A stretch of DNA of 64,000 nt from Planctomycetota bacterium. Its GTDB lineage: Bacteria; Planctomycetota; Phycisphaerae; Phycisphaerales; Phycisphaeraceae. The notes under the pieces were generated by a model. It was not told the DNA's origin. It saw only the letters and a program-made list of their open reading frames with translations, and did not search any database. Positions 1 to 64,000 of the stretch are shown piece by piece (positions within the stretch are counted from its first letter, which is position 1; every line of letters starts with the position of its first letter). Made by a program: the position numbers and the translations under genes. The stretch spans positions 3,658,001 through 3,722,000 of the forward strand of contig CP066225.1 of NCBI GenBank assembly GCA_016350165.1, given 5' to 3'.

Positions 1-1079
1 ATGACAACCGTCTTGCAAATCAACAAAACCAACGCCTTGCCACCATCAAACATTTTGCAGATGAGATCGCAAAAGCATCTACAACCTCACAACTTCTCGA
101 AATTACGGTCAAGCAACTTCACGACTTCTTCAACGTCGAAGCTGTTGGCATTGCAATTCGTGACAACAAACCACACAAACGCTCGCAACAACTCCTCTAT
201 CGCAATGATAGACACTGTGAACTCGATTCAGAACGCAAACTTATTCGCGCTATCGAAACAGGCTTGATGCCCGAAATTTTTGCATCACCTGATTTCGCAT
301 ATTGGCCAGATCTCGATATCAGTAAAGGCTTTTGGCTCAACGATCGTCACCGCTCCAGTTGGCGTCGCACTTTCACTAACTGCAACTTCACCTCCCTTGC
401 AGTGGGCCCTCTCATCGATAACTCACAAACAACCCAAGGCTTCGTTTGGTGCGCGCAACGTGCTGGCGAACGTTTTGAACGTCATGAAATGCTCATGATC
501 GAACTCATCACACCTCTCATCGAAGCTCGCCTCGAACTCGTGCAACTCAAAGAATCACTCAAAGCAATCAACCTCATTGATCCCGTCACCTCACTTCCTT
601 CACAGCAGCAATTCCTTTACGCAGCAGAGCACGTCAGGCATTCAACCAACAACGCATGGTCATTACTCATGCTTGACGTCGATTATCTCGATCGTGTCAC
701 CGATCAGATGGGCCACGATTCTTCTGATCATTTACTTCAAAGTATCTCATCCATCCTTCAAGCCATCATTCGTCGTAACTGCTTCGTAGCTCGTTACAAG
801 CACTCTTCATTCGCAATCATCATCCCCGACAACGATCGCGAAAATATCTATAACCTTGCCGAACGTTTACGTGATCGTCTTGCTACGACCACTCACCAGT
901 TAGCCGACGATCAATCAGTTGCCACATCTTGCAGCATCGGCATCGCCTTCTCAGACATCGACGGCCCCGAAATCGCACAAATCCTCGCCATCGTCGAAAC
1001 ACGTACTCAATCCGCTCGTACACATGGCCGCAACTGTATCGTCGATTCCAACGGCCTTCTCGATTCTGTCGCCAGTTAA
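1..1079 (+). CDS. GAF-GGDEF protein with degenerate GGDEF site (5' partial)
   Basis: The reading frame is open from the first base of the window (first whole codon at 3), so the start lies upstream. The first ~170 residues have the alternating helix/strand look of a GAF sensor domain. From about base 570 a GGDEF-type domain follows, with the family's substrate region recognisable as LDVDYLDRVTDQMGHDSSDHLL. The signature loop is not GGDEF: bases 798-812 encode KHSSF in the position between the ARY strand and the AIIIP strand. Known diguanylate cyclases need the two glycines and the acidic pair of this loop, so I infer that this protein does not make c-di-GMP and acts as a sensor or nucleotide-binding regulator. 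Codons are C-ending like the rest of the first 13 kb. No partner gene is visible in the window. Domain call is fairly sure; the function is open. Confidence 0.75.
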   Translation, partial: DNRLANQQNQRLATIKHFADEIAKASTTSQLLEITVKQLHDFFNVEAVGIAIRDNKPHKRSQQLLYRNDRHCELDSERKLIRAIETGLMPEIFASPDFAYWPDLDISKGFWLNDRHRSSWRRTFTNCNFTSLAVGPLIDNSQTTQGFVWCAQRAGERFERHEMLMIELITPLIEARLELVQLKESLKAINLIDPVTSLPSQQQFLYAAEHVRHSTNNAWSLLMLDVDYLDRVTDQMGHDSSDHLLQSISSILQAIIRRNCFVARYKHSSFAIIIPDNDRENIYNLAERLRDRLATTTHQLADDQSVATSCSIGIAFSDIDGPEIAQILAIVETRTQSARTHGRNCIVDSNGLLDSVAS

Positions 1080-1542
1080 GTCCCCTCACATCATTCCGTT
1101 GCAAATGCGCAACCATTTATCCAGCGCCGTCATCCAAACATGATGGCGTTCTTGTACATCAACACCACATCTCGATCCTTACCTATCCTTTATGTTGTTT
1201 TTGCGAAACAGAGCCATAACTGCCTGTAAACTAAACACTTAAAATATAGATTTCCGGTTTCCACCTTTACGCGTGTTTCTCAAACACCACATCCTGTCGC
1301 ATCCCTCGCAAGCAGACTTACTGATTTAGTGTAATTTAGTATTCGTAAACTTATGTGTTTTATACGTTTATGGCTTTTCGAGTTTTTCTGGCATGCCTCC
1401 CACACCTCTGGCATCACCTTTGTAACTATTCACGCATCGCCCGAATGGATAAGGACGCGACGCAAGCGTGAGACGCAAATACGCCAAGGGACAAGGGATA
1501 ACAGTTGACTGGAGGTGGGGATGGATAAGGGAGTTACCTAGC
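1080..1542. other. Gap without recognised gene
   Basis: This stretch follows the GGDEF gene and ends at the start chosen for the coiled-coil protein. It contains an AT-rich part around 1310-1370 that may hold a promoter for the next gene. I see no hairpin terminator, RNA gene or convincing open frame. Confidence 0.5.
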
Positions 1543-1872
1543 ATGGAACAGAAAAGTTTTCACTCAGAATTTCAAAACAAGCTCGCCGACCTCATGAGCG
1601 AAATCTCCACGCTGCCCAAGCGTGAACGCGATAAACTCACCGAGCTCGCAGGCAAGACCCAATCAAAGCACGACCAACTCAAAAAGACTGTTGATGGCCT
1701 CCAAGAGTCCCTCGACTATCTACGTCTCTCCATCAAATATCTCGTCTTCGATCTCGAAGCCACTCGCCGCGAGAACGCATACCTCCGCAAGATTATTGAA
1801 GAGGAACCATCCTCCGAAGCCGAAAATGACACAGGCACCGATGACTTCTCATCCAATGACTTCGGTTACTAA
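1543..1872 (+). CDS. Small coiled-coil protein, unknown function
   Basis: This encodes 109 residues starting at MEQKSF; the same frame is open further upstream to 1468, but that extension reads as non-coding. The protein is highly charged. Residues ~5-90 form long amphipathic helices with heptad spacing (for example ISTLPKRERDKLTELAGK and LRLSIKYLVFDLEATRREN), followed by an acidic tail rich in E, D and S. There is no signal peptide or membrane segment. It stands alone upstream of clpP, with a hairpin terminator about 155 bases past its stop. I do not recognise the family; similar small coiled-coil proteins are common in planctomycetes, but no function should be read into that. Confidence 0.65.
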   Translation: MEQKSFHSEFQNKLADLMSEISTLPKRERDKLTELAGKTQSKHDQLKKTVDGLQESLDYLRLSIKYLVFDLEATRRENAYLRKIIEEEPSSEAENDTGTDDFSSNDFGY

Positions 1873-2248
1873 CGACAGACTTACGCGCTGCATATTCCAG
1901 AAATGCAACGAACACATAGTCTTGCCAATACCTGATTTTCTGTTTTTGGACAATTGACATCCAAAAACATCTCGCTCCTACACTCCTCCTGGAAAATCAG
2001 AAAATTTCGCAAGACAACACGAAAAAACTGCTCAGCAATTGCTGGGCAGCTTTTTTTATCCCCCTCCTTTACCCATTTAAAGACCAATAATCTTTACTCT
2101 CACTTCAGACTACCCGCACATTACACCGAAGACTATCATATGCCCGAATAAAATAGGGAAACCTGTTGTTTTCTACACAGCGACCAACGAGCCTACGCTC
2201 ATCATCGCTGAATTAAAAGGTCCGAATAACCAATTACAGGATAGATCC
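1873..2248. other. Gap between coiled-coil gene and clpP
   Basis: The gap holds a rho-independent terminator (2028-2057) for the upstream gene and presumably the clpP promoter. No convincing open frame is present. Confidence 0.5.
2028..2057 (+). terminator. Rho-independent terminator
   Basis: The sequence CTGCTCAGCAA pairs with TTGCTGGGCAG and is followed by a run of seven T. It lies downstream of the coiled-coil gene. Confidence 0.85.
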
Positions 2249-2926
2249 ATGCAGGACGCGAGCAAGATCCAACACCCTCTCATGAACATCCAAGTCCCAG
2301 GCCAGCCAACAGCCTCTCCTTATCAATCACCATCTCTATCTATGCAACTCCAACGCACACGTGAGATGACCATTGATGAGTTGCTACTCGAAAACCGCAT
2401 CATCTTCCTCGTTGGCGAAATCAACTATCAATCCGCCACCTCAGTCATCATGAAGATGCTTCACCTGCAAAATATCAAGCCAGGCGTCGACATCCACCTC
2501 TACATTAACTCACCAGGTGGTGCAGTCGATGATACACTCGCCATGTACGACACCATGAACTTCCTTAACTGCGACGTCAATACCTACTGCATCGGTAAAG
2601 CCATGTCAGGTGGTGCTGTCGTCCTCGCAGCAGGTACAAAAGGTAAGCGTTTCGCACTCCCACATTCCAAGGTCATGATCCACCAGCCATATGGCGGCGT
2701 CTACGGTCAAACCACCGACGTCCAGATCCAAGCCGAAGAAATCCTCAAAACCAAAGACCTCCTCAACGGCATCCTCGCGAACCACACCGGCCAAGATAAA
2801 GCCACCATCGAAGAAGATTCAGAACGTGACAAATTCTTCTCAGCTCAAGAAGCTCAAGAATACGGCCTCGTCGATAAAGTCATCGATAAACGACCTGATG
2901 AAGTCAAAAAATCAACTCACTCATAA
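2249..2926 (+). CDS. clpP: ATP-dependent Clp protease proteolytic subunit
   Basis: This 225-residue serine protease forms the proteolytic barrel that works with ClpX or ClpA in the cytoplasm. The catalytic triad is intact with the family's spacing: Ser120 in GKAMSGGAVVLAAG, His145 in KVMIHQP and Asp194 in SERDKFFSAQEA. The substrate-groove motif YINSPGG is at residues 85-91. The N terminus carries a ~35-residue extension rich in P, Q and S before the conserved part, longer than in Escherichia coli. The SMGA motif seen in most ClpP is MSGGA here, as in some paralogues from multi-ClpP genomes, so this may be one of several copies. The gene is monocistronic, with its own terminator. Confidence 0.95.
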   Translation: MQDASKIQHPLMNIQVPGQPTASPYQSPSLSMQLQRTREMTIDELLLENRIIFLVGEINYQSATSVIMKMLHLQNIKPGVDIHLYINSPGGAVDDTLAMYDTMNFLNCDVNTYCIGKAMSGGAVVLAAGTKGKRFALPHSKVMIHQPYGGVYGQTTDVQIQAEEILKTKDLLNGILANHTGQDKATIEEDSERDKFFSAQEAQEYGLVDKVIDKRPDEVKKSTHS

Positions 2927-2954
2927 TCTTCTCAACATGAAATTATCACACACA

Positions 2955-2980
2955 AGCTCGCCCTCAGGCGGGCTTTTTTT
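2955..2980 (+). terminator. Rho-independent terminator of clpP
   Basis: A GC-rich stem (GCTCGCC / GGCGGGC) with a short loop is followed by seven T, starting 30 bases after the clpP stop codon. Confidence 0.9.
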
Positions 2981-3149
2981 ATGACACTTCATATCAACCC
3001 TATTAGCACCTCCCCTCACTCGTTTTCCCCTCGTTAAGCAGCACCTTTCTCACACCGATATCTTCACTATGGCAGGAGCAACGCACGCAAAGCATTCCGC
3101 CTGAGTAGAAAGCTCACAACTTCAATCGCAACTTCAAACATACCCAAAC

Positions 3150-3198
3150 AACCATGTCGGGTCTCAGGCAGAGCAGGGGCGGAAGGGCCGACATGGTT
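3150..3198 (+). ncRNA. Long-loop hairpin; terminator or small RNA candidate
   Basis: An 11-bp perfect stem (ACCATGTCGG at 3151-3160 with CCGACATGGT at 3188-3197, plus one A-T pair) encloses a purine-rich loop of 27 bases and is followed by five T. The loop is unusually large for a simple terminator. It lies 220 bases beyond the clpP terminator, so it may end an independent short transcript or regulate the MFS gene. It does not match SRP RNA or any riboswitch I know. Confidence 0.4.
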
Positions 3199-3260
3199 TT
3201 TATTTGCAAACGCACAGGTTCCACCTGTTTACACATACAGCCTTCTTCTTTGCAACCAAC

Positions 3261-4538
3261 ATGAGCGAAACTAAGCCGCCCATCAAACCTATCTGTTGGC
3301 TGGCCTTCTTCCTCGCAGACGTCCAGAACGGTCTCGGTCCATACCTCTCTATCTATCTGTTAGCCTATGAAAAATGGTCTCCCGCAACCATAGGCACCGT
3401 CCTCACAATCCTCGGCCTCACCACCGTCATCACCCAAACACCCGCGGGCGATCTTATCGACCGTCTCCCATACAAACGCGCAGCCATCATCATCGCCGCC
3501 GCCTCTATCGGCATCGCCTGTTTACTCATGATCACCACCGGCAACTTCTATCTCATCACAGCATTCAATATCATCGTCGGCGCTGCCGGCGCTATCCTTC
3601 CCCCAGCTGTCGCCGCTATAACCCTTGGTATGACCGGCCCCAAATTCTTTACCAAACAAATTGGCTTCAACGAAGCCTCCAATCACGCAGGCAACGTCAC
3701 TTCAGCAGTTTTTGCCGCAGTGCTCGCTTATTTACTAGGCCCAACCGCTGTTTTTTGGTGGGTCACACTCCTCGCAATTCTCGCCATCATTACCACGCAA
3801 TTTATCAATCCTAAACTTATCGACCACGAACAAGCATCCGGCGGCATCGACACTTCAAACTCAGACGCAAAAAGAAAAAAACGTGCCGGTGTTGCAGCAC
3901 TCCTTGAAAATAAACCCCTCCTCACTTTTGCACTATGTATTACGATGTTTCACTTCGCAAACGCAGCCATGCTTCCTCTCGTTGGTCAAAAACTTTCCAT
4001 CGGCGACAATCAAAACGCAATAACCTTCATATCCATTTGCATCATCGTCGCACAACTTACCATGACGCCGGTCGCGCTAATCGTCGGTGCAAAAGCAGAC
4101 AAGTGGGGACGCAAACCCATCTTTTTGCTCGGGTTCCTCGTCCTACCAATCCGAGGTATTCTCTTTGCGATTATCGATAACCCCATCGGCCTCATCTCTA
4201 TTCAAGTGTTAGATGGAATCGGCGCAGGGATTTTCGGTGCTCTTTTTCTCATCGTTATTGCCGACCTTACCAAAGGTACAGGCCGTTATAACGTCTCACA
4301 AGGTGCAGCCGCCGCAGCTTATGGCACAGGTGCCGCACTCTCCGCACTCTTCGCAGGTTTCATCGTCGTTGCCCTCGGCTACTCTGCCGCCTTCTACTTC
4401 CTTGCCTTTATCGCCGCCATCGCATTCATTATGTTTCTCTTCTCCATGCCCGAAACCCTCAACATCGATATCGCAAAGTACTCTTATTCAATCTCAACCT
4501 TCGAAGTTGAAGACCCCGAGGATGAAGACAATGATTAA
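3261..4538 (+). CDS. Major facilitator superfamily transporter
   Basis: This 425-residue inner-membrane protein has about 12 predicted membrane segments. The start was placed at MSETKPP; the frame is open upstream from 3204, but that part overlaps the preceding hairpin. The MFS loop-2 motif appears as GDLIDRLPYKR and its second-half counterpart as GAKADKWGRKP, between segments 8 and 9. A charged cytoplasmic linker (DAKRKKR) separates the two six-helix halves, as is typical. The C-terminal tail is acidic (EVEDPEDEDND). The substrate cannot be told from the sequence; drug or metabolite efflux is the usual role of such proteins. No operon partner is evident. Confidence 0.85.
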   Translation: MSETKPPIKPICWLAFFLADVQNGLGPYLSIYLLAYEKWSPATIGTVLTILGLTTVITQTPAGDLIDRLPYKRAAIIIAAASIGIACLLMITTGNFYLITAFNIIVGAAGAILPPAVAAITLGMTGPKFFTKQIGFNEASNHAGNVTSAVFAAVLAYLLGPTAVFWWVTLLAILAIITTQFINPKLIDHEQASGGIDTSNSDAKRKKRAGVAALLENKPLLTFALCITMFHFANAAMLPLVGQKLSIGDNQNAITFISICIIVAQLTMTPVALIVGAKADKWGRKPIFLLGFLVLPIRGILFAIIDNPIGLISIQVLDGIGAGIFGALFLIVIADLTKGTGRYNVSQGAAAAAYGTGAALSALFAGFIVVALGYSAAFYFLAFIAAIAFIMFLFSMPETLNIDIAKYSYSISTFEVEDPEDEDND

Positions 4539-4680
4539 ACAAAACGACGCAATGCCTGTATTTCACAATTGCCGGCTAGCCACATTCGCCGCGAACATAC
4601 CTCATATCTCCACATCCTCATTATTAGCCGCCTATACTAGAACAACCAATCTCCAACCCCATGCTTGTATCTAACAAGCA

Positions 4681-4695
4681 CTAACCAGGAGTTAG
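4681..4695 (+). promoter_or_regulatory. Hairpin presenting the sugE ribosome binding site
   Basis: CTAAC pairs with GTTAG around the loop CAGGA, five bases before the ATG. The loop contains the Shine-Dalgarno sequence and a GGA. An almost identical hairpin precedes copA at 18212. CsrA binding or ribosome-site presentation are both possible readings. Confidence 0.5.
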
Positions 4696-4699
4696 ACAT

Positions 4700-5026
4700 A
4701 TGCCATGGATTTTCCTTCTAATCGCCGGCCTCACTGAAATAGTCTGGGCTATCGGCCTCAAATTTACCGAATCATTTACAAAGCCGCTCCCAACCATCGG
4801 CGTCATACTCGCCATGGCTGTCTCTTTCTTCTTCCTCTCTCTAGCACTCAAAGAAATCCCCATCGGTACAGCCTACGCCGTCTGGACAGGCATCGGCGCC
4901 GTCGGCGTCGCGATTCTTGGCATGATATTCTTCGGCGACCCCATCAACATCCTCCGCATCCTTTTCCTCACCCTCATCATCGGCGGTGTCGTCGGCCTAA
5001 AACTCTCCGCCATCTACACCAAATAA
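4700..5026 (+). CDS. sugE: Small multidrug resistance family exporter (SugE/Gdx type)
   Basis: This 108-residue protein has four membrane helices and belongs to the SMR family. It follows E. coli SugE closely: MPWIFLLIAGLTEIVWAIGLK carries the essential membrane Glu13, and GTAYAVWTGIGAVG is the diagnostic SugE motif. Members of this subtype are known guanidinium/proton exchangers (Gdx) that work as antiparallel dimers in the inner membrane. I looked for guanidine riboswitch motifs in the 160 bases upstream and found none. Its ribosome binding site AGGAG sits in the loop of a small hairpin. It converges with the LD-carboxypeptidase gene and shares a bidirectional terminator. Confidence 0.9.
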   Translation: MPWIFLLIAGLTEIVWAIGLKFTESFTKPLPTIGVILAMAVSFFFLSLALKEIPIGTAYAVWTGIGAVGVAILGMIFFGDPINILRILFLTLIIGGVVGLKLSAIYTK

Positions 5027-5053
5027 AAAAGCAGCCCAAATAGACTGCTTTTT
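5025..5053. terminator. Bidirectional terminator between sugE and LD-carboxypeptidase
   Basis: AAAAAGCAG and CTGCTTTTT form a 9-bp stem with an A run on one side and a T run on the other, between two convergent genes. Confidence 0.85.
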
Positions 5054-5075
5054 GGTCTCATTATTTTTAATCGAG

Positions 5076-6155
5076 TCACTCCAGTTCAACAGGATTCTCG
5101 AGTATCGTAATTGTCTGTACATCCGCATCCAATTCAGCCATCGCTCCATTCGGCAACGAAGCATTGTACTTATGATGCCCTGTTGAAAAATGTGCGACAA
5201 CCGGGATACCCAAATCTTTAAAGTAATGATCCAAAACTTCATCCAAAGTCTGATCGCCTTCATCACCACCAGCTCGTGTAAAGTGGCATAAAATCACGCC
5301 ATTCAATTCATCTAACCGGCCCGCAAGCTTCATCGTGCTGAACATTCTATCCAGGCGATAGGTCTTCTCGCCCACATCCTCAACATAAAGAATGTTGCCC
5401 TTCGTCTCAATCTCGTAAGGCGTGCCCATCGTTGCCGCAACTAACGACAAGTTACCACCAACCAATCGGCCTTTCGCTTTCCCACCATGTATTGTTCGCA
5501 TCGCAGGCATCCCCTCAGGTCGCTTCTCAGGCAATTTAATCACATAACCCGCTTTACCCTTTTTATACTGCTCCGCCATGATCGCGCGGAAGAAATATTT
5601 CGCAGAAAAATCACTCAGGTTCCCCTCACTACCCAAACCATACATCGTGTTCGGCGTGTGGAATGTAATCAATCTTGAATGCCGACCAATTGCCAAGTGC
5701 AATCCTGTGATATCACTAAATCCAATCAACATCTTTGGATTCTGCCGAATCACTTCATAATCCAACTTGTCCAGCATCCGAGTCGTTCCATACCCACCAG
5801 TACCTGGAAAGATCGCATCAACCTCAGGATCAGTAAACGCATTCATCAATTCCTGTGCACGTCTTTCATCACTTCCCGCCAAGTACCCATTCGTACGCCA
5901 AATATCCGACGCCTGTTTCGTCTTAAACCCCATCGCTTCCAGTCGCCCCTTCGCTCGCTCCATGCGCACCTTATTCATCGGGCTCGCCGGTGCCACAAAC
6001 AATATCGTGTCACCCTTCTCAAGCGCCTTAGGCTTAATCCACTCACGTTCATCCATTTTCTTGCCCTCAGCCTCATCATGCCCCATTGCAGCACCATTCA
6101 CGCCCAGCACACTCACCGCACACAACAACATCACACACAACATCCATCGGCCCAT
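5076..6155 (-). CDS. LD-carboxypeptidase, peptidase family S66
   Basis: This is a 359-residue protein. It starts with an export signal (hydrophobic residues 4-22), so it probably acts in the periplasm, unlike cytoplasmic E. coli LdcA. Family S66 uses a Ser-Glu-His triad. Ser147 is in IGFSDITGLHLA, the Glu is in LYVEDVGEKTYRLDR (about 259-263), and the His is in STGHHKYNASLPNG (about 327). Known members remove the terminal D-alanine from murein tetrapeptides during wall recycling; the related MccF cleaves microcin C. The wall genes ftsW and murG lie just upstream on the opposite strand, which fits a peptidoglycan role. The terminator at 5025-5053 ends it. Confidence 0.88.
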   Translation of the reverse strand: MGRWMLCVMLLCAVSVLGVNGAAMGHDEAEGKKMDEREWIKPKALEKGDTILFVAPASPMNKVRMERAKGRLEAMGFKTKQASDIWRTNGYLAGSDERRAQELMNAFTDPEVDAIFPGTGGYGTTRMLDKLDYEVIRQNPKMLIGFSDITGLHLAIGRHSRLITFHTPNTMYGLGSEGNLSDFSAKYFFRAIMAEQYKKGKAGYVIKLPEKRPEGMPAMRTIHGGKAKGRLVGGNLSLVAATMGTPYEIETKGNILYVEDVGEKTYRLDRMFSTMKLAGRLDELNGVILCHFTRAGGDEGDQTLDEVLDHYFKDLGIPVVAHFSTGHHKYNASLPNGAMAELDADVQTITILENPVELE

Positions 6156-6305
6156 ATCAAAGCTCCATCATTGTCAATTTAAACGCAGACATCGCAGCCC
6201 GCTCTCTCACAGACCCACACACTCACGCCACTCACCAATCAGACTCAAACCTCTCCTATTTACCTCGCAAACCGCCTACTCATCTTACCCGATATCACCT
6301 TTCTT

Positions 6306-7559
6306 TTGAATGATTTCCATACATTTGCCATCCTCACCCCACCCTCAAGACCAAACACACCGACGACCGATAAATCCATCATGGTTCGTCCCGCACACAT
6401 TATGATGCTCTGCGCAGCCGCGCTCCTCTGTTTCGGCCTCGTCATGGTTCAATCCGCCGGTATGTACGTCGGCGCTTCTGGCATCCAGGAAACATCAGAT
6501 GTCACGCTCGCTTGGACCAACTATCTCCAGAAATTCATTGTCTCATCACCAGTTCTTCATGCAGGCCTCGCAATCCTCGTCATGATCATCGCTTCACGCA
6601 TCAACGTTCGTCAATTCTTCACCTCCCGCGGCCTCGCAAACCCACTCCCATACCTCATCTTCATCTCATTTGCCCTCGTCGTTCTCACCCAAGTCCCAGG
6701 CATCGGCAAAGAAGTCAACGGCGCAAAACGCTGGATCAACCTCGGCGCCTTCTCGTTCCAGCCCTCCGAAATCGTCAAATGGATCATGATTATCGCCATC
6801 GCCTACTGGTGTGCTCGTAAGCGTGGCATCATGCACAAATTCACCCTCGGCCTCCTCCCACCTCTCTGCCTCATCGCCATCGCCTGTGGCCTCATCGTCA
6901 TCGAAGACCTCGGTACCGCCGCTCTCATAGGCGTCGTCTCATTCGCACTCCTCCTTGCAGGTGGCGCTCGCTGGTGGCAACTGCTCGCACTCATCCCACC
7001 CGCCCTTGGTGCCGTTTACTACTTCATCGCATCTTCAACCTACCGCATGAACCGCATCACCGCCTTCCTCGATCCATACGCCGACCCCGCCGGCACAGGC
7101 TTCCATCCTATCCAATCCATGCTCGCCATCTCCCAAGGCGGCCTCTATGGGCGCGGCCTCGGTAACGGCATCCAGAAATTCGGCTATCTCCCCGAAGATA
7201 CCACTGACTTCATTTTCGCCGTCATCTGTGAAGAACTTGGCATCGCCGGCGCCATCGCAATCGTTGCCCTCTTCATCACGCTCCTCTTCACAGGCCTCGG
7301 CATCGTCAAAGAATGCCGCGACACCTTCGGCCGCCTCGTCGCTCTCGGCTTCATCCTCACCATCTCACTCCAAGCACTCATCAACCTCGCCGTCGTCACC
7401 GTCCTCGTCCCAACCAAAGGCATAGCTCTCCCACTCGTCTCCAAAGGCGGCACCGGCTGGATTCTCACCGCCTTCGCCATCGGCCTCGTCGCCTCACTCG
7501 ACAACGCATACCACCTCGAAACCTCACCCATCGACACCCCAGAACTCGCCATCACCTAA
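6306..7559 (+). CDS. ftsW: SEDS-family cell division protein FtsW
   Basis: This 417-residue polytopic membrane protein polymerises lipid II into glycan strands together with a class B penicillin-binding protein at the septum. Diagnostic motifs are GAKRWINLGAFSFQPSEIVK, the FtsW-type loop LPEDTTDFIFAVICEELG and the late motif GIALPLVSKGGTG. The last is usually SYGG in FtsW, so the K in SKGG is a local oddity. The start at 6306 gives a 25-residue polar lead; an internal ATG at 6381 is an alternative, and neither has a clear ribosome binding site. murG follows after 103 bases, the usual order in a division and cell wall cluster. It could be RodA, but the LPE..TDF motif and the murG neighbour favour FtsW. 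Confidence 0.88.
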   Translation: MNDFHTFAILTPPSRPNTPTTDKSIMVRPAHIMMLCAAALLCFGLVMVQSAGMYVGASGIQETSDVTLAWTNYLQKFIVSSPVLHAGLAILVMIIASRINVRQFFTSRGLANPLPYLIFISFALVVLTQVPGIGKEVNGAKRWINLGAFSFQPSEIVKWIMIIAIAYWCARKRGIMHKFTLGLLPPLCLIAIACGLIVIEDLGTAALIGVVSFALLLAGGARWWQLLALIPPALGAVYYFIASSTYRMNRITAFLDPYADPAGTGFHPIQSMLAISQGGLYGRGLGNGIQKFGYLPEDTTDFIFAVICEELGIAGAIAIVALFITLLFTGLGIVKECRDTFGRLVALGFILTISLQALINLAVVTVLVPTKGIALPLVSKGGTGWILTAFAIGLVASLDNAYHLETSPIDTPELAIT

Positions 7560-7662
7560 TTCCCTCACTCATTGCATTCCTCCACATACGTCTCTTTCCC
7601 TAATCCCTAGCACAGTAAAATCTTGCTAAACTATCCTCCCACGATCAGGAGGCTCATTACAC

Positions 7663-8763
7663 ATGTCCAAACAGCGTACGGTTATCTTCGCAGGCGGTGG
7701 TTCCGGTGGCCACATCTTCCCCAACATCGCAATCAACGAACAGCTCATCGACCTCGCCCCCGACGCATCCGCCCACTACCTCCTCTCCTCCCGCGCCATC
7801 GACACCGATATCGCATCCAAAAACGATCTCCCATACACCTCCCTGCCAGCCTCACCCCTCATCATGCGCCCTAAACCATTCTTCAACTTTCTCAAAAACT
7901 TTAAAACCTCCAAACTCCAGTGCATCGAACTCTTCAACCAACTCAAACCCACAGCCCTCGTCGCCACCGGCGGCTTCGTCTCAGGCCCCGCCGTCAAAGC
8001 TGCCAAATCTCTCAACATCCCCATCGCACTCGTTAACCTCGACGCAGTCCCCGGCAAAGCAAACAAATTCGCAGCCAAAGATGCAACCGAAATCTTCACC
8101 GTCTACCCCTCAGGCCAACTCCCCCGCGCACGACAAATCGGCCTCCCACTCCGTCAATCAGCACGCATCCAAAAACCGCAAGACCTCGCCCGCCTCGACC
8201 TCGGCATCGACCCCGCCAAACCAACCCTCCTCATTTTCGCCGGTTCACAAGGCGGTCAAACTCTCAACAACATGATGATCGAATTTGGCCAACGAACCAA
8301 CGCACGTAATCTCCTCACAGATTGGCAAATCCTCCACTTCACAGGCCCCGCCGACCGCGACAAAGTCGCAGAAGCCTACGAATCCTTAGGCATACCAGCC
8401 AAAGTCGAATCCTTCTGCAATCAAATGCATCTCGCATGGTCCGCCGCCACCCTCGCCATCTGTCGTTCTGGCGCAGGCTCCGTCGCCGAAGTTTGGGCCA
8501 ACGCTGTCCCCACCATCTTTCTCCCATATCCTTTCCACAAAGACAACCATCAGCAAGCCAACGTCGAACCCCTCGTCGCCTCCGGCGGCTCGCTCATCCT
8601 CAAGGATCTCATCGAACCCTACCTCAACGCTTCGCAACTCATTGGCGCTCTCAAAGCCCTCGTCACCAACGAAATTCGTCGCGACAAAATGAAAGCCTGC
8701 CTCCAGCGAACCACCCCACCAGACGGTGCAAACGAAGTCGCCCGTTGGCTCATCACCGCCTAA
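7663..8763 (+). CDS. murG: Undecaprenyl-PP-MurNAc-pentapeptide GlcNAc transferase
   Basis: This 366-residue GT28 glycosyltransferase adds GlcNAc to lipid I to make lipid II on the cytoplasmic face of the inner membrane. The N-terminal glycine-rich loop GGGSGGH is at residues 11-17. The UDP-GlcNAc-binding region of the C-terminal Rossmann domain reads CRSGAGSVAEVWANAVPTI, followed by the HKDNHQQANVEPL segment. A good ribosome binding site, CAGGAGG, lies 14 bases before the ATG. It follows ftsW in the same direction and probably shares its transcript. The substrate carrier undecaprenyl phosphate comes from the isoprenoid pathway, to which ispA and dxs further on belong. Confidence 0.95.
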   Translation: MSKQRTVIFAGGGSGGHIFPNIAINEQLIDLAPDASAHYLLSSRAIDTDIASKNDLPYTSLPASPLIMRPKPFFNFLKNFKTSKLQCIELFNQLKPTALVATGGFVSGPAVKAAKSLNIPIALVNLDAVPGKANKFAAKDATEIFTVYPSGQLPRARQIGLPLRQSARIQKPQDLARLDLGIDPAKPTLLIFAGSQGGQTLNNMMIEFGQRTNARNLLTDWQILHFTGPADRDKVAEAYESLGIPAKVESFCNQMHLAWSAATLAICRSGAGSVAEVWANAVPTIFLPYPFHKDNHQQANVEPLVASGGSLILKDLIEPYLNASQLIGALKALVTNEIRRDKMKACLQRTTPPDGANEVARWLITA

Positions 8764-8984
8764 TACCCCTACAAAATAAGCACATTTCTACAATCTCAAA
8801 CTAGCCGCTGCGACACTTCGCGGCGTGCCGATACATTTACGTACAAACCAATAACCTCTCATTTGTCTACAACGCCCCAATCCGTCGCTTGCGTCTTTCA
8901 TTACACCCGATTTCCGCAATCTCTCCCCACCTCTTAAAATATAATCCATAACTAACCGTAACCCAACTTCCGGACTTCACCCTC

Positions 8985-10946
8985 ATGCACGCCATTTTCT
9001 TCATCGATTTTCAAAGCCTCATCATAATTCTTGCTGTCTTTTTCTTGATCTTTCTCTATCTTGCGCTTAGATCATTCCGCGGAGTCCCCATCGACGAACA
9101 TCCACTCTGTCGCAAATGCAAGTACGATCTCATCGGCAACCCACCCCCATACACAACATGCCCCGAGTGTGGCCACTACATCTCCGACTCATCCCAAATC
9201 GTCACAGGCAACCGCAAACGCAAACCAGTCATGACGACCTTCTATCTCCTTCTCGCACTCCTCACCATCACTCCCCTCGGCTACAAATTTTCCAACACAA
9301 ACCTCAACCCCTACAAACCCCTCAGCCTCCTCACCTATGAAGTCATGAACCCCGACATGTCCTTCAACTCATCCGCCGCCTACAACGAACTCGTCAACAG
9401 AATCAACAACAAAAACCTCACACCCGAACAAGCCGAACAACTCGCCGCCTCACTCATGCAAATCATCTTCATGCATGATTTGTCTCTTAATCAAACCGCT
9501 ATTAATGCAGTGCAAAACAAGATTGGTCAGCAAACGCAAATACCTACACTTACCAATCAAACACAGCAACATCACAAACTCATCAACCTGCTTACAGACA
9601 ATATTTTTGAGTATTACAGGCCGAAACAAACGAAAACTCAACTTCGAGCAAGCGTAGCTCTACTCGCTAACCTCCCCGATTCACTCAAACAAACCTATTC
9701 CGATTGCCTGTTCGACGCGATACAACACAACAACATCCCCCAATATGTCAGGCACGTTTTCGAAGAGCACGCACTTATTCTTATTATGCAAAAATCTAAC
9801 TTTGAGTTAGACGAAACATCGCTCAAACAAATCGCAACCGATATTCTCAATCAACTCGATCAACCCGAATCATCACGTACCTATAACAAATCTCTTGCAG
9901 GCCCACTCCTCATCACCGCTCATCGCCGCAATCTTCTCACGCAAGATCAGCAGCAAAAACTTGCACAAAATCTTATCTCATTCACCTTCAATACCCGCGC
10001 CTACACCCATAAAAACAAGACTCAATGCTATTATCAATTCTATAAGGTCTATTCAAAGAAATTTGATAATCCGCCGCATTTATATCCCAAACTTCCCAAC
10101 ACCGATCCATATGCAAACTTTACATACAAAACTATTGGCTGCAATCTTGATGGCAAGTTTTATCCCATCAAAGATAGAAATGAAATCTGGTCTTCTTCTC
10201 ACGAAGAATACAGCCGCATACGTTTCGATACCGGATACGTTGGCAACTCATCAACAACCGATGATGAACTAAGTCACCTTCCACTCAAACCAGATCAAAA
10301 ACATAAATTTAACCTCGTCATTGATCTTGATTTCAATTTCCCTGACTGCGTTCAAAATATTAAAACCCAAATCACCACACAAACAATTAACCTCACATAC
10401 TCTTTAGGCTATCCTGAAATCCAACTCATCAAAAACGATCAGATCGCAAAAATCGCAACCGAAAACATCCGCCTCGTTACGCCTGAAAAGGACCTGCATT
10501 TTTCAGATGAACCTGCAAAGCAACCTTTCCAGCAAACAATCATTTTCTCTAAAGTTGATAGAGTAAAAAACAAACGAGGCTACTACCGCGATGTTTCTCA
10601 AGAAGTCCAATTGAAAAAAACTATTAACCACCCATTAAGCTACTCAATTTTCGTTGAATATCAGGGTCAGCAGTACGACACAAAAGAAACCATCATGTCG
10701 GACGATGGCCGTGTCATGGATTATCACAAAGATAAATTTAAAAACATTCCCCAGTCCCTCGTCGGTAAACGCGTTACCGTTGTATTCAAACCAAACATCA
10801 AAGAAGCTCAAACACATTCACTCACCAACAAAATCCTTGCTAACGAGCTTCGCATCGAAAACGTCCTCGTCGTCGAATACATCCCCGCCACCGACACAAC
10901 CCCCGCACAAATTGTTCCCGATATAAACAGCCAATCCGCCGAATAA
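8985..10946 (+). CDS. Membrane protein with CxxC zinc ribbon, 653 aa
   Basis: The protein starts with a membrane helix (residues ~8-27) and then a zinc ribbon, CRKCKYDLIG with a second CPEC pair about 15 residues on. A second membrane helix follows near residues 83-100. The remaining ~550 residues look exported, are rich in N, Q and K, and carry no domain that I recognise; long helical stretches cover ~110-310 and beta-rich sequence follows. The CRKCKYDL ribbon is a recurring element of planctomycete membrane proteins. The next gene (11060) shares the first ~140 residues in order, so this is a tandem duplication. It may be an envelope stress or scaffold protein, but no function can be given. 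Confidence 0.7.
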   Translation: MHAIFFIDFQSLIIILAVFFLIFLYLALRSFRGVPIDEHPLCRKCKYDLIGNPPPYTTCPECGHYISDSSQIVTGNRKRKPVMTTFYLLLALLTITPLGYKFSNTNLNPYKPLSLLTYEVMNPDMSFNSSAAYNELVNRINNKNLTPEQAEQLAASLMQIIFMHDLSLNQTAINAVQNKIGQQTQIPTLTNQTQQHHKLINLLTDNIFEYYRPKQTKTQLRASVALLANLPDSLKQTYSDCLFDAIQHNNIPQYVRHVFEEHALILIMQKSNFELDETSLKQIATDILNQLDQPESSRTYNKSLAGPLLITAHRRNLLTQDQQQKLAQNLISFTFNTRAYTHKNKTQCYYQFYKVYSKKFDNPPHLYPKLPNTDPYANFTYKTIGCNLDGKFYPIKDRNEIWSSSHEEYSRIRFDTGYVGNSSTTDDELSHLPLKPDQKHKFNLVIDLDFNFPDCVQNIKTQITTQTINLTYSLGYPEIQLIKNDQIAKIATENIRLVTPEKDLHFSDEPAKQPFQQTIIFSKVDRVKNKRGYYRDVSQEVQLKKTINHPLSYSIFVEYQGQQYDTKETIMSDDGRVMDYHKDKFKNIPQSLVGKRVTVVFKPNIKEAQTHSLTNKILANELRIENVLVVEYIPATDTTPAQIVPDINSQSAE

Positions 10947-11059
10947 TTCAAGCGAACCTCTACTCAAATAAACCTTCAACTCCCCACTTTTTTGAAGTAC
11001 GATGACCTATAGCGAATGGATTTGATCTTAATTGCAATCGCTTCTTCCGGAGATGTTCT

Positions 11060-12367
11060 ATGTCGTCAATATTCAATCAGACTTCCAGTATATTATTGCT
11101 CATTAACTTGATCATATTTTTACTTTTTGTCTATCTAGCGATTAGGTCAATTCAAGGTAAGCGTGTTGATGATCATCCACTCTGTCGCAAATGTAAATAC
11201 GACCTTATAGGCACACCAACGCCATACAGCTTCTGTTCAGAATGTGGCTACTCGCTCATGACCTCCAAGCATATCAGCATCGGCAACCGAAAAAAGCAGC
11301 CGTATCGTGCAGCCGTCTTTACATTCTTCGCAATACTCTCGCTTCTCCCCGTCACCGTTCAGTCCATGGACGTCAATATCAATCGATACAAGCCTTTCCG
11401 ATTACTTCTTTTTGAATACATGAATCCGCAATTTTCACCTGATGTAGAAGCAGTTCATTTAGAACTCATGACGCGTATTTCGCCCGCGGATCCATCTTTA
11501 AGATTATCAGATTCTCAGTTTAATCAACTTTTTATTGCGATGATGGAACAAGACCCAAAACGCATTAATTTTAAAGTAGATAAAAACTTCTACACAATGT
11601 TCACCGTTCTTAAAATGCATTCAGCCTTAACAACAGAAACAAAACGAAAATACTTTAGTTTCCAAATTAACAATTTGCTTAATCAAATAGACAACAGTGA
11701 TTATATGGGATTAGCAAAGCAGCACGTCGAATTCCGTAACAAAGATGTGCTCACCGATGAGCTGCTTCTTGAAACAGCTGACCTTATCAGCGCACAAATC
11801 AATCAAACAAAAAACAAAACCAAATATTCCCCAGCATTACTCTGTGTTCTACTCGAAGCACATCAGCAAAACTTGTTGTCAGAGAAGCAGCAAAAAGACT
11901 TGATATCAGCCATCAACCGATTCACCGTTACCGCAAACGCAACAACCAACAATCAACAATCATTCTTAAACTTTAAACTGCACATTGATTCAAATTTCCT
12001 TTTCTACATGAACATGCTCGGCACCCCCGTCGAAACGGGACATCAAATCATCAACATCCGTGGCTATTACCTCAACGATCAATTCCACCCACTCGTCATC
12101 CCGCAATCAACCCCAAGCATCAAACAATCCTTCCAGCTCCCATTTAACTACGGCGGCGGCTTTGTCCGTAATTATCCAAACATCTCTTGGCCATTCGGTA
12201 TCCCCAAACCCAAAGAAACCGATACGCTCAGTCTCGACCTTGAAATCACATACGTCTTCGATGCTTCCCCAACGCTGCTCACAACCAATCTTAAAACCGA
12301 CCCCATAACAATCTCACGAGGCGCACAAGAAAAAGATAAAACATCAACTGCAGCTCAATCCAACTAA
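11060..12367 (+). CDS. Membrane protein with CxxC zinc ribbon, 435 aa paralogue
   Basis: This is the shorter sister of the preceding gene. It has the same plan: a helix at ~10-30, the ribbon CRKCKYDLIGTPTPYSFC with a second CSEC pair, a helix at ~85-100 and a conserved block near LLLFEYMNPQFSP (in the sister, LLTYEVMNPDMSF). Past that the two diverge, and the C-terminal ~200 residues of the sister are missing. Its first half is richer in A/T than the upstream copy. A ribosome site CCGGAG lies near the start. No known function. Confidence 0.7.
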   Translation: MSSIFNQTSSILLLINLIIFLLFVYLAIRSIQGKRVDDHPLCRKCKYDLIGTPTPYSFCSECGYSLMTSKHISIGNRKKQPYRAAVFTFFAILSLLPVTVQSMDVNINRYKPFRLLLFEYMNPQFSPDVEAVHLELMTRISPADPSLRLSDSQFNQLFIAMMEQDPKRINFKVDKNFYTMFTVLKMHSALTTETKRKYFSFQINNLLNQIDNSDYMGLAKQHVEFRNKDVLTDELLLETADLISAQINQTKNKTKYSPALLCVLLEAHQQNLLSEKQQKDLISAINRFTVTANATTNNQQSFLNFKLHIDSNFLFYMNMLGTPVETGHQIINIRGYYLNDQFHPLVIPQSTPSIKQSFQLPFNYGGGFVRNYPNISWPFGIPKPKETDTLSLDLEITYVFDASPTLLTTNLKTDPITISRGAQEKDKTSTAAQSN

Positions 12368-12372
12368 CCATG

Positions 12373-12387
12373 CTAATCAGCGCTTAG
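12373..12387. repeat. Short palindrome of the CTAA..TTAG family
   Basis: CTAA and TTAG flank a 7-base centre, six bases after the stop of the zinc-ribbon gene. It is a loose member of the family seen at 16427, 17383, 18212, 20437, 20908 and 34345. Confidence 0.35.
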
Positions 12388-12484
12388 ATGCTATATAACA
12401 ATCTAACCGCAAAATTCATGGCCATGCTTGCGTCTTCACGCCAAAATCTGCAATCCGAATTTAGCAATCGATATTCCAACCCAT

Positions 12485-12502
12485 CTACTGTCCATACAGT
12501 AG
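12485..12502. promoter_or_regulatory. BlaI-type operator (perfect dyad)
   Basis: CTACTGT-CCAT-ACAGTAG is a perfect 7+7 inverted repeat with a 4-base spacer. It is identical in both arms to one of the three dyads upstream of blaI (50396-50413). It lies 338 bases before the ispA start. Confidence 0.7.
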
Positions 12503-12535
12503 TTCGCGGCGCAAATGCGCGCACAAACACGCATT

Positions 12536-12606
12536 TCCACCATTTATACACCGTATTTTCTCGCCATTTCTCGCACTTTTTGGCCCGTTTTGAACGATTC
12601 TTGATC
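12536..12606 (+). repeat. Leader module, copy 1 (inverted copy at 51584-51656)
   Basis: This pyrimidine-rich stretch shares ordered words with the minus strand of 51584-51656: CCATTT, TTTTCT, CGCAC, the 11-mer CCGTTTTGAAC and GATTCTTG. In both places it lies between a BlaI-type dyad and the start of a biosynthetic gene, and GCGCGCACAAA sits beside it. Confidence 0.5.
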
Positions 12607-12687
12607 TGTTTTGGTTCAAAACACGCTAAACCTGACTACAGGTAAACCCTGGAAATGAACAAAACGTGCGCACAAAAGCGACGTTTT

Positions 12688-12705
12688 CTACTACATATAC
12701 AGTAC
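12688..12705. promoter_or_regulatory. BlaI-type operator (imperfect dyad)
   Basis: CTACTAC-ATAT-ACAGTAC keeps the 7-4-7 layout with an intact right half-site. It is 135 bases upstream of the ispA start, a sensible position for a promoter-proximal operator. Confidence 0.45.
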
Positions 12706-12839
12706 CTTTAACACACTCGGCTAACCTGCTCCTCAGCCGCAATACAACCCCTCGACTACTCAACAATCGTTGTCCTGATGATGCGTAACCTCTATACTGC
12801 AATCGATATGACTCACGGGTCTCAGGGAGATTTTCGCAC

Positions 12840-13742
12840 ATGAGTATCAATGAAATATCGATGAAAGAAATCGACATCAAACGCATCACACAACCTGCCG
12901 CTGTTGTCGAAAACTACCTCATCGACTTTCTCGATTCACGACCGCTTCCAAACAACTTACGTGAAGCATGCAAGTACGCACTCCTCGGTGGCGGCAAACG
13001 CCTTCGACCCGTACTTGTTATCCAGTCAGCATTTGCAGTTGGTGGCACCATCGAAGATGCTCTCCCGCCAGCCGCCGCAATCGAGATGATTCATGCATTC
13101 TCTCTCGTCCACGACGATCTCCCCGCCATGGACGACGATGACCTCCGTCGGGGCCGACCCACACTTCACAAGCACACTGACGAAGCCATGGCCATCCTCG
13201 CCGGTGATGCACTCATGGGCCTCGCATTCGAACTCATCTCCTCAAAAATCGCAGAACCCCATCTCGCAGCCAAGATCATCACCGAGCTTTCCCGTGGCAC
13301 AAACAACATGATCGCCGGCCAAATTTACGACACACTCCCAGATTTTCCAGAATCCACGGCGCCGATCGATCGGCTGGTCGCGATTCACAAAAATAAAACC
13401 GGCGCACTATTGCGTGCATCCTGCCGAATGGGTGCGATGACGGCTGGCGCAAGTCCTGAACAATTAAATGCTTTGTCCATTTATGCGGACGCAATCGGGC
13501 TCATGTTCCAGGTTGTCGATGATGTGCTCGACGTGACCCAGACGACCGAGCAGCTCGGGAAGACTGCGGGCAAGGATGTAGAGCAGGACAAGATGACGTA
13601 TCCCGCCCTCATGGGGCTGGACGCCTCGCGAGCTGAAATTGATCGCTTGCATACCGAGGCTATAGAAGCACTTACAGCATTTGATACCGCTGCTGAGCCG
13701 CTGAGAAATTTGGCGGATTACATGGCGGTACGTACCCATTGA
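12840..13742 (+). CDS. ispA: Polyprenyl (farnesyl/geranyl) diphosphate synthase
   Basis: This 300-residue all-helical prenyltransferase condenses isopentenyl diphosphate with allylic diphosphates and feeds undecaprenyl, quinone and hopanoid synthesis. The first aspartate motif is in HDDLPAMDDDDLRRG (residues 91-105, the DDxxxxD form of bacterial short-chain enzymes) and the second is DDVLD near residue 228. GGKRLRP at 51-57 binds IPP. A ribosome site, AGGGAG, precedes the ATG. Two BlaI-type dyads lie upstream. Base use changes inside this gene: the first half uses CTC/ATC/GCC codons like the left flank, while from about 13350 it turns G/T-rich like the right flank. Product length (FPP or GGPP) cannot be read reliably. 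Confidence 0.9.
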   Translation: MSINEISMKEIDIKRITQPAAVVENYLIDFLDSRPLPNNLREACKYALLGGGKRLRPVLVIQSAFAVGGTIEDALPPAAAIEMIHAFSLVHDDLPAMDDDDLRRGRPTLHKHTDEAMAILAGDALMGLAFELISSKIAEPHLAAKIITELSRGTNNMIAGQIYDTLPDFPESTAPIDRLVAIHKNKTGALLRASCRMGAMTAGASPEQLNALSIYADAIGLMFQVVDDVLDVTQTTEQLGKTAGKDVEQDKMTYPALMGLDASRAEIDRLHTEAIEALTAFDTAAEPLRNLADYMAVRTH

Positions 13743-14373
13743 TGTGGTTATAATGGGGAGCTCAGCGCAGGTTTGGCTGCTGGGCAGATGTCGTTCGCGG
13801 TGTTGATTGACAATCAGATACGACTGAATGGGGTAGGGTTGCGAACTTAGGGATGGACCTAATTATGGAATCTGTAATAACTTACATGCCCCGATGAATT
13901 TCAGATCAAGGCCTGACAGTGCCGATACTGGTGGGTAAAATGGGTCTTAATTGTCGGCTCCGCCGAGCGAAGTCATCAGCCTGTCTCTGGATCTTTCATT
14001 AAGAAGGCGATCAAGGGGTGGACTGGCGGGGGCTGGGATGAGTCGACCGTAGTGTTGTAAAAAGTATGACGCGGATGTGTTGACCCCTGTGTTGTAACAT
14101 TCAAGCGTTGGATGTTGGTAAATGAAGAATTGCAGTGAAAAGCGTGTATCTGGGGGGCGGTTTATATGTGGATATAAACCACGAGCTTCTATGCGCTTAG
14201 GCTGCAGGCGAATCAAGGGTAAAGCGGCCATCTGGATGAAGGCCACCGCTTCGTACCACCCTTTGAACGTAGCTATATAAAGCTACTGTATTTGCAGTAG
14301 ATGATGAGATCATGCATCTCAAATCCGCTGCGGGACGGTGCGAAACGCTTACCCGTTATGAAAGGCTAAGGAC
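13743..14373. other. Long gap between ispA and dxs
   Basis: The 631 bases hold the dxs operator at 14283-14300, a near-palindrome GTAGCT..AGCTAC just before it, a hairpin TTAGG-GATGGA-CCTAA (13847-13862) and a hairpin TTTATAT-GTGG-ATATAAA near 14160, which contains an 8/9 match to a DnaA box (TGTGGATAT). A 99-codon frame on the minus strand (13947-14246) lacks support. The gap sits just right of the composition switch near 13.35 kb, so it is a possible origin region, but this is speculative. Confidence 0.4.
14283..14300. promoter_or_regulatory. BlaI-type operator upstream of dxs
   Basis: CTACTGT-ATTT-GCAGTAG matches the 7-4-7 dyad with one mismatch in the right arm. It ends 73 bases before the dxs start codon. 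Confidence 0.65.
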
Positions 14374-16419
14374 ATGCCTCAGGATCTTTTGAAGACCATT
14401 AATGGTCCGCACGATCTGAAAGCGTTGAGCATTGATCAACTCCCGCAGTTGGCGGATGAGTTGCGTGAGTGTATTTGCGATCAGATCAGCAGAACTGGAG
14501 GGCATTTCGCATCCAATCTTTGTGTGGTTGAGTTAACGATCGCGCTTCATTATGTGTTTGATTTCGCACAGGATCGTTTGCTTTTCGACGTTGGCCATCA
14601 ATGTTATCCGCACAAGTTATTAACGGGGCGGCAAGAGCTGTTCCCGAATTTGAAGACCAAGGGCGGTATGGCTGGTTTTCCGGAACCACGGGAGAGCGAT
14701 TTTGATTTGTTCTCAGTGGGTCATGCGGGGACGGCGATTCCTACGGCGGTGGGTATGGCGATGGGCGATGCGGCGATGGGTGAAGAACACCGTCGGTGTG
14801 TATCGATCATTGGTGATGCGTCGATTATTAATGGTGTGTCGATGGAAGGGATGAACTTTGCGGGGACGTTGAACCGTCAGTTCTTAACGATTTTGAATGA
14901 TAACGGGATGGCGATTGGCGATCCGCAGGGTGCTGTTGCACAGTACTTTGACAGGGTTCGTGTGAGCCATACGTTTGGTGATTTGAAGAAGCGTGGTAAG
15001 GAGTTTTTGGAGATGATTCCGGGTGGATCGCTTCTGGAAGATTTTTATCACAAGTCGGGTGAGGTGCTGAAGGCTGCGATTTCGAATGGCCATGTGTTTG
15101 AGCACTTTGGTCATGTTTGTATTGGCCCGATTGATGGACATGACCTGCCGACGTTGGTGGATTTGTTTAATGATATTAAGGATATTGACCGTCCGATCCT
15201 GATGCATGTTAAGACGGTGAAGGGTAAGGGTTATGTGCCTGCGGAGGGTGACCCGTTCAGATTCCATGCGCCGAAGGCTGGTGTTGTGAATGGGAATGGT
15301 GAAAAGGTTACAGAAAGTTCTGGCGAGAAGGTTGAAGAGAAGGTCACAGAAGTTTTGTCTAACGGTGAGTTAGAGAAGTGTGACTGCTCTGTGGTTAAGA
15401 AGCCTGCGTGTGGTGGTAAGTCGTTTACGGCTGCGTTCTCGGATGCGATGAAGGATGTGATGAGTCGCGATGAGAAGGTTTATGCGATTACGGCTGCAAT
15501 GCCTGACGGTACTGGTTTGGATAAGGTTGGCGAGGCGTATCCTGAGCGAACGATTGACTGTGGTTTGGCAGAGTCGTTGGGTATGGATATGGCGGCGGGT
15601 ATGGCGAAGAGCGGGTTGAAGCCGTTCTATGCGGTGTATTCGACGTTTAGCCAAAGGGCGCTGGACCAGACGTTCCAAGAAGTTGCTCTACAGAATTTGC
15701 CTGTTCGCGTGTGTATGGACAGAGCGGGTTATGTGGGCGGTGATGGCGCGATGATGCACGGATTCATGGATATCTCGATGAATGCTGTGTTCCCGGGTGT
15801 TGTGATGCTGGCTGCGAGTGACGAGAGTAACTTCAAGGCTGGTCTTGAATTCATGCGTGAGTATGAAGATGGGGCAACTTTTATCCGGTATCCACGTGAT
15901 GTGGTCGCGAAGGAAGAAATTCAGAATGATGTGCCTAAGTATGAGTTAGGCAAGGCGAATCTTGTGAAGGCAGCGAAGGGTAAGAAACCTGATGTTGCGG
16001 TACTGGCGTATGGCATAATGGTTTATACGGCTGCTGAGGCTATTCGTGAGTTAGAGTCTCAGGGTTATGATGTTGCGTTATACGATGCAAGATTTGCGAA
16101 GCCTTTGGATATGGGACTTGTGACGGAATTGATCGAGAAGGATGTTGCGATCGTGACGTTGGAAGACCACGGTCTAGTTGGCGGCTTTGGTACGATGGTG
16201 CTTGAAGGTTGTAATGAGGCTGGTCTAAGGACAGATAAGATTAAGCGTATCGGTCATCCGCATAAGTGGATGTATCAAGACTCGCGCGGTGGTCAGCTGA
16301 AGGATGCTGGTCTTGATGCGGCGGGTGTTGCGAATACGATCCGGAAGTTTTTGGATAAGCTGAGCAGCGATGCGAATGTTGATGTGAATGTGAAGTCGTC
16401 GCAGCATATTGCGAAGTAG
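14374..16419 (+). CDS. dxs: 1-deoxy-D-xylulose-5-phosphate synthase, divergent type
   Basis: This 681-residue thiamine-diphosphate enzyme would join pyruvate and glyceraldehyde 3-phosphate in the first step of the MEP isoprenoid pathway. The family plan is present: RTGGHFASNL with the catalytic His near the N terminus, DVGHQCYPHKLLTGR, the ThDP motif GDAS..NDNG, and the transketolase pyrimidine domain with GLAESLG and DRAGYVGGDG. Several normally fixed positions differ: GDG is GDA, GHSSTS is GHAGTA, AEQHA is AESLG and THHGAFD is MMHGFMD. A 35-40-residue charged insertion (about 305-345) separates the domains. It may be a second, specialised DXS or a related ketolase. The ribosome site is AAGGA, and a BlaI-type dyad lies 73 bases upstream. 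Confidence 0.8.
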   Translation: MPQDLLKTINGPHDLKALSIDQLPQLADELRECICDQISRTGGHFASNLCVVELTIALHYVFDFAQDRLLFDVGHQCYPHKLLTGRQELFPNLKTKGGMAGFPEPRESDFDLFSVGHAGTAIPTAVGMAMGDAAMGEEHRRCVSIIGDASIINGVSMEGMNFAGTLNRQFLTILNDNGMAIGDPQGAVAQYFDRVRVSHTFGDLKKRGKEFLEMIPGGSLLEDFYHKSGEVLKAAISNGHVFEHFGHVCIGPIDGHDLPTLVDLFNDIKDIDRPILMHVKTVKGKGYVPAEGDPFRFHAPKAGVVNGNGEKVTESSGEKVEEKVTEVLSNGELEKCDCSVVKKPACGGKSFTAAFSDAMKDVMSRDEKVYAITAAMPDGTGLDKVGEAYPERTIDCGLAESLGMDMAAGMAKSGLKPFYAVYSTFSQRALDQTFQEVALQNLPVRVCMDRAGYVGGDGAMMHGFMDISMNAVFPGVVMLAASDESNFKAGLEFMREYEDGATFIRYPRDVVAKEEIQNDVPKYELGKANLVKAAKGKKPDVAVLAYGIMVYTAAEAIRELESQGYDVALYDARFAKPLDMGLVTELIEKDVAIVTLEDHGLVGGFGTMVLEGCNEAGLRTDKIKRIGHPHKWMYQDSRGGQLKDAGLDAAGVANTIRKFLDKLSSDANVDVNVKSSQHIAK

Positions 16420-16425
16420 TTCATG

Positions 16426-16442
16426 TCTAATTGTCAGTTAGA
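16426..16442. repeat. Short palindrome of the CTAAY-N5-RTTAG family
   Basis: TCTAAT-TGTCA-GTTAGA lies six bases after the dxs stop codon. Confidence 0.5.
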
Positions 16443-16454
16443 TTAATTTTTATT

Positions 16455-16481
16455 GAGCAGCTCATTTGGGCTGCTTTTTTA
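16455..16481 (+). terminator. Rho-independent terminator of dxs
   Basis: AGCAGC pairs with GCTGCT around an 8-base loop and is followed by six T. Confidence 0.85.
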
Positions 16482-16525
16482 ATTTTGGGGTGACATGTGA
16501 GGTGGCGAGGGGTGTGGTGTGGGCA

Positions 16526-16544
16526 CGGCGAGCGTGGCTCGCCG
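16526..16544. repeat. GC-rich intergenic palindrome
   Basis: CGGCGAGC-GTG-GCTCGCCG is a perfect 8-bp hairpin with no T run. A second element of similar shape is at 17333-17354. Such GC hairpins are often dispersed repeats between genes. Confidence 0.5.
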
Positions 16545-16816
16545 GCTGTTGGTGGGTTGCAGGAAAGTACTGTTATAGCAGGGCGATAATGATGAGGTTG
16601 GTGATGGTGTGAGGCTTTTTTTGAATGAAATGAGGGAGATTGAACGACTAGAACAATACGGTTGCATTCTTTAAAGCGTCTATTGTGAAGACTTACTCGT
16701 TGACCAGTGGGCGATAACGAGAATTGCAGGAATGAGATAAGTTGGCTTTTCAGGTTCTTATTTTATTCCGCATAGACCACGCGGTTTGCTCAGGCTTATG
16801 AAGGGAATGGTGTTGT

Positions 16817-17275
16817 ATGGGTAAGTTTGCTGTGTTGAGTGATAAGGAAGCGAAGAAGCGTGAGGCGAGGAAGCGGCGGAGGAAGCCGGGCGGGGTGTTG
16901 GGGAAGTTGTTGTTTTTGATGAAGTTGGGGGTTTATGGTGTTGCGGTATATGTGCCGGTGGTTTTGGTGTGGATGTGGTATACGGGGTATACGTTTGAAG
17001 AATTGATGGTGGCAGGTGGTGTATGGATGACACCTGTGACGAGCTTTATGATGACGCCGATTGAGGTGATGCGGGATGATAGTGTTGTGGGTGACTTGGG
17101 GATGTTGTGGGGAGCGATTGCGGTGGGGTTATTGATACTGATGGGTTTGCATGTATTGACGCGGCTATTGGGTGGTTTGCGTGGTGCGAAGTGGCATAGT
17201 GTGATGCTGATTCTGGTGATGGGGTATTCAGGTGTTTGCAGTTGCTATTGGTTGGAGGTGCTGGCGAGGGTATGA
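16817..17275 (+). CDS. Small membrane protein, unknown function
   Basis: This protein of 152 residues begins with a very basic cytoplasmic stretch (KEAKKREARKRRRKPGG). Three likely membrane helices follow: ~30-55, ~90-110 and ~125-148. No known domain is seen. The basic start suggests contact with nucleic acid, ribosomes or lipid head groups, but this is a guess. Codon use is strongly G/T-rich like dxs. It has no obvious operon partner; the next gene runs in the other direction. Confidence 0.65.
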   Translation: MGKFAVLSDKEAKKREARKRRRKPGGVLGKLLFLMKLGVYGVAVYVPVVLVWMWYTGYTFEELMVAGGVWMTPVTSFMMTPIEVMRDDSVVGDLGMLWGAIAVGLLILMGLHVLTRLLGGLRGAKWHSVMLILVMGYSGVCSCYWLEVLARV

Positions 17276-17332
17276 GAAGTGGTAGTTGTAATTTGAGGGT
17301 TGTGTGAGGGATGAGGTGTTTGAGGTAAAAGA

Positions 17333-17354
17333 CCGACGGGCTGTCAGCCCGCGG
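17333..17354. repeat. GC-rich intergenic palindrome
   Basis: CGGGCT-GTC-AGCCCG forms a 6-bp stem extended by CCG/CGG past a single mismatch. It lies between convergent genes and has no T run. Confidence 0.45.
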
Positions 17355-17381
17355 CTACTTGAGTTGTAGGATTTTGGCTTG

Positions 17382-17398
17382 TCTAACTGTAAGTTAGA
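17382..17398. repeat. Short palindrome of the CTAAY-N5-RTTAG family
   Basis: TCTAAC-TGTAA-GTTAGA ends eight bases before the MazG-like gene's stop codon on the opposite strand. It is nearly the same as the element after dxs. Confidence 0.5.
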
Positions 17399-17405
17399 TG
17401 TGTTT

Positions 17406-17744
17406 TTATTTGGTGCCTTTGGGGCCGCCGTTTTGGAAGTATTTTTTGTGTAGAGCGGTTTCGAGGTCGACGTTGTTAATGTTGGCGAGAGTGGTTAGCC
17501 ATGCGATGACGTCGGCAAATTCTGATTCGAGATCTTCGTGAGTTGAGCCTCCGGAGGTGTCGCCACCTTGGCCGTTGACTTTGTGGAGGGTGGTGGAGAG
17601 TTCGCCGATTTCTTCGATAAGCCACATGAAGGTGCCGGGGGTGCCGCGTTCGGCGTCGGTTTCGTAATAGCGATCGCGGATATGCTGCTGGAAGGCGGCT
17701 ATTGTGAGTGGGGAGGTTGATTGTGGGGTTGTATTATCGCTCAT
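17406..17744 (-). CDS. MazG-like nucleotide pyrophosphohydrolase
   Basis: This 112-residue protein is of the all-alpha NTP pyrophosphatase type. The metal-binding pattern is visible as EEIGEL (residues 44-49) and a later E-F-A-D-V-I-A-W-L segment, giving the ExxE...ExxD arrangement of MazG and related enzymes. Known members hydrolyse non-canonical or surplus NTPs to NMP and pyrophosphate in the cytoplasm. Between the two helices is a Gly/Ser-rich loop (GQGGDTSGGS) longer than usual. The gene stands alone and converges with the upstream membrane protein gene. Confidence 0.82.
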   Translation of the reverse strand: MSDNTTPQSTSPLTIAAFQQHIRDRYYETDAERGTPGTFMWLIEEIGELSTTLHKVNGQGGDTSGGSTHEDLESEFADVIAWLTTLANINNVDLETALHKKYFQNGGPKGTK

Positions 17745-17943
17745 GAGAGCATTTTAGTTGGAGGTTGCAAAAAGGTGAAATAGTGATGAGGTGGTGCGGG
17801 TTGAGGGGGAGCAGGATGAGGAGATAAAAATGAGGAATGATTGCATTTTTTGGAGGTTAAAGTGTGATAAATAGATATGGGGCTCTGCTGTTGCGGAGTG
17901 GTTGTGGTGTGGGGCGGGTGAAAAAATAAGCAAGGAGCTGCAC

Positions 17944-18162
17944 ATGAGCACGATCATGATCAAAGTTGGTGGGATGAAATGTGAGGGTTGTGTTGGTGCG
18001 GTTCAAGAGCGGTTGAGTCAGGTGAGGGGTGTGAGGACGGCAGTGGTTGATCTGGCGAGTGGCGAAGCGAACGTACAGATTGAAGATGGGGTGACGGATA
18101 TCGGGAAGTTGGTTGAGGCGGTGAAGGCGGCGGGGTATGAGGCAACACCCGGAAATGTTTAA
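17944..18162 (+). CDS. copZ: Copper chaperone (heavy-metal-associated domain)
   Basis: This is a 72-residue single HMA domain with the metal-binding loop GMKCEGC at residues 10-16. The start follows the ribosome site AAGGAG by a normal distance; the frame is open further upstream but not coding in appearance. CopZ-type proteins carry Cu(I) through the cytoplasm and pass it to the P-type ATPase, whose gene starts 66 bases downstream. Together they form a copper export pair. Confidence 0.92.
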   Translation: MSTIMIKVGGMKCEGCVGAVQERLSQVRGVRTAVVDLASGEANVQIEDGVTDIGKLVEAVKAAGYEATPGNV

Positions 18163-18211
18163 AGGGTTGAGTTGTTGGGAATAAGGTATGGTCGGTATTC
18201 AGTAAGATGAT

Positions 18212-18226
18212 CTAATCAGGAGTTAG
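18212..18226 (+). promoter_or_regulatory. Hairpin presenting the copA ribosome binding site
   Basis: CTAAT-CAGGA-GTTAG lies just before the GTG start. The loop is identical to the sugE leader hairpin (4681-4695), and the GGA/Shine-Dalgarno is in the loop. Confidence 0.5.
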
Positions 18227-18228
18227 TT

Positions 18229-20421
18229 GTGGCAAAAATTACGTTTGGTGTTAAAGGTATGCGTTGTGCTTCATGTGTTAATCATGTGGAGAAGAATCTG
18301 GCTGGGTTATCTGGTGTTGAGAAGGCTGTTGTGAATCTGGCGATGGAGGAAGCGACGGTTGAGTATGATGATGTTGAGGTGAATGTTGAGGAGTTAGAGA
18401 AGGCTGTGGTTGATGCGGGGTATGAACCTGTGGTGAAGGCTGAAGGTGAGGGAGATGATGAAGATGGGCACGATCATATGCACATGCATGGTGGTGGTGA
18501 AGAGGTGAAGGTTTGGGAGCACAAGCTGATTTTTGGTGGGATATTGGGTGTGATTGTGTTGTTGCTTGCGATGATTTTTGGTGGGAGTCGAGCATCGCAT
18601 TGGTGGCAGTTGTTGCTTGCGACGCCGATTCAGTTTTGGCTGGGTTGGTCGTTTTATAAGGGGGCTTGGAATGGGCTAAAGCATAAGCGTGCGGATATGG
18701 ATACGCTGGTGGCGTTGGGTACAAGTGTTGCGTATGTGTATTCGGTTGTGGTGACGTTGGCGGGTGGTCAGGAAACGTATTTTGATACGGCTGTGATGAT
18801 TCTGGTGTTGATTGGTTTGGGTAAGATGCTTGAGGCGCGGGCGAGGGGTAGTGCGGCAAGTGCGATTAAGGGGTTGATGGATTTGCAGCCGCCGGAGGCG
18901 GTGGTTGTGAGGGATGGGAATGAAGTCGTGGTGAGTGTGAGTGATGTGAAGGATGGGGATGTTTGTGTGGTGAAGCCTGGTCAGAAGGTGCCTGTGGATG
19001 GGAAAGTGATTGAGGGAAGCTCAACGATTGATCAGTCGATGGTGACTGGTGAGAGTTTGCCTGCTGAGGTGGAGAAGGGGAGTAAGGTATATGGTGGAAC
19101 AGTGAATCAAACTGGGGCGTTTCGTTTTGAAGCAACGGCGACTGGTGGGAAGATGCTGTTGTCGCAGGTGGTGAGTCTGGTGAAGCAGGCACAGACGAGT
19201 AAGGCGAAGGTGCAAAGAATAGCTGATGAGATTGCAGGGGTGTTTGTGCCAGTCGTGTTGATAATTGCGCTAGTGACATTTGTTGGATGGGGGATTTATG
19301 ATCCGAGTGCAGTGGGTTGGATTAAAGCGATGGTTGCGATGATTGCAGTGCTGATTGTTGCGTGTCCTTGTGCGTTAGGGCTTGCGACGCCGACGGCGAT
19401 CATGGTGGGAACAGGGATTGGTGCGGGGAGTGGGATCTTGATTAAGGATGCGGCTGCGCTTGAAAGAGCTGGTAAGTTGACGGGGATTGTGCTGGATAAG
19501 ACGGGGACGTTGACGGAGGGACGGCCTGCGGTGACGGATGTGGTGTGTCTGTTGGGTGAGAGTTGCGAGGATGATGTGCTACGGTTTGCGGCGGCTGTGG
19601 AGATGGATTCAGAGCATCCGTTGGGTAAGGCGATTGTAGAGGAAGCGAAGAATCGTGGGATGGTTGTGGAAAGGGCAGGTCAGTTTGATTCGTTGACGGC
19701 GGCTGGTGTGAAGGGTGTTGTTGAAGGGCAGGAAGTGATTGTTGGGAGAATGACGACGCTTAAGGAGATGGGTGTTGAGGGTGTTGATGAATTGATGAAG
19801 AAACGTGATGAGGTTTTGGAAGCGCAGAAGACAGCGGTGGGAGTAGCAGTGGATGGTAAAGCGCGAGGAGTGATTGCATTTGCAGATAAGATCAGGAGTG
19901 GTGCAGTTGAGGTTGTGAAGGAGTTGAAGGAACTGGGGCTGACGGTTGTGATGATGACGGGAGATAATCAGGGGAGCGCGGAGGCTGTGGGTAAACGGAT
20001 TGGGATTGATGAGGTTATGGCGGAGGTGCTGCCAACGGATAAGCAGGCGAAGGTGCAGGAACTTCAGGGGCAGGGAGAAAAGGTTGCGATGGTGGGTGAT
20101 GGTATCAATGATGCGCCTGCGTTAGCGAGTGCGGATATTGGTATTGCAATTGGTGGGGGGACGGATATTGCGATGGATGCGGGGCATGTGGTGTTGGTGG
20201 GTGATGATCTGAAGAATTTGCCACGTGCGATACGGCTTAGTCGCGCGACGATGAAGCGGATTTATTATGGTTTGGGTTGGGCGTTTATTTATAACATTGT
20301 ATTAATACCGATCGCGATGGCGGGGATTATGAACCCGATGTTTGCGGCGGGAGCGATGGCGCTGAGTTCGGTGAGTGTGGTGGGTAATGCGTTGTATTTG
20401 CGACTCAGTTGGAAAGGTTGA
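18229..20421 (+). CDS. copA: Copper-translocating P1B-type ATPase
   Basis: This 730-residue inner-membrane pump exports Cu(I) using ATP. The N terminus holds one HMA domain with GMRCASC (Cys13, Cys16), then a histidine-rich linker (GHDHMHMHGGGEE) that may bind metal. The membrane CPC motif is at 379-381 (CPCALGLATP), the phosphorylated Asp423 is in DKTGTLT, and GDGINDAP lies near residue 622. The actuator motif TGES is also present. The GTG start is set by the CAGGAG ribosome site, which sits in a hairpin loop. copZ lies immediately upstream and probably shares its transcript. No CueR or CopY/CsoR regulator is nearby. Confidence 0.95.
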   Translation: MAKITFGVKGMRCASCVNHVEKNLAGLSGVEKAVVNLAMEEATVEYDDVEVNVEELEKAVVDAGYEPVVKAEGEGDDEDGHDHMHMHGGGEEVKVWEHKLIFGGILGVIVLLLAMIFGGSRASHWWQLLLATPIQFWLGWSFYKGAWNGLKHKRADMDTLVALGTSVAYVYSVVVTLAGGQETYFDTAVMILVLIGLGKMLEARARGSAASAIKGLMDLQPPEAVVVRDGNEVVVSVSDVKDGDVCVVKPGQKVPVDGKVIEGSSTIDQSMVTGESLPAEVEKGSKVYGGTVNQTGAFRFEATATGGKMLLSQVVSLVKQAQTSKAKVQRIADEIAGVFVPVVLIIALVTFVGWGIYDPSAVGWIKAMVAMIAVLIVACPCALGLATPTAIMVGTGIGAGSGILIKDAAALERAGKLTGIVLDKTGTLTEGRPAVTDVVCLLGESCEDDVLRFAAAVEMDSEHPLGKAIVEEAKNRGMVVERAGQFDSLTAAGVKGVVEGQEVIVGRMTTLKEMGVEGVDELMKKRDEVLEAQKTAVGVAVDGKARGVIAFADKIRSGAVEVVKELKELGLTVVMMTGDNQGSAEAVGKRIGIDEVMAEVLPTDKQAKVQELQGQGEKVAMVGDGINDAPALASADIGIAIGGGTDIAMDAGHVVLVGDDLKNLPRAIRLSRATMKRIYYGLGWAFIYNIVLIPIAMAGIMNPMFAAGAMALSSVSVVGNALYLRLSWKG

Positions 20422-20436
20422 TTTTTATTGATTGGG

Positions 20437-20451
20437 CTAATCGATGATTAG
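20437..20451. repeat. Palindrome over the GNAT start codon
   Basis: CTAATCGATGATTAG is a 15-base palindrome that includes the ATG of the GNAT gene. A near-identical 15-mer covers that gene's stop codon (20908-20922). Confidence 0.6.
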
Positions 20452-20911
20452 GTCGGCTGTTGCGGATGATATACAGGTGATGATTCAGATTGCTGAGGCG
20501 ACGAAGTTGTTTAAGCCTCAGGAGCTGGAGGAGTTTATTGGTGTGGTGGGGTCGTATTTTGAAGGTCGGTTTGATGATAATCATTGCTGGCTGGTGGATG
20601 AGGAAGATGGGGGGATTGTAGGGGTGGTGTATATTGCGCCGGAGCCGATGACTTATGGGGTTTGGAATACGTATTTTATTGCTGTGATTGAAGGGTGGCA
20701 GCATCGTGGTAAGGGGCGTGAACTGATGGATCATGTGGAGGGTATGGTGAAAGAAGGAGGGGGGCGGCTGCTGATGGTGGAGACGTCGAGTTTGGCGCAG
20801 TATGAGAATGCGTGGGGGTTTTATCGCAAGTGTGGGTATGATGAGGAAGCGCGGATACGCGATTTTTATGATGATGGTGAAGATAAACTTGTGTTTCGTA
20901 AAAAGCTCTAA
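20444..20911 (+). CDS. GNAT-family N-acetyltransferase
   Basis: This 155-residue protein is a single GNAT domain, which moves acetyl from acetyl-CoA to an amine. The CoA-binding segment appears as EGWQHRGKGRELMDHVE (normally Q/RxxGxG/A), and the strand before it reads NTYFIAVIEG. Late motifs include ETSSLAQYENAWGFYRKCGYDEEARIRDFY, typical of the family's C-terminal half. The acceptor is unknown. It starts 23 bases after copA. Its start and stop codons both lie inside nearly identical 15-base palindromes, which is unusual. Confidence 0.85.
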   Translation: MIRSAVADDIQVMIQIAEATKLFKPQELEEFIGVVGSYFEGRFDDNHCWLVDEEDGGIVGVVYIAPEPMTYGVWNTYFIAVIEGWQHRGKGRELMDHVEGMVKEGGGRLLMVETSSLAQYENAWGFYRKCGYDEEARIRDFYDDGEDKLVFRKKL

Positions 20912-20922
20912 TCGATGGTTAG
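20908..20922. repeat. Palindrome over the GNAT stop codon
   Basis: CTAATCGATGGTTAG contains the TAA stop and differs from the start-codon copy by one base. Confidence 0.6.
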
Positions 20923-21003
20923 TGTGTGGAAACGTTTAGATATAGAAGTTAATCAGGTCTTTATTTGTAGGGTTTGAGCTTTTAAATAAGGGTTGGGTGC
21001 ACC

Positions 21004-21017
21004 TCCCAAATTTGAGA
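21004..21017. promoter_or_regulatory. Operator-like palindrome upstream of PEP-CTERM genes
   Basis: TCCCAAATTTGAGA is one base off the perfect palindrome TCTCAAATTTGAGA found at 58118-58131, upstream of another PEP-CTERM cluster. It lies about 145 bases before the gene at 21164. Confidence 0.35.
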
Positions 21018-21163
21018 TGTTGTTAGATGGCGAGAAGTATGTTTAATTACTTCGCGTTGTTTGTATGTGGGTTGTGAGGTTGGTGCGGAAATAATGGGCG
21101 TGTGGTTTTGACTTGAAATTAAAGAGATAACTTTTACTGAATTCGAATTTGGGAGGATGAATT

Positions 21164-22810
21164 ATGCCTGTGTGTTTGAGAAAGCATTCTTGTGCGATGT
21201 TGTTGATTGGTTGTTTGGTTGGTGGGATGAGTGGTGTTGAGAGTTTGAAAGCAGCGGATGTGCGGACGGTTGCGCTGACGCGGAATCATGCGGCGGGTAC
21301 GCGTGATGTGTGGGATGGTTTTTATGAGTTTACGATCAATGATTGGGGGCAGACTGCGTTCATCGGTACGATGACGGGAAATGGTGTGACTGACCTTACA
21401 CGCAGAGGGGTGTGGCTTGAAGATTATGGTAATCAGTTGCTTGTTGCGAGAGGTGGTCAGGCTGCTTGGGGTGTGGATGATGGTGCATTGTTTCGTGGAT
21501 TTTCAAAGCCTCGGATTAATTCATTAGGGACGGTTGTATTCACGTCGAATCTGCATGGCGATAATGTTAGTTTTTTGAATGGTGCGGGTGCATTTCGGTT
21601 TGGTGATGATTATGGGCCAAAGATGTTGTTTCGTATTGGTCAGGCTTGGGGCGATGGGACGATGGATATCAGTAATTTTAGTTATATGAGAACGAACGAA
21701 TCGGGCGAGTATGCGATTAAGATGGAACTGAATAAACTTGGGGAACCTTTGTCGGGGTTTGTGGTTGTCAAAGGTGATGGTCAAACGGTCAAGACGATTG
21801 CTGAGACAGGCAGTTTTGCAGGTGATGTTGGGAATGGCGTGACGTATGACGATTCATACTTTGCACCGCAGCTAAATAACAATGGTGATGTTTCATTTAT
21901 GGCGCATATTAGTGGTGATGGCGTTTTTGAATGGAATGATATCGGGATATGGATGAATCAGAATGATATTCAGGTATTGCAGGTACGTGAACGAATGAGC
22001 GCGCCTGGGACGAATCAGGCACTTGATAGCATATCGTTCGCAACGATTAATGATGCGAGAGAGATTGTGTTTAAAGGGGATTTGGTGCCTTTGCTTGGAC
22101 ATGATTTTAATTGGCTGACCGATGCTGGTCTTTGGGGTGGCGATAAAGATGATTTGCAATTAATCGCACGCAGAGGTGATGCAGCGGTCGGTTTGGAGGG
22201 GTGGAATTTTGGTAGATTTTTAGATACCAGAATCAATCATGATGGGACGATTGTGTTCACTGGTCAGCTTGCCAATGATGTTGAGAGTTTGGAAGAAACG
22301 AAAGGGATATGGCGGCATAAGGATGGTGTGACGAATTTGATTGCGGGGACGGGTAGTGTGATTGAAGGATTAGATGAAGGCGAATTTGTGAGGTATGTAT
22401 TTCAGAACACCATGAATGGATTAGGGCAGGTCGCATTTACTGCTGGAATCGCGGGAGCGGGCGTTACAGACAATGACGATTCGGGGTTGTGGATTGTGGG
22501 GACAGATGGTGAGTTGGAGTTGCTCATCAGGGAAGGTGATTTGTTTGATGTTGATGATGATCCGATAGCGGAGGATTTCCGGGTGATCAGTGAAATCTCG
22601 ATGGATGGTTTGTCGGGAGGTGAGGAAGGCCGATCGATGAGTTTGAATGATCGGGGTGAGTTGGCAGTGCGTTTAGATTTTACGGATGGATCGGAAGGTT
22701 TGTTCGTGTTTAGTACGATTGCAGCGATACCTGAGCCGGGGAGTGTGGCTTTGCTCGGTGTTGGTTTAGTTGGGATGCTTGCTCGAAAGAGAAAATGGGG
22801 CTTGGGTTAA
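21164..22810 (+). CDS. Secreted repeat protein with PEP-CTERM tail (copy 1)
   Basis: This 548-residue protein begins with a signal peptide (to about residue 31) and ends with the sorting tail IPEPGSVALLGVGLVGML plus basic residues (RKRK), so it should be exported and processed by an exosortase. The body is built of repeated units of ~60-70 residues around phrases such as INDWGQTAFIG, INSLGTVVFT, LNNNGDVSFMA and MNGLGQVAFT. These are propeller- or solenoid-like beta repeats of the N-x-x-G-x-V-x-F kind. The next gene is a paralogue with the same plan and start (MPVC..KK). No enzyme motif is seen. A role at the cell surface or in matrix is inferred. Confidence 0.8.
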   Translation: MPVCLRKHSCAMLLIGCLVGGMSGVESLKAADVRTVALTRNHAAGTRDVWDGFYEFTINDWGQTAFIGTMTGNGVTDLTRRGVWLEDYGNQLLVARGGQAAWGVDDGALFRGFSKPRINSLGTVVFTSNLHGDNVSFLNGAGAFRFGDDYGPKMLFRIGQAWGDGTMDISNFSYMRTNESGEYAIKMELNKLGEPLSGFVVVKGDGQTVKTIAETGSFAGDVGNGVTYDDSYFAPQLNNNGDVSFMAHISGDGVFEWNDIGIWMNQNDIQVLQVRERMSAPGTNQALDSISFATINDAREIVFKGDLVPLLGHDFNWLTDAGLWGGDKDDLQLIARRGDAAVGLEGWNFGRFLDTRINHDGTIVFTGQLANDVESLEETKGIWRHKDGVTNLIAGTGSVIEGLDEGEFVRYVFQNTMNGLGQVAFTAGIAGAGVTDNDDSGLWIVGTDGELELLIREGDLFDVDDDPIAEDFRVISEISMDGLSGGEEGRSMSLNDRGELAVRLDFTDGSEGLFVFSTIAAIPEPGSVALLGVGLVGMLARKRKWGLG

Positions 22811-22866
22811 TTGGATTTGTGTTGTGATTAAATGATGAAAAACAAACTCTGAAAGGAGGGTTTGAT

Positions 22867-24498
22867 ATGCCTGTGTGTAAGAAGAAAGTGACTGTGATTC
22901 TAGGGCTTTTGGGATGTGTTGTTAGTGGCGGCGAAGTGATGGGTGAAGTGGAATCGCGAACGGTTGCGCTGACGCGTGAAAAGGCGCCGGGTACGCGCGC
23001 AGTTTGGAGTGGGTTTGAAAACTTTACGATTAATAATGCAGGACAAACTGGGTTTAAGGGTTTTTTGACGGGGACGGGAGTTGTTGATTCGAATGATGTC
23101 GGGATATGGCTCGAGGACGGCGGGATACGGAATTTCGTGATTCGTGAGGGTGATGGTGCGAGTGAAGTTGATGATGGCGCGTACCATAGGAATTTTGATA
23201 TACCTCGCATTAATTCTGAAGGGCAAGTGGTTTTTTCCGGGGAACTGGTTGGCGAGAATGTCGATGCTGGAAACAAACGTGGTTTGTGGCGATACCGTGA
23301 AGGGCTTGGCATTAACATGGTTGCACGTAAGGGGTATCCATCGGGCGGTGCGATTGTGAATACGGGTTCGATTTCATATGCACGTGTGAATGATGCGGGG
23401 CAGTTTACTTATCGTACGATTCAGTATGCGGATAATTTTGAAACCGATGCGTTTGCGATCATGCGGGTTCAAAACATGGAACAGCATGTGATCGTTGATA
23501 ACGGCGATCATGCGACAGGTCTTGGTGATGGGGTTGTGCTTAAGAGTTCTGCTTATATACCAAGCATCAATAATTTTGGAGAGTTGGGTTTTATTGCCCA
23601 GATGGAGGGGCCTGGGATTACGAGTGAAAATCATTATGGTATTTGGTTTGGGGATACGAATGGACGAAAGCTCATTACGCGTCAGGGTTTTGCGGCGAAC
23701 GGTACGGATCAGAAGTATGATGCATTTGGAACGATTAGTGTGAATGATGCTGGTCAGGTTGCGTTTAATGCAAGTTTGAAGCCTATGCCGGGGCAGGAGT
23801 GGAATCCGGGTACAGATAGAGGCTTGTGGACGGGGACAAGTGATTTGCTCCATATGGTGATGCGTACGGGTGATGATGCTGCGGATTTGAATGGTTTGCA
23901 GTATGGCCAAACGTTGAGCTTTGTGATGAATACAGATGGTGATGTTTTGTTTTCATCATGGTTGCAGTTTGATGGAGTAGAGTTGAATAACGAGAAGGGG
24001 ATGTGGATGTATTCGGATGGTGAATCGGAGTTGGTTGCTGTGACGGGGCGGTCACTTCCAGGATTGGAGGAATGGGAAACGGTTGACTATATCCATTCGA
24101 TGAACATGAATGATTTGGGGCAGGCAGTGTTTACGACGACGGTCGAAGGGGCTGGTGTGACAGATGATAATGATCGTGTTTTGTGGCTAAGGAATGCGGA
24201 CGGTGAACTGCATAAGTTGTTGCGTGAAGGTGAGCTTTTTGATGTCGATGATAGTGAGATGGGGGAAGAACTGCTCACGATCAGTGATATTGATTTGTAT
24301 GGGTATTCAGGTGGCGAAGATGGAGGGGCACAGAGTTTGAATGATTTGGGTGAATTGGCGGTGCACCTGAAGTTTGATGGTGGCACGGAGGGATTGTTTG
24401 TGTTGGATACGATATCGACGATACCTGAGCCGGGGACAGTGGGGTTATGTGCGGCGGGGTTAGTAGGGTTGTTGATTGGACGTAAGAAGCATGCGTGA
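22867..24498 (+). CDS. Secreted repeat protein with PEP-CTERM tail (copy 2)
   Basis: This 543-residue tandem paralogue of the preceding gene shares the opening phrase RTVALTR..APGTR.VW, the NxxGxVxF repeats (INNAGQTGFKG, INSEGQVVFSG, VNDAGQVAFNA, MNDLGQAVFTT) and the sorting tail IPEPGTVGLCAAGLVGLL with RKK. The ribosome site AAAGGAGG precedes the ATG and lies in the loop of a CAAAC/GTTTG hairpin (22843-22864). It lies 56 bases after copy 1 and is probably cotranscribed. Function unknown; exported surface protein. Confidence 0.8.
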   Translation: MPVCKKKVTVILGLLGCVVSGGEVMGEVESRTVALTREKAPGTRAVWSGFENFTINNAGQTGFKGFLTGTGVVDSNDVGIWLEDGGIRNFVIREGDGASEVDDGAYHRNFDIPRINSEGQVVFSGELVGENVDAGNKRGLWRYREGLGINMVARKGYPSGGAIVNTGSISYARVNDAGQFTYRTIQYADNFETDAFAIMRVQNMEQHVIVDNGDHATGLGDGVVLKSSAYIPSINNFGELGFIAQMEGPGITSENHYGIWFGDTNGRKLITRQGFAANGTDQKYDAFGTISVNDAGQVAFNASLKPMPGQEWNPGTDRGLWTGTSDLLHMVMRTGDDAADLNGLQYGQTLSFVMNTDGDVLFSSWLQFDGVELNNEKGMWMYSDGESELVAVTGRSLPGLEEWETVDYIHSMNMNDLGQAVFTTTVEGAGVTDDNDRVLWLRNADGELHKLLREGELFDVDDSEMGEELLTISDIDLYGYSGGEDGGAQSLNDLGELAVHLKFDGGTEGLFVLDTISTIPEPGTVGLCAAGLVGLLIGRKKHA

Positions 24499-24573
24499 TT
24501 GATAGTGACTATGTAAGTCAACAGGTGATGACGCTGAGTAGGCCGCGAGGTGTACTTGGCGTTATTTTTATGC

Positions 24574-25596
24574 TTATTTTAAAGGTGTTTTAGGTTCGTT
24601 TGGTGGGAGCGGATCGGTGAGTATGAAGTCAGGGATACGGATGGGAGCGGGGCCTGTGGCGTCGGGGATCTCGAAGGTGAAGGTGCGAGAAATAGATTTT
24701 GATCTGTTGTTTTTAAGACGATGGCGAATGTAAATTTGTAATGTGTTTGTCCCTGGGGCAATGTTGTAGGCTACGAATCGCGCACCTGTGCTTGATTTTA
24801 ATGCTTTGGTTTCGATGGTTGGGAATTCGGTATTATAAATCGCACGAACTTGCCAGTCATAATCTGTGAGAGGTGTGTGATCGTGTTTGAGGATGCGGCC
24901 ATAGGCGATAGCACCGGGGAGGTTGACGTTTATGTTTTGAAAACGGTTAGGTGGTAAATCTTTTTCGAAATGAATGGTTGTTAGATTGGTTCTATAGCCA
25001 TTGATATAAAGATTGGCATTGAAACGAATATCGACAGGGATGTCTGGTACAAAGTTGAGCGTGAATGAGCCATCGGCTTGTGTGAAGGTGCTGGCTTTGT
25101 ATTCAGCGAGGAATTTTTTAGAGCGGTTTTTGATTGATTTGTCATCTGAAAGAAGGCATTCGACGTTGACTGTGATGCCAGGGAGAGGATGATTTTTATT
25201 GGTGAGTTTGCCTTTGATTTGCTTCCAGGGTTTGAGGGTGTGTGATTGATTGGGTGTGATGTCGTTGTGGTTGATGGTGAGGTAGCCATGGGGAGAAGTG
25301 ATGACGAGTTGGTACGGTTCGTTAAGTGGTGTGAAGGCGATAGAGCCATCGGCGTCAGCGATGTCGTCGCCGTGTGCGAAAGAATCTTTGAAGTGAGCGT
25401 ATTCTTGACGGCCACGTTCGATGAGCTTGAATTGTGCGAAGTAATCAGGCTGGCCGGTGGGGGTGAGGATGTAGAGGGTGATAGGAGCTGGCTGGAGTAT
25501 TGTGGGCTGCGTGAACTGTGCGTGGGCGAAGGATGTGAGTAGGAGGGTGAGAGTTGTGATTAGGGATGAGATGTAGCGAATCATTTGATGCTCCAA
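24574..25596 (-). CDS. Secreted protein with carboxypeptidase-regulatory-like repeats
   Basis: This 340-residue protein has an N-terminal signal peptide ending near SFAHAQ; a start at the second Met (25584) is also possible. The body reads as two or three prealbumin-like beta sandwiches of the carboxypeptidase D regulatory kind, with phrases such as DADGSIAFTPLNEPYQLVIT, KGKLTNKNHPLPGITVNVEC and TQADGSFTLNFVP. Such domains usually bind or present rather than catalyse. There is no PEP-CTERM tail. Similar modules form the exported half of the BlaR-like protein at 46-49.7 kb. No function can be assigned. Confidence 0.65.
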   Translation of the reverse strand: MEHQMIRYISSLITTLTLLLTSFAHAQFTQPTILQPAPITLYILTPTGQPDYFAQFKLIERGRQEYAHFKDSFAHGDDIADADGSIAFTPLNEPYQLVITSPHGYLTINHNDITPNQSHTLKPWKQIKGKLTNKNHPLPGITVNVECLLSDDKSIKNRSKKFLAEYKASTFTQADGSFTLNFVPDIPVDIRFNANLYINGYRTNLTTIHFEKDLPPNRFQNINVNLPGAIAYGRILKHDHTPLTDYDWQVRAIYNTEFPTIETKALKSSTGARFVAYNIAPGTNTLQIYIRHRLKNNRSKSISRTFTFEIPDATGPAPIRIPDFILTDPLPPNEPKTPLK

Positions 25597-25743
25597 CGGA
25601 AAATAGTTGATTGGTTGGTGGCTATGGTATTGGAAGATGTGTTGAGTTGAAAGAGGGATGTAGTTGACTGATGCCTAACAAAGACCTAATATCGAATAGT
25701 GTGCAATTGGATAAAGTAAGCGGTTGATGATTGAGGTGAAGTG

Positions 25744-26751
25744 ATGATTATTAGTGCGAGTGTGCGGACGGACGTGCCAGCGTTTTATGGGGAGTGGTTT
25801 AGAAATCGATTAAGGGCGGGGTATTGTTGTGTGTTGAATCCGTATAGTGGGAAGCCTTATCGGGTGAGTTTGAGGCGGGAGGATGTGGATGGGATTGTGT
25901 TTTGGACGAAGGATGTTGGGCCATTTATTGATCGGTTGGAAGAGGTGAGGGGAATGGGGTATCCGTTTGTGGTGAGTCATACGATTACGGGGAACCCGAG
26001 GGTGCTGGAGAAATCGGTGGTTGATGCGGAGAAGGCGGTGGGGAATTTGAGGGTGATTGCGCGTGAATTTGGTGAGCGGGCTTGTGTGTGGCGGTATGAT
26101 CCGATTGTGTTCAGTACGGTGAGCCGGTATGAAGATCATGTGAAGCGGTTTGAGAAACTGAGTGAGCAGTTGGTGGGTGCGGTGGATGAAGTGGTGGTGT
26201 CGGTGATGCATCCCTATTCGAAGGTTAGACGTGTGATGGATGCAGCGGTGAAGGGGAAATATAGTGGGAATGATGGGGCGGCTAGTGTGGGGGATCGCGG
26301 GGGGGATGGGATTAAATGGTGGGACCCGAGTGATGATGTGAAGATGCGATTGATTGGTGAACTGAATGAGATTGCGAAGGGTAGGGGGATGCGATTGTGT
26401 GTTTGCAGCGGTGAGCAGTATCGGCCTGCTGGAGTGGGAGCGGCGAAGTGTATTGATGTGGGGAGGATGAGTGATGTGGCTGGTTATGAAATTAAGGGAA
26501 AAGTAAGGGGGACGCGCGATGGGTGTCTGTGTGATGAATCACGTGATGTGGGGATGTACGATACATGCCCGCATGGATGTGCGTATTGTTATGCGACGAA
26601 TGATATGGGATTGGTGGCAAAGCGATTCAAGGGGCATGATGTGAATGGGGAATTTATGTTTGAAGTTGCCTCTGGAAGTTTCGAATGCGGCGAGATAAAA
26701 GTATTGAAAAATAAAGGGGAAATGGTGCAGTTGGGATTGTTTAGTAAGTAA
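25744..26751 (+). CDS. DUF1848 family protein, radical-SAM-like
   Basis: This 335-residue protein has the DUF1848 opening ISASVRTDVPAFYGEWF and the VFWTKDVGPF segment. Toward the C terminus is a cysteine cluster, CLCDESRDVGMYDTCPHGCAYCYA, that fits a bound iron-sulfur cluster. The family is distantly related to radical SAM and spore photoproduct lyase-type enzymes; its reaction is not established. The first codon may also be the GTG at 25741. A glycine-rich insert near residue 180 (GNDGAASVGDRGGDG) looks lineage-specific. A strong bidirectional terminator follows. Confidence 0.85.
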   Translation: MIISASVRTDVPAFYGEWFRNRLRAGYCCVLNPYSGKPYRVSLRREDVDGIVFWTKDVGPFIDRLEEVRGMGYPFVVSHTITGNPRVLEKSVVDAEKAVGNLRVIAREFGERACVWRYDPIVFSTVSRYEDHVKRFEKLSEQLVGAVDEVVVSVMHPYSKVRRVMDAAVKGKYSGNDGAASVGDRGGDGIKWWDPSDDVKMRLIGELNEIAKGRGMRLCVCSGEQYRPAGVGAAKCIDVGRMSDVAGYEIKGKVRGTRDGCLCDESRDVGMYDTCPHGCAYCYATNDMGLVAKRFKGHDVNGEFMFEVASGSFECGEIKVLKNKGEMVQLGLFSK

Positions 26752-26764
26752 GCTGATACGAGGA

Positions 26765-26802
26765 AAAGAAACAGCTTCGCGGGTGATGCGAAGCTGTTTT
26801 TA
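26765..26802. terminator. Bidirectional terminator between DUF1848 gene and purE
   Basis: AACAGCTTCGC and GCGAAGCTGTT form an 11-bp stem with A-rich and T-rich flanks between convergent genes. Confidence 0.9.
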
Positions 26803-26827
26803 GTTTGTTGAGGTGTTTGATAATTGT

Positions 26828-27331
26828 TTATTCTGCGACGGGGATGTCTTCGGGGATTGCAGCAGTTTGGTTCTTGCGGAACTCAATGTACCTGGCTTCT
26901 ATCTCTTTGTTAGATGTGGCAAGAATAGAAGCGGCGAAGAGTGCTGCGTTGACGGCGCCGTGTGAACCCATAGACATTGTGCCGACGGGGATGCCCTTTG
27001 GCATGTTGCATGTTGAGAGGAGTGCATCGAGGCCGCCCATGAGCTTGCCGTCCATAGGGACGCCGAGGACGGGGATGTGTGTATATGCAGCCATGACACC
27101 TGCGAGGTGAGCAGACATGCCAGCGGCGGCGATAACGACTTTGATGCCGCGTTCAGCTGCGGTGGTTGCGAACTTGTGTGCACGTTCAGGTGTACGGTGA
27201 GCGGAACAGATTTTCATCTCATAGGGGATGTTTAGTTCATCAAGGATGTCCGCACATTTTTTCATAGTGGGAGCGTCTGATGGTGAGCCCATGACGATGC
27301 CGACGAGGGGGTTGGATTGTTGCGTATTCAT
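26828..27331 (-). CDS. purE: N5-carboxyaminoimidazole ribonucleotide mutase
   Basis: This protein of 167 residues starts at MNTQQSNP; the frame also runs 13 codons upstream. Class I PurE converts N5-CAIR to CAIR in purine synthesis. The signature GIVMGSPSDAPTMKKC is near the N terminus, SAHRTPERAH carries the catalytic His, and AAAGMSAHLAGV with GVPMDGKLMGGLDALLS completes the active site. The motif order is that of class I, which works with PurK; no purK is in the window. The gene stands alone. Confidence 0.95.
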   Translation of the reverse strand: MNTQQSNPLVGIVMGSPSDAPTMKKCADILDELNIPYEMKICSAHRTPERAHKFATTAAERGIKVVIAAAGMSAHLAGVMAAYTHIPVLGVPMDGKLMGGLDALLSTCNMPKGIPVGTMSMGSHGAVNAALFAASILATSNKEIEARYIEFRKNQTAAIPEDIPVAE

Positions 27332-27699
27332 GGCAGGAGTATAGCGGAGGGTGAGGGATTGTTTCAACATGGGGACTGAAATGATGCGGATAGATGTGAA
27401 AAATAAGGGGTTACAGAAGAAGAGTGCAAGAATGGGGAAAGTGATGGGTGGTGTCGCATCAGTGTGAGATGAGGTTGTCTTATGATGTGATCGTTGAGTT
27501 AAGGGAGGGGGAAAGCGAACTGTAGGAAGGTTCGAAGCAATAGGTTTGGGTGGGGATGATTAAAGTGGGGGAGGGTACTGGAGGCCTGCATTCCGGGGCG
27601 GGCTTCCGGGGCGGTATGGGGGAGTTATGAGAGGAGGGCGGTTGTAGATGTCATACGTAAGTGTGATGTCCGAAGCTGAGGATTTAGGGAGGGGATTTT
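27332..27699. other. Gap upstream of purE
   Basis: The stretch is purine-rich on the plus strand. It contains a tandem direct repeat TTCCGGGGCGG at about 27592 and 27606. No gene or terminator is recognised; the purE promoter should lie at its left end. Confidence 0.4.
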
Positions 27700-28452
27700 T
27701 TATGCACTATTATTGAACGTACTTTCAGATTGTCGTTCTATTAGCTTGCGGAGTTCCTTTATTTCATGTTTTAACTCAATTATTTCCTTCGTTTGATTCT
27801 CTTCATCTGATTCTTGGAACCAGGTTGCAATAAAACCTGTAAAAGTTCCGAATATTCCCAATCCCCATATCATTAACAATGCAGCAACTAGTCGTCCTTC
27901 CATTGTTACAGGAAACTTGTCGCCATAACCAACAGTTGTGATTGTGGTAATTGACCACCAAATTGCTTCTTGAGCATTGTGAATGTTTGATGTTTCAGCT
28001 TTCTCTGCACTGAGAATGGCGATACTCGAAAATGCGATTAAGAAAATTGATGCAATAAATGCTGCAAAGAAAGTGTTGCCCGCGTTTCGAAGTAGAACAA
28101 AGTCCGTTAGTGTTTTAGCTGCTCGAATTCCACGTAGAAGTCTTAATGCGCGTAGTATTCTAGTTATTCTGAAATATCGTAATGCGTCTATCATGGGTAT
28201 GCAGGACAATAAATCTAACAAGCCCCATCCCATCAAATATGCTTTTTTCTTATCTGTTTTGATTGTGTTCCGTATAAAGTCGGCAGCGAACACAATGCAG
28301 ATGCATAAATCCATAAATTGCAAAATGTATTGAACATCATCTGATAACGTCATTAGAGCTTCGATGGTGAGTAATACCAGCACCAGAATACTCAATATGA
28401 TCATAAGTATCTGATAAGTTGGATTTGTCCGGTTCGCTTTTTTGTATGGCAT
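27700..28452 (-). CDS. Voltage-gated potassium channel-like protein
   Basis: This 250-residue protein has six membrane segments. S4 is very clear: arginine at every third residue (92, 95, 98, 101, 104, 107, 110), as in voltage sensors. The selectivity filter TVGYGD is at 173-178, followed by the pore-lining S6. The C terminus (about 215-245) is a charged coiled coil (ELKHEIKELRKLIERQ) that probably holds the tetramer together. The family (KvAP/Kch-like) conducts K+ across the inner membrane. Base use is more A/T-rich and balanced than in the flanking genes. Confidence 0.92.
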   Translation of the reverse strand: MPYKKANRTNPTYQILMIILSILVLVLLTIEALMTLSDDVQYILQFMDLCICIVFAADFIRNTIKTDKKKAYLMGWGLLDLLSCIPMIDALRYFRITRILRALRLLRGIRAAKTLTDFVLLRNAGNTFFAAFIASIFLIAFSSIAILSAEKAETSNIHNAQEAIWWSITTITTVGYGDKFPVTMEGRLVAALLMIWGLGIFGTFTGFIATWFQESDEENQTKEIIELKHEIKELRKLIERQSESTFNNSA

Positions 28453-28606
28453 TTATTGCCCCGTGGAGGTTGGTTTTTTTCTCAGAATCATACAGGATGG
28501 TCCCTTCCATGAAAATGAATATACATAAAGATAAAAGTGTGATGAAAGGAATGTGTTTGAGTGGCCTAGAATCTGTCGATGTGTTTGGTTGGATATACTT
28601 TGATTG

Positions 28607-29047
28607 ATGGGATGGCTTATGTTGAAATGGATGTGTAAAACGCGGGCGACCGGGTGGGTGATATTGATACGATTGATGGTGGGATGTGTGTTTTTATCTG
28701 AAGGGATACAGAAGTTTTTGTTTCCTGAGGAAATTGGGAGTGGGCGGTTTGTGAAGATTGGTATACCGTGGCCGGAGTTTAGTACTGGTTTTACAGGGGT
28801 GTTTGAAATCTTGTGTGGGGGTTTGGTGTTATTGGGATTGTTGACGAGAGGAGCGGTGTTGCCATTGATTGTAATTATGTGTGTAGCGATTGCGGCAACA
28901 AAGATTCCGATTTTTATGGATGAAGGGTTTTGGAGGATGGCACATGAGAGTCGAACAGATTGGTCGATGTTGTTAGGGAGTTTGTTTTTGTTAGCAGTTG
29001 GTGGTGGGAAGTTGTCGCTGGATGGTTTGTTAATCAAGAAGGTATGA
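28607..29047 (+). CDS. DoxX family membrane protein
   Basis: This 146-residue protein has four membrane helices. The DoxX pattern is seen as RLMVGCVFLSEGIQKFLFP, followed by FEILCGGLVLLGLLTRGAVLPL. The family is linked to respiratory or redox functions (a thiosulfate:quinone oxidoreductase subunit in archaea), but most bacterial members are uncharacterised. The start could be the TTG at 28604, the ATG at 28607 or the ATG at 28619. A terminator shared with the next, convergent gene follows. Confidence 0.82.
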   Translation: MGWLMLKWMCKTRATGWVILIRLMVGCVFLSEGIQKFLFPEEIGSGRFVKIGIPWPEFSTGFTGVFEILCGGLVLLGLLTRGAVLPLIVIMCVAIAATKIPIFMDEGFWRMAHESRTDWSMLLGSLFLLAVGGGKLSLDGLLIKKV

Positions 29048-29054
29048 GGGAGAA

Positions 29055-29069
29055 CTAATCGGTGAATAG
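29055..29069. repeat. Degenerate CTAAT..TAG palindrome
   Basis: CTAATCGGTGAATAG lies seven bases after the DoxX stop codon and resembles CTAATCGATGATTAG at the GNAT gene, with two mismatches. Confidence 0.35.
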
Positions 29070-29077
29070 AAAAAATA

Positions 29078-29108
29078 AAAAAGCGACTGACGAATCAGCC
29101 GCTTTAAT
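29078..29108. terminator. Bidirectional terminator
   Basis: AAAGCG-A-CTGA pairs with TCAG-C-CGCTTT between the convergent DoxX and PEP-CTERM genes, with A/T-rich flanks. Confidence 0.8.
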
Positions 29109-29139
29109 TTGTTATTGTGTTCGCATTAAGTGTTGAGTT

Positions 29140-30162
29140 TTAGTGTTTTCTGCGGAGAAGTGCGAGGCTACCGAGGCCGAGAAGCGCGAGCGAGGCTGGT
29201 TCTGGGATAGCGGTGTAGTTGATGTTAAGTACAGGACGGTAGTCAAGATTTGAATCGTTGAGGATACCAACAGCAGCAGGGCGAGCTGTTGTAGTTGGAA
29301 GTGCATTATTTTTATCTACATTAACATCGCGTCCAACAATCATGAAGCCAGCATTCATGGGGTCAGCAATCCATTCTTCGATGAGTTCTGCTGAAAGGTC
29401 AATGACAAATGTCATTGCTGCTTGTGGGTTATTTACACCATCGATAACGTCTGAAGGTGAGTACATGTTTTTGGTTGGTACCCAAGATTCAATGCCTTCA
29501 TCATCAAAAACACGTCTGTTAAGATTGACTTCTTCGCCGTTAACAAGAGTTTGGCTGATGTTTAGGGCATCATAATCACTTGGCTGAATGCCGTAGAATG
29601 ATTTTGCACCATCTTCGGTAGCACTTGCCCATTGTTTGTAGTCTTCGCCACCAATGTAGCCTTTATAAGCGCCGCATGTCACGTCATTCCAACCCTTGAG
29701 AAGGGTATCGCCAAATTTCCAACCAGCATTCGCTTCTTTTAATGCGACAACATCAAACGCAAAGCTTGGAGCTGCAGCTTGGCGGTCATAAAGTGTGAGT
29801 TCAAGTGTACCGCCGCTGATGGATTGGTAGTTGTCTATCATACTTGAAACATCAAAACGCATGAGGGGCATGCGAAGGCTTTCTTGTACGACATGATCGT
29901 ATCCAGCTTCACTGTGAGTGGCAGGTGTCCAATCATGTGTAGTTGTACTACCAACAGATGCACCGTTCCAACCGCCATATGAGGTCATACGATCAAGCGT
30001 TGTGGTTGACATGATGCCACCGTCATTCGATGTATCGAGTGTGTATGTCGCACCAGTGAATGGATCGGCGTTACCTACTTTGTAGGTTGCCATTTCGGCA
30101 GAAGCGACACCTGTGATGAGTGTGCAGACTGGAAGTGTGAAAAGTAGTGATTTGAAACGCAT
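29140..30162 (-). CDS. PEP-CTERM protein with DNRLRE-like domain
   Basis: This 340-residue protein has a signal peptide (cut near VASAEM) and the sorting tail IPEPASLALLGLGSLALLRRKH. The body has the look of a jelly-roll, DNRLRE-type domain: RFDVSSM, GGTLELTLYD, FDVVALKEANAGWKFGD and a late FVIDLSAELIEEWI strand-helix. Such domains are common in exported carbohydrate-associated proteins. A strong ribosome site, AAGGAG, precedes the start. It stands alone, with a 562-base gap upstream. Confidence 0.8.
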   Translation of the reverse strand: MRFKSLLFTLPVCTLITGVASAEMATYKVGNADPFTGATYTLDTSNDGGIMSTTTLDRMTSYGGWNGASVGSTTTHDWTPATHSEAGYDHVVQESLRMPLMRFDVSSMIDNYQSISGGTLELTLYDRQAAAPSFAFDVVALKEANAGWKFGDTLLKGWNDVTCGAYKGYIGGEDYKQWASATEDGAKSFYGIQPSDYDALNISQTLVNGEEVNLNRRVFDDEGIESWVPTKNMYSPSDVIDGVNNPQAAMTFVIDLSAELIEEWIADPMNAGFMIVGRDVNVDKNNALPTTTARPAAVGILNDSNLDYRPVLNINYTAIPEPASLALLGLGSLALLRRKH

Positions 30163-30724
30163 AGTTTCTCCTTTCTCTCTATTGCATGTGCTTTTGCTAC
30201 GTCAGCTGATGAATTAGATTTGAGAACACGTAGACATAACTATCGCGCTCCAGCTTATGACGCAGGATCAATCAGAATGCTTAAAACGAAATTAAAAAAA
30301 CGTTGGTACACCAATGGACATGACAGGTTCACTGGGCGGTACCGAGTAATAAAAATGCAAATGGTCTTGGGTTAGTTCTATGCTTCTAACTGGACCATTG
30401 CGTCCCTCTTCAGGTTCAAATTTAAGCCAAGACTGAAAAACTTCAATTGACCGAGATCGTTTTTGTCGAAAAAGTTATGTCCCGTCGGAAATGATAAAAA
30501 ATGGTATTTAGAGAATAGTTGATAGATGATTGTAATTAGTTGCAATTAAAAGCTTTACGGTTGATTAATTGTTGCTGTCGGGAAAGCTTTATTAGAGGGT
30601 AGATGGAGCTTGAATGTGTGATTTGTTGAAGAAAAACTGCTTGTGATGTTGGTGGGATAGGTAATTTGAATGGGTCGCGTACATGTTTGGGTGTTAGCAT
30701 GGGAGGCTTGGTGGGAATGGGTAA
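30163..30724. other. Gap upstream of the PEP-CTERM gene
   Basis: This AT-rich stretch holds a long interrupted hairpin (30360-30399). A short TTGGT-ACA-CCAA hairpin is near 30303. The word ATTTGAGA (30214-30221) also occurs in the palindromes at 21004 and 58118. No gene is recognised. Confidence 0.4.
30360..30399. other. Interrupted stem-loop
   Basis: AATGGTC..GTTAG pairs with CTAAC..GACCATT around a 10-base loop. There is no T run on either strand, so it is not a simple terminator. It lies about 200 bases upstream of the PEP-CTERM start and may be a leader structure or a protein site. Confidence 0.4.
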
Positions 30725-31582
30725 TCAAACAAGGTCGAGCCATGCTTCAGGGAGGACTTCGAGCCAGAAGCGGCCATGAAGTTTTTTTACGAAGACTTTG
30801 CAACCAAAAGTTTGTGTGAGCGACTCGGGTGTGATGATGTCATTGGGGTTCCCTTGGTGGATAAATTTGCCTTGGTTCATGAGAAAGACTTTTGAAGTGC
30901 GTGGTGATAGTTCTTCAACATGGTGGGTAATCATGATGAGGGCAGGGGCATTGGGTTTGGCGAGGATGGTTTCGATTGTGGCAAGGACCTGCTCGCGGCC
31001 AGCTATGTCCAAGCCTGCGGTTGGTTCGTCCAAAATAAGCAATTCAGGTTGATGAACTAGTGCACGAGCGATGAGTGCGCGGCGTTGCTCACCGGTTGAA
31101 AGTGTGGCGAGGCGATGATCTTTACGATGTGAGAGGCCGACGATATCGAGGTACTGACGTGCTTGCTCAATCTGCTCATCGGATGGGACATCGTATAAAC
31201 CGACGGTGGCGAAGAAGCCAGTACAGACAGCTTGAGTGGTAGAAAGACGAGCATCAACGACGGCACCGGTGTTGTGATAGTTGGATGTGTCGGTTGTTGG
31301 ATTGACGATGCCGATACGCTTTCGGAGTTTGGGCATGTGGGTTTGGCCGATGGTTTCGCCGAGGACATTGAGCGTACCCGAGGTGAGGAACATATTGCCA
31401 AGAATGGCGCGTGCGAAAGTAGTTTTACCACAACCGTTGGGGCCGAGGATGGCTATAGCTTCGCCTTGTTTAATTGTGCAGCATAGATTGTCGAGAATAA
31501 CTGTGCCGTTTCGCACGAGTGAAATGCTCTTTGCTTCGACGGCATACTGCTTAATTGTGGGGTTATTAGCTTGATTGCTCAT
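30725..31582 (-). CDS. ABC transporter ATP-binding protein
   Basis: This 285-residue ATPase starts at MSNQANNPT, because the longer open frame runs into the divergent peptidase gene; Met at 31663 is an alternative. Walker A is GPNGCGKTT, the signature is LSTGEQRR, Walker B is LLILDEP and the H-loop is MITHHVEE. The sequence resembles single-domain ATPases such as YlmA/ModF-like proteins, and no permease gene is next to it. Its job (transport or a soluble regulatory role) is therefore unclear. A GNP/Q-loop segment with an extended VNPTTDTSNYHNTGAVVDA insert is unusual. Confidence 0.85.
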   Translation of the reverse strand: MSNQANNPTIKQYAVEAKSISLVRNGTVILDNLCCTIKQGEAIAILGPNGCGKTTFARAILGNMFLTSGTLNVLGETIGQTHMPKLRKRIGIVNPTTDTSNYHNTGAVVDARLSTTQAVCTGFFATVGLYDVPSDEQIEQARQYLDIVGLSHRKDHRLATLSTGEQRRALIARALVHQPELLILDEPTAGLDIAGREQVLATIETILAKPNAPALIMITHHVEELSPRTSKVFLMNQGKFIHQGNPNDIITPESLTQTFGCKVFVKKLHGRFWLEVLPEAWLDLV

Positions 31583-31721
31583 ACGATCATGATAGCGGTT
31601 GGATGGGGCTGTGTCGCTGAGTGAAAGTGCGGAAGTAGGCATGTGTAGGGGATTGCTGGCCATGGCAGTAGATGTGGGAGTGAGTATGATTATGGTGTAT
31701 CTATATAGATAAGGAATTGGC

Positions 31722-32975
31722 ATGGCAACAAAAATAAAACAAGCACGCAAAATCAGTTTTACCGACAAGCAATGTGAGCAGTTTGAAAAGTTGTTGGTTG
31801 AAGTCACATCTTTGCCGACAGCGACGGGGTGTGAGCAAGCGGTGTTTCGTTATCTGTATGATTGGGCTGCAAGACGAAGCTGGGTGACGATTAAACATGA
31901 TCAGTGGGGAAACATGGTATTTAGCTTTAAGGGTGCGAGGAAAGTGAAGCCGATTTTAATCACGACGCATTTGGATCACCCGGCTTTTGTAGTTGTGGAT
32001 GTTGAAGATGATGGCAAGACGGTTTGGGCTGATTTTCGTGGTGGTGTGTTAGATGATTATTTTGTAGATGCAGCAGTGAGGTGGTGGCCGCGTATTGCAG
32101 AGTGTAGCGTGAACGATGTGAGTCGGGGTAAGTTTAAAAAGCACGATTCATATTTAGATTTGGTTGATCAGAGTGGAAGTATGAAGGGCAAAATTACTGA
32201 GCTACAACCGATTTGTGAAAAAGATGGAAGATTGTATAAACGAGTAAAGATACATTTTACCCGTAAAATTAAGGTAAAAATCGGTGATGTGATAACTTGG
32301 GATTTGCCTGCGAGTTGCATTGTCCGTGGTAAGCTGCATGCAAGAGTATGTGATGACTTAGCCGCAACAGCAGCCTCACTTTGCGCATTTGATCGATGGT
32401 ATCAACGAAATAAAAACCAACTGAATCAAGCTTCTAATGTACAGTTAGTCTTTACGCGTGCAGAAGAAGTTGGATTTATCGGTGCAATTGGCGCATGCCA
32501 ATCAGGTTTACTCACAAAGGATGCAAGAATCATTGCACTTGAGAACTCAAAGAGTTTCGTGCATGATTCGCCACAAGGTGCAGGCCCTATCATTCGTGTG
32601 GGTGATCGCATTTCGACATTTAATGATGAGTTGAATGCTCAGATCGCTGCGATTTCACAAAAGATGGCAACGAAGGATGAGATGTTTAAGTATCAGCGAA
32701 AACTAATGGCTGGTGGTGCATGTGAAGCGACAGCGTATCAGTGCTTTGGGTATCAATCGACATGTCTGTGTTTGCCGTTGGTGAACTATCACAACATGAA
32801 TGAAGATAAGCAAAAGATCGACCGTGAAGTGATTGATCTCGCAGATTATCACAATTTTATTAAGTTGCTGGTTGGTATTTGTGAGTATTTGGATGACTTG
32901 GATGCGATCGGGATCAAATCATTGTCCGCTCAGTTGCATAAGCTGTTCAGCGAACGAAAAAATGTACTTTTATGA
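31722..32975 (+). CDS. Metallopeptidase of the M42/M20-like clan
   Basis: This 417-residue cytoplasmic protein carries the cocatalytic two-metal pattern of clan MH. The ligands are ITTHLDHPAF (His), RVCDDLA (bridging Asp), FTRAEEVGFIGA (the Glu pair), IALENSKS and NYHNMNE (His near the end). The M42 family comprises large aminopeptidases and endoglucanase-like enzymes that form dodecamers. The first metal motif reads H-L-D-H-P rather than the common H-M-D-E, so substrate range cannot be inferred. It is divergent from the ABC gene. Confidence 0.82.
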   Translation: MATKIKQARKISFTDKQCEQFEKLLVEVTSLPTATGCEQAVFRYLYDWAARRSWVTIKHDQWGNMVFSFKGARKVKPILITTHLDHPAFVVVDVEDDGKTVWADFRGGVLDDYFVDAAVRWWPRIAECSVNDVSRGKFKKHDSYLDLVDQSGSMKGKITELQPICEKDGRLYKRVKIHFTRKIKVKIGDVITWDLPASCIVRGKLHARVCDDLAATAASLCAFDRWYQRNKNQLNQASNVQLVFTRAEEVGFIGAIGACQSGLLTKDARIIALENSKSFVHDSPQGAGPIIRVGDRISTFNDELNAQIAAISQKMATKDEMFKYQRKLMAGGACEATAYQCFGYQSTCLCLPLVNYHNMNEDKQKIDREVIDLADYHNFIKLLVGICEYLDDLDAIGIKSLSAQLHKLFSERKNVLL

Positions 32976-33262
32976 AGTTTTTGCCACGTCTTAGTATGAG
33001 CGAACAGAGTTCTTGTGCCAAAAAATGAGATGCGCATCATCTGCGCTACAAGCAGTTACTTTTGCGCATTGTCGGTATTGATGCGCTGATGTTGATTGAG
33101 AAGCTTGTATTGATGTTTTATTAGGACTTTTGTGGAAAAATGCACGATAGAAGCCAGAAATTCTGTTTTTTTAGTTATTAAATGCGATAGAAAGTGAGTT
33201 TGGCACGCTTCTTGCGTTTAGTCAGGCACGGTTTGACGCATACGGTTTGCGTCTAGAAGTGA
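32976..33262. other. Gap holding the flagellar sigma-54 promoter
   Basis: This region separates the peptidase gene from the flagellar block. Its right end has a near-consensus sigma-54 promoter at 33200-33216. No other feature is seen. Confidence 0.6.
33200..33216 (+). promoter_or_regulatory. Sigma-54 (RpoN) promoter
   Basis: TTGGCACG-CTTC-TTGCG matches the -24/-12 consensus TTGGCACR-N4-TTGCW at every key base, with the invariant GG and GC correctly spaced. It faces the flagellar rod genes. RpoN control of rod and hook genes is common in polar flagellar systems; an enhancer-binding activator would be needed. Confidence 0.85.
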
Positions 33263-33502
33263 ATGAGTAAACGAATCAGAAAGAAGTGCCACATGGGCGG
33301 GTCCAGTGACCGACAAGGTGAGAAATCACTGCTTCAGCTATTACGCGAAGCAGATAGTGACAGGCCAGTCGAAGGCAACAGCCTTGGACGTGGTCTTGTA
33401 CGTCTTGCGCACCTTGCCACAGCAGTTCATCAAAATGAGATGCTTGCCAATCTGGATGCTTCAGACGATTCGTTACTTAAGCCAGCATCAAGCGGAGCTT
33501 GA
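33263..33502 (+). CDS. Possible small hydrophilic protein ahead of flgF
   Basis: This 79-codon frame starts shortly after the sigma-54 promoter and has codons like its neighbours. The product is charged and helical in the middle, with no known domain. A rival frame (33306-33509) overlaps it. The stretch may instead be an untranslated leader, since it ends in two GGA-loop hairpins. Low confidence. Confidence 0.35.
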   Translation: MSKRIRKKCHMGGSSDRQGEKSLLQLLREADSDRPVEGNSLGRGLVRLAHLATAVHQNEMLANLDASDDSLLKPASSGA

Positions 33503-33533
33503 TCGGTAACCAGAACGTCATGCGGAGCGTGAC
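33487..33533 (+). promoter_or_regulatory. Two GGA-triloop hairpins in the flgF leader
   Basis: ATCAAGC-GGA-GCTTGAT (33487-33503) and GTCATGC-GGA-GCGTGAC (33517-33533, one G-U pair) are 7-bp stems with different arms but the same GGA loop. GGA in a hairpin loop is the CsrA/RsmA recognition element. The second ends 18 bases before the flgF ATG. Confidence 0.7.
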
Positions 33534-33551
33534 AGGCATTAGCGGAAAACG

Positions 33552-34325
33552 ATGAACTACGGATTGTACATCTCTGCTTCAGGCGTCTTGACGAACATGT
33601 ATCGTCAGGATGTTTATGCCAATAATCTGGCGAACATGAACACCACCGGCTTCAAAGCTGATATGGCGGCTCTGATGCAGCGTGATCCCGAATCTGTGGA
33701 AGATGATTTGGGCATGGATGTTTCTCAGGATCTTCTGGACAAACTTGGCGGCGGCGTTCTTGCTGCACCTCAGTTCATTCAATTCAAGCAGGGTGACCTT
33801 GAGCTCACGAATAAATCGACAGATGTCGGTTTAGTACAGGCGAAGCAATTCTTTGCAGTTGGTGAAACGCAAAAGGATGGCAGTACAGCAATTCGTCTTA
33901 CACGTGATGGCAATTTTTCACGAAATAACGAGGGTTATCTGGTTCTTTCGAATGGCAATAAGGTGCTTGATGAAAACGATCAGCCGATTCAGCTACAAGC
34001 AGGGCCTCTTGAAATAACCAGCTCGGGCATGATCCGACAAAATGGTCAAGATGTTGCTCGATTACAAGTGGCTGAAGTACCTGATCCCAATACTCTCTAC
34101 AAAATCGGCAAAAATATGTTCGGTTTTAACTCAGATACACGCCAAATCATTGACTTACCAACCGTCAAACCAGGTCATCTCGAATCATCTGCAGTCGATC
34201 CTATTCGTGCAATGATGGACGTGATGGCAGCAAGCAAAGCAGTAACAAGTAACGCAAACATGATCAAGTACCACGATACACTCATGGATCATGCTGTGAA
34301 TCGATTAGGCAAAGTAACTGGCTGA
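33552..34325 (+). CDS. flgF: Flagellar basal-body rod protein FlgF
   Basis: This 257-residue member of the rod/hook family would form part of the proximal rod. The N-terminal motif is NLANMNTTGFKAD (family: NNLANxxTxGFK). The C-terminal helix, with DPIRAMMDVMAASKAVTSNANM, is the usual self-assembly segment. It lies directly before flgG, as in many flagellar operons, and is shorter and less canonical than FlgG, which favours FlgF. Its leader carries two GGA hairpins. Confidence 0.85.
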   Translation: MNYGLYISASGVLTNMYRQDVYANNLANMNTTGFKADMAALMQRDPESVEDDLGMDVSQDLLDKLGGGVLAAPQFIQFKQGDLELTNKSTDVGLVQAKQFFAVGETQKDGSTAIRLTRDGNFSRNNEGYLVLSNGNKVLDENDQPIQLQAGPLEITSSGMIRQNGQDVARLQVAEVPDPNTLYKIGKNMFGFNSDTRQIIDLPTVKPGHLESSAVDPIRAMMDVMAASKAVTSNANMIKYHDTLMDHAVNRLGKVTG

Positions 34326-34344
34326 TCGGATGAAAAACATGAAG

Positions 34345-34359
34345 CTAATCATTGATTAG
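34345..34359. repeat. Short palindrome CTAATCATTGATTAG
   Basis: This perfect 6-bp stem with a 3-base centre lies 20 bases after the flgF stop and belongs to the CTAAY..RTTAG family. Confidence 0.45.
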
Positions 34360-34396
34360 ATGATTGAGCCTTCGAAAGAGGAAACAGGAGTTAGGG

Positions 34397-35203
34397 ATGG
34401 CAATTTCGGCCCTACATTCAGCAGCTTCAGGATTATCTTCGCTGTCAACTTCGCTTGACGTGATCTCAAATAACCTTGCGAACATGAGCACCAAAGGTTA
34501 CAAGGCTTCGCGCGTCAATTTCGAGGATTTGCTTTATCAGCAAAAAGCACAGCCTGGTGTGCAGAATGATGAATCAGGTTTCCGTCCACATGGTTTACAA
34601 GTTGGTTTAGGTACACGTGTCAGCGGTACCAATATTGACTTTACACAAGGTGCACCTGTGGAGGATGCGGGTGATTTTTCCGTAGCAATCAATGGCGAAG
34701 GTTTCTTTCGTGTGCAAGTACTAAGCGGTCTGTCTGAAGACGGTTTTGGCTACACACGCGCAGGCAACTTTGCAACCAACAGCGAGAATGAACTTGTTCT
34801 TGGCACAACAAGTGGCCCAAGACTTGATCCGCCAATTCAGGTACCTGATGAAGCTGTTGATACACGAATTACTGATACAGGTCGTGTGTTTGCCATCATG
34901 GGCGATGGTACGGAAGAAGAATTGCAATCAATTCAGTTGTTTACCTTTGCTAATGCATCAGGTTTAACACAAATTGGTGGCAATGTTTATGTAGAAAGTG
35001 TCTCTTCAGGTCCAAACATTGAAGGTACACCAGGTGAAGGTCCATTTGGTCGCATACAACACGGTTACCTTGAATCTTCAAACGTCAATTCAACAACAGA
35101 ATTGATCACACTGATTACAACACAACGTGCTTTCGAAATGAACAGCCAAACAATCAAGGCTGCAGATGAAACACTCCAAGTAATCAGCAACTTGAGACAA
35201 TAA
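34397..35203 (+). CDS. flgG: Flagellar distal rod protein FlgG
   Basis: This 268-residue protein starts at MAISALHSAASGLSS after the ribosome site CAGGAG; the frame upstream to 34364 is not used. NNLANMSTKGYKASRVNFEDLLYQ is the classic FlgG N-terminal motif, including the FlgG-specific region after it. The C terminus has ESSNVNSTTELITLITTQRAFEMNSQTIK. FlgG forms the rigid distal rod crossing the periplasm. It fits with flgH and flgI downstream, which encode the rings around it. Confidence 0.95.
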   Translation: MAISALHSAASGLSSLSTSLDVISNNLANMSTKGYKASRVNFEDLLYQQKAQPGVQNDESGFRPHGLQVGLGTRVSGTNIDFTQGAPVEDAGDFSVAINGEGFFRVQVLSGLSEDGFGYTRAGNFATNSENELVLGTTSGPRLDPPIQVPDEAVDTRITDTGRVFAIMGDGTEEELQSIQLFTFANASGLTQIGGNVYVESVSSGPNIEGTPGEGPFGRIQHGYLESSNVNSTTELITLITTQRAFEMNSQTIKAADETLQVISNLRQ

Positions 35204-35230
35204 AATAATCGCATACAGCGGTTGATTAGA

Positions 35231-35442
35231 TAGCAGGACGCTACTAGTGGCACGGATGCCAAAACTTAAGGATGGATAAGATGCAGAAGCGGAGCTTCTG
35301 GCAAGTACGAAAGAGGAGGAGGGGATGAAAGGTCGGAGGGGAGAATAAATGGGGGGATAACGTGAGTCGTAGACCCACAATCGCAGGATGCACTGCTAGG
35401 GAAAAGGATGTCCCTAGCTAATGAAGGATCAGGATGATGATC
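35231..35442 (+). ncRNA. Array of GGA-loop hairpins; candidate CsrA sponge/leader
   Basis: The gap between flgG and flgA holds at least five hairpins with GGA in the loop: TAGC-AGGAC-GCTA (35231), TGGCA-CGGA-TGCCA (35248), CTTA-AGGATGGA-TAAG (35265), CAGAAGC-GGA-GCTTCTG (35284) and GCTAGGG-(10)-CCCTAGC (35395), whose loop reads AAAAGGATGT. A weaker GATC pair around AGGATGAT lies at the flgA start. Several unpaired GGAGG runs lie at 35313-35342. The density resembles CsrB/RsmZ RNAs. It may act inside the mRNA or as a processed RNA. Confidence 0.6.
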
Positions 35443-36519
35443 AGCAAAACATGGATGTATTTTGTTGGTATGCTTGCGGCTATCGTGACATGCACCAGTA
35501 CAGATGCGAACAGCATCCGACTGCATGATAGCGTCGTCGTAGACAGCCCCACTGTCGAGCTTGAGGAAATTGCAGAAATCGAAGGTGAGTACGCACAGAA
35601 GTTTGCGAAACTCACCATCGGTTCATTTACCAAGTCTTCAGAGCTCACAATTAAAATGGAAGATATACGTCAGATTCTGACTAAAGAAAAAGCCAATTGG
35701 GGTTTACTCTCTTTAGCTGGTTTCAAAAAGACAATAGTTCAATCAAAGCTACCACTTCCTGAAGTTATCGTTGATAAATCTATCGAGCCGATCATCAGCA
35801 ATACGATCGTTCCTGTCGATATGGAGAAGCGAATTTCTCTGTTGAGCATGGTAGAAGATCATTTTGCATCACGTCTGCGCACATCGTTCAAAGATTTGCG
35901 AATCGAGTTCAAATCTAATGATCTCGAAAAACTTTCTGTTAGCACGGTTGGAAAACAATACGAAATTTCACCACAAGGGCGCTCGCTGTTAGGCAGAGTG
36001 TCTATTGTCGTTAATCAATACGAAAACGCCCGGATAGTGGAAAGTTTTCGTATTTACGCAAATGTGACTAAGCGTGTTGTTGGTTTAGTATCCCAAACTT
36101 CATTACGTGCAGGGGATGTTATCCCTGTAGATGCCGTTGAACTGATGGATGTATGGGTTAATAAACAAGATGTTCAGCCTATAGCAAGCATTCTGCATAT
36201 CACAGGCCAAATTCTCAGAAGGCCAATTCGTAAAGGTGCTCTGCTTTACGCAAGAGATGTAAAGCTGCCTGCTCTTATCAAAAAGAATCAACTAGTTGAG
36301 GTTCGCGCTGTTTCAGGTGCACTTGTCGTGACAACCGGTGCTAAAGCAATGCAAGATGGCTGTTTGGATGAAGTCATCACTGTACGTCATCTCGGCTCAA
36401 AAGAAACATATAGCATCGTTGTGACTGGTAAAGGGCGTGGCACAACAGCAATTCCGCAGTTGCAGTCACCCGTAAATCAAGAACCAAATCAAACATTCGC
36501 GCATAGGGGAATCAAATAA
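35434..36519 (+). CDS. flgA: Flagellar P-ring assembly chaperone FlgA
   Basis: This 361-residue exported protein has a signal peptide (hydrophobic ~6-20). The C-terminal ~150 residues are the SAF/ChapFlgA domain: TSLRAGDVIPVDAVELMDVW, ILRRPIRKGALLYARDVKLP and KNQLVEVRAVSGALVVTTGAKAMQDG. FlgA helps FlgI assemble into the P ring in the periplasm. The N-terminal ~200 residues are longer than in E. coli and hold no other known domain. It overlaps flgH (TAATG), so the two are translationally coupled. Confidence 0.9.
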   Translation: MMISKTWMYFVGMLAAIVTCTSTDANSIRLHDSVVVDSPTVELEEIAEIEGEYAQKFAKLTIGSFTKSSELTIKMEDIRQILTKEKANWGLLSLAGFKKTIVQSKLPLPEVIVDKSIEPIISNTIVPVDMEKRISLLSMVEDHFASRLRTSFKDLRIEFKSNDLEKLSVSTVGKQYEISPQGRSLLGRVSIVVNQYENARIVESFRIYANVTKRVVGLVSQTSLRAGDVIPVDAVELMDVWVNKQDVQPIASILHITGQILRRPIRKGALLYARDVKLPALIKKNQLVEVRAVSGALVVTTGAKAMQDGCLDEVITVRHLGSKETYSIVVTGKGRGTTAIPQLQSPVNQEPNQTFAHRGIK

Positions 36520-37244
36520 TGATGGTTAGATCATTCTTGTTTTCATTGATCTTTATTCTTGCAAGCCAGCTTTCTTTGCATGCACAATCATCCTCATTGT
36601 ACGTGCAGGGTGAAGCTTATACGCAAAATAATAATCCATATCATCGTGATGGTTCGAGCATAGATCGCAAGCTTTCACCTGCTATTGCACGTGCAAGTTT
36701 TACTGCGGTAAGACTTCCTGAACTGCGTCAATTTGCTAAACATGATTTGATTCAGATTATTATCCAGGAATCAACTTCGAGTGATTTTCAATCATCTATG
36801 GACACAGGCAAAGAATCAAAAGTTGAAGGCGAAATTTCAAGTCTGCCAAAATTACAGTTAAAAGATTTTTTAAATCTACAAATTTCAAATGATGGGACGA
36901 CATCTCCTCTGACCGTTGGTGCTGATTACAAGCAAGAATTCAAAGGTGATGGTGACGTTAAACGTAAAGAGACAATCACGGGCAAGATTCAAGCTCGTGT
37001 TATAGATGTTAAGCCTAACGGCACATTAGTTCTCGAAGCGCGCAAGCATAATCAAGTTGATGATGAAATCGCTGAGTTGATATTAACAGGTACATGCCGT
37101 GCTGAAGATATCACGTCTTCGAACACAATTTTATCAAATCAACTTTATGACCTGCATCTTGTCAAGAAGCATTCAGGTGAACTTCGCAAAGCCACCAAGA
37201 AGGGCATCCTGACACGTATTTGTGAAGCAATCTTTAATTTCTAA
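36519..37244 (+). CDS. flgH: Flagellar L-ring protein FlgH
   Basis: This 241-residue protein forms the outer-membrane ring around the rod. Family segments include FAKHDLIQIIIQESTSS, a GADYKQEFKGDGDVKR stretch and TGKIQARVIDVKPNGTLVLEARK. FlgH is normally a lipoprotein, but here the signal (LIFILASQLSLHAQSS) has no lipobox cysteine, so outer-membrane attachment must be different. Its start overlaps the flgA stop. The ring shows that a true outer membrane must be crossed, which matters for planctomycete envelope biology. Confidence 0.9.
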   Translation: MMVRSFLFSLIFILASQLSLHAQSSSLYVQGEAYTQNNNPYHRDGSSIDRKLSPAIARASFTAVRLPELRQFAKHDLIQIIIQESTSSDFQSSMDTGKESKVEGEISSLPKLQLKDFLNLQISNDGTTSPLTVGADYKQEFKGDGDVKRKETITGKIQARVIDVKPNGTLVLEARKHNQVDDEIAELILTGTCRAEDITSSNTILSNQLYDLHLVKKHSGELRKATKKGILTRICEAIFNF

Positions 37245-37252
37245 ATAAAGCA

Positions 37253-38374
37253 ATGGTGTTAATAATGCAAAGTAAAATGCTTCAAAAATTGATTGCCTTC
37301 TGCATGCTCGTTGGTTTAATACTGACTTGCTCCAATGTACACGCTGTCCAAATTCAAGATATCACACGTATCAAAGGCTCAGAATCAAGTGTTATTATTG
37401 CTAATGGCCTAGTCGTTGGTCTCAATGGTACAGGCGACGGCGGCAAGTTTGATGCAACTAATCGTGCATTAGCTCAAACTATTGCACATCTCACTGATGA
37501 GACTGTCACTGCCAGTGAAATGTCAAAATCAAAGAATGTCGCACTCGTCGCACTGACTGCCAAAATTCCTGCATCAGGTGTTCGTGAAGGTGATGAGATT
37601 GATGTGACCGTTAGTGCAATTGGTTCAGCCAAAAGCTTGGAAAATGGTCGTTTGTTTCTCACACCTATGATCGGTCCTTACCAAAATGCTCCAATCTTCG
37701 CATACGCTCAAGGCCGAATTCATGTAAATCCAGACAACCCAGCGACTGGAGTCGTTTATGGTGGTGCTGCATTAACAAAAAGCATCATGACAAACTTTCT
37801 CGACGAGTACGGCAACATCACGCTGATACTTGACGAACAGCATGCCTCAATGGATATTGCAGTTTTGATTGCTGAACAAATCAATGCTGTTTATAGCCCG
37901 GATGAGTATGCAAGTGAGGTTGGTGTAACTGGTGTTATCGCTTGGGCCGAAGGCGCTAAAAGCGTTAAGGTACGTGTACCGCAAGAATATCGACATCACG
38001 TACCACAGTTTTTAGCTAAGGTGCAAAGCATCTATATCCCACCAGATTTTATCCGTGGCCAAGCGAAGGTTTATATCAATACAACAACAGAAACTATCGC
38101 AATTGATGGTGCCGTTCAATTCTCACCAAACGGCATTTCACACAAAGGCCTGAAAATTGCATTGATTACACCCGCTCCCAAGGCAAGTGAATTCAATCCA
38201 ACTGTAGAAGAGCAAACCTACTTGGCCCTGATGCCAAAAGACAATAAAAGCGCTCAGTTACAAGATCTGATTGACATTTTTAATCAAATTAAAGTGCCTA
38301 CCAAAGATCAAATCGACATTATTAAAGCCATTCACAAGAGTGGCAACATTCACGCAAAAGTCATCATTGACTAA
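37253..38374 (+). CDS. flgI: Flagellar P-ring protein FlgI
   Basis: This 373-residue periplasmic ring protein has a signal peptide ending near NVHAVQ. Family motifs are RIKGSESSVIIANGLVVGLNGTGDGGKF and LVALTAKIPASGVREGDEIDVTVSAIGSAKSL. The ATPGGVVYGGAAL-type segment and the C-terminal TYLALM..LQDLIDIFNQIKVPTKDQIDIIKAIHKSG are also present. A nearer Met (37265) could be the start. It sits between flgH and the flgJ-like gene with only a few bases on each side, so it is part of the operon. Confidence 0.93.
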   Translation: MVLIMQSKMLQKLIAFCMLVGLILTCSNVHAVQIQDITRIKGSESSVIIANGLVVGLNGTGDGGKFDATNRALAQTIAHLTDETVTASEMSKSKNVALVALTAKIPASGVREGDEIDVTVSAIGSAKSLENGRLFLTPMIGPYQNAPIFAYAQGRIHVNPDNPATGVVYGGAALTKSIMTNFLDEYGNITLILDEQHASMDIAVLIAEQINAVYSPDEYASEVGVTGVIAWAEGAKSVKVRVPQEYRHHVPQFLAKVQSIYIPPDFIRGQAKVYINTTTETIAIDGAVQFSPNGISHKGLKIALITPAPKASEFNPTVEEQTYLALMPKDNKSAQLQDLIDIFNQIKVPTKDQIDIIKAIHKSGNIHAKVIID

Positions 38375-38377
38375 GAG

Positions 38378-38827
38378 ATGGATAGATCAATGGATTTAGC
38401 AGCAATCAATTCAATATCAACTCAGCAGATCATAAGCAATACCGCAATATCCGCTTATAGTGGTAAGCGTGATTTCAATGATATTGTTGCCAGAGCGATG
38501 GATGAAAACAAACAAAAACCATCGGTTATTAGCACACCCAATGACCTTGAAGTAAAAGTTCGGGATGCTTCTGAAAAACTGGTTGCAAGTGCATTTGTAT
38601 TGCCAATTCTTCAAAAAATGCAAGATGATCCTTTCAGATCAGAAGTTTTTCATGGCGGTACTGCTGAAGATATGTTTGCTCAGCAATGGAACACACTTGT
38701 AGCAGATGATATGGTCAAAAATGCAAATTTCCCAATGGTCGATGCGGTTTATAACCAGATCATGAATCATGTGAATACAAATACTGCATATGCAGAATCA
38801 AAGAAGGAAATAGATATCAATGCTTAA
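38378..38827 (+). CDS. flgJ: FlgJ-like rod-binding protein
   Basis: This 149-residue protein corresponds to the N-terminal rod-binding domain of FlgJ, without the muramidase half. The conserved part reads LVASAFVLPILQKMQDD..FHGGTAEDMFAQQWNTLVADDMV (family: E-x-x-F-x-x-L-L-x-x-M). It would cap and help to assemble the rod in the periplasm, so a separate wall hydrolase is expected elsewhere. Its end overlaps the next start by eight bases, which implies coupling. Confidence 0.8.
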   Translation: MDRSMDLAAINSISTQQIISNTAISAYSGKRDFNDIVARAMDENKQKPSVISTPNDLEVKVRDASEKLVASAFVLPILQKMQDDPFRSEVFHGGTAEDMFAQQWNTLVADDMVKNANFPMVDAVYNQIMNHVNTNTAYAESKKEIDINA

Positions 38828-39335
38828 GACGTTAGAGCCACATATCAAAACTCTGGATTTAATCCTGCAAAAACAGTTACAGCTCAATGTTGCTCTCTTG
38901 GACCTACTAGAACAAAAGCGTACTGCTTTAAGAGAAGCAAATACCAAGCAAATGAATGATGTGTGTGAACTAGAAAAAGAGAAAGTTAAATTCATTAAAC
39001 AGCTTGAAGGCAAACGTCAGCAGGTTGTCAGTAATATCACACGCCAGATCAATCCTGCAGCTAAAGCACCGATGACTATGCATGAAATTGCAAAACATAT
39101 TGGTGGGCCTATTGGTGACCGTCTCATGTTAAGGCGCGCACAAGTCAGAAAAAAAATGACCGAAGTTCGCGACCAGGCTTCAATCACAAAGCGTGCAACA
39201 GAATCACTGATGAGACATATGCAAAGTATTGTTCGCACTGTTGCAGCAGCTTCAACAGGTACAGCTTCATATGGCGATCGTGGCGTTATGAATACACAAG
39301 GTATGACCTTAAGCACAGTCAATATGACTGCCTAA
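38820..39335 (+). CDS. flgN: FlgN-like flagellar export chaperone
   Basis: This 171-residue, helical, charged protein has the length and layout of FlgN (PF05130), with LLDLLEQKRTALREANTKQMNDVCELEKEK in the first half. FlgN holds FlgK and FlgL for export, and here flgK and flgL follow directly, which supports the call. It lacks a signal peptide and membrane segments. The C-terminal ~25 residues (ASYGDRGVMNTQGM) are probably disordered. Confidence 0.75.
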   Translation: MLKTLEPHIKTLDLILQKQLQLNVALLDLLEQKRTALREANTKQMNDVCELEKEKVKFIKQLEGKRQQVVSNITRQINPAAKAPMTMHEIAKHIGGPIGDRLMLRRAQVRKKMTEVRDQASITKRATESLMRHMQSIVRTVAAASTGTASYGDRGVMNTQGMTLSTVNMTA

Positions 39336-39362
39336 GTTTTATTAGGCACATGGAATAGAATC

Positions 39363-41066
39363 ATGACTTTGAACTCAGCTTTACAAATTGGTCGCTCAGG
39401 TTTGCTTACTGCACAAACCGCAATGGAGGTGACAGGTAACAACCTCGCCAACGCAGCGACTCCGGGCTACCACCGTAACACGGTCGCGTTGTCTGCTGTT
39501 CAAGGTCAGCGTTTAAGCCCTAGTGCATATCTCGGTGCAGGCGTTCAACTCGACGCCATTAAGCGACAAACTGATGAAGCGCTCGAAGCTCGTATTCGTA
39601 GCTCCGTTTCAGACGGATCGCACGCTCAAACGCAAGCCGATTTACTCCGTCAAGTCGAGTCAATTCAAGCTGAGTACAGTTCCGTTAATCTTACTTCATC
39701 AATGGGCAAGTTCTTTGATTCATGGAGTGCCCTGGCAAATAACCCACAAGATTACGGCAAAAGAACCAGCGTCATCAGTGAATCAGAATCTCTATCCAAA
39801 CATATTCAACAAATGGATAGTGAACTCAAAAATCTGCGTGAACAAACTGACTCTGCAATCAAGCAAAGTGTCATCACAGTCAATGATTTGCTTAAACAAG
39901 TTGAACTTTCCAACAAGCAAATTGCACTCAGCGAACAAGGTACTGGCAACGCTTCCGCATTACGTGACCAACGTGATCAACTACTCGGCGAGCTTTCTAA
40001 GTACATGGAAATCTCAACCGTTGAAATGCCAAGCGGCAGTGTTGATGTTTATGTGGGTTCAACACCGATCGTTATGAACGGTGAAGCTGAGCATATCGAA
40101 ATGACCTACGAACAACAAGACGGCGTCTCAACGCCTGTTCTCAAAGTAGGTGATGATAAAGATATTCTGCAAATCCAGGGTGGGCAGCTCGGTGCATTAA
40201 TCGAATATCGAACTGTCGATATTAACGAGCAAATAGCAACGCTTGATCAACTCACACATGAAATGATTTTTGAAGTTAACAAAATTCATTCACAGTCACA
40301 AGGCCTTGAAGGTTTCTCAACTATCACAGGTACTTACAACGTGGACGATACATCTGCTGCCCTCAATAGCCCCGAAGCAAATATGGATTTCGTGCCAGAA
40401 CATGGCAGCTTCAAAATCCATGTTAAAGACAAAACCACTGGCCAAATGACTTCAACCACCATCAATATCGATCTTGATGGTATCGGCGGTAACGACACTT
40501 CACTCGATAGTCTCGCTGTAGAACTTAATGCTATCAATGGTATCAACGCTTCAATTACAGCTGATGGCAAACTGCAACTCGATACAAACGGCAGCAACTT
40601 GGAAATGTCTTTCAGTGACGATACAAGTGGCGCACTCGCAGCTTTAGGTATCAACACATTCTTCAGTGGGCATGGTTCAAGTAACATTGAACTCAATGAA
40701 GTTATCGCTAAAAACCCAGACTTCATAGCTGCAGGGCAGGGCCATACCCCTGGCGACAACAGCACCGCGCTCGCACTCGATGCGCTGCGTGATCAAAGCC
40801 TTGATGGTCTCAATGGTGCAAGCATTATGGAATTCTGGACCGATCATGTTCAGGATCTCGCAGTCAAAATTTCGCAAGCAAGCAGTTCCGCTGACGCCAG
40901 TCAAACTGTTCTGAATAGTTTGCAAGCACAGCAGCAATCACTCTCAGGTGTGAATGTTGATGAAGAAACGATCAACCTTATGCAATACCAGCAAGCATAC
41001 AACGCTTCCGCACGCTTTATCAGCACCATCCAGGATTTAATGGAAACGCTGCTACAAATCGCTTGA
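39363..41066 (+). CDS. flgK: Flagellar hook-associated protein 1 FlgK
   Basis: This 567-residue hook-filament junction protein has the N-terminal motif NNLANAATPGYHRNTVALSA, the KRQTDEALEARIRS segment and a C-terminal MQYQQAYNASARFISTIQDLMETLLQI helix. The central part (about 330-460) is a variable, exposed domain that includes one flagellin-IN-like unit. It precedes flgL. A GCCTAA-GTTTTA-TTAGGC hairpin (39331-39347) covers the upstream stop codon. Confidence 0.94.
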   Translation: MTLNSALQIGRSGLLTAQTAMEVTGNNLANAATPGYHRNTVALSAVQGQRLSPSAYLGAGVQLDAIKRQTDEALEARIRSSVSDGSHAQTQADLLRQVESIQAEYSSVNLTSSMGKFFDSWSALANNPQDYGKRTSVISESESLSKHIQQMDSELKNLREQTDSAIKQSVITVNDLLKQVELSNKQIALSEQGTGNASALRDQRDQLLGELSKYMEISTVEMPSGSVDVYVGSTPIVMNGEAEHIEMTYEQQDGVSTPVLKVGDDKDILQIQGGQLGALIEYRTVDINEQIATLDQLTHEMIFEVNKIHSQSQGLEGFSTITGTYNVDDTSAALNSPEANMDFVPEHGSFKIHVKDKTTGQMTSTTINIDLDGIGGNDTSLDSLAVELNAINGINASITADGKLQLDTNGSNLEMSFSDDTSGALAALGINTFFSGHGSSNIELNEVIAKNPDFIAAGQGHTPGDNSTALALDALRDQSLDGLNGASIMEFWTDHVQDLAVKISQASSSADASQTVLNSLQAQQQSLSGVNVDEETINLMQYQQAYNASARFISTIQDLMETLLQIA

Positions 41067-41094
41067 GTTTATTTAACGTTTAAGGATCTGAATT

Positions 41095-43038
41095 ATGAGC
41101 TCAATTATTGGCCGCACAACGATGGGACTTAGCGCTAACACGCTAAACTATAATCTCAACAAAACACAAGTTGAGATGTTCAAGTTGCAGCAGCAAATTG
41201 ACACCGGCAAAAAATATGCCAATCCATCTGACGGTGCTAGCTCAGCTTCAGCAATCCTACAGCTTAATATGCAGCTGCAAGCTCGTGATCAATGGGACTT
41301 GAATCTCCTTGAATCACAGGCAGTTCTAAGCAACGTCGACAATGCACTTGCAAGTGTGACCACGACCTTAAACGAATCAGTTAGTATCGCTTCATCTCAA
41401 ATTGGTGCAGGCGCAACAGCGGATACACGTAAAGATCAAGCCCTGATCATTGATGCGCAAATTGATTCACTTCTGAATATTGCAAATCAACAATACAACG
41501 GCGTTTCACTTTTTGGCGGCAATAACGGTGCTTCCGATGGTGGTCTTGTCTTTGAAGAATTTATGGGTGGTATAAGATACACCGGTGGTTCAGGCAATCT
41601 CGAAACAAACTATGGCGGCGTCGCAAACCAAGAATTTACCTCCAATGGGCTCGATGCATTCGGTGCTCTCGAAGCAGCTGTCGAATCAACTGTAGATTTG
41701 AAGATTCAAGCAACTGATCAAACAAAACTATCTGACCTAGATGGCGCAAACAATCTCGGCATCAGTTCTGGCAGCATCATCGTCAATGTTAACGGCACAG
41801 ATGTCAGTGTTGATCTCACATCAGCCGAAACAATGGGCGATGTTGTCACACGTGTGAATGCCGCAATTGATGCAACTGCTCCTGGTGCTGGTAGTCTTTC
41901 AATTGCAAATGAAGGCTTCGAACTTAATGCTGCTGCTGGCAACACAATTAAAATCGGTGAATCCGGCGGCGGTCGCACAGCCAGCGATCTTGGTATCGAA
42001 ATGACTGCAACCTCAGGTACCACAGCAACCGGCGCGACTGTCAATCCACGTATGACAACTCAAACCCCAATCTCAGCCTTCGGTTCATCTGTCGATTTCA
42101 CCAGTGGTCTCAAAGTTACTCAAGGTGATATCACGAAAGTCATTGATTTCAGTTCTTGCCAGAACGTCGAAGATATGATCAATGCCGTTGATGCAGCTGA
42201 CATGGGTATCCGCTTGGAAATCAATGAAGACGGTACAGGCTTCAATATGATCACTGAAGTCAGCGGTCTCAGAATGTCTGTTGGTGAAAACGGTGGCACA
42301 ACCGCACACGATCTCGGCATTAGTACACTTGGTGATTCAACCAAGCTCGAAACATTCCGTGAAGGTCTCGGCGTCGAAACTGTTGAAGGCAAGTCCGATT
42401 TCCGTGTGACCCTCCACGATGGCACTACTTTTGAAGTCGATGTCACAGGGACAGACACCGTAGAAGACGTCATCAACCGCATTAACGATGCTGCAACCAC
42501 TGCAGGCGTAGCGGTTGGTACTGATTTTACTGTTGGTTATGCCTCAGACGGTACCGGCCTCACTTTCGCCGATAACACTGTTGGCACGGAAGATTTTAAG
42601 ATCCAAAATGTGAATGAATCACATGCTGCGGAACATTTGGGGATCGCTCATAACGCCGGACCAAGCAACACATTTACCAGCGAAGACAACGCTAAAGTCG
42701 TCGTCGACAGTGTTTTTACAAATTTAATGGATTTATCCACGGCTTTGTACACAAATGACGAGTCTGGCATCGTTTTTGCTGGAGATAAATTAGAGCAGAG
42801 AAATCAGGAAGTGATTCTCGCTCGAGGTGCTGTCGGAGTTGACGCACAACAAGTTGAACTGCAGATTGAACGCTCAGAAGATCTCAGATTAGCCGAAAAA
42901 TCAATGCTTTCGGCCATCGAAGACACGAATTCCACTGAAGCGATCACTAAATTCCAAATGATGCAGGTTCAACTTCAAGCTACTTTGCAACTTGGTGCGC
43001 AAAGTATGCAAACAACCTTGATGGATTTCTTGCGCTAG
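41095..43038 (+). CDS. flgL: Flagellar hook-associated protein 3 FlgL
   Basis: This 647-residue protein is about twice the length of E. coli FlgL. The flagellin-like D0/D1 ends are clear: RTTMGLSANTLNYNLNKTQ at the start and a C terminus ending KFQMMQVQLQATLQLGAQSMQTTLMDFL. Between them lie three flagellin-IN-type units of ~90 residues, ending in the repeated phrases TASDLGI (residue ~300), TAHDLGI (~410) and AAEHLGI (~515). The units probably project from the junction. It is cotranscribed with flgK. Confidence 0.9.
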   Translation: MSSIIGRTTMGLSANTLNYNLNKTQVEMFKLQQQIDTGKKYANPSDGASSASAILQLNMQLQARDQWDLNLLESQAVLSNVDNALASVTTTLNESVSIASSQIGAGATADTRKDQALIIDAQIDSLLNIANQQYNGVSLFGGNNGASDGGLVFEEFMGGIRYTGGSGNLETNYGGVANQEFTSNGLDAFGALEAAVESTVDLKIQATDQTKLSDLDGANNLGISSGSIIVNVNGTDVSVDLTSAETMGDVVTRVNAAIDATAPGAGSLSIANEGFELNAAAGNTIKIGESGGGRTASDLGIEMTATSGTTATGATVNPRMTTQTPISAFGSSVDFTSGLKVTQGDITKVIDFSSCQNVEDMINAVDAADMGIRLEINEDGTGFNMITEVSGLRMSVGENGGTTAHDLGISTLGDSTKLETFREGLGVETVEGKSDFRVTLHDGTTFEVDVTGTDTVEDVINRINDAATTAGVAVGTDFTVGYASDGTGLTFADNTVGTEDFKIQNVNESHAAEHLGIAHNAGPSNTFTSEDNAKVVVDSVFTNLMDLSTALYTNDESGIVFAGDKLEQRNQEVILARGAVGVDAQQVELQIERSEDLRLAEKSMLSAIEDTNSTEAITKFQMMQVQLQATLQLGAQSMQTTLMDFLR

Positions 43039-43094
43039 ATGGCGCAATTACTGCGCAGCGTTGTGTATCGTACGGCCCGATACCGTTCGCTGCA

Positions 43095-43150
43095 GAAGGC
43101 AGGATGCCTTCAAGCTCGTTGGAGTAACGAGTTGATGATTCCAGGATGGA
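43095..43150 (+). promoter_or_regulatory. Three GGA-loop hairpins in the fliW leader
   Basis: GAAGGC-AGGAT-GCCTTC (43095-43111), CTCGTT-GGAGT-AACGAG (43115-43131) and TCCA-GGA-TGGA (43140-43150) follow one another in the 130 bases before fliW. The stems differ while the GGA stays in the loop. This is what repeated CsrA sites should look like. Confidence 0.7.
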
Positions 43151-43168
43151 TGGCCGCTATGAAGGTTA

Positions 43169-43624
43169 ATGATCATGATGATCAATACCTCACGTTTCGG
43201 TGAAATGGAAGTCGATGACAACCGCGTCATCACTTTCGAAAAAGGTTTGCTCGGCTTTCCCAAATACAGGCACTATGTCCTGATTGAGGCCGGACAGGAC
43301 AGCTTCTTTTGGTGGCTTCAGTCTATCGAATTGCCCGAACTCGCATTCGTCGTGACTGACCCCAGCCTCTTTGTTCCTACCTATCGCGTCCCGCTTCGGG
43401 AAGAACAGATGCGCGATATGGGCATGGAATCTGTCGATGACGCTCAAGTCTTTGTCATCGTCAACAAACGCGATAATGTCCTCACTGGCAACCTTCAAGG
43501 ACCACTCGTCATCAATGTTAGTCAGCGTACAGGTGAACAACTCGTCCTCAGTGACAGGCGTTTTACCACACGCGTACCTCTGATCGAGATCGGTTCGAAT
43601 CTGCAAAAAGCAGCCTCGGCCTAA
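43169..43624 (+). CDS. fliW: Flagellar assembly factor FliW
   Basis: This 151-residue protein has the family motifs FEKGLLGFPKYRHYVLIE, FWWLQSIELPELAFVVTDP and NLQGPLVINVSQRTGEQLVL. FliW binds CsrA and flagellin in turn: free flagellin takes FliW away, and the freed CsrA then blocks flagellin translation. csrA and the flagellin gene follow directly, so the whole loop is encoded together. The start may also be the third or fourth codon (MMIN). The leader holds three GGA hairpins, which suggests that CsrA also controls its own antagonist. Confidence 0.95.
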   Translation: MIMMINTSRFGEMEVDDNRVITFEKGLLGFPKYRHYVLIEAGQDSFFWWLQSIELPELAFVVTDPSLFVPTYRVPLREEQMRDMGMESVDDAQVFVIVNKRDNVLTGNLQGPLVINVSQRTGEQLVLSDRRFTTRVPLIEIGSNLQKAASA

Positions 43625-43742
43625 TATTGCTCAGGACTGTCGTTACGCTTGATGATGTTCGTTGTTACGAGTGATCCACACTCAGGCTATTTTGTTCAGC
43701 CTCAACATCATCTAGTTCATATAAGTGTTAACGGGACCCGGA

Positions 43743-43790
43743 CGCAGGGATGCGATCGGGGAAAACATTCGGCCCAAGGAAGGAGCCCGA
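43743..43790 (+). promoter_or_regulatory. GGA hairpins in the csrA leader
   Basis: CGCA-GGGA-TGCG (43743-43754) and a bulged TC-GGC/GCC-C-GA stem (43769-43790), whose 11-base loop contains both GGA and the Shine-Dalgarno (AAGGAAGGA), precede the csrA start. Autoregulation of CsrA is inferred. The second stem is short. Confidence 0.5.
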
Positions 43791-43794
43791 CACC

Positions 43795-44064
43795 ATGCTG
43801 GTGCTTTCCCGTCAACGCGACGAAACGATCATGATTGGTGATGAAATTGAAATCACCGTCGTAGATATTCGAGGGGATAAAGTCCGACTAGGCATCAACG
43901 CACCACGTCAAGTGCAAGTTCACCGTAAAGAAGTGTACGAAGCAATTAAACGTGAGAACGCTGAAGCCGCTCGAGTACAGGTCGAAGATCTAAACGTCGC
44001 AGACAAAAATCTGTGTGGAAGAATTAGTAAACTCGCCACACATCGTCATAACAGGAACGGTTAA
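43795..44064 (+). CDS. csrA: Carbon storage/translational regulator CsrA
   Basis: This 89-residue RNA-binding protein starts at [20 protein letters not shown]; the open frame upstream to 43750 is leader. The dimeric beta fold is conserved, with the RNA-binding N-terminal LVLSR and the C-terminal [18 protein letters not shown] (Arg44-equivalent in RQVQVHR). A C-terminal extension of about 28 residues, rich in R and H, goes beyond the 61-residue E. coli form. CsrA binds GGA in hairpin loops at ribosome sites. Such hairpins occur throughout this flagellar block. It sits between fliW and flagellin. Confidence 0.96.
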
Positions 44065-44076
44065 CTTCAATGGAAA

Positions 44077-44092
44077 GGGCATAAAAATGCCC
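44077..44092 (+). other. Hairpin after csrA
   Basis: GGGCAT-AAAA-ATGCCC is a perfect 6-bp stem 13 bases after csrA. There is no T run, so it may be a processing or attenuating element rather than a terminator. Confidence 0.4.
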
Positions 44093-44180
44093 AACTCGAA
44101 TCTCTTATTCATATAGCTCTTATGTGTTTCATGGAAGAAGCAGCTGAGATTCGAGCCTAAACCACAGCTTAAAAGCTGAA

Positions 44181-44220
44181 ATCGAGTAGGAACTCGATTG
44201 GACAATCAAGGAGGATTGTC
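44181..44220 (+). promoter_or_regulatory. Tandem GGA hairpins at the flagellin ribosome site
   Basis: ATCGAGT-AGGA-ACTCGAT (44181-44198) and GACAATC-AAGGAG-GATTGTC (44201-44220) are two perfect 7-bp hairpins. The second holds the Shine-Dalgarno in its loop, immediately before the ATG at 44222. A third hairpin, CAGCTT-AA-AAGCTG (44165-44178), precedes them. The arrangement matches the two CsrA sites known in the Bacillus subtilis hag leader. Confidence 0.85.
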
Positions 44221-44221
44221 A

Positions 44222-45871
44222 ATGTCCAGAATTAACACAAACGTTTCATCTCTGGTCGCTCAAAATAGTTTAGCGAAAACCAATAAAGACCTCGAAACTA
44301 GCCTCGAGCGTCTTAGCACCGGACTGCGTATAAACCGCGGTGCTGATGACCCGGCTGGCCTTATCGTTTCAGAACAATTACGTGCTGAAATGGAAGGTAC
44401 ATCTCAGGCTATCGAAAACATTGAACGTGCTTCAAACGTCATCGCTACCGCTGAAGCCGCTCTTAACGAAGTCAATACACTTCTACTTTCGATGAAGAGT
44501 CTCGTTCTTGAATCCGCCAACACTGGTGCATTCAGTAAAGAAGAAATCGAAGCTAATCAGCTTCAGATTGACTCAGCCATCGAATCCATTACACGTATTG
44601 CAAACACCACGAGCTTCGCAGGACTTAACCTCCTCAACGGCTCACTTGACTACATCACTGATGGCGTCCAAGGTTCGCAAATCACTGACCTGACAGTTCA
44701 AAATGTCAGCTTCGGTACAAACGATAACATGCCTGTTACCGTTGAAGTACTTAACTCAGCTGAAAACGCGAACCTCTTCATCTCTGCTGTCGGTGATACC
44801 GCAATCACTGGTGGCTCCGCCATTCAATCTTCGATTTCATTCGAAATCATGGGTAACAACGGCGTTGAAGTCTTCGAATTTGCTTCAGGCACAGCAACTT
44901 CCGCTGTCGTCTTCGCAATCAACTCAACAAAAGATTCAACTGGCGTCTCAGCAAACCTCATCGATACCTCTGGCATCCAACTTTCATCAATGGAATTTGG
45001 GACCGACTCATTCGTCTCTGTCAGAAGACTCGATGGCGATGCTAATAGTACTTTTGAGACTGTCAGCGAACTCTACTCAGTTGTCTCAGGCCCAACGACT
45101 AACACGATTGTTCGTGACCCGGCACTCGTCGGAACATCTGTTGTCACGCAAAACCCTGACGGCAGTACCACAACCGTTGACTATACTGAAACAGCACCTC
45201 CCGGTGCTAACATGGAAGAAATCACCACCACCACCAGAGGCGGCCACCCCGTCGAACGTGATGAAGGTGCTGACGTTCTCGCACTTATTAACGGTAACCT
45301 CGCCGTGGGTAATGGCCTTGAAGTCTCACTTCGCACCCAAGCACTCAACCTTGAATTAACTCTCGACGCTGATGCTGCACAGAAGACAAACACGCCATAC
45401 ACATTCAACATCACCGGCGGGGGTGCAACCTTCCAGATCGGTCCTGATGTGAACTCTCAGCAGCAAGTTAGCCTCGGCATCCAATCCGTCGCTGCTTCTA
45501 ACCTCGGCAATACAGAGCTTGGGTTCCTCTCTGATATGAAGTCAGGCGGCTCCGCTTCACTCGTATCAGGTTCAAACCCAGCTGAGCAAGCTGCAAATGC
45601 CGACGCGATCCTCGACTCAGCAATCGCTGAAGTCACAGAACTGCGTGGTACTCTCGGTGCTTTCGAGAAGAATACACTCAACACAACACTCGCTTCACAG
45701 CAAGTTGCCCTCGAAAACCTCACGTCCTCTGAATCACAAATCCGTGATGCAGATTTCGCGAAGGAAACCGCATCCATGACGCGTGCCCAGGTTCTCCAAC
45801 AGGCAGGCCAAAGCACACTCAGCATCGCCAATAACTCAGCTCAACAGGTACTCGCACTGCTTCAGCAGTAA
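44222..45871 (+). CDS. fliC: Flagellin
   Basis: This 549-residue filament protein starts at MSRINTNVSSLVAQNSL; the TTG upstream at 44198 lies in the leader hairpin. The conserved D0/D1 ends are LSTGLRINRGADDPAGLIVSEQLRAE and TSSESQIRDADFAKE..VLQQAGQSTLSIANNSAQQVLALL. The central ~280 residues are variable, rich in T, S and G, and would be exposed on the filament. A strong terminator follows. The leader's tandem GGA hairpins predict translational repression by CsrA, relieved by FliW. Confidence 0.96.
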   Translation: MSRINTNVSSLVAQNSLAKTNKDLETSLERLSTGLRINRGADDPAGLIVSEQLRAEMEGTSQAIENIERASNVIATAEAALNEVNTLLLSMKSLVLESANTGAFSKEEIEANQLQIDSAIESITRIANTTSFAGLNLLNGSLDYITDGVQGSQITDLTVQNVSFGTNDNMPVTVEVLNSAENANLFISAVGDTAITGGSAIQSSISFEIMGNNGVEVFEFASGTATSAVVFAINSTKDSTGVSANLIDTSGIQLSSMEFGTDSFVSVRRLDGDANSTFETVSELYSVVSGPTTNTIVRDPALVGTSVVTQNPDGSTTTVDYTETAPPGANMEEITTTTRGGHPVERDEGADVLALINGNLAVGNGLEVSLRTQALNLELTLDADAAQKTNTPYTFNITGGGATFQIGPDVNSQQQVSLGIQSVAASNLGNTELGFLSDMKSGGSASLVSGSNPAEQAANADAILDSAIAEVTELRGTLGAFEKNTLNTTLASQQVALENLTSSESQIRDADFAKETASMTRAQVLQQAGQSTLSIANNSAQQVLALLQQ

Positions 45872-45923
45872 GCCAATCGGATCGTCTAATACACTCTTAG
45901 ACATCCGCAAAATCACAACAAAC

Positions 45924-45957
45924 AAAAGACCCGAAGCGTCAGCATCGGGTCTTTTAT
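45924..45957. terminator. Bidirectional terminator, flagellin / BlaR-like gene
   Basis: AAAAGACCCGA and TCGGGTCTTTT form an 11-bp stem between convergent genes. Confidence 0.92.
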
Positions 45958-45976
45958 ATCTATAAAATAAGTACTT

Positions 45977-48900
45977 TTATCGTTGAGGCTTTTTCTTAGC
46001 CTGTAACTCAAACTCAGTGTGATCCGCATCAATCGTAATAATGTTTCGGTCAGGCGTATAGCTCGAACTTGTTCCTCCATCAGCACCTGTTAGATAAACC
46101 GTATCAGGTGTGTCATATCCATTGCCAAAATAAACATAATACTTACCCGGTGCGACACCCTTAATTTCAAACTCACCTTTATCATTCGTCACAATCTCAT
46201 CAGGATTATCACGATACTTATCATCTTGATTCCAAACAGCAATTAAACGAATCTCAGCGCCAACCGCCAAAGCATCACTCCCCACAACTTTTACATTCCC
46301 CTTAAAAGTAAGTCCTTTTTCCAGCTTCACCACCACAGGCTTACCATCAAACGGCACATCGACTTCCTTACTCATGTATCCACCAAATGCATCAACATGC
46401 ACACGATAATTCGCAACCTCAGGATTCACATACCTGAACAAAAACGTGCCATCACGTTCCGTCTTATCTGAAGGGTTACTATAACTCCAACCGGAACCAT
46501 TCCTATGTTTATATGATCCATTAAGCGATAAAGGCACCCCAGCCATCGGCTCTCCATGTTCATCAACCACAAGTGCATGCACATCTTCCCCTTCAATAAA
46601 CTGTAACTGAATATTCTGGATCGGGTTCTCTTCCGTTAACTCAAACTCTTCACTAACTGTCTTTGCCTGACTACTACCACGTGAATCACTGACTTTCACA
46701 CGATATGTCCCACCAAGTGGAAGCGGCCCAATCCTGAACTTCCCATACTCACCTTCATGACAAGCTGAATTAACATACTCATAATTTTTCGGATACGTGT
46801 TCTCAAGATCTTTCGATTTCTCAATCGTCATAATCGAAACGTAATAGCTTTTACTCGGCTCACCATTCACGTCATTAATAATCCCATAAATTTCTCCCCC
46901 CGGCTTCAACTCAACCTCATGCTCATAAACATCCGTACTACCTTTAATCTCAGTTCCGTTAAAAATTTCATAGAACCAATACCCAACCAACTCGCCAGGC
47001 TCAATCTTAAATTTACCATTCCCATCACGACCCATCGGAACATTAAACTTCACTTTCCCATCAACAACATCAATCAAACCTTGATGCTTATCGACGTAGT
47101 TAAAATATCCTTTATCTGGGCTTAAAACATGCACGCGAATCTTACCTTCAGGCATCGGCCAACCTTCAGGCTGCTTCAGCGTCACCACAACTTCACGTTT
47201 TGGTATCTCAAGCTTCTTCCCTGCATTAATAACAAGGTCATCGCGTGATTCCACAACATATTCATCCCATCTCGCATTCCCCGCATTGATTACCACATCC
47301 CCCTGTAAAATCGGTGGAGTCCTAAATCTCCCCACACCATCTTCATCAACTTCAACCACAACTTCTTCATCATGCCAATGCGAGTACGATTCACTAACAA
47401 TATGAATTTTATTGACCAGCTTAATAACAGGTTCATCCTGCTTATTACGCTTTAGTGTTTTTAAATCTCCCGTTATTTTACCAGACAGAATTATCTCATC
47501 TCCAAGTTCAATCACACCCAAATCCTGCCCCGCATGAATTTCTTCTATCTGTCTATACTCATAACCCTCAGCATCAATCACGATCGCGTAATCAAAACCA
47601 ATGGCGAACTGATCAAAAACGAACATGCCATTTTCATCCGATTCGCAAGACATCATATACCTTCGTTCGCCTTCATCTCGCCAGTCGTCAATCCCTTTCT
47701 TATCACGGTACACCACCCATACCTTTGCGCCACTGATACTCTCACCAGTCTCTTTATCCAGCAACATTCCGCGCGTAATTTTCGCTCTAGGAATTACAAC
47801 ATTCGTTACACCCTCATCCGCAATCGTCACCTTAATTTCTTCATCCGCATACCCCGGCCAGTCTATATCCAAAAACAACTGTATCTCACCTTCCGGCACA
47901 TGTTGCAATTCAATCGTCCCATCTTCCTCAATATAAAGATCAAGCCGATCACTCGACGTATACTCCTCAGGCTTGCGATAATAACCCCTTAGTTCCCGAC
48001 CTTTTAAGACAACACCATGATCATCAACAAATCGTAGCGTACCCGTACGCCCTCGTTTCATGACAACATCAATCGGGTCCATCACCTGATTCGGCTTCGA
48101 ATACACCGGACCCACCCACGTCGGCGCATAATCCGATACATCAACAACAAACGTCGTATAACCTGAATGATATTTCTGGCGTAATACCTGATCTTCTACA
48201 TCCCGGCTATACGCTCCTGTACCAATCGAGCCACCTTGATATTTAATCCGAACATTCGCAGACACATCGCGGCTCTTAATTTCTTCACCATCTTCACTAA
48301 CGAGATTCAATGTCCACGAAGCCCGATTCTCTTCATCATCATTCCATCGTTCTTCACCACGTGAAACCATATGATCTGCTGTTAATGCGACCATCTTCTC
48401 CTGTCGTTCTTCAGGCGTCATCAGCTTCACCGCAACCTCGACCGCTTCATTCATACTTAAGCTTGCAACAACCAAACCCACCCCGCACAGTAACAAAATC
48501 CCTATAAAAGCCTTTGTACTCACCTTTCCGCTCATCGAATGGCTTGGCCTTACTAACCGACTCACACGCTCCTTTAACCCATCACCATCACCGCCATCTA
48601 ACCCTTGAATAGTAGGCGAAATTGAGGGCCCATTCAGCAACATTCTTGCCGACTCAATCAGCGTTTGTGCGACCGTCTCTTCACCGCCATCGCCAATTCC
48701 GCCGCATAAACGTGCTGCCGCCAAATCACAACACGCTTCACGTTCCGCGCGTATACGACTACTTACCCACCAAACAGCAGGATTAAAGAACAAACACGCT
48801 TCAATCACCATCTGCACAAGATTAATCAGATAATCCCATCGCCTGACATGTGCTAATTCATGGGCCACAATCACCCGCATCTGTTCCGCGCTCACTCCCA

Positions 48901-49723
48901 TCATCATTGCAGGCGGAAGTAATAGCACCGCACTACTAATACCAACAATTGCAGGACTATTTACACCTTCACTAACGCGCACCACAACCCTGCGACCAAT
49001 CCGCATCACGCCACGCAACTCATTAACCGTCTTAACCCACCGTTCGTCATCACACGTTTTCGCATCCCTAATCATCCGCTGCACACCCAGCGTCCCACGC
49101 ACACCCCTGCCAAGCATAATCAAAACACCAATCACCCAAACCCCAACTGCAGCATCCGTCCAGAGCTGTTTACCCCATCCCTTATCAAGTTTCGCAGGTT
49201 CAATCACACTTTTTAGTTTTTGATCCAATACTTTTGCGTTACCAATAACACCTGTATTAACAGCATTACTTAAAGGCGACAGCTGCCCGGAAGATGTTTG
49301 GTTAATAGGTTTTGCATGATTGGTACCAGTTGTGTGTCCCGAATGACTTTGCCCAGAAGCCCGTAATGGAGATTGATTACTGCGAACTGAATTTACTGGT
49401 CTTGAAGTATATTTTGAGTCGGCTGTATTTTTTGCAGCAACAGTAGCCGCATTGTTTTGAACGCGATCTGTGTGATTTGCAAATGCTTTTGCGTCATGAC
49501 TTTGAAACAGAATCACCCCGGCCGTGAGTATGCAGATGACAATAAAACCTAAACCTGCAAGCAACACGCGATAACGTAATTCCGCTTTATTTTTAGGAGT
49601 AAAACGCAAAAATGCAGCGAAGCTTATCGCGATCACACCTGCGATCCAGAAGCTGTGCAGCAGTGTTCCCGCGATCACGTTTCGCAAAATATCCCAGTTT
49701 TCGTTTAGCCACGACATGCTCAA
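45977..49723 (-). CDS. BlaR1-like M56 metallopeptidase with giant exported domain
   Basis: This 1248-residue protein has three N-terminal membrane helices (about 14-75), a Ser/Asn-rich linker, a helix near 192-207, and then the M56 peptidase with HELAH at 288-292 and EREACCD near 328. A further membrane helix lies at about 405-427. The remaining ~800 residues should be outside and consist of repeated prealbumin-like, carboxypeptidase-regulatory-type domains (for example NDKGEFEIKGVAPGKYYVYFG). BlaR1 and MecR1 instead carry a penicillin-binding sensor; none is seen here. By analogy, signal binding would activate the protease and lead to cleavage of BlaI. blaI lies 71 bases upstream in the same direction. 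Confidence 0.85.
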   Translation of the reverse strand: MSMSWLNENWDILRNVIAGTLLHSFWIAGVIAISFAAFLRFTPKNKAELRYRVLLAGLGFIVICILTAGVILFQSHDAKAFANHTDRVQNNAATVAAKNTADSKYTSRPVNSVRSNQSPLRASGQSHSGHTTGTNHAKPINQTSSGQLSPLSNAVNTGVIGNAKVLDQKLKSVIEPAKLDKGWGKQLWTDAAVGVWVIGVLIMLGRGVRGTLGVQRMIRDAKTCDDERWVKTVNELRGVMRIGRRVVVRVSEGVNSPAIVGISSAVLLLPPAMMMGVSAEQMRVIVAHELAHVRRWDYLINLVQMVIEACLFFNPAVWWVSSRIRAEREACCDLAAARLCGGIGDGGEETVAQTLIESARMLLNGPSISPTIQGLDGGDGDGLKERVSRLVRPSHSMSGKVSTKAFIGILLLCGVGLVVASLSMNEAVEVAVKLMTPEERQEKMVALTADHMVSRGEERWNDDEENRASWTLNLVSEDGEEIKSRDVSANVRIKYQGGSIGTGAYSRDVEDQVLRQKYHSGYTTFVVDVSDYAPTWVGPVYSKPNQVMDPIDVVMKRGRTGTLRFVDDHGVVLKGRELRGYYRKPEEYTSSDRLDLYIEEDGTIELQHVPEGEIQLFLDIDWPGYADEEIKVTIADEGVTNVVIPRAKITRGMLLDKETGESISGAKVWVVYRDKKGIDDWRDEGERRYMMSCESDENGMFVFDQFAIGFDYAIVIDAEGYEYRQIEEIHAGQDLGVIELGDEIILSGKITGDLKTLKRNKQDEPVIKLVNKIHIVSESYSHWHDEEVVVEVDEDGVGRFRTPPILQGDVVINAGNARWDEYVVESRDDLVINAGKKLEIPKREVVVTLKQPEGWPMPEGKIRVHVLSPDKGYFNYVDKHQGLIDVVDGKVKFNVPMGRDGNGKFKIEPGELVGYWFYEIFNGTEIKGSTDVYEHEVELKPGGEIYGIINDVNGEPSKSYYVSIMTIEKSKDLENTYPKNYEYVNSACHEGEYGKFRIGPLPLGGTYRVKVSDSRGSSQAKTVSEEFELTEENPIQNIQLQFIEGEDVHALVVDEHGEPMAGVPLSLNGSYKHRNGSGWSYSNPSDKTERDGTFLFRYVNPEVANYRVHVDAFGGYMSKEVDVPFDGKPVVVKLEKGLTFKGNVKVVGSDALAVGAEIRLIAVWNQDDKYRDNPDEIVTNDKGEFEIKGVAPGKYYVYFGNGYDTPDTVYLTGADGGTSSSYTPDRNIITIDADHTEFELQAKKKPQR

Positions 49724-49794
49724 ACCTCTCGGAAATTGATTTTGTTTAGCATTTGATAATTAGTAGATCAGATCAAATCGAAGTGATGTAAGTC

Positions 49795-50205
49795 TTATTT
49801 TTTCTTGGTTTTACGTGTGGATTTGATCCATGCTTCCATCTCATCTAACTCATCATTAGATACATCATTGGCGTTCATAAGTTGCATAGCTGCTTCGAAT
49901 GATGAGCCGCCGAAAACCTTTTGTACTAAGCCTTTAAGACGCGGGCCCATGATTTGACGACGTGTGACTTTCGCGTGATATACGTATGCCAACTTTTTGC
50001 GTTGCCCAGTGAGATCGATAAGCCCTTTTTTTTGCATGACTTGCATTACGCTGAGAACGGAGGTGTAAGCGCGATCTTTGCCGTCGTCGAGGTGTTCGAG
50101 TACTTCACGCGCGGTGCACTTGCCGTGATCCCAGAAAATGCTGAGGATTTGCAATTCGAATTCTGAGGGTTCACTGATTGGGGTTTTCTTTTTGCGAGGG
50201 GGCAT
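49795..50205 (-). CDS. blaI: BlaI/MecI-family transcriptional repressor
   Basis: This 136-residue winged-helix repressor has the family opening SEPSEFELQILSIFWDHGKCTAREVLEHL and the recognition region AYTSVLSVMQVMQKKGLI, then the dimerisation part with VFGGSSFEAAMQLM. BlaI proteins bind dyads with TACA/TGTA-type cores as dimers and are inactivated by proteolysis through a BlaR partner. Three contiguous 18-bp dyads lie 155-208 bases upstream, which fits autoregulation. It is cotranscribed with the M56 gene. Confidence 0.93.
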   Translation of the reverse strand: MPPRKKKTPISEPSEFELQILSIFWDHGKCTAREVLEHLDDGKDRAYTSVLSVMQVMQKKGLIDLTGQRKKLAYVYHAKVTRRQIMGPRLKGLVQKVFGGSSFEAAMQLMNANDVSNDELDEMEAWIKSTRKTKKK

Positions 50206-50359
50206 TGTTCGTCCTTGGGTTTAAATGATTTATTATTAAATGCTTAACGTGAATTAGGTGTGTTTGTGTTTGCGAGGCTTGGTGTGATTGAGGTGTGAGG
50301 GTGCGAAAATGTGCGCGTCCCTATTATTGATATTGATGCGGCTTTGTGTGATGTTAAAC

Positions 50360-50413
50360 CTACTGTGTTTACCGTAGATACTGTAGCTACAGTATCTACT
50401 GTGTCAACAGTAG
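50360..50413. promoter_or_regulatory. Triple contiguous BlaI-type operator
   Basis: Three 18-bp dyads abut exactly: CTACTGT-GTTT-ACCGTAG (50360-50377), ATACTGT-AGCT-ACAGTAT (50378-50395) and CTACTGT-GTCA-ACAGTAG (50396-50413). The middle one is the core of a perfect 26-bp palindrome (50374-50399). The array is upstream of blaI on the minus strand. The same dyad occurs at 12485, 12688, 14283 and 51746. Confidence 0.85.
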
Positions 50414-50429
50414 ATAGAGGCGGGCGCAT

Positions 50430-50455
50430 GAAAAACACCCAGCGGTGCTGGGTGT
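50430..50455 (-). terminator. Rho-independent terminator, minus strand
   Basis: On the minus strand ACACCCAGC pairs with GCTGGGTGT and is followed by TTTTT. It would end transcripts coming from trpG, about 385 bases past that gene's stop, and so insulates blaI from it. Confidence 0.8.
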
Positions 50456-50839
50456 GAGTTGGTGGGATTCTATTAACTATTGGGCGTACGAGCCCAGAAT
50501 AGGCGAAAATGCCTACATTTGGCGATTTTCGACTCCCGTGTCATTTTTCCCTGCCACATTGAAAAGTCACGGGTGAGTTTGGGATTTTGTTGCAAAAATT
50601 GTGTTTTGTCTGCGGCAAAAAACGGTTGATGATCAATGCATTTTGCGCGCATAAAAGTGCATGTTTAGCTCGGGGTGGTCTATTGAGAGGGTGTTATGAG
50701 GAGGCCGGTGGATAGGTGGGTGAGATGTTAATTGGTGGGGCTTGCGAGGTGGAGTTGGATGTCTGAAGCGGTGCTTATGATTGGCGCAGAATATGCGCGT
50801 AGATGGGGCGCGGGGTTGGCGGAGGAGGGTGGTAAGTGG

Positions 50840-51460
50840 TTATTTGGTTGATGGTTGTGGTTGGGGGGGATGGGGGAGGTTGAGGAAGTTGGCGATCATG
50901 GATGGGCCTTCCTGTGTGAGGAAGGATTCAGGGTGGAATTGAACGCCTTCAAGTGGGGCGGGGCCGAAGACACCTTCTTTGGCGCGAAGGCCCATGATTT
51001 CGCCTTCATCGGTCCATGCAGAGATCTCGAAACGGTCGTTGTCGAAGGAGTCGCGGTTGATGACGAGTGAGTGGTAACGTGTTGCTGTGGAAGGATTTGC
51101 GAGGCCTGCGAAGACACCCTTGTTGTCGTGATGGATGGGTGAAGTTTTGCCATGCATGATACGGTCGTTGCGTTCGACGATCATGCCGTAGGCCTGGCCG
51201 ATGGATTGATGGCCTAAACATATACCTAGCAAAGGTTTGCGTCCTGCGAAGGCTTTGATGATATAGATGGAGATGCCCGCTTCGGTGGGGGTGCAGGGGC
51301 CTGGTGAGACGATGACGTGATCAGGGTTAAGCTGTAAAGCTTGTTCCACGGTGATCTTATCGTTGCGGTGAACCTGCAGGTCGATAGTAGGATCGAGCTC
51401 GCCGATGCGTTGCACGATGTTGTAAGTAAAGCTGTCGTAGTTATCGATCATCAAAATCAT
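50840..51460 (-). CDS. trpG: Glutamine amidotransferase, anthranilate/aminodeoxychorismate synthase component II
   Basis: This 206-residue class I glutaminase passes ammonia to TrpE or PabB. It has MILMIDNYDSFTYNIVQ at the start, the nucleophile motif GICLGHQSIGQAYG and the His-Glu motif QFHPESFLTQEG; the PGP-type segment SPGPCTPTEAG is typical of TrpG/PabA. The sequence alone does not separate tryptophan from folate use, and no trp or pab neighbours are present. Its upstream region holds a leader module shared with ispA and a BlaI-type dyad. Confidence 0.92.
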   Translation of the reverse strand: MILMIDNYDSFTYNIVQRIGELDPTIDLQVHRNDKITVEQALQLNPDHVIVSPGPCTPTEAGISIYIIKAFAGRKPLLGICLGHQSIGQAYGMIVERNDRIMHGKTSPIHHDNKGVFAGLANPSTATRYHSLVINRDSFDNDRFEISAWTDEGEIMGLRAKEGVFGPAPLEGVQFHPESFLTQEGPSMIANFLNLPHPPQPQPSTK

Positions 51461-51507
51461 GGAGGTAGTTTACGTTGAAATTGAGAGTCAATCTAGCGCA
51501 TGCGTCA

Positions 51508-51525
51508 GGTTTGTGCGCACAAACC
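51508..51525. repeat. 18-base perfect palindrome
   Basis: GGTTTGTGCGCACAAACC, flanked by further pairing (ATCAGG partly with CCTGAT), forms a long hairpin about 50 bases upstream of the trpG start. Confidence 0.6.
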
Positions 51526-51583
51526 TGATGCAATTTTGCGTGTTTGCGCGCACGAATTTTTCAAAATGGGGTTTTCACGTAGA

Positions 51584-51656
51584 CAAGAATCGCGCGCTTT
51601 GGTTCAAAACGGTGAAGAAACGGTGCGGAATGGTTAGAAAATGGTCAGAAATGGAA
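51584..51656 (-). repeat. Leader module, copy 2 (inverted relative to 12536-12606)
   Basis: Read on the minus strand it repeats, in order, CCATTTCT, ACCATTTTCT, CGCACCG, CCGTTTTGAAC and GATTCTTG. It lies between the BlaI-type dyad at 51746 and trpG, just as copy 1 lies between a dyad and ispA. Confidence 0.5.
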
Positions 51657-51745
51657 GGCTGGCGAAGTGAAAAATAAGGAGTTATGCGCGTTCGAAACAT
51701 TTTGTGCGCGCTTTTTGATGGTGAAGTGTGTAATTTGGTGGTGAC

Positions 51746-51763
51746 GTACTGTGTGGGCAGTAG
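51746..51763. promoter_or_regulatory. BlaI-type operator in trpG/hypothetical divergent region
   Basis: GTACTGT-GTGG-GCAGTAG fits the 7-4-7 dyad with two mismatches. It ends 33 bases before the ATG at 51797 and is 286 bases upstream of trpG, so either gene could be the target. Confidence 0.55.
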
Positions 51764-51796
51764 GTGTGCGTGAGATTGGTTTTGATCGGGAAGGTT

Positions 51797-52057
51797 ATGA
51801 TGAAAGCGGATAAGCATGTTGCGATTATTCATGAGCTTTTGATATTCGAGCATGAGTGTGATTATGCGGCGATTTGGTTGGTGCCTGATTACTATAACGA
51901 TGACCTTGAGGGGGAGAGGTATATATCAGATCCTAAGGCAAAGCGGATCATTGATAAGTTGCCAACGCAGGAAGCTTTTGAGGTGTGTGATCGCATGAAG
52001 GATGTTTTTGAATCGATGGGTATTTCGTGTGAGATTGTTGGTGAATCGGATATTTAA
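51797..52057 (+). CDS. Small hypothetical protein
   Basis: This 86-residue protein starts at MMKADKHVAII after a GGGAAGG ribosome site. It is acidic and soluble, with an alpha/beta pattern: HELLIFEHECDYAAIWLVPDYYN, then KAKRIIDKLPTQEAFEVCDRMKDVFESMG. No family is recognised. A BlaI-type dyad lies just upstream, which makes it a candidate regulon member. Confidence 0.55.
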   Translation: MMKADKHVAIIHELLIFEHECDYAAIWLVPDYYNDDLEGERYISDPKAKRIIDKLPTQEAFEVCDRMKDVFESMGISCEIVGESDI

Positions 52058-52143
52058 TTGTGAAGTGATGTGTTACTGAACAAGCGTAGTATGAGCTCGT
52101 TGATTTGGTAATTATTAATGCAAGTGACTTGTCGGGAGCATGG

Positions 52144-52623
52144 ATGATGTCGAAGTGGGTGTATGTAATCGCAGCAGTTGGTGAAGATATGCGAAAGAGT
52201 TTTGAAAGTATCGATGAAAGTAATGGGGTAGCGAAGCGAACTGCTTTTGTATTTGAAGAATTAATTCAAATGAATGGTGGCGATTCATTTTCTTACTTTG
52301 CTAGTTTCATGGATGGTTGGGCACGGACACATGATGATGAGTTGTTTTGGAATGAGGATGCGGATGATGATGAGATGGGAACATTATGGGAAGAATTTGT
52401 TCGAGATGATATTTTGATCGTGAATGACACAAAAGATTTAAATCGTATTGATCGGTTGGTTAAGAGCGTTATGTATCGTGAATTGGATTCGATGAATGCA
52501 TATGCGATTAAGATGTTTTGTCGTGCAATATGTGACTCGATTCAATTTGCATTGAAGTGTAAAGCAAGCTTGGTTGTATCGTGTCAGTGTGTTGGTCGAA
52601 CTAAAAGTGATGAAGAGTATTAA
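52144..52623 (+). CDS. Hypothetical soluble protein
   Basis: This 159-residue acidic, mostly helical protein starts at MMSKWVYVIAAVG, behind GGGAG. It has no signal peptide or membrane segment. A cluster of acidic residues (WNEDADDDEMGTLWEE) lies near the middle. I do not recognise a family. The codon use is more A/T-rich than in its left neighbours. Confidence 0.55.
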   Translation: MMSKWVYVIAAVGEDMRKSFESIDESNGVAKRTAFVFEELIQMNGGDSFSYFASFMDGWARTHDDELFWNEDADDDEMGTLWEEFVRDDILIVNDTKDLNRIDRLVKSVMYRELDSMNAYAIKMFCRAICDSIQFALKCKASLVVSCQCVGRTKSDEEY

Positions 52624-52644
52624 AGATGCATTTACGTGTATGCT

Positions 52645-53253
52645 TTAATTGAGTTTGCTTGAGAAGGCAATAAAGAACGAGATTTTTGTTTTGTCTTTGC
52701 TTTGAGCGAGGATGGCACAGCCTCGGATAATATTGTTATGTGTGGTTTTAATATCAACAGTCATTGATTGATAGTGATCAGCATGTTCGTTGTTCCAATC
52801 GGTAAATTGGATGTATTTTTCTTCTTGTGAAAAATGACTAAGTCTTGCGATATTAGATAGATTGGTTTGTTGTGATGCAAAATCAAAATCTTGTGGGAGA
52901 AATTTTTGTATGCAATCACTGATGTTAATTTCATATGTATGAGGTTTGAGGGTGTTTGAATTAAGGAGATTATCGTTATTCCATTCGTAACTTCGTATGA
53001 ATTTTTGGGTGGTTGTGTCTGTTGATGAACCGCTGTAGTTGCCTTGGAGACCTAATGGCTTTTTTGTGCCTGGATAAAAGTCTCTAAATGAAATGTCATT
53101 GCAATGATTGATGAAGCTTCTCCAATCTTGCATGAAAGTATCATTATGGTTGGTGTGTTTGTTGAGTGAAATGAATGTGATTGTGAGTAATGCGATTAAG
53201 ACGATATATAGTAGGGGGTTGGTGAAGGGAGATTTGATAGTGATGTTTTTCAT
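52645..53253 (-). CDS. Hypothetical membrane-anchored protein
   Basis: This 202-residue protein has a single N-terminal membrane anchor (about 14-31), and the rest is likely outside the cytoplasm. It is rich in N, H, S and D, with no known domain. It converges with the preceding gene. Function unknown. Confidence 0.5.
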   Translation of the reverse strand: MKNITIKSPFTNPLLYIVLIALLTITFISLNKHTNHNDTFMQDWRSFINHCNDISFRDFYPGTKKPLGLQGNYSGSSTDTTTQKFIRSYEWNNDNLLNSNTLKPHTYEINISDCIQKFLPQDFDFASQQTNLSNIARLSHFSQEEKYIQFTDWNNEHADHYQSMTVDIKTTHNNIIRGCAILAQSKDKTKISFFIAFSSKLN

Positions 53254-53351
53254 CCTGATTTTGCCCTTGGGATTTAGATGGTTTTAGAATAAAGTTGTTT
53301 TCATGATATGTCTAGGATTTGTCTACGATTGATGAAGGTAGATGTGGGTTG

Positions 53352-53765
53352 ATGAAGAATCGTTTATATTTACTGGTGATTTTGTTAACATCGTTGATAT
53401 TGATTGGCGTGGGGGTGGTTCAGTTGAAGCGTGAAGCAAGGCGTGGAGAGATGGAGCGGCAACGTGTGTTACATGAGCGAGTTTATCGTGAGGTTGTAGT
53501 GCGTGAAGATTGGGAGACGATTGTTGATGGGTATGGTGATGTGGAAGTGGGGATGAGTGAAGATGAGGTTGAGGGGATATTGGGGGAGCCAGATCAGGTG
53601 CATGAATTGTATGAGCCGGTGGTAAAGAAGGCGAAGGTGATTGGAGAGAGTTGGTTTTATATGAAGTGGCCTCGTGAAGAGGGGAGGGGGGACGTTGAAG
53701 TGGTGGTGCGATTTGATTTGGATGGGAAGGTGATGAAGGTGGATGCGTGGGGGATAGGAGAGTAA
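53352..53765 (+). CDS. Membrane-anchored protein with SmpA/BamE-like motif
   Basis: This 137-residue protein starts at MKNRLYLL. One membrane helix (about 4-24) is followed by a charged coiled stretch (REARRGEMERQRVLHERVYRE). A C-terminal domain contains DVEVGMSEDEVEGILGEPDQVHE, the G-M-x-x-x-E-V-x-x-x-L-G-x-P-D pattern of SmpA/BamE-like folds. Those bind proteins in the envelope; no exact role is inferred. A bidirectional terminator follows. Confidence 0.6.
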   Translation: MKNRLYLLVILLTSLILIGVGVVQLKREARRGEMERQRVLHERVYREVVVREDWETIVDGYGDVEVGMSEDEVEGILGEPDQVHELYEPVVKKAKVIGESWFYMKWPREEGRGDVEVVVRFDLDGKVMKVDAWGIGE

Positions 53766-53789
53766 TCGATTGGTGTGAGATTAATGAAA

Positions 53790-53822
53790 GAAAAAGCTGC
53801 CTTTTGAGGGGCAGCTTTGTTT
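53790..53822. terminator. Bidirectional terminator
   Basis: AAAGCTGCC pairs with GGCAGCTTT between convergent genes, with A and T runs on the two sides. Confidence 0.85.
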
Positions 53823-53823
53823 G

Positions 53824-55305
53824 TTATTGTTTGTTTTGTTTTTGGTAGTTGAGTTCAAGATCGCGAACGCGTTTTAGGAAGTGATCGTCGGGGATGGTTG
53901 GATCAATGTCCCATTTCATGTTTGTTTTGGGTATATGTTTTTGTAGGTCGAGTTTGATGTCGGCGAATTGTGGATTGTTTGCGAGGTTGTACCATTCGTC
54001 GTTGTCGGCGTTGTGGTTGTAGAGTTCTTCGGAGCCGTCGGCGTAACGGATGTAGCGATATTGTTGAGTGCGGATGGCGTGATTGTTACGGCCATAGGTT
54101 GTGATGGCGGGGTGATTCCAGTTGGGGTTGAATGGGTCTTTGATGAGTGGCGTGAGAGAAAAGCCTTCATTTTGAGGGTTTTTAGGAAGATTGCAGAGTT
54201 CGAGGATGGTTGGATAGATGTCGAGCATTTCAACGGGTTTGTTGCAACGTTGGCCTTGGGTTTGGTTGGGGAGTTTGATGATGAGCGGTGCGCGAGTTGA
54301 GCGTTCCCAGATAGAGTGTTTTGCGAATCGGTTTTTTTCGCCGAGATGGTAGCCGTGATCGGACCAGAGGATGACGATGGTGTTGTTGGCGTATGGTGAG
54401 TTTTCGAGTGCATCAAGGACCTTGCCTACATAATGATCGACGAAGGATGTTGAGGCGAGATAGGCTTGGAGGATGTTTTTCCATTCGTTGTTTTCGATGG
54501 CCCAATCGGTGGTAGGCATGACGGGTACTTCGGCGATGATGCGAGACGTTTCGGGTACATCGTCCTGGTCGCCTGGGAGATAGCGTGGGACTTGGATGGA
54601 TTCGAGTGGGTGAAGATCAAACCACTTTTGAGGGACGTGCCACGGGACGTGTGGTCGGAGGAAACCAACTGAGAGGAAGAATGGTTTGTCGTAATCTTGA
54701 TTTAGTTTTTCGATGGCCCATTTGGCGGAGCGGTAGTCGGGCATTTGCTCGTCGCGTTCGGGGAAGGGGCCCCAGTCGGTGCTTGTGCCTTTGCGATTCC
54801 ATTTGAGACGTTGAGGAGGTTTTGGGCCGAAGCCTTGCTCGCGTCCGCCTGAGATGTCGAGGAGTCCGTCGGGTGCATGTTTGTGAAAAATTTTGCCTAT
54901 GCCGAGGGTTAGGTAGCCGTGGTCTTTGAGGTATTGGTGTAGTAGTGTGCTTGATTGTGTGATAGGGTTGAGGGTTTGAATGTCGTTGTCTTCGATTTGG
55001 GCGTAGATGCCTGAGGTTGAGGGGCGCAGGCCTGTCATGATGGAGGCGCGTGATGGGCCTGAGATTGGTGCTTGGCAGTGTGCGCTGAGGAAGAGAGTGC
55101 CTTGTGAAGCGAGGCGGTCAATGTTTGGTGTATTAGCGTTGGGATGACCTTGCATGCAACCGATCATGTCGTTGAGATCGTCGATGCTGATCATGAGGAC
55201 GTTTGGTTTTGTGGGTTGTGTGTCTGCAGCGTAAGAGAGAGTTGTGGGTAGCGTTGCGCAAGTGAGTGAAAGAAGTGAGTTGGCTAACAGTTGATTAGAT
55301 TTCAT
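53824..55305 (-). CDS. Secreted sulfatase, serine-type
   Basis: This 493-residue protein has a signal peptide (cut near SYAAD). The metal-binding start NVLMISIDDLND and the modification motif S-G-P-S-R-A-S (Ser82) show a type I sulfatase whose formylglycine comes from serine. That needs an anaerobic-type maturase (anSME), not FGE. Other motifs include GIGKIFH, FLSVGFLRPHVPWHVP, WSDHGYHLGEKNRFAKHS and an RAPLIIK segment. It resembles iduronate-2-sulfatase-like family members from planctomycetes that strip sulfate from algal or animal glycans. The BNR-type secreted protein at 60.2 kb may act on the same substrate. Confidence 0.92.
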   Translation of the reverse strand: MKSNQLLANSLLSLTCATLPTTLSYAADTQPTKPNVLMISIDDLNDMIGCMQGHPNANTPNIDRLASQGTLFLSAHCQAPISGPSRASIMTGLRPSTSGIYAQIEDNDIQTLNPITQSSTLLHQYLKDHGYLTLGIGKIFHKHAPDGLLDISGGREQGFGPKPPQRLKWNRKGTSTDWGPFPERDEQMPDYRSAKWAIEKLNQDYDKPFFLSVGFLRPHVPWHVPQKWFDLHPLESIQVPRYLPGDQDDVPETSRIIAEVPVMPTTDWAIENNEWKNILQAYLASTSFVDHYVGKVLDALENSPYANNTIVILWSDHGYHLGEKNRFAKHSIWERSTRAPLIIKLPNQTQGQRCNKPVEMLDIYPTILELCNLPKNPQNEGFSLTPLIKDPFNPNWNHPAITTYGRNNHAIRTQQYRYIRYADGSEELYNHNADNDEWYNLANNPQFADIKLDLQKHIPKTNMKWDIDPTIPDDHFLKRVRDLELNYQKQNKQ

Positions 55306-55489
55306 GAAGAGTCTCGCTATATAGGCTAAAAGTATTAATACATCTAGTTTATATAGGAGGATGTGAAATCACAATGAGAGGTATAAAAGACACAAAAGCA
55401 AGCATGTAGATGCTCGCTTTTGTGGTCAATATGGAGGTATGTTGTAGAAAACAGCTTGAATTTAAGTAAATTTGTTGTGTTATAGTGTT

Positions 55490-56263
55490 TTATGTAATTT
55501 GAAAAGTTGCGCGTTGAAATTTGCGTTTACGTTTTAGAAATATGAGTGCCGGTGCGCCTAATAGAAGGATAGATGCTGGCTCAGGGATTGGGCGTGCTGA
55601 GATGCGTATGGTTGGATCATCAAAGAAAACCATAAGGGACTCGAGTTTATTGGGATCGTAGCCGATGGGTGCGATATCGATGCCGACACCGAAGAAGATC
55701 TCGTTGCCGGAGAAGTCGGGGTGAGCATTGGGGATGATGACGTTTGGGCCGATGCCGATGAAGTCGTTTTGTGTGAGTGGGGACGAGACACGTAATGTGG
55801 TGTCATCGTCGGTGGCGTATGTGTCGATGTTGTGGAAGTAGAGTTGGTTATCTTGGAGCGCAAAGATACGTGCTTGTGCGAAGCCTTTGAGTTGGCCGAT
55901 GGCGAAGGCTGGGATTGTGATGAGTGAGGCAGTGAGGTTTGAGATTGCGCCTTCGGTTTGTGGGTTGTATTTGAATGCTGCTGGAAAGATTGGTTGTGAG
56001 GTGCTGATGGTGACGTTGCTGTTCATGAGGATGTTGAACTCTTGGAGCATTACGTTACCGTCGCCGAGGAAGATCGGTGTGCTGGTGACGTTGTGTGTGC
56101 TTCCGGGGGCAGGGATGGAGCTGTGGATTGGTGGGCCGAAGGAATAGTTGTTGAATTCCTCTTCGACGAGCACTGTGTCGGCAAAGAGGTTTGTGGTCAT
56201 GAGTGCACAAGTTGCGATTGCGGATAGATGAAATAGTGATTTTGATACTTTGAAAACAGGCAT
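55490..56263 (-). CDS. PEP-CTERM protein, tandem paralogue 3
   Basis: This 257-residue exported protein has a signal peptide ending near NLFADT. The body is a beta-rich domain with the shared phrases VTSTPIFLGDGNVMLQEF, FKYNPQTEGAISNLTAS and HPDFSGNEIFFGVGID, and the tail is IPEPASILLLGAPALIFLKRKRK. The two upstream genes (56310, 57132) share these phrases in order, so this is a tandem triplication. No catalytic motif is seen; a surface or matrix role is inferred. Confidence 0.75.
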   Translation of the reverse strand: MPVFKVSKSLFHLSAIATCALMTTNLFADTVLVEEEFNNYSFGPPIHSSIPAPGSTHNVTSTPIFLGDGNVMLQEFNILMNSNVTISTSQPIFPAAFKYNPQTEGAISNLTASLITIPAFAIGQLKGFAQARIFALQDNQLYFHNIDTYATDDDTTLRVSSPLTQNDFIGIGPNVIIPNAHPDFSGNEIFFGVGIDIAPIGYDPNKLESLMVFFDDPTIRISARPIPEPASILLLGAPALIFLKRKRKFQRATFQIT

Positions 56264-56309
56264 TTGAGCCCTCCTAATTGTGTGTAGAGATTGATCGGTT
56301 TTGGTTTAA

Positions 56310-57059
56310 TCAGTGTTTGCGGCGAAGGAGTAGTAGAGCTGGTGCGCCGAGTAGGAGCATGGAAGCTGGTTCTGGGATTGGTGTTGAACTGATGCGGATT
56401 GAGGCGTTGTCGAGGCCGAAAGAGTAGATGTAGTCGATGTTGTTTTGAAGGAGGCCGTCGAGGACACGGTATGTGAAGCCGAATTGTATTTCTGAGCCAG
56501 AAAAATCAGGGTGTGAAGCAGGGTCAGAGAAGCCCAAACCTACTTCGAAGAAGTTTGATTCTTGGATGTTTGTGGATGTTTGAATTGCGAGTGGGTCGTC
56601 GAGGTTGATGATATTGCCAAGGTTTGTGTAGTACATTCTGTCATCTTGTTTGATGAGTAAGTTTGCATAACGATGATTGAGTTGGCCGGGGTTGACGCTT
56701 GTGTTGTTGAATGTTTTGATTGAGGCAGAGAGATGTTCGATTGAGCCTTGGGTTTGAGGGTCGTAGACGAAATCGTTGACCCAGATTGGACGAAGGACTG
56801 TGTTTGTTTGGCCTGCGGCTTTTTTGATGGTGAAAGATTGGGTGATCATGCCGCCATGTTCGAATGAGAAGACAGGTGTTACATTGGCAGTGTATTTAGT
56901 ACCGGGGAAAATTTTGTTGAAGGTCAGTGTGTCGTTGATTGTTATGTCGTCCGCATTGAATTCGGACTCGGAGTAAAACGCATCTGCGTATGTGGTTGAG
57001 CTTATGAATGTTAATGATGCTGCGATCAGTGCACATTTGGTGGTTTTGTTGTTAAACAT
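56310..57059 (-). CDS. PEP-CTERM protein, tandem paralogue 2
   Basis: This 249-residue protein has a signal peptide ending near TYADAF. The same body phrases appear as VTPVFSFEHGGMITQSF, FVYDPQTQGSIEHLSASI and HPDFSGSEIQFGFTYR, and the tail is IPEPASMLLLGAPALLLLRRKH. The spacing to the next paralogue is 46 bases, so the three genes are probably one transcript reading from 57881 down. Confidence 0.75.
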   Translation of the reverse strand: MFNNKTTKCALIAASLTFISSTTYADAFYSESEFNADDITINDTLTFNKIFPGTKYTANVTPVFSFEHGGMITQSFTIKKAAGQTNTVLRPIWVNDFVYDPQTQGSIEHLSASIKTFNNTSVNPGQLNHRYANLLIKQDDRMYYTNLGNIINLDDPLAIQTSTNIQESNFFEVGLGFSDPASHPDFSGSEIQFGFTYRVLDGLLQNNIDYIYSFGLDNASIRISSTPIPEPASMLLLGAPALLLLRRKH

Positions 57060-57131
57060 TTATATACCTTTCTCTCTTGGATTTTGTTTGCTGTTTTTAT
57101 GGTTATTTTTTTTGGAAATTTTTGGTTGTTA

Positions 57132-57881
57132 TTAACGCGTACGTTTTAGGAAGGCTAAGCAGCCGAGTGCAAGCAAGGAAATTGATGCGGGTTCGGGGAT
57201 AGGTGCATTTTCAAAACGGATGAATGCTTCATCCAAGCCGACGAGGAGTGAAGTCTGTAATTTGGGATTGTCGATTTTGGGATCGACACTGATGCCGAAG
57301 CCGAACTGCATTTCACTGCCGGCAAAATCTGGTTTGGAAAATTCATCAAAGCTTACGCCAGTAAGACCAACCATGCTTTCCATTTTGATGTTTTGGCGTG
57401 TGAAAGTTGTTGACTCGATGTTTGGTGTGGTGAGTCCGAGGATTTTGGTGTAAATTTTATCGTCTTGCTTGATGAAGAAACGAGGTTTAATGAGCGCGTT
57501 GACTGGTGGGTTTTCGATGACCTTCAGGACTTTGATTGAGGCAGTAATTGCGTCGATTGGGCCTTTGGTTTGCGGGTCGTAGGTGAATGAATTGATGAAA
57601 ATCGGTTGCGTGAAAGGGAGCGCATCGTCACTCATTGGTGTGGCGTCGAATTGCTGAAGAGCAAATTTACCAAAGCTATCATTGTTGAAAGATGTTGTTG
57701 TGACGTTGTAGCTTGAGTCTACTGGTGGATGATAGAACAGAAGGGTTGTGTCAGCGGTGTATGTGCCTTCATTAAAATCATCTTCTTGGAAAACGACTAC
57801 GGCATATGATTTAATTGTAAGGAAAAATATAGAAAGTATTAAAACAAATAAAGTATGAGTCTTCAAAAGATTTCCTTTCAT
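57132..57881 (-). CDS. PEP-CTERM protein, tandem paralogue 1
   Basis: This 249-residue protein has a signal peptide (hydrophobic ~10-26). Its shared phrases are VTTTSFNNDSFGKFALQQF, FTYDPQTKGPIDAITASI and KPDFAGSEMQFGFGISV, and the tail is IPEPASISLLALGCLAFLKRTR. It is the first gene of the triplet. A palindrome TCTCAAATTTGAGA lies 237 bases upstream. Confidence 0.75.
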   Translation of the reverse strand: MKGNLLKTHTLFVLILSIFFLTIKSYAVVVFQEDDFNEGTYTADTTLLFYHPPVDSSYNVTTTSFNNDSFGKFALQQFDATPMSDDALPFTQPIFINSFTYDPQTKGPIDAITASIKVLKVIENPPVNALIKPRFFIKQDDKIYTKILGLTTPNIESTTFTRQNIKMESMVGLTGVSFDEFSKPDFAGSEMQFGFGISVDPKIDNPKLQTSLLVGLDEAFIRFENAPIPEPASISLLALGCLAFLKRTR

Positions 57882-58191
57882 TTGAACGACCTGGATGGAT
57901 ATAAGAATCGCTGTGGCTACTATTAAACTTTAGGTAGCAATCGGAGCAGGTCTTGTGTTGTCATGACGTTGTTGATTTGTTTGGCAACCTTTTGCGTAGG
58001 AGTGATTGCGCAAACAAGGGGATTAATTCTGTTTTAGCAATAAACACAACCGCGTATTGACTGCGGCAGAATTAATCATCGGCGTGAATTATGTCATAAG
58101 AGGAGGGAAACACAACGTCTCAAATTTGAGAGGGGTGGATGATCGTAAAAAGTCAAAAATATCTTAATTTATAGGGTGAAGTAGATGATGG
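57882..58191. other. Gap between PEP-CTERM triplet and LuxR genes
   Basis: It contains the perfect palindrome at 58118-58131 and otherwise nothing that I recognise. The region should hold the promoter of the PEP-CTERM triplet. Confidence 0.5.
58118..58131. promoter_or_regulatory. Perfect palindrome TCTCAAATTTGAGA
   Basis: This 14-base perfect palindrome lies upstream of the PEP-CTERM triplet. A one-mismatch copy lies upstream of the PEP-CTERM pair at 21164, and the half ATTTGAGA occurs upstream of the PEP-CTERM gene at 29140. It is a candidate operator for surface-protein genes. Confidence 0.4.
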
Positions 58192-59004
58192 CTAGATGTG
58201 AGGGAGATGGTTGCCATCGCCGTATGTGAAGCGTTGTGTGAGTTCGATTCGGCCTGAGACGCTGAAGTGTTTGTAGATTTGTTTGATGTAAGTGCGGACG
58301 GTGTTTTCGGTGATACTTAAATGAAGTGCGATACGTTTTGGTGTGTAGCCTTCGAGGATGAGTGTGAAGATGGTTTGGAGGCGAGGGGGAAGTGGGGATT
58401 CGTTGCGGTGATCGTTGTTTGGGATATCGAAATGGTGTAGCCAGGCGACTTCGGAGATGAGAATGTGGAAGATGAGACAGTCGCGGTCATTGAAGGCTGG
58501 TTTTGATCTTGATCGGTGGACGCAGCAGCAGGAGTAGATTGAGTTTTCGAGGGAGGTTGGGTAGTTGGAGATGAGGGAGTCGCCGAGGTCGGTCTTTGAG
58601 AAGTATTTTGTGTAGCTTGTAGAACTTTCAAACGTGTCTTGAGAGACCAGGTAAGTGCGTTTACGTGTCCAGTGGTTTCTATCGGCTGCATTGTTTTTGA
58701 TGATTGCGAGCGTGACTTCATCTTCATCATGTTCATAGTTTAATGAGGCGAAGGCGCTGAACATGTCTTCGGGCATGTTATGGAGGATGTCGTATGCGAT
58801 GGGTGTTTCTGAAGATTGGAATCGCATGATATTCCAGAGCCAATAATCAGCTTCGAGCAGCTTGCAGAGGCCGTTCATGAGTGCGCGTTTTTTATCATTG
58901 AGATCACCTTTCATGATGGCGATTTTACTGAAGAGTTGAACGATGGATCGGACATCTTCTTGACTGAGTGAAGTTGACATTGTTGCAGGCGAGAATGTGT
59001 TCAT
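58192..59004 (-). CDS. LuxR-type regulator with unknown sensor domain (copy 2)
   Basis: This 270-residue protein ends in a LuxR/GerE helix-turn-helix: PPRLQTIFTLILEGYTPKRIALHLSITENTVRTYIKQIYKH. The N-terminal ~190 residues form a GAF-like or unknown sensor region containing KKRALMNGLCKLLEADYWLWNIMRF. A C-C-C-V-H stretch near residue 165 may bind metal or sense redox in this copy. Met at 58980 is an alternative start. It is a tandem paralogue of the next gene. No response-regulator receiver domain is present. Confidence 0.85.
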   Translation of the reverse strand: MNTFSPATMSTSLSQEDVRSIVQLFSKIAIMKGDLNDKKRALMNGLCKLLEADYWLWNIMRFQSSETPIAYDILHNMPEDMFSAFASLNYEHDEDEVTLAIIKNNAADRNHWTRKRTYLVSQDTFESSTSYTKYFSKTDLGDSLISNYPTSLENSIYSCCCVHRSRSKPAFNDRDCLIFHILISEVAWLHHFDIPNNDHRNESPLPPRLQTIFTLILEGYTPKRIALHLSITENTVRTYIKQIYKHFSVSGRIELTQRFTYGDGNHLPHI

Positions 59005-59089
59005 TGGATTATGCTGTCATGATGCGAACAAATGTGTGTGAATGATTCGTACTTGTTTTGTAGGGTTTTGAGTTGTTGTTGTTGTTTTA

Positions 59090-59908
59090 TTATTGGTCGT
59101 GCGTTTGGGGTATATGATTCCCGTCGCCGTGAGTGAAGCGTTTAGTGAGTTCGATGCGGCCTGAGACGTCGTAGTGTTTGTAGATTTGTCGGATGTAGGT
59201 GCGGACAGTATTTTCTGTGAGATTGAGGTTGTGTGCGATGCGTTTTGGTGTGAGCCCATCCATGAGTAAGGCGAAGACTGTTTGAAGTCGAGGTGCGAGT
59301 TGTGCGTGATGTGGATCTTCAGTGTTGGGGAGTTCCAGACGATGAAGCCAATCAATTTCGGATGTGAGGACGTGATAAATGAGACAATCACGATCGGTGA
59401 ATCTTGGCTTTGTGTTGAGGCGGTGAACGCTGCCACCTGAGATGATGGCGGGGTCGGTATCGACAGGATATGCGGAGATGAGCGAGTCGCCGATGTTTGT
59501 TTGTGCGAGATATTTTGTGCATAGTTCAGATGCACTGAAGACTTCGTGTGGAACGAGATGTGTGCGTTTGCGTGTCCAGTGTATACCAGTTGCGGTGTTA
59601 AGGGCGATCTGCTGATTGAGTTCACTGTTGGGCAGTTCATAGTTGCCTGCGACGAAAGCGGTGAAGATGTCTTCGGGCATGTTGTGTAGGCAGGAATAGG
59701 CGTGTGGTGTTTCGTCGATTTCGAAGCTCATGACGTTCCAGATCCAGTAGTCGGCATCAATGAGATCACAGAGGCCGTCCATGAGCGCTCGCTTTTTGTC
59801 ATTGACGCTACCTGCCATTGTGGAGAGGGTTCCGAGCAGGCGAACGATTGCACGAACGTCTTGGTGATGCAGTGATTCTGCAATTTGAACAGGCGATGTT
59901 GTAGTCAT
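59090..59908 (-). CDS. LuxR-type regulator with unknown sensor domain (copy 1)
   Basis: This 272-residue protein is the upstream sister of the 58192 gene. The HTH reads PPRLQTVFALLMDGLTPKRIAHNLNLTENTVRTYIRQIYKH (with A for the first P), and the sensor part shares KKRALMDGLCDLIDADYWIWNVMSF and HNMPEDIFTAF with its sister. The triple-Cys stretch of the sister is replaced by SGGSVHR. The gene is divergent from the BNR-type gene at 60218, so it may regulate that gene. Confidence 0.85.
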   Translation of the reverse strand: MTTTSPVQIAESLHHQDVRAIVRLLGTLSTMAGSVNDKKRALMDGLCDLIDADYWIWNVMSFEIDETPHAYSCLHNMPEDIFTAFVAGNYELPNSELNQQIALNTATGIHWTRKRTHLVPHEVFSASELCTKYLAQTNIGDSLISAYPVDTDPAIISGGSVHRLNTKPRFTDRDCLIYHVLTSEIDWLHRLELPNTEDPHHAQLAPRLQTVFALLMDGLTPKRIAHNLNLTENTVRTYIRQIYKHYDVSGRIELTKRFTHGDGNHIPQTHDQ

Positions 59909-60217
59909 GCGGGGGATTGTAAATGAAAAGGCGTATGGCTGTGAATAGCTAGGATTTCATTTTTGGCAAGATTGGGTTAATTATTGGTCAGGATCTGAGA
60001 TGCATCTGTGGTGTTGAATCGTGTGAAATGTAACAAAATTGTGAAAACGTGAAGTTGGGTAAGTTCGTTTGAATCAGGTTATGTGATTGAAATGAGTGAT
60101 TTACTCTTGGTTAGCGAAAGAATAGCTGTATACTTTTATGTAAATTATCAGAACATTACAAAAAATATAATGAAATTTACATATAACTGAATTTGAAACT
60201 AATAGAATAGGGAGCGT
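59909..60217. other. Divergent regulatory gap
   Basis: This AT-rich region lies between the LuxR gene and the BNR-type gene and carries the inverted repeat at 60137-60183. Nothing else is recognised. Confidence 0.5.
60137..60183. promoter_or_regulatory. Inverted repeat TATGTAAATT ... AATTTACATA
   Basis: Two perfect 10-base arms (60137-60146 and 60174-60183) are separated by 27 bases and end 34 bases before the BNR-type gene. The size and position suit an operator for a dimeric regulator; the neighbouring LuxR proteins are the obvious candidates. Confidence 0.5.
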
Positions 60218-61729
60218 ATGACCATGGGCTTACAGAAAGGCGCGAGTTCGCTAGTTGCGTTGGCGATGGGCTTGAGTTGTTTAGGGCAGGCTGGTGCTGT
60301 GGCGAACTTCGATGAGTTGCCTTGGTTGCCTAAGTCGGAGAAGAAAGCGGTGGTTACGGATCGTGTGGTGATTGGTCAGGCGTGGGTTGGTCATCAGGTT
60401 GGGTTTTCATTGCTGACGGTTGGTGATGAGCAGTATGTTGGCTATTACAATAAGGATCGTCAGATGACGATTGCAAAGCGTGGGTTGGGCGAGGATAGTT
60501 TTAAGAAGAATGTGTTGCCTTCGATGATTAATGGGGCGCCGCCAATTAATACGAATGTGACGAGCACAATTATTGGTTGGGATAGCCATAACTATGTGAC
60601 GATGGCAGCGGATGCTCAAGGGCGGTTGCATGTTTCGGGGAATATGCATAACAATCATTTGACGTATTTCCGCACGGATGTGGCTGGGGAACTGTCATCA
60701 CTTGATCAGAAGTATTGGATGGTTGGTGCGAATGAAAATAAGGTAACGTATCCGAAGTTTATGGATGGGCCTGATGGGAAATTGGTGTTTGGTTATCGTG
60801 ATGGGACGAGTGGTAGCGGAAATCAGATTTATAACATTTATGATCCGGGGCAGAATAAATGGTCGCGGTTGTTGGATGATCCACTAACGGATGGTCAGGG
60901 TCAGATGAATGCATATATTGGTGGGCCGGAGTTGGGGCCTGATGGGTATTATCATGTGTCGTGGGGATGGCGAAATACGTCAAATGTTGCGACGAATCAT
61001 GATGTGTTTTATGCGAGAAGCGCAGACATGGTGAATTGGGAGAGTGCGAGTGGGGAGGTGTTGGATTTGCCGATGTATGCGTCGACGCAAGGAGCGCTAG
61101 TTGATCCTGTACCTACGTATAGTAGCAAGATGAATGGTGGTGGACGCATTGGTTACGATGGAGATAACAATGTGGTTTTGACTTACCACAAGAATGATGA
61201 AGATGGTAATACGCAGTTGTATGCAGCAAGGTACGAGGGGGATGAGTGGGATGTGATACAGCTGACGGATTGGGATTATCACTGGGATTTAAGTGGTTCA
61301 GGCACGATTTCTTATGATATTAGTGTTGAAGCTGCGAGTGTGTTTGATGATGGTTTGCTGCAGATACCTTATCGTCATAAAGCATATGGTTCGGGATTGT
61401 TGATCGTTGATAGTGAAACGTTTGAGGCAGTTGGGAAGCAAAAGAAGCCGATCACGATACCGACTGACTTATGGCCTGTGGAGAGTGAGTATCCAGGGAT
61501 GAGGAGGCACTTCCTTGGAGATTCAGGTGATAGTGGCAATGAGGATGTGCGGTATGTATTGCGTTGGGAGACAATGGGTAAGAATAATGATCAGCCACGT
61601 GATGATTATCCAGTTGATGGAAGTGAGTTGGTTCTTTATGAAATTTCAGTGCCTGAGCCAACGATGATTGGTTTGATGATGGCTGGCGGGTTGTTGATAT
61701 TACAAAGAAGAAAGCGTCATCTGAAGTAA
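60218..61729 (+). CDS. Secreted BNR-type beta-propeller protein, lyase-like, PEP-CTERM
   Basis: This 503-residue protein has a signal peptide (cut near GQAGAVA) and the tail VPEPTMIGLMMAGGLLILQRRKR. The body matches the BNR_4 type of seven-bladed propeller: QAWVGHQVGFSLLTVGDEQYVGYYN, DAQGRLHVSGNMHNNHLTYFRT, YPKFMDGPDGKLVFGYRDG and GYYHVSWGWRNT. Known relatives include polysaccharide lyases of the PL24/PL25 ulvan-lyase type, so cleavage of a sulfated or uronic-acid glycan is plausible but unproven. It is divergent from two LuxR genes and has its own terminator. Confidence 0.8.
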   Translation: MTMGLQKGASSLVALAMGLSCLGQAGAVANFDELPWLPKSEKKAVVTDRVVIGQAWVGHQVGFSLLTVGDEQYVGYYNKDRQMTIAKRGLGEDSFKKNVLPSMINGAPPINTNVTSTIIGWDSHNYVTMAADAQGRLHVSGNMHNNHLTYFRTDVAGELSSLDQKYWMVGANENKVTYPKFMDGPDGKLVFGYRDGTSGSGNQIYNIYDPGQNKWSRLLDDPLTDGQGQMNAYIGGPELGPDGYYHVSWGWRNTSNVATNHDVFYARSADMVNWESASGEVLDLPMYASTQGALVDPVPTYSSKMNGGGRIGYDGDNNVVLTYHKNDEDGNTQLYAARYEGDEWDVIQLTDWDYHWDLSGSGTISYDISVEAASVFDDGLLQIPYRHKAYGSGLLIVDSETFEAVGKQKKPITIPTDLWPVESEYPGMRRHFLGDSGDSGNEDVRYVLRWETMGKNNDQPRDDYPVDGSELVLYEISVPEPTMIGLMMAGGLLILQRRKRHLK

Positions 61730-61736
61730 AGAAGAT

Positions 61737-61776
61737 GAAAAATACCTTGCCAGGAAACTGACAAGGTATTTTTTTG
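61737..61776 (+). terminator. Terminator between BNR-type gene and carbonic anhydrase
   Basis: AAAATACCTTG pairs with CAAGGTATTTT around a 12-base loop and is followed by more T. It also has an A run, so it can serve the convergent carbonic anhydrase gene. Confidence 0.88.
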
Positions 61777-61795
61777 TCTATTTAGTGGTTAGATT

Positions 61796-62362
61796 TTAGG
61801 GAACAAGTTCGTTGATTTTGCCTGTATTAACATCAAAGATGAAGCCACGGATTGAAGTTGCTTCAGCGAGATAAGGATGTGCTTTGAGTTTGGCGACTTG
61901 TGTGCGTATGTTTTTACGTATGTTTGGGAATGCGTGGAATTGAGTAGGTACACAAGGGGCACACTGATATTTGTTTTTGAGTGAGTTGGTGAATGCGTTG
62001 GAATCAAACTTCGCGAGGGCGCAGTCGGTGTGTCCTATGACGAGGATCTCACGTACTTCCTTGCCTTCGACAGCGAGGATGAGTGAACGCAAGACGTCAT
62101 CAGTGACGACATTGCCGGCATTACGAATGATATAGGCTTGGCCGGGTTTGAGGCCGAGGGCATCTTCAATCGGTATGCGACAGTCCATGCAGGTCAGGAT
62201 AGCTGTTTGCATGGATGGTTCGATGACCTGAGAAGGTGGTAGGTGCTGGCGCGATTGTGCGTACTGCTTATTGTTTTGAAGCAGACGATCTGTAGATGTA
62301 TCAGCTGCAGTGTTTTGCAGTTGAGAAGAGGTCGATTCGGTATTTAACAAATCACGAGGCAT
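61796..62362 (-). CDS. Beta-class carbonic anhydrase
   Basis: This 188-residue zinc enzyme interconverts CO2 and bicarbonate. The zinc ligands are Cys58 (in LTCMDCRI, with the Asp60/Arg62 dyad), His111 and Cys114 (GHTDCAL). IIRNAGNVVTDDVLRSL is the usual core. There is no signal peptide, so it is cytoplasmic. The family is short here, like the Mycobacterium Rv1284-type branch. It stands alone. Confidence 0.93.
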   Translation of the reverse strand: MPRDLLNTESTSSQLQNTAADTSTDRLLQNNKQYAQSRQHLPPSQVIEPSMQTAILTCMDCRIPIEDALGLKPGQAYIIRNAGNVVTDDVLRSLILAVEGKEVREILVIGHTDCALAKFDSNAFTNSLKNKYQCAPCVPTQFHAFPNIRKNIRTQVAKLKAHPYLAEATSIRGFIFDVNTGKINELVP

Positions 62363-62602
62363 GCAAAGATTTTAGTGGGATTTCATCGACGAAACAATTT
62401 GAGTTAGGGTAGACAGGCAGATGAATTGGGATGTTATAGATGTATTTGTGTTTTGATCCCTGATAATAACATAAAAAGAGTCTTTTTATTTTGAATGGTT
62501 CTATATTATCAGGAGAGGCGGCACTGTTTTGTTGTGGAGAAGTTGTGATGGGTGAATTGTGGGTTGGGTGAAGTGATATGGCAAGGTGATCGTGATGAAT
62601 AA

Positions 62603-62634
62603 GAAAAAGCTGAGGCGAGATAGCCTGAGCTTTA
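62603..62634 (-). terminator. Terminator of the PepSY-like gene
   Basis: On the minus strand AAAGCT-C-AGGC pairs with GCCT-C-AGCTTT and is followed by TTTTTC, 24 bases past the stop of the gene at 62658. Confidence 0.8.
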
Positions 62635-62657
62635 GTTGAGGTTTTTGGTTGAAATAT

Positions 62658-63260
62658 CTATGCGATGATTAGAACCATGATTGTGAAGGCAGTGCCGAGA
62701 GCGGTCCAGATGATCGCTGTGCGGCGAAGAGCTTTGACTTGAATGGCTAGGACCACACCTGTCAAAAAGATAATGGTTGAAGCAATGACCGTTGCGATAG
62801 CGATCACTTCATGGAGTGGTGTAACTGCGAAATGAAAGTAGTTCAACTTGGAGAGGAAGGATGCGTGTTGGATGGTGAGAGTACCTGTGGTACGTCCAGT
62901 ATTGAGTCGGAGGGATGCGCGGATGGATGAGTTACGCCAATTGAGTTCACCACGTCTTGTATAGGTGGAGCCGAGCATGTGGGAGATGCCGCGTGCATCG
63001 AGTTCATTTTCGATGATCGCGAGTTTGGCTGAATCGCTGTTGTCGATTTGTTGCGTGAATACGAGGTCATAGGTTTGTGGCTCAGTGCGTGAGCGAACGC
63101 CTGTGACGAGGAAGATGCCGGAGAGGAGGAATATGGCTGCAATGGGGAGGAAAAAAGATGCGATGATGGTGTGCAGCTTGAGCCAGAAGGGGCGTTTGGG
63201 TATGTGAGATTTTTTAGTTTGGCGAACTTTGGGCTTTGAATTTTGAGCTTGGGATTGCAT
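62658..63260 (-). CDS. PepSY-associated membrane protein-like
   Basis: This 200-residue protein starts at MQSQAQNSKP behind GGAGTG; the frame upstream is non-coding. After a basic cytoplasmic start (KVRQTKKSHIPKRPFWLKLH) there is a membrane helix with FFLPIAAIFLLSGIFLV. A ~90-residue periplasmic loop of PepSY-like character follows, then two more helices. The layout matches PepSY_TM proteins, which are often linked to iron or heme reduction, but here no partner is nearby. Confidence 0.7.
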   Translation of the reverse strand: MQSQAQNSKPKVRQTKKSHIPKRPFWLKLHTIIASFFLPIAAIFLLSGIFLVTGVRSRTEPQTYDLVFTQQIDNSDSAKLAIIENELDARGISHMLGSTYTRRGELNWRNSSIRASLRLNTGRTTGTLTIQHASFLSKLNYFHFAVTPLHEVIAIATVIASTIIFLTGVVLAIQVKALRRTAIIWTALGTAFTIMVLIIA

Positions 63261-63434
63261 GTTGTTCACTCCGCGCGAGATATAATTTGGCCTATTGTAT
63301 TTCAACGGGTCTTCAGTGGAACGATAAAGAGACAAAATTGTTGCATGATTGGGCAAAGAAACTGCACTAGCCCCGCTTTTGCGTCGTGATTGTCATGTAA
63401 AATTCAATTCGAAGAGAATGGAAAGGAGTCAACG

Positions 63435-63662
63435 ATGAAGAGCGATCGTGAAAAGTACTTTCCGGAACTGGATGAAGAAACGTATGAAAAATATGAGAAA
63501 CGTGCAGAGGGATGGCAGTTTCGGTGCATGAAGTGTGGGCATCGCGCGCATTTTGGTAAGTATGGAGTTCGCAAGCATGCGATGAGTGTAGAGAAGCGAG
63601 TATTGGGGTGGTGCAAACGATGTAGATGGGTGAGGTGTTTGAAAGTGGATCGCTTCAAATAA
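63435..63662 (+). CDS. Small zinc-ribbon protein
   Basis: This 75-residue protein starts at MKSDREKYFPEL behind AAAGGAG. It has CMKC and CKRC pairs about 30 residues apart, a likely zinc ribbon, and is rich in K and R, so nucleic-acid binding is possible. No family is recognised. Confidence 0.65.
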   Translation: MKSDREKYFPELDEETYEKYEKRAEGWQFRCMKCGHRAHFGKYGVRKHAMSVEKRVLGWCKRCRWVRCLKVDRFK

Positions 63663-63671
63663 GTAGGTACT

Positions 63672-64000
63672 TTAGGGAGTATTTGCGGCTGCACCAGCGA
63701 GGTACATATATGTAGCTTGGGTGAGGATATTGAGGAAGAAGGTTACAGCGAAAATGAGTTTTAGTTTTCGATGTTTCATCCAGAAACAAATAAAGCATGC
63801 GAGGCTGATGATGGTGGTTAGTGAGAAAGAGAGTGGAGCGAGCATGCGGTAATGCTGGATGTTAAAGTCTATAAGCAAGGGGCGATCGGTATCCATCTTG
63901 TAGAGGCTATACATTTCAGGTGAGATGTGGCAGAAGAAGTGATACGTGAAATAGAGTGTGAGTATGGTGATGAGGATCAAGCCTGCGAATTGCTTGTCCT
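63672..64000 (-). CDS. Small membrane protein (5' partial)
   Basis: The frame is open to the end of the window (codons D-K-Q-F-A-G-L before the TTG at 63980), so the start lies outside. The visible ~109 residues contain three membrane helices: ILITILTLYFTYHFF, a middle one around SLTTIISLACFICFW, and LIFAVTFFLNILTQATYMYL. No known domain. Confidence 0.6.
   Translation of the reverse strand, partial: DKQFAGLILITILTLYFTYHFFCHISPEMYSLYKMDTDRPLLIDFNIQHYRMLAPLSFSLTTIISLACFICFWMKHRKLKLIFAVTFFLNILTQATYMYLAGAAANTP

Follow-up and report, generated by a model that had tools for sequence, protein, structure and literature searches.

The 230-nt gap that separates the flgG stop codon from the flgA ATG (35204–35433) probably functions as an untranslated intercistronic leader of flgA that acts as a multi-site CsrA operator, as judged from its sequence. 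The gap is purine-rich and was analysed on the plus strand of the window, the 64,000-nt stretch of CP066225.1 under study. It carries a series of GGA sites that are conserved in a second species of the genus (G001), where the stems around them covary. The same flagellar cluster encodes a cognate CsrA and FliW, and matching sites are found in other leaders of the cluster.

The gap contains 15 GGA trinucleotides on the plus strand, a count reached by 8 of 1000 dinucleotide shuffles (mean 9.9), as well as eight GGAT (reached by 1/1000) and five GGATG (0/1000). The plus-strand maximum of GGA per 230 nt in the whole window is 17, at 35224. A first-pass annotation of this DNA had drawn attention to several GGAGG runs; three are indeed present, but this number is ordinary, as 124 of 1000 shuffles reach it. 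Clusters of three GGATG within approximately 80 nt were considered as a signature and rejected, being too common in both genomes to be diagnostic: the pattern occurs 94+94 times here and 113+132 times in G001, against 1+1 and 4+10, respectively, for the reversed-pattern controls. The gap is therefore set apart by its hairpins and their conservation and not by GGATG density.

The minimum-energy fold of 35204–35450 (z -2.96; 1 of 200 shuffles equally stable) features hairpins at 35231, 35248, 35265, 35284 and 35395, followed by a sixth at the flgA start. The first-pass description of five or more GGA hairpins in a row is thus borne out at all five named positions, though the hairpins are unequal in strength (Table 1) and the one at 35265 exhibited no negative energy in the hairpin scan. 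As in CsrB and RsmZ, several GGA motifs lie in hairpin loops, three of them strong and the others weaker. Three GGA-in-loop hairpins fold at -4 kcal/mol or better, which no shuffle among 200 matches, and the G001 gap also has three (1 of 200 shuffles reaches this). The plus-strand hairpin peak per 240 nt falls in the gap region at cut-offs of -2, -3 and -4; with cut-offs of -1 and -5, the peak that is reported first is elsewhere (22334 and 22501).

Table 1. Features of the flgA leader and of related leaders and genes in the cluster (window positions; energies in kcal/mol).
Feature	Position	Strand	Remarks
Intercistronic flgA leader with GGA array	35204–35433	+	15 GGA, 5 GGATG; 235-nt gap kept in G001
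Hairpin 1, weak, GGA in loop	35231–35243	+	-2.1; G001 counterpart longer and stronger (-9.1)
Hairpin 2, loop CGGA	35248–35261	+	-4.9; one double-sided change, loop identical in G001
GGA in TTAAGGATGGAT	35270–35272	+	Mostly unpaired; weak surrounding stem of this genome not found in G001
Hairpin 3, loop GGA, 7-bp stem	35284–35300	+	-7.6; two double-sided and one single-sided change, loop identical in G001
Purine block AAGAGGAGGAGGGGATGAAAG	35311–35331	+	Identical in G001
Conserved block GTGAGTCGTWGACCCACA, no GGA	35362–35379	+	Nearly identical in G001
GGA in CGCAGGATGCAC	35386–35388	+	Largely paired here; in G001 it lies in the loop of a -7.3 hairpin
Hairpin 5, loop AAAGGATG, 8-bp stem	35395–35418	+	-12.7, strongest; best SELEX match; two double-sided changes, loop identical in G001
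AGGA of likely flgA Shine-Dalgarno (GAAGGATCAGG ATG)	35425–35428	+	Its GGA starts 20 nt after the hairpin 5 GGA
Start hairpin GATCAGGATGATGATC	35427–35442	+	-3.8; GGA at 35432–35434 enters the start codon; G001 stem far shorter
flgA, first gene past the leader	35434–36519	+	ChapFlgA, 66.7 bits
First GGA-loop hairpin before flgF	33487–33503	+	Overlaps end of ORF 33263–33502
Second GGA-loop hairpin before flgF	33517–33533	+	Hairpin scan, comparison with G001
GGA-loop hairpin GAAGGCAGGATGCCTTC before fliW	43095–43111	+	Identical in G001
Second hairpin before fliW	43113–43133	+	GGA at loop edge (loop GGAGT or GAG depending on counting)
fliW, flagellin-binding CsrA antagonist	43175–43624	+	PF02623, 119.9 bits
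csrA	43795–44064	+	PF02599, 90.3 bits; matches solved CsrA/RsmE chains
GGA-loop hairpin before fliC	44180–44199	+	Three double-sided changes in G001
Hairpin GACAATCAAGGAGGATTGTC, fliC Shine-Dalgarno in loop	44201–44220	+	GGA 21 nt past the GGA of the upstream hairpin

CsrA binds GGA in hairpin loops, with a SELEX consensus of RUACARGGAUGU and a CsrB repeat of CAGGA(U/A/C)G described in PMC7652899. The loop AAAAGGATGT (35402–35411) agrees with ACARGGAUGU at nine of ten positions, as had been remarked at first reading. The SELEX ligands described in the same source mostly have loops of 6 nt and no more than four contiguous pairs (PMC7652899). The hairpins at 35284 (3-nt loop, 7-bp stem) and 35395 (8-nt loop, 8-bp stem) depart from this optimum, which counts against a CsrA operator, as do the GGA at 35386, mostly paired in this genome (approximately 0.2 unpaired), and the Shine-Dalgarno GGA, which is partly paired.

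The array extends into the flgA Shine-Dalgarno and start codon, which are overlain by GGA at 35426 and 35432 both here and in G001, and control in cis is indicated for this reason. The GGA of hairpin 5 (35406) precedes the Shine-Dalgarno GGA by 20 nt in both species and the start-codon GGA by 26 nt. Both features are those of CsrA-repressed leaders of the pgaA/flaA type, with GGA over the ribosome-binding region and a hairpin GGA within reach of the same dimer. With a strong hairpin placed 20 nt ahead of the Shine-Dalgarno GGA, CsrA would be expected to block flgA translation.

The following mechanism is predicted from these sites. CsrA encoded in the same cluster would bind the GGA loops of the flgA leader, and a dimer anchored at 35395–35418 could reach the GGA in the Shine-Dalgarno or in the start codon, so that the bridging dimer would shut off translation of flgA. 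The genes from flgA to flgL overlap or sit less than 30 nt apart, and the block flgA-H-I-J-N-K-L would be lowered along with flgA through these overlaps, the tight spacing and possibly polarity. With the upstream sites, CsrA occupancy at the leader would be higher and each transcript would sequester more of the protein. FliW, released upon flagellin export, would then remove CsrA and the leader would open. CsrA binding, the direction of its effect, the operon coupling and the gating by FliW are the parts of this scheme that we infer.

FlgA was searched for in 81 genomes and found in 70, counting the present one. From these 70, 30 loci were retrieved, of which 29 were readable (L031 gave no reading), comprising this genome, G001 and 27 from outside the genus; gaps were measured up to the start of the FlgA alignment and include early codons in some cases. 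G001, the only same-genus genome compared, has a flgG-flgA gap of 235 nt with 16 GGA, and its FlgA is 50% identical to that of this genome. The 27 gaps outside the genus contain between 0 and 6 GGA each and no comparable array; among them, the six GGA of L008 lie in a GGAGTAGG-like run and L019 has a gap of 586 nt. The refuting condition named in the first-pass annotation, a short or hairpin-free gap in close relatives, does not hold in G001; beyond the genus the array is absent from the 27 gaps. Scanning a genome collection with FlgA for a third genus member returned 103 pattern matches, none of which was a relative by tblastn. A scan with FliW gave 93 relatives, of which 80 were kept, and the nearest are named Phycisphaeraceae or Phycisphaerae. 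The GGA array is established in two species only.

Within these two species, the best-conserved part of the leader is the end that adjoins and includes the Shine-Dalgarno and start codon. The last 72 nt are identical at 63 positions, compared with 39% identity (347/890) at the fourfold sites of seven genes in the cluster. RNAalifold, run on the two sequences, reports double-sided changes in the three strong stems of the gap, and direct counting gives five double-sided changes and one single-sided change with identical loops. The resemblance to CsrA sites that had been pointed out earlier is upheld by these compensatory changes in G001 and by the presence of csrA and fliW downstream.

The first-pass annotation had gone further and read the gap as a CsrB-like array, holding that such density is known only in CsrA-sequestering RNAs. 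This is incorrect, as the noncoding leader of E. coli pgaA, which has six CsrA sites, works in cis (PMC7652899). A discrete RNA similar to CsrB or RsmZ, transcribed from the gap or processed out of it, would fit the row of GGA hairpins, and RsmZ is the sole Rfam family touched in both species, where it covers the same pair of hairpins (E 4.6 and 0.55). These matches score 10.4 and 13.8 bits, however, against a gathering score of 44. A consensus scan of 34900–35600, which promoters of this phylum may not fit and which does not extend to other promoter types, found no promoter-like or terminator-like site, and the array continues into the flgA start. Such an RNA is considered very unlikely. Nor does the gap stand alone in this genome, being one of four leaders in the cluster with strong GGA-loop hairpins. 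TGGCAC near 35248 was also considered as a sigma-54 site and rejected, as its spacing does not fit the consensus and its bases form a covarying hairpin.

The Rfam search of the gap yielded nothing at the gathering threshold, and at a relaxed threshold only matches of E 0.55 or worse in both species. This also bears on a leader of another type, whether riboswitch, leader peptide or antitermination element, whose richness in GGA would be coincidental; such a leader is the least probable of the readings. It would account for the strong conservation of the GGA-free block GTGAGTCGTWGACCCACA. The candidate leader peptide is an Arg-rich short frame at 35272–35328 of 18 codons (19 in G001), which by eye stays in frame over a 3-nt indel. 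The frame past this short ORF is not kept (by eye), no Rfam family matches the gap of either species below E 0.55, and a leader of this type leaves unexplained both the GGA-filled loops and the recurrence of the motif at other leaders of the cluster. The block GTGAGTCGTWGACCCACA could fold into a small hairpin.

The cluster genes flgF, flgG, flgA (ChapFlgA), flgH, flgI, flgK, flgL (a flagellin N-terminal match), flgN, fliW, csrA and flagellin are supported by Pfam, and the gene called flgJ has no Pfam match above the cut-off. The csrA and fliW genes lie approximately 8 kb downstream of the gap, and their products are 97% and 93% identical to those of G001, respectively (FlgA 50%). Each genus member encodes two csrA genes, one of them in the cluster. 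The second csrA is more divergent and located outside the flagellar cluster (G000:C1:3536254-3536415, L002, in this genome; G001:C1:732996-733157, L064). FliW is encoded in 76 of the 81 genomes. A small ORF before flgF (33263–33502) has no Pfam match and shows 75% identity with its G001 counterpart across 80 aa; the first flgF GGA-loop hairpin overlaps its end.

Strong GGA-loop hairpins are found in four cluster leaders of this genome, those of flgF, flgA, fliW and fliC. At -4 kcal/mol or better, the flgF leader has two, the fliW leader one and a further hairpin whose loop has GGA at its edge, and the fliC leader three. The csrA leader of this genome contains only weaker GGA-loop hairpins and none at -4 or better, which counts against the operator reading. 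Upstream of fliC the spacing from GGA to GGA is 21 nt in both genus members; the hairpin at 44125–44142 has no partner in G001. Nine hairpins, including the three of flgA, could be paired by place with G001, giving 47 unchanged pairs, 2 one-sided changes and 11 two-sided changes, with all nine loops identical. The absence of broken pairs is partly by construction, since the nine were picked as formed in both species, and the informative part of this comparison is the constant loops together with the double changes.

Across the plus strand, GGA occupies 9 of the 19 loops of non-coding hairpins in the cluster vs 44 of 477 elsewhere (Fisher p 4e-5). Taken leader by leader against shuffles, only flgA and fliC are far beyond expectation in both genus members; the flgF leader is borderline in one of the two, and the fliW leader by itself is not significant. 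Among 200 shuffles, 5, 45, 29 and 25 reach the counts seen at the flgF and fliW leaders in the two members, and this also speaks against the operator. A second flagellar region of the genus (L120–L123), which contains flgD and flhA, has 13 non-coding GGA-loop hairpins listed per species, with one or two before each of five genes in both species. No leader with an array like that of flgA was found in this region in either species. These hairpins suggest that predicted CsrA targets extend past the flagellar cluster.

The operons of 20 relatives (L096–L115; 16 from the same family and 4 from the same order) were selected from 79 searched genomes outside the genus for their FlgA match and contig extent; tblastn did not find flgA in 4 of the 20 or flgN in 1. 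A GGA-loop hairpin is present within 120 nt upstream of flgF in 17/20, fliW in 17/20, csrA in 17/20 and fliC in 20/20. Upstream of the other operon genes it occurs in 5/20 for flgG, 1/16 for flgA, 1/20 for flgH, 5/20 for flgI, 7/20 for flgJ, 3/19 for flgN, 1/20 for flgK and 0/20 for flgL, a comparison that is partly one of non-coding with coding sequence. The strand and shuffle controls are free of that fault. The flgF, fliW, csrA and fliC leaders total 29, 23, 18 and 24 GGA-loop hairpins, vs 0, 0, 1 and 1 on the opposite strand and 9, 12, 7 and 8 in the largest of 40 shuffles. The flgA leaders of the relatives (n=16), whose stretches include coding sequence, have nine GGA-loop hairpins on the opposite strand, one on the gene strand and a shuffle maximum of five.

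In 19 of the 20 relatives a nearly invariant hairpin carries the fliC Shine-Dalgarno in its loop, 14 of them with exactly GACAATCAAGGAGGATTGTC, and this hairpin is a good marker of CsrA-FliW flagellin control in the order. The flgF Shine-Dalgarno is found in a hairpin loop in 12/20 relatives (among L097–L111), mostly as ACGGAG, AAGGAG or AGGGAG, with stems that vary between genomes. In this genome flgF has no such hairpin and has two other GGA-loop hairpins instead. With the four-leader pattern seen across the order in these 20 operons and the flgA array known from two genus members, the array seems to have been added at the level of the genus to a CsrA-FliW leader system of greater age. Its rarity, with a GGA-loop hairpin in 1 of 16 flgA leaders of the relatives, counts against the operator reading. 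On these data, CsrA sites would be expected at four fixed leaders throughout the order, their GGA loops constant while the stems differ, and one genus would possess a further and far denser point of control partway along the operon.

The array might instead be mainly a sponge within the mRNA, titrating CsrA and derepressing targets such as fliC with only minor control of flgA. The distal hairpins (35248–35300) are the best argument for titration, as they lie more than 100 nt before the start codon and are kept with compensatory changes although occlusion of the ribosome needs none; the sites at the start codon are the best argument for an operator. The C. jejuni flaA and Salmonella fim leaders are described as precedents that titrate CsrA (PMC4894983). 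For a pure sponge, however, the Shine-Dalgarno and start codon in the best-conserved end would be superfluous, and the mRNA would have to be highly abundant. The distal sites of the pgaA leader, moreover, also work in cis (PMC7652899). Titration as the main role is therefore judged unlikely. As a contribution alongside the operator, titration of CsrA by the mRNA, with the timing of filament synthesis that the first-pass annotation had envisaged, is possible.

A tentative extension of the operator reading combines both roles. Approximately seven CsrA sites, positioned within the flagellar operon, after the rod genes (flgF, flgG) and before the genes of the ring, hook junction and filament, could both lock downstream translation and titrate CsrA from the fliW and fliC leaders. 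This would constitute an mRNA-embedded checkpoint of assembly order without a CsrB-type small RNA, laid on the order-wide CsrA-FliW leader system. If this is true, each new operon transcript would pull CsrA off the fliW and fliC leaders. The system allows cheap and exact tests of whether additional CsrA sites make repression tighter or serve titration.

Among the papers listed from an open-licence library, none had a title dealing with CsrA sites in planctomycetes; PMC4682653 mentions CsrA, FliW and Planctomycetes, and the CsrA-FliW literature found concerns other groups, for example Campylobacter, Bacillus, Clostridioides and Geobacter. CsrB/CsrC and RsmX/Y/Z share with the gap the row of many GGA hairpins, but they are discrete trans-acting RNAs, whereas in the gap the consensus scan found no promoter-like or terminator-like site, Rfam gave no match at the gathering threshold, and predicted sites lie over a start codon. 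The leader of Salmonella fimAICDHF is, like the sponge reading of this array, an mRNA leader that antagonises CsrA, but it is reportedly no CsrA target itself, while the flgA start contains predicted sites (PMC4894983).

The flaA leader of C. jejuni likewise belongs to a flagellar mRNA with a GGA pair approximately 20 nt apart and FliW as the antagonist; its hairpin GGA and Shine-Dalgarno GGA are separated by 21 nt, near the 18-nt optimum, and the one leader is described as both repressed and titrating CsrA (PMC4894983). By analogy with flaA, operator and titration roles can coexist in a single leader such as that of flgA. The flaA leader differs in having two GGA motifs at a flagellin gene vs approximately seven here at flgA, and its nearer counterpart in this cluster is the fliC leader. 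The B. subtilis hag leader is, like flaA, a CsrA-FliW flagellin leader. C. jejuni CsrA also bound the flaG, flaB and flgI leaders, and since deletion of csrA hardly altered those proteins, binding by CsrA need not mean regulation (PMC4894983). The pgaABCD leader of E. coli is alike in being a noncoding leader with multiple sites and with sites in the start region, where two of them cover the Shine-Dalgarno and start codon and the distal ones serve Rho-dependent termination (PMC7652899). It differs in that pgaA is the first gene of its operon, whereas the flgA leader lies in mid-operon, in another phylum and in a flagellar cluster that encodes FliW.
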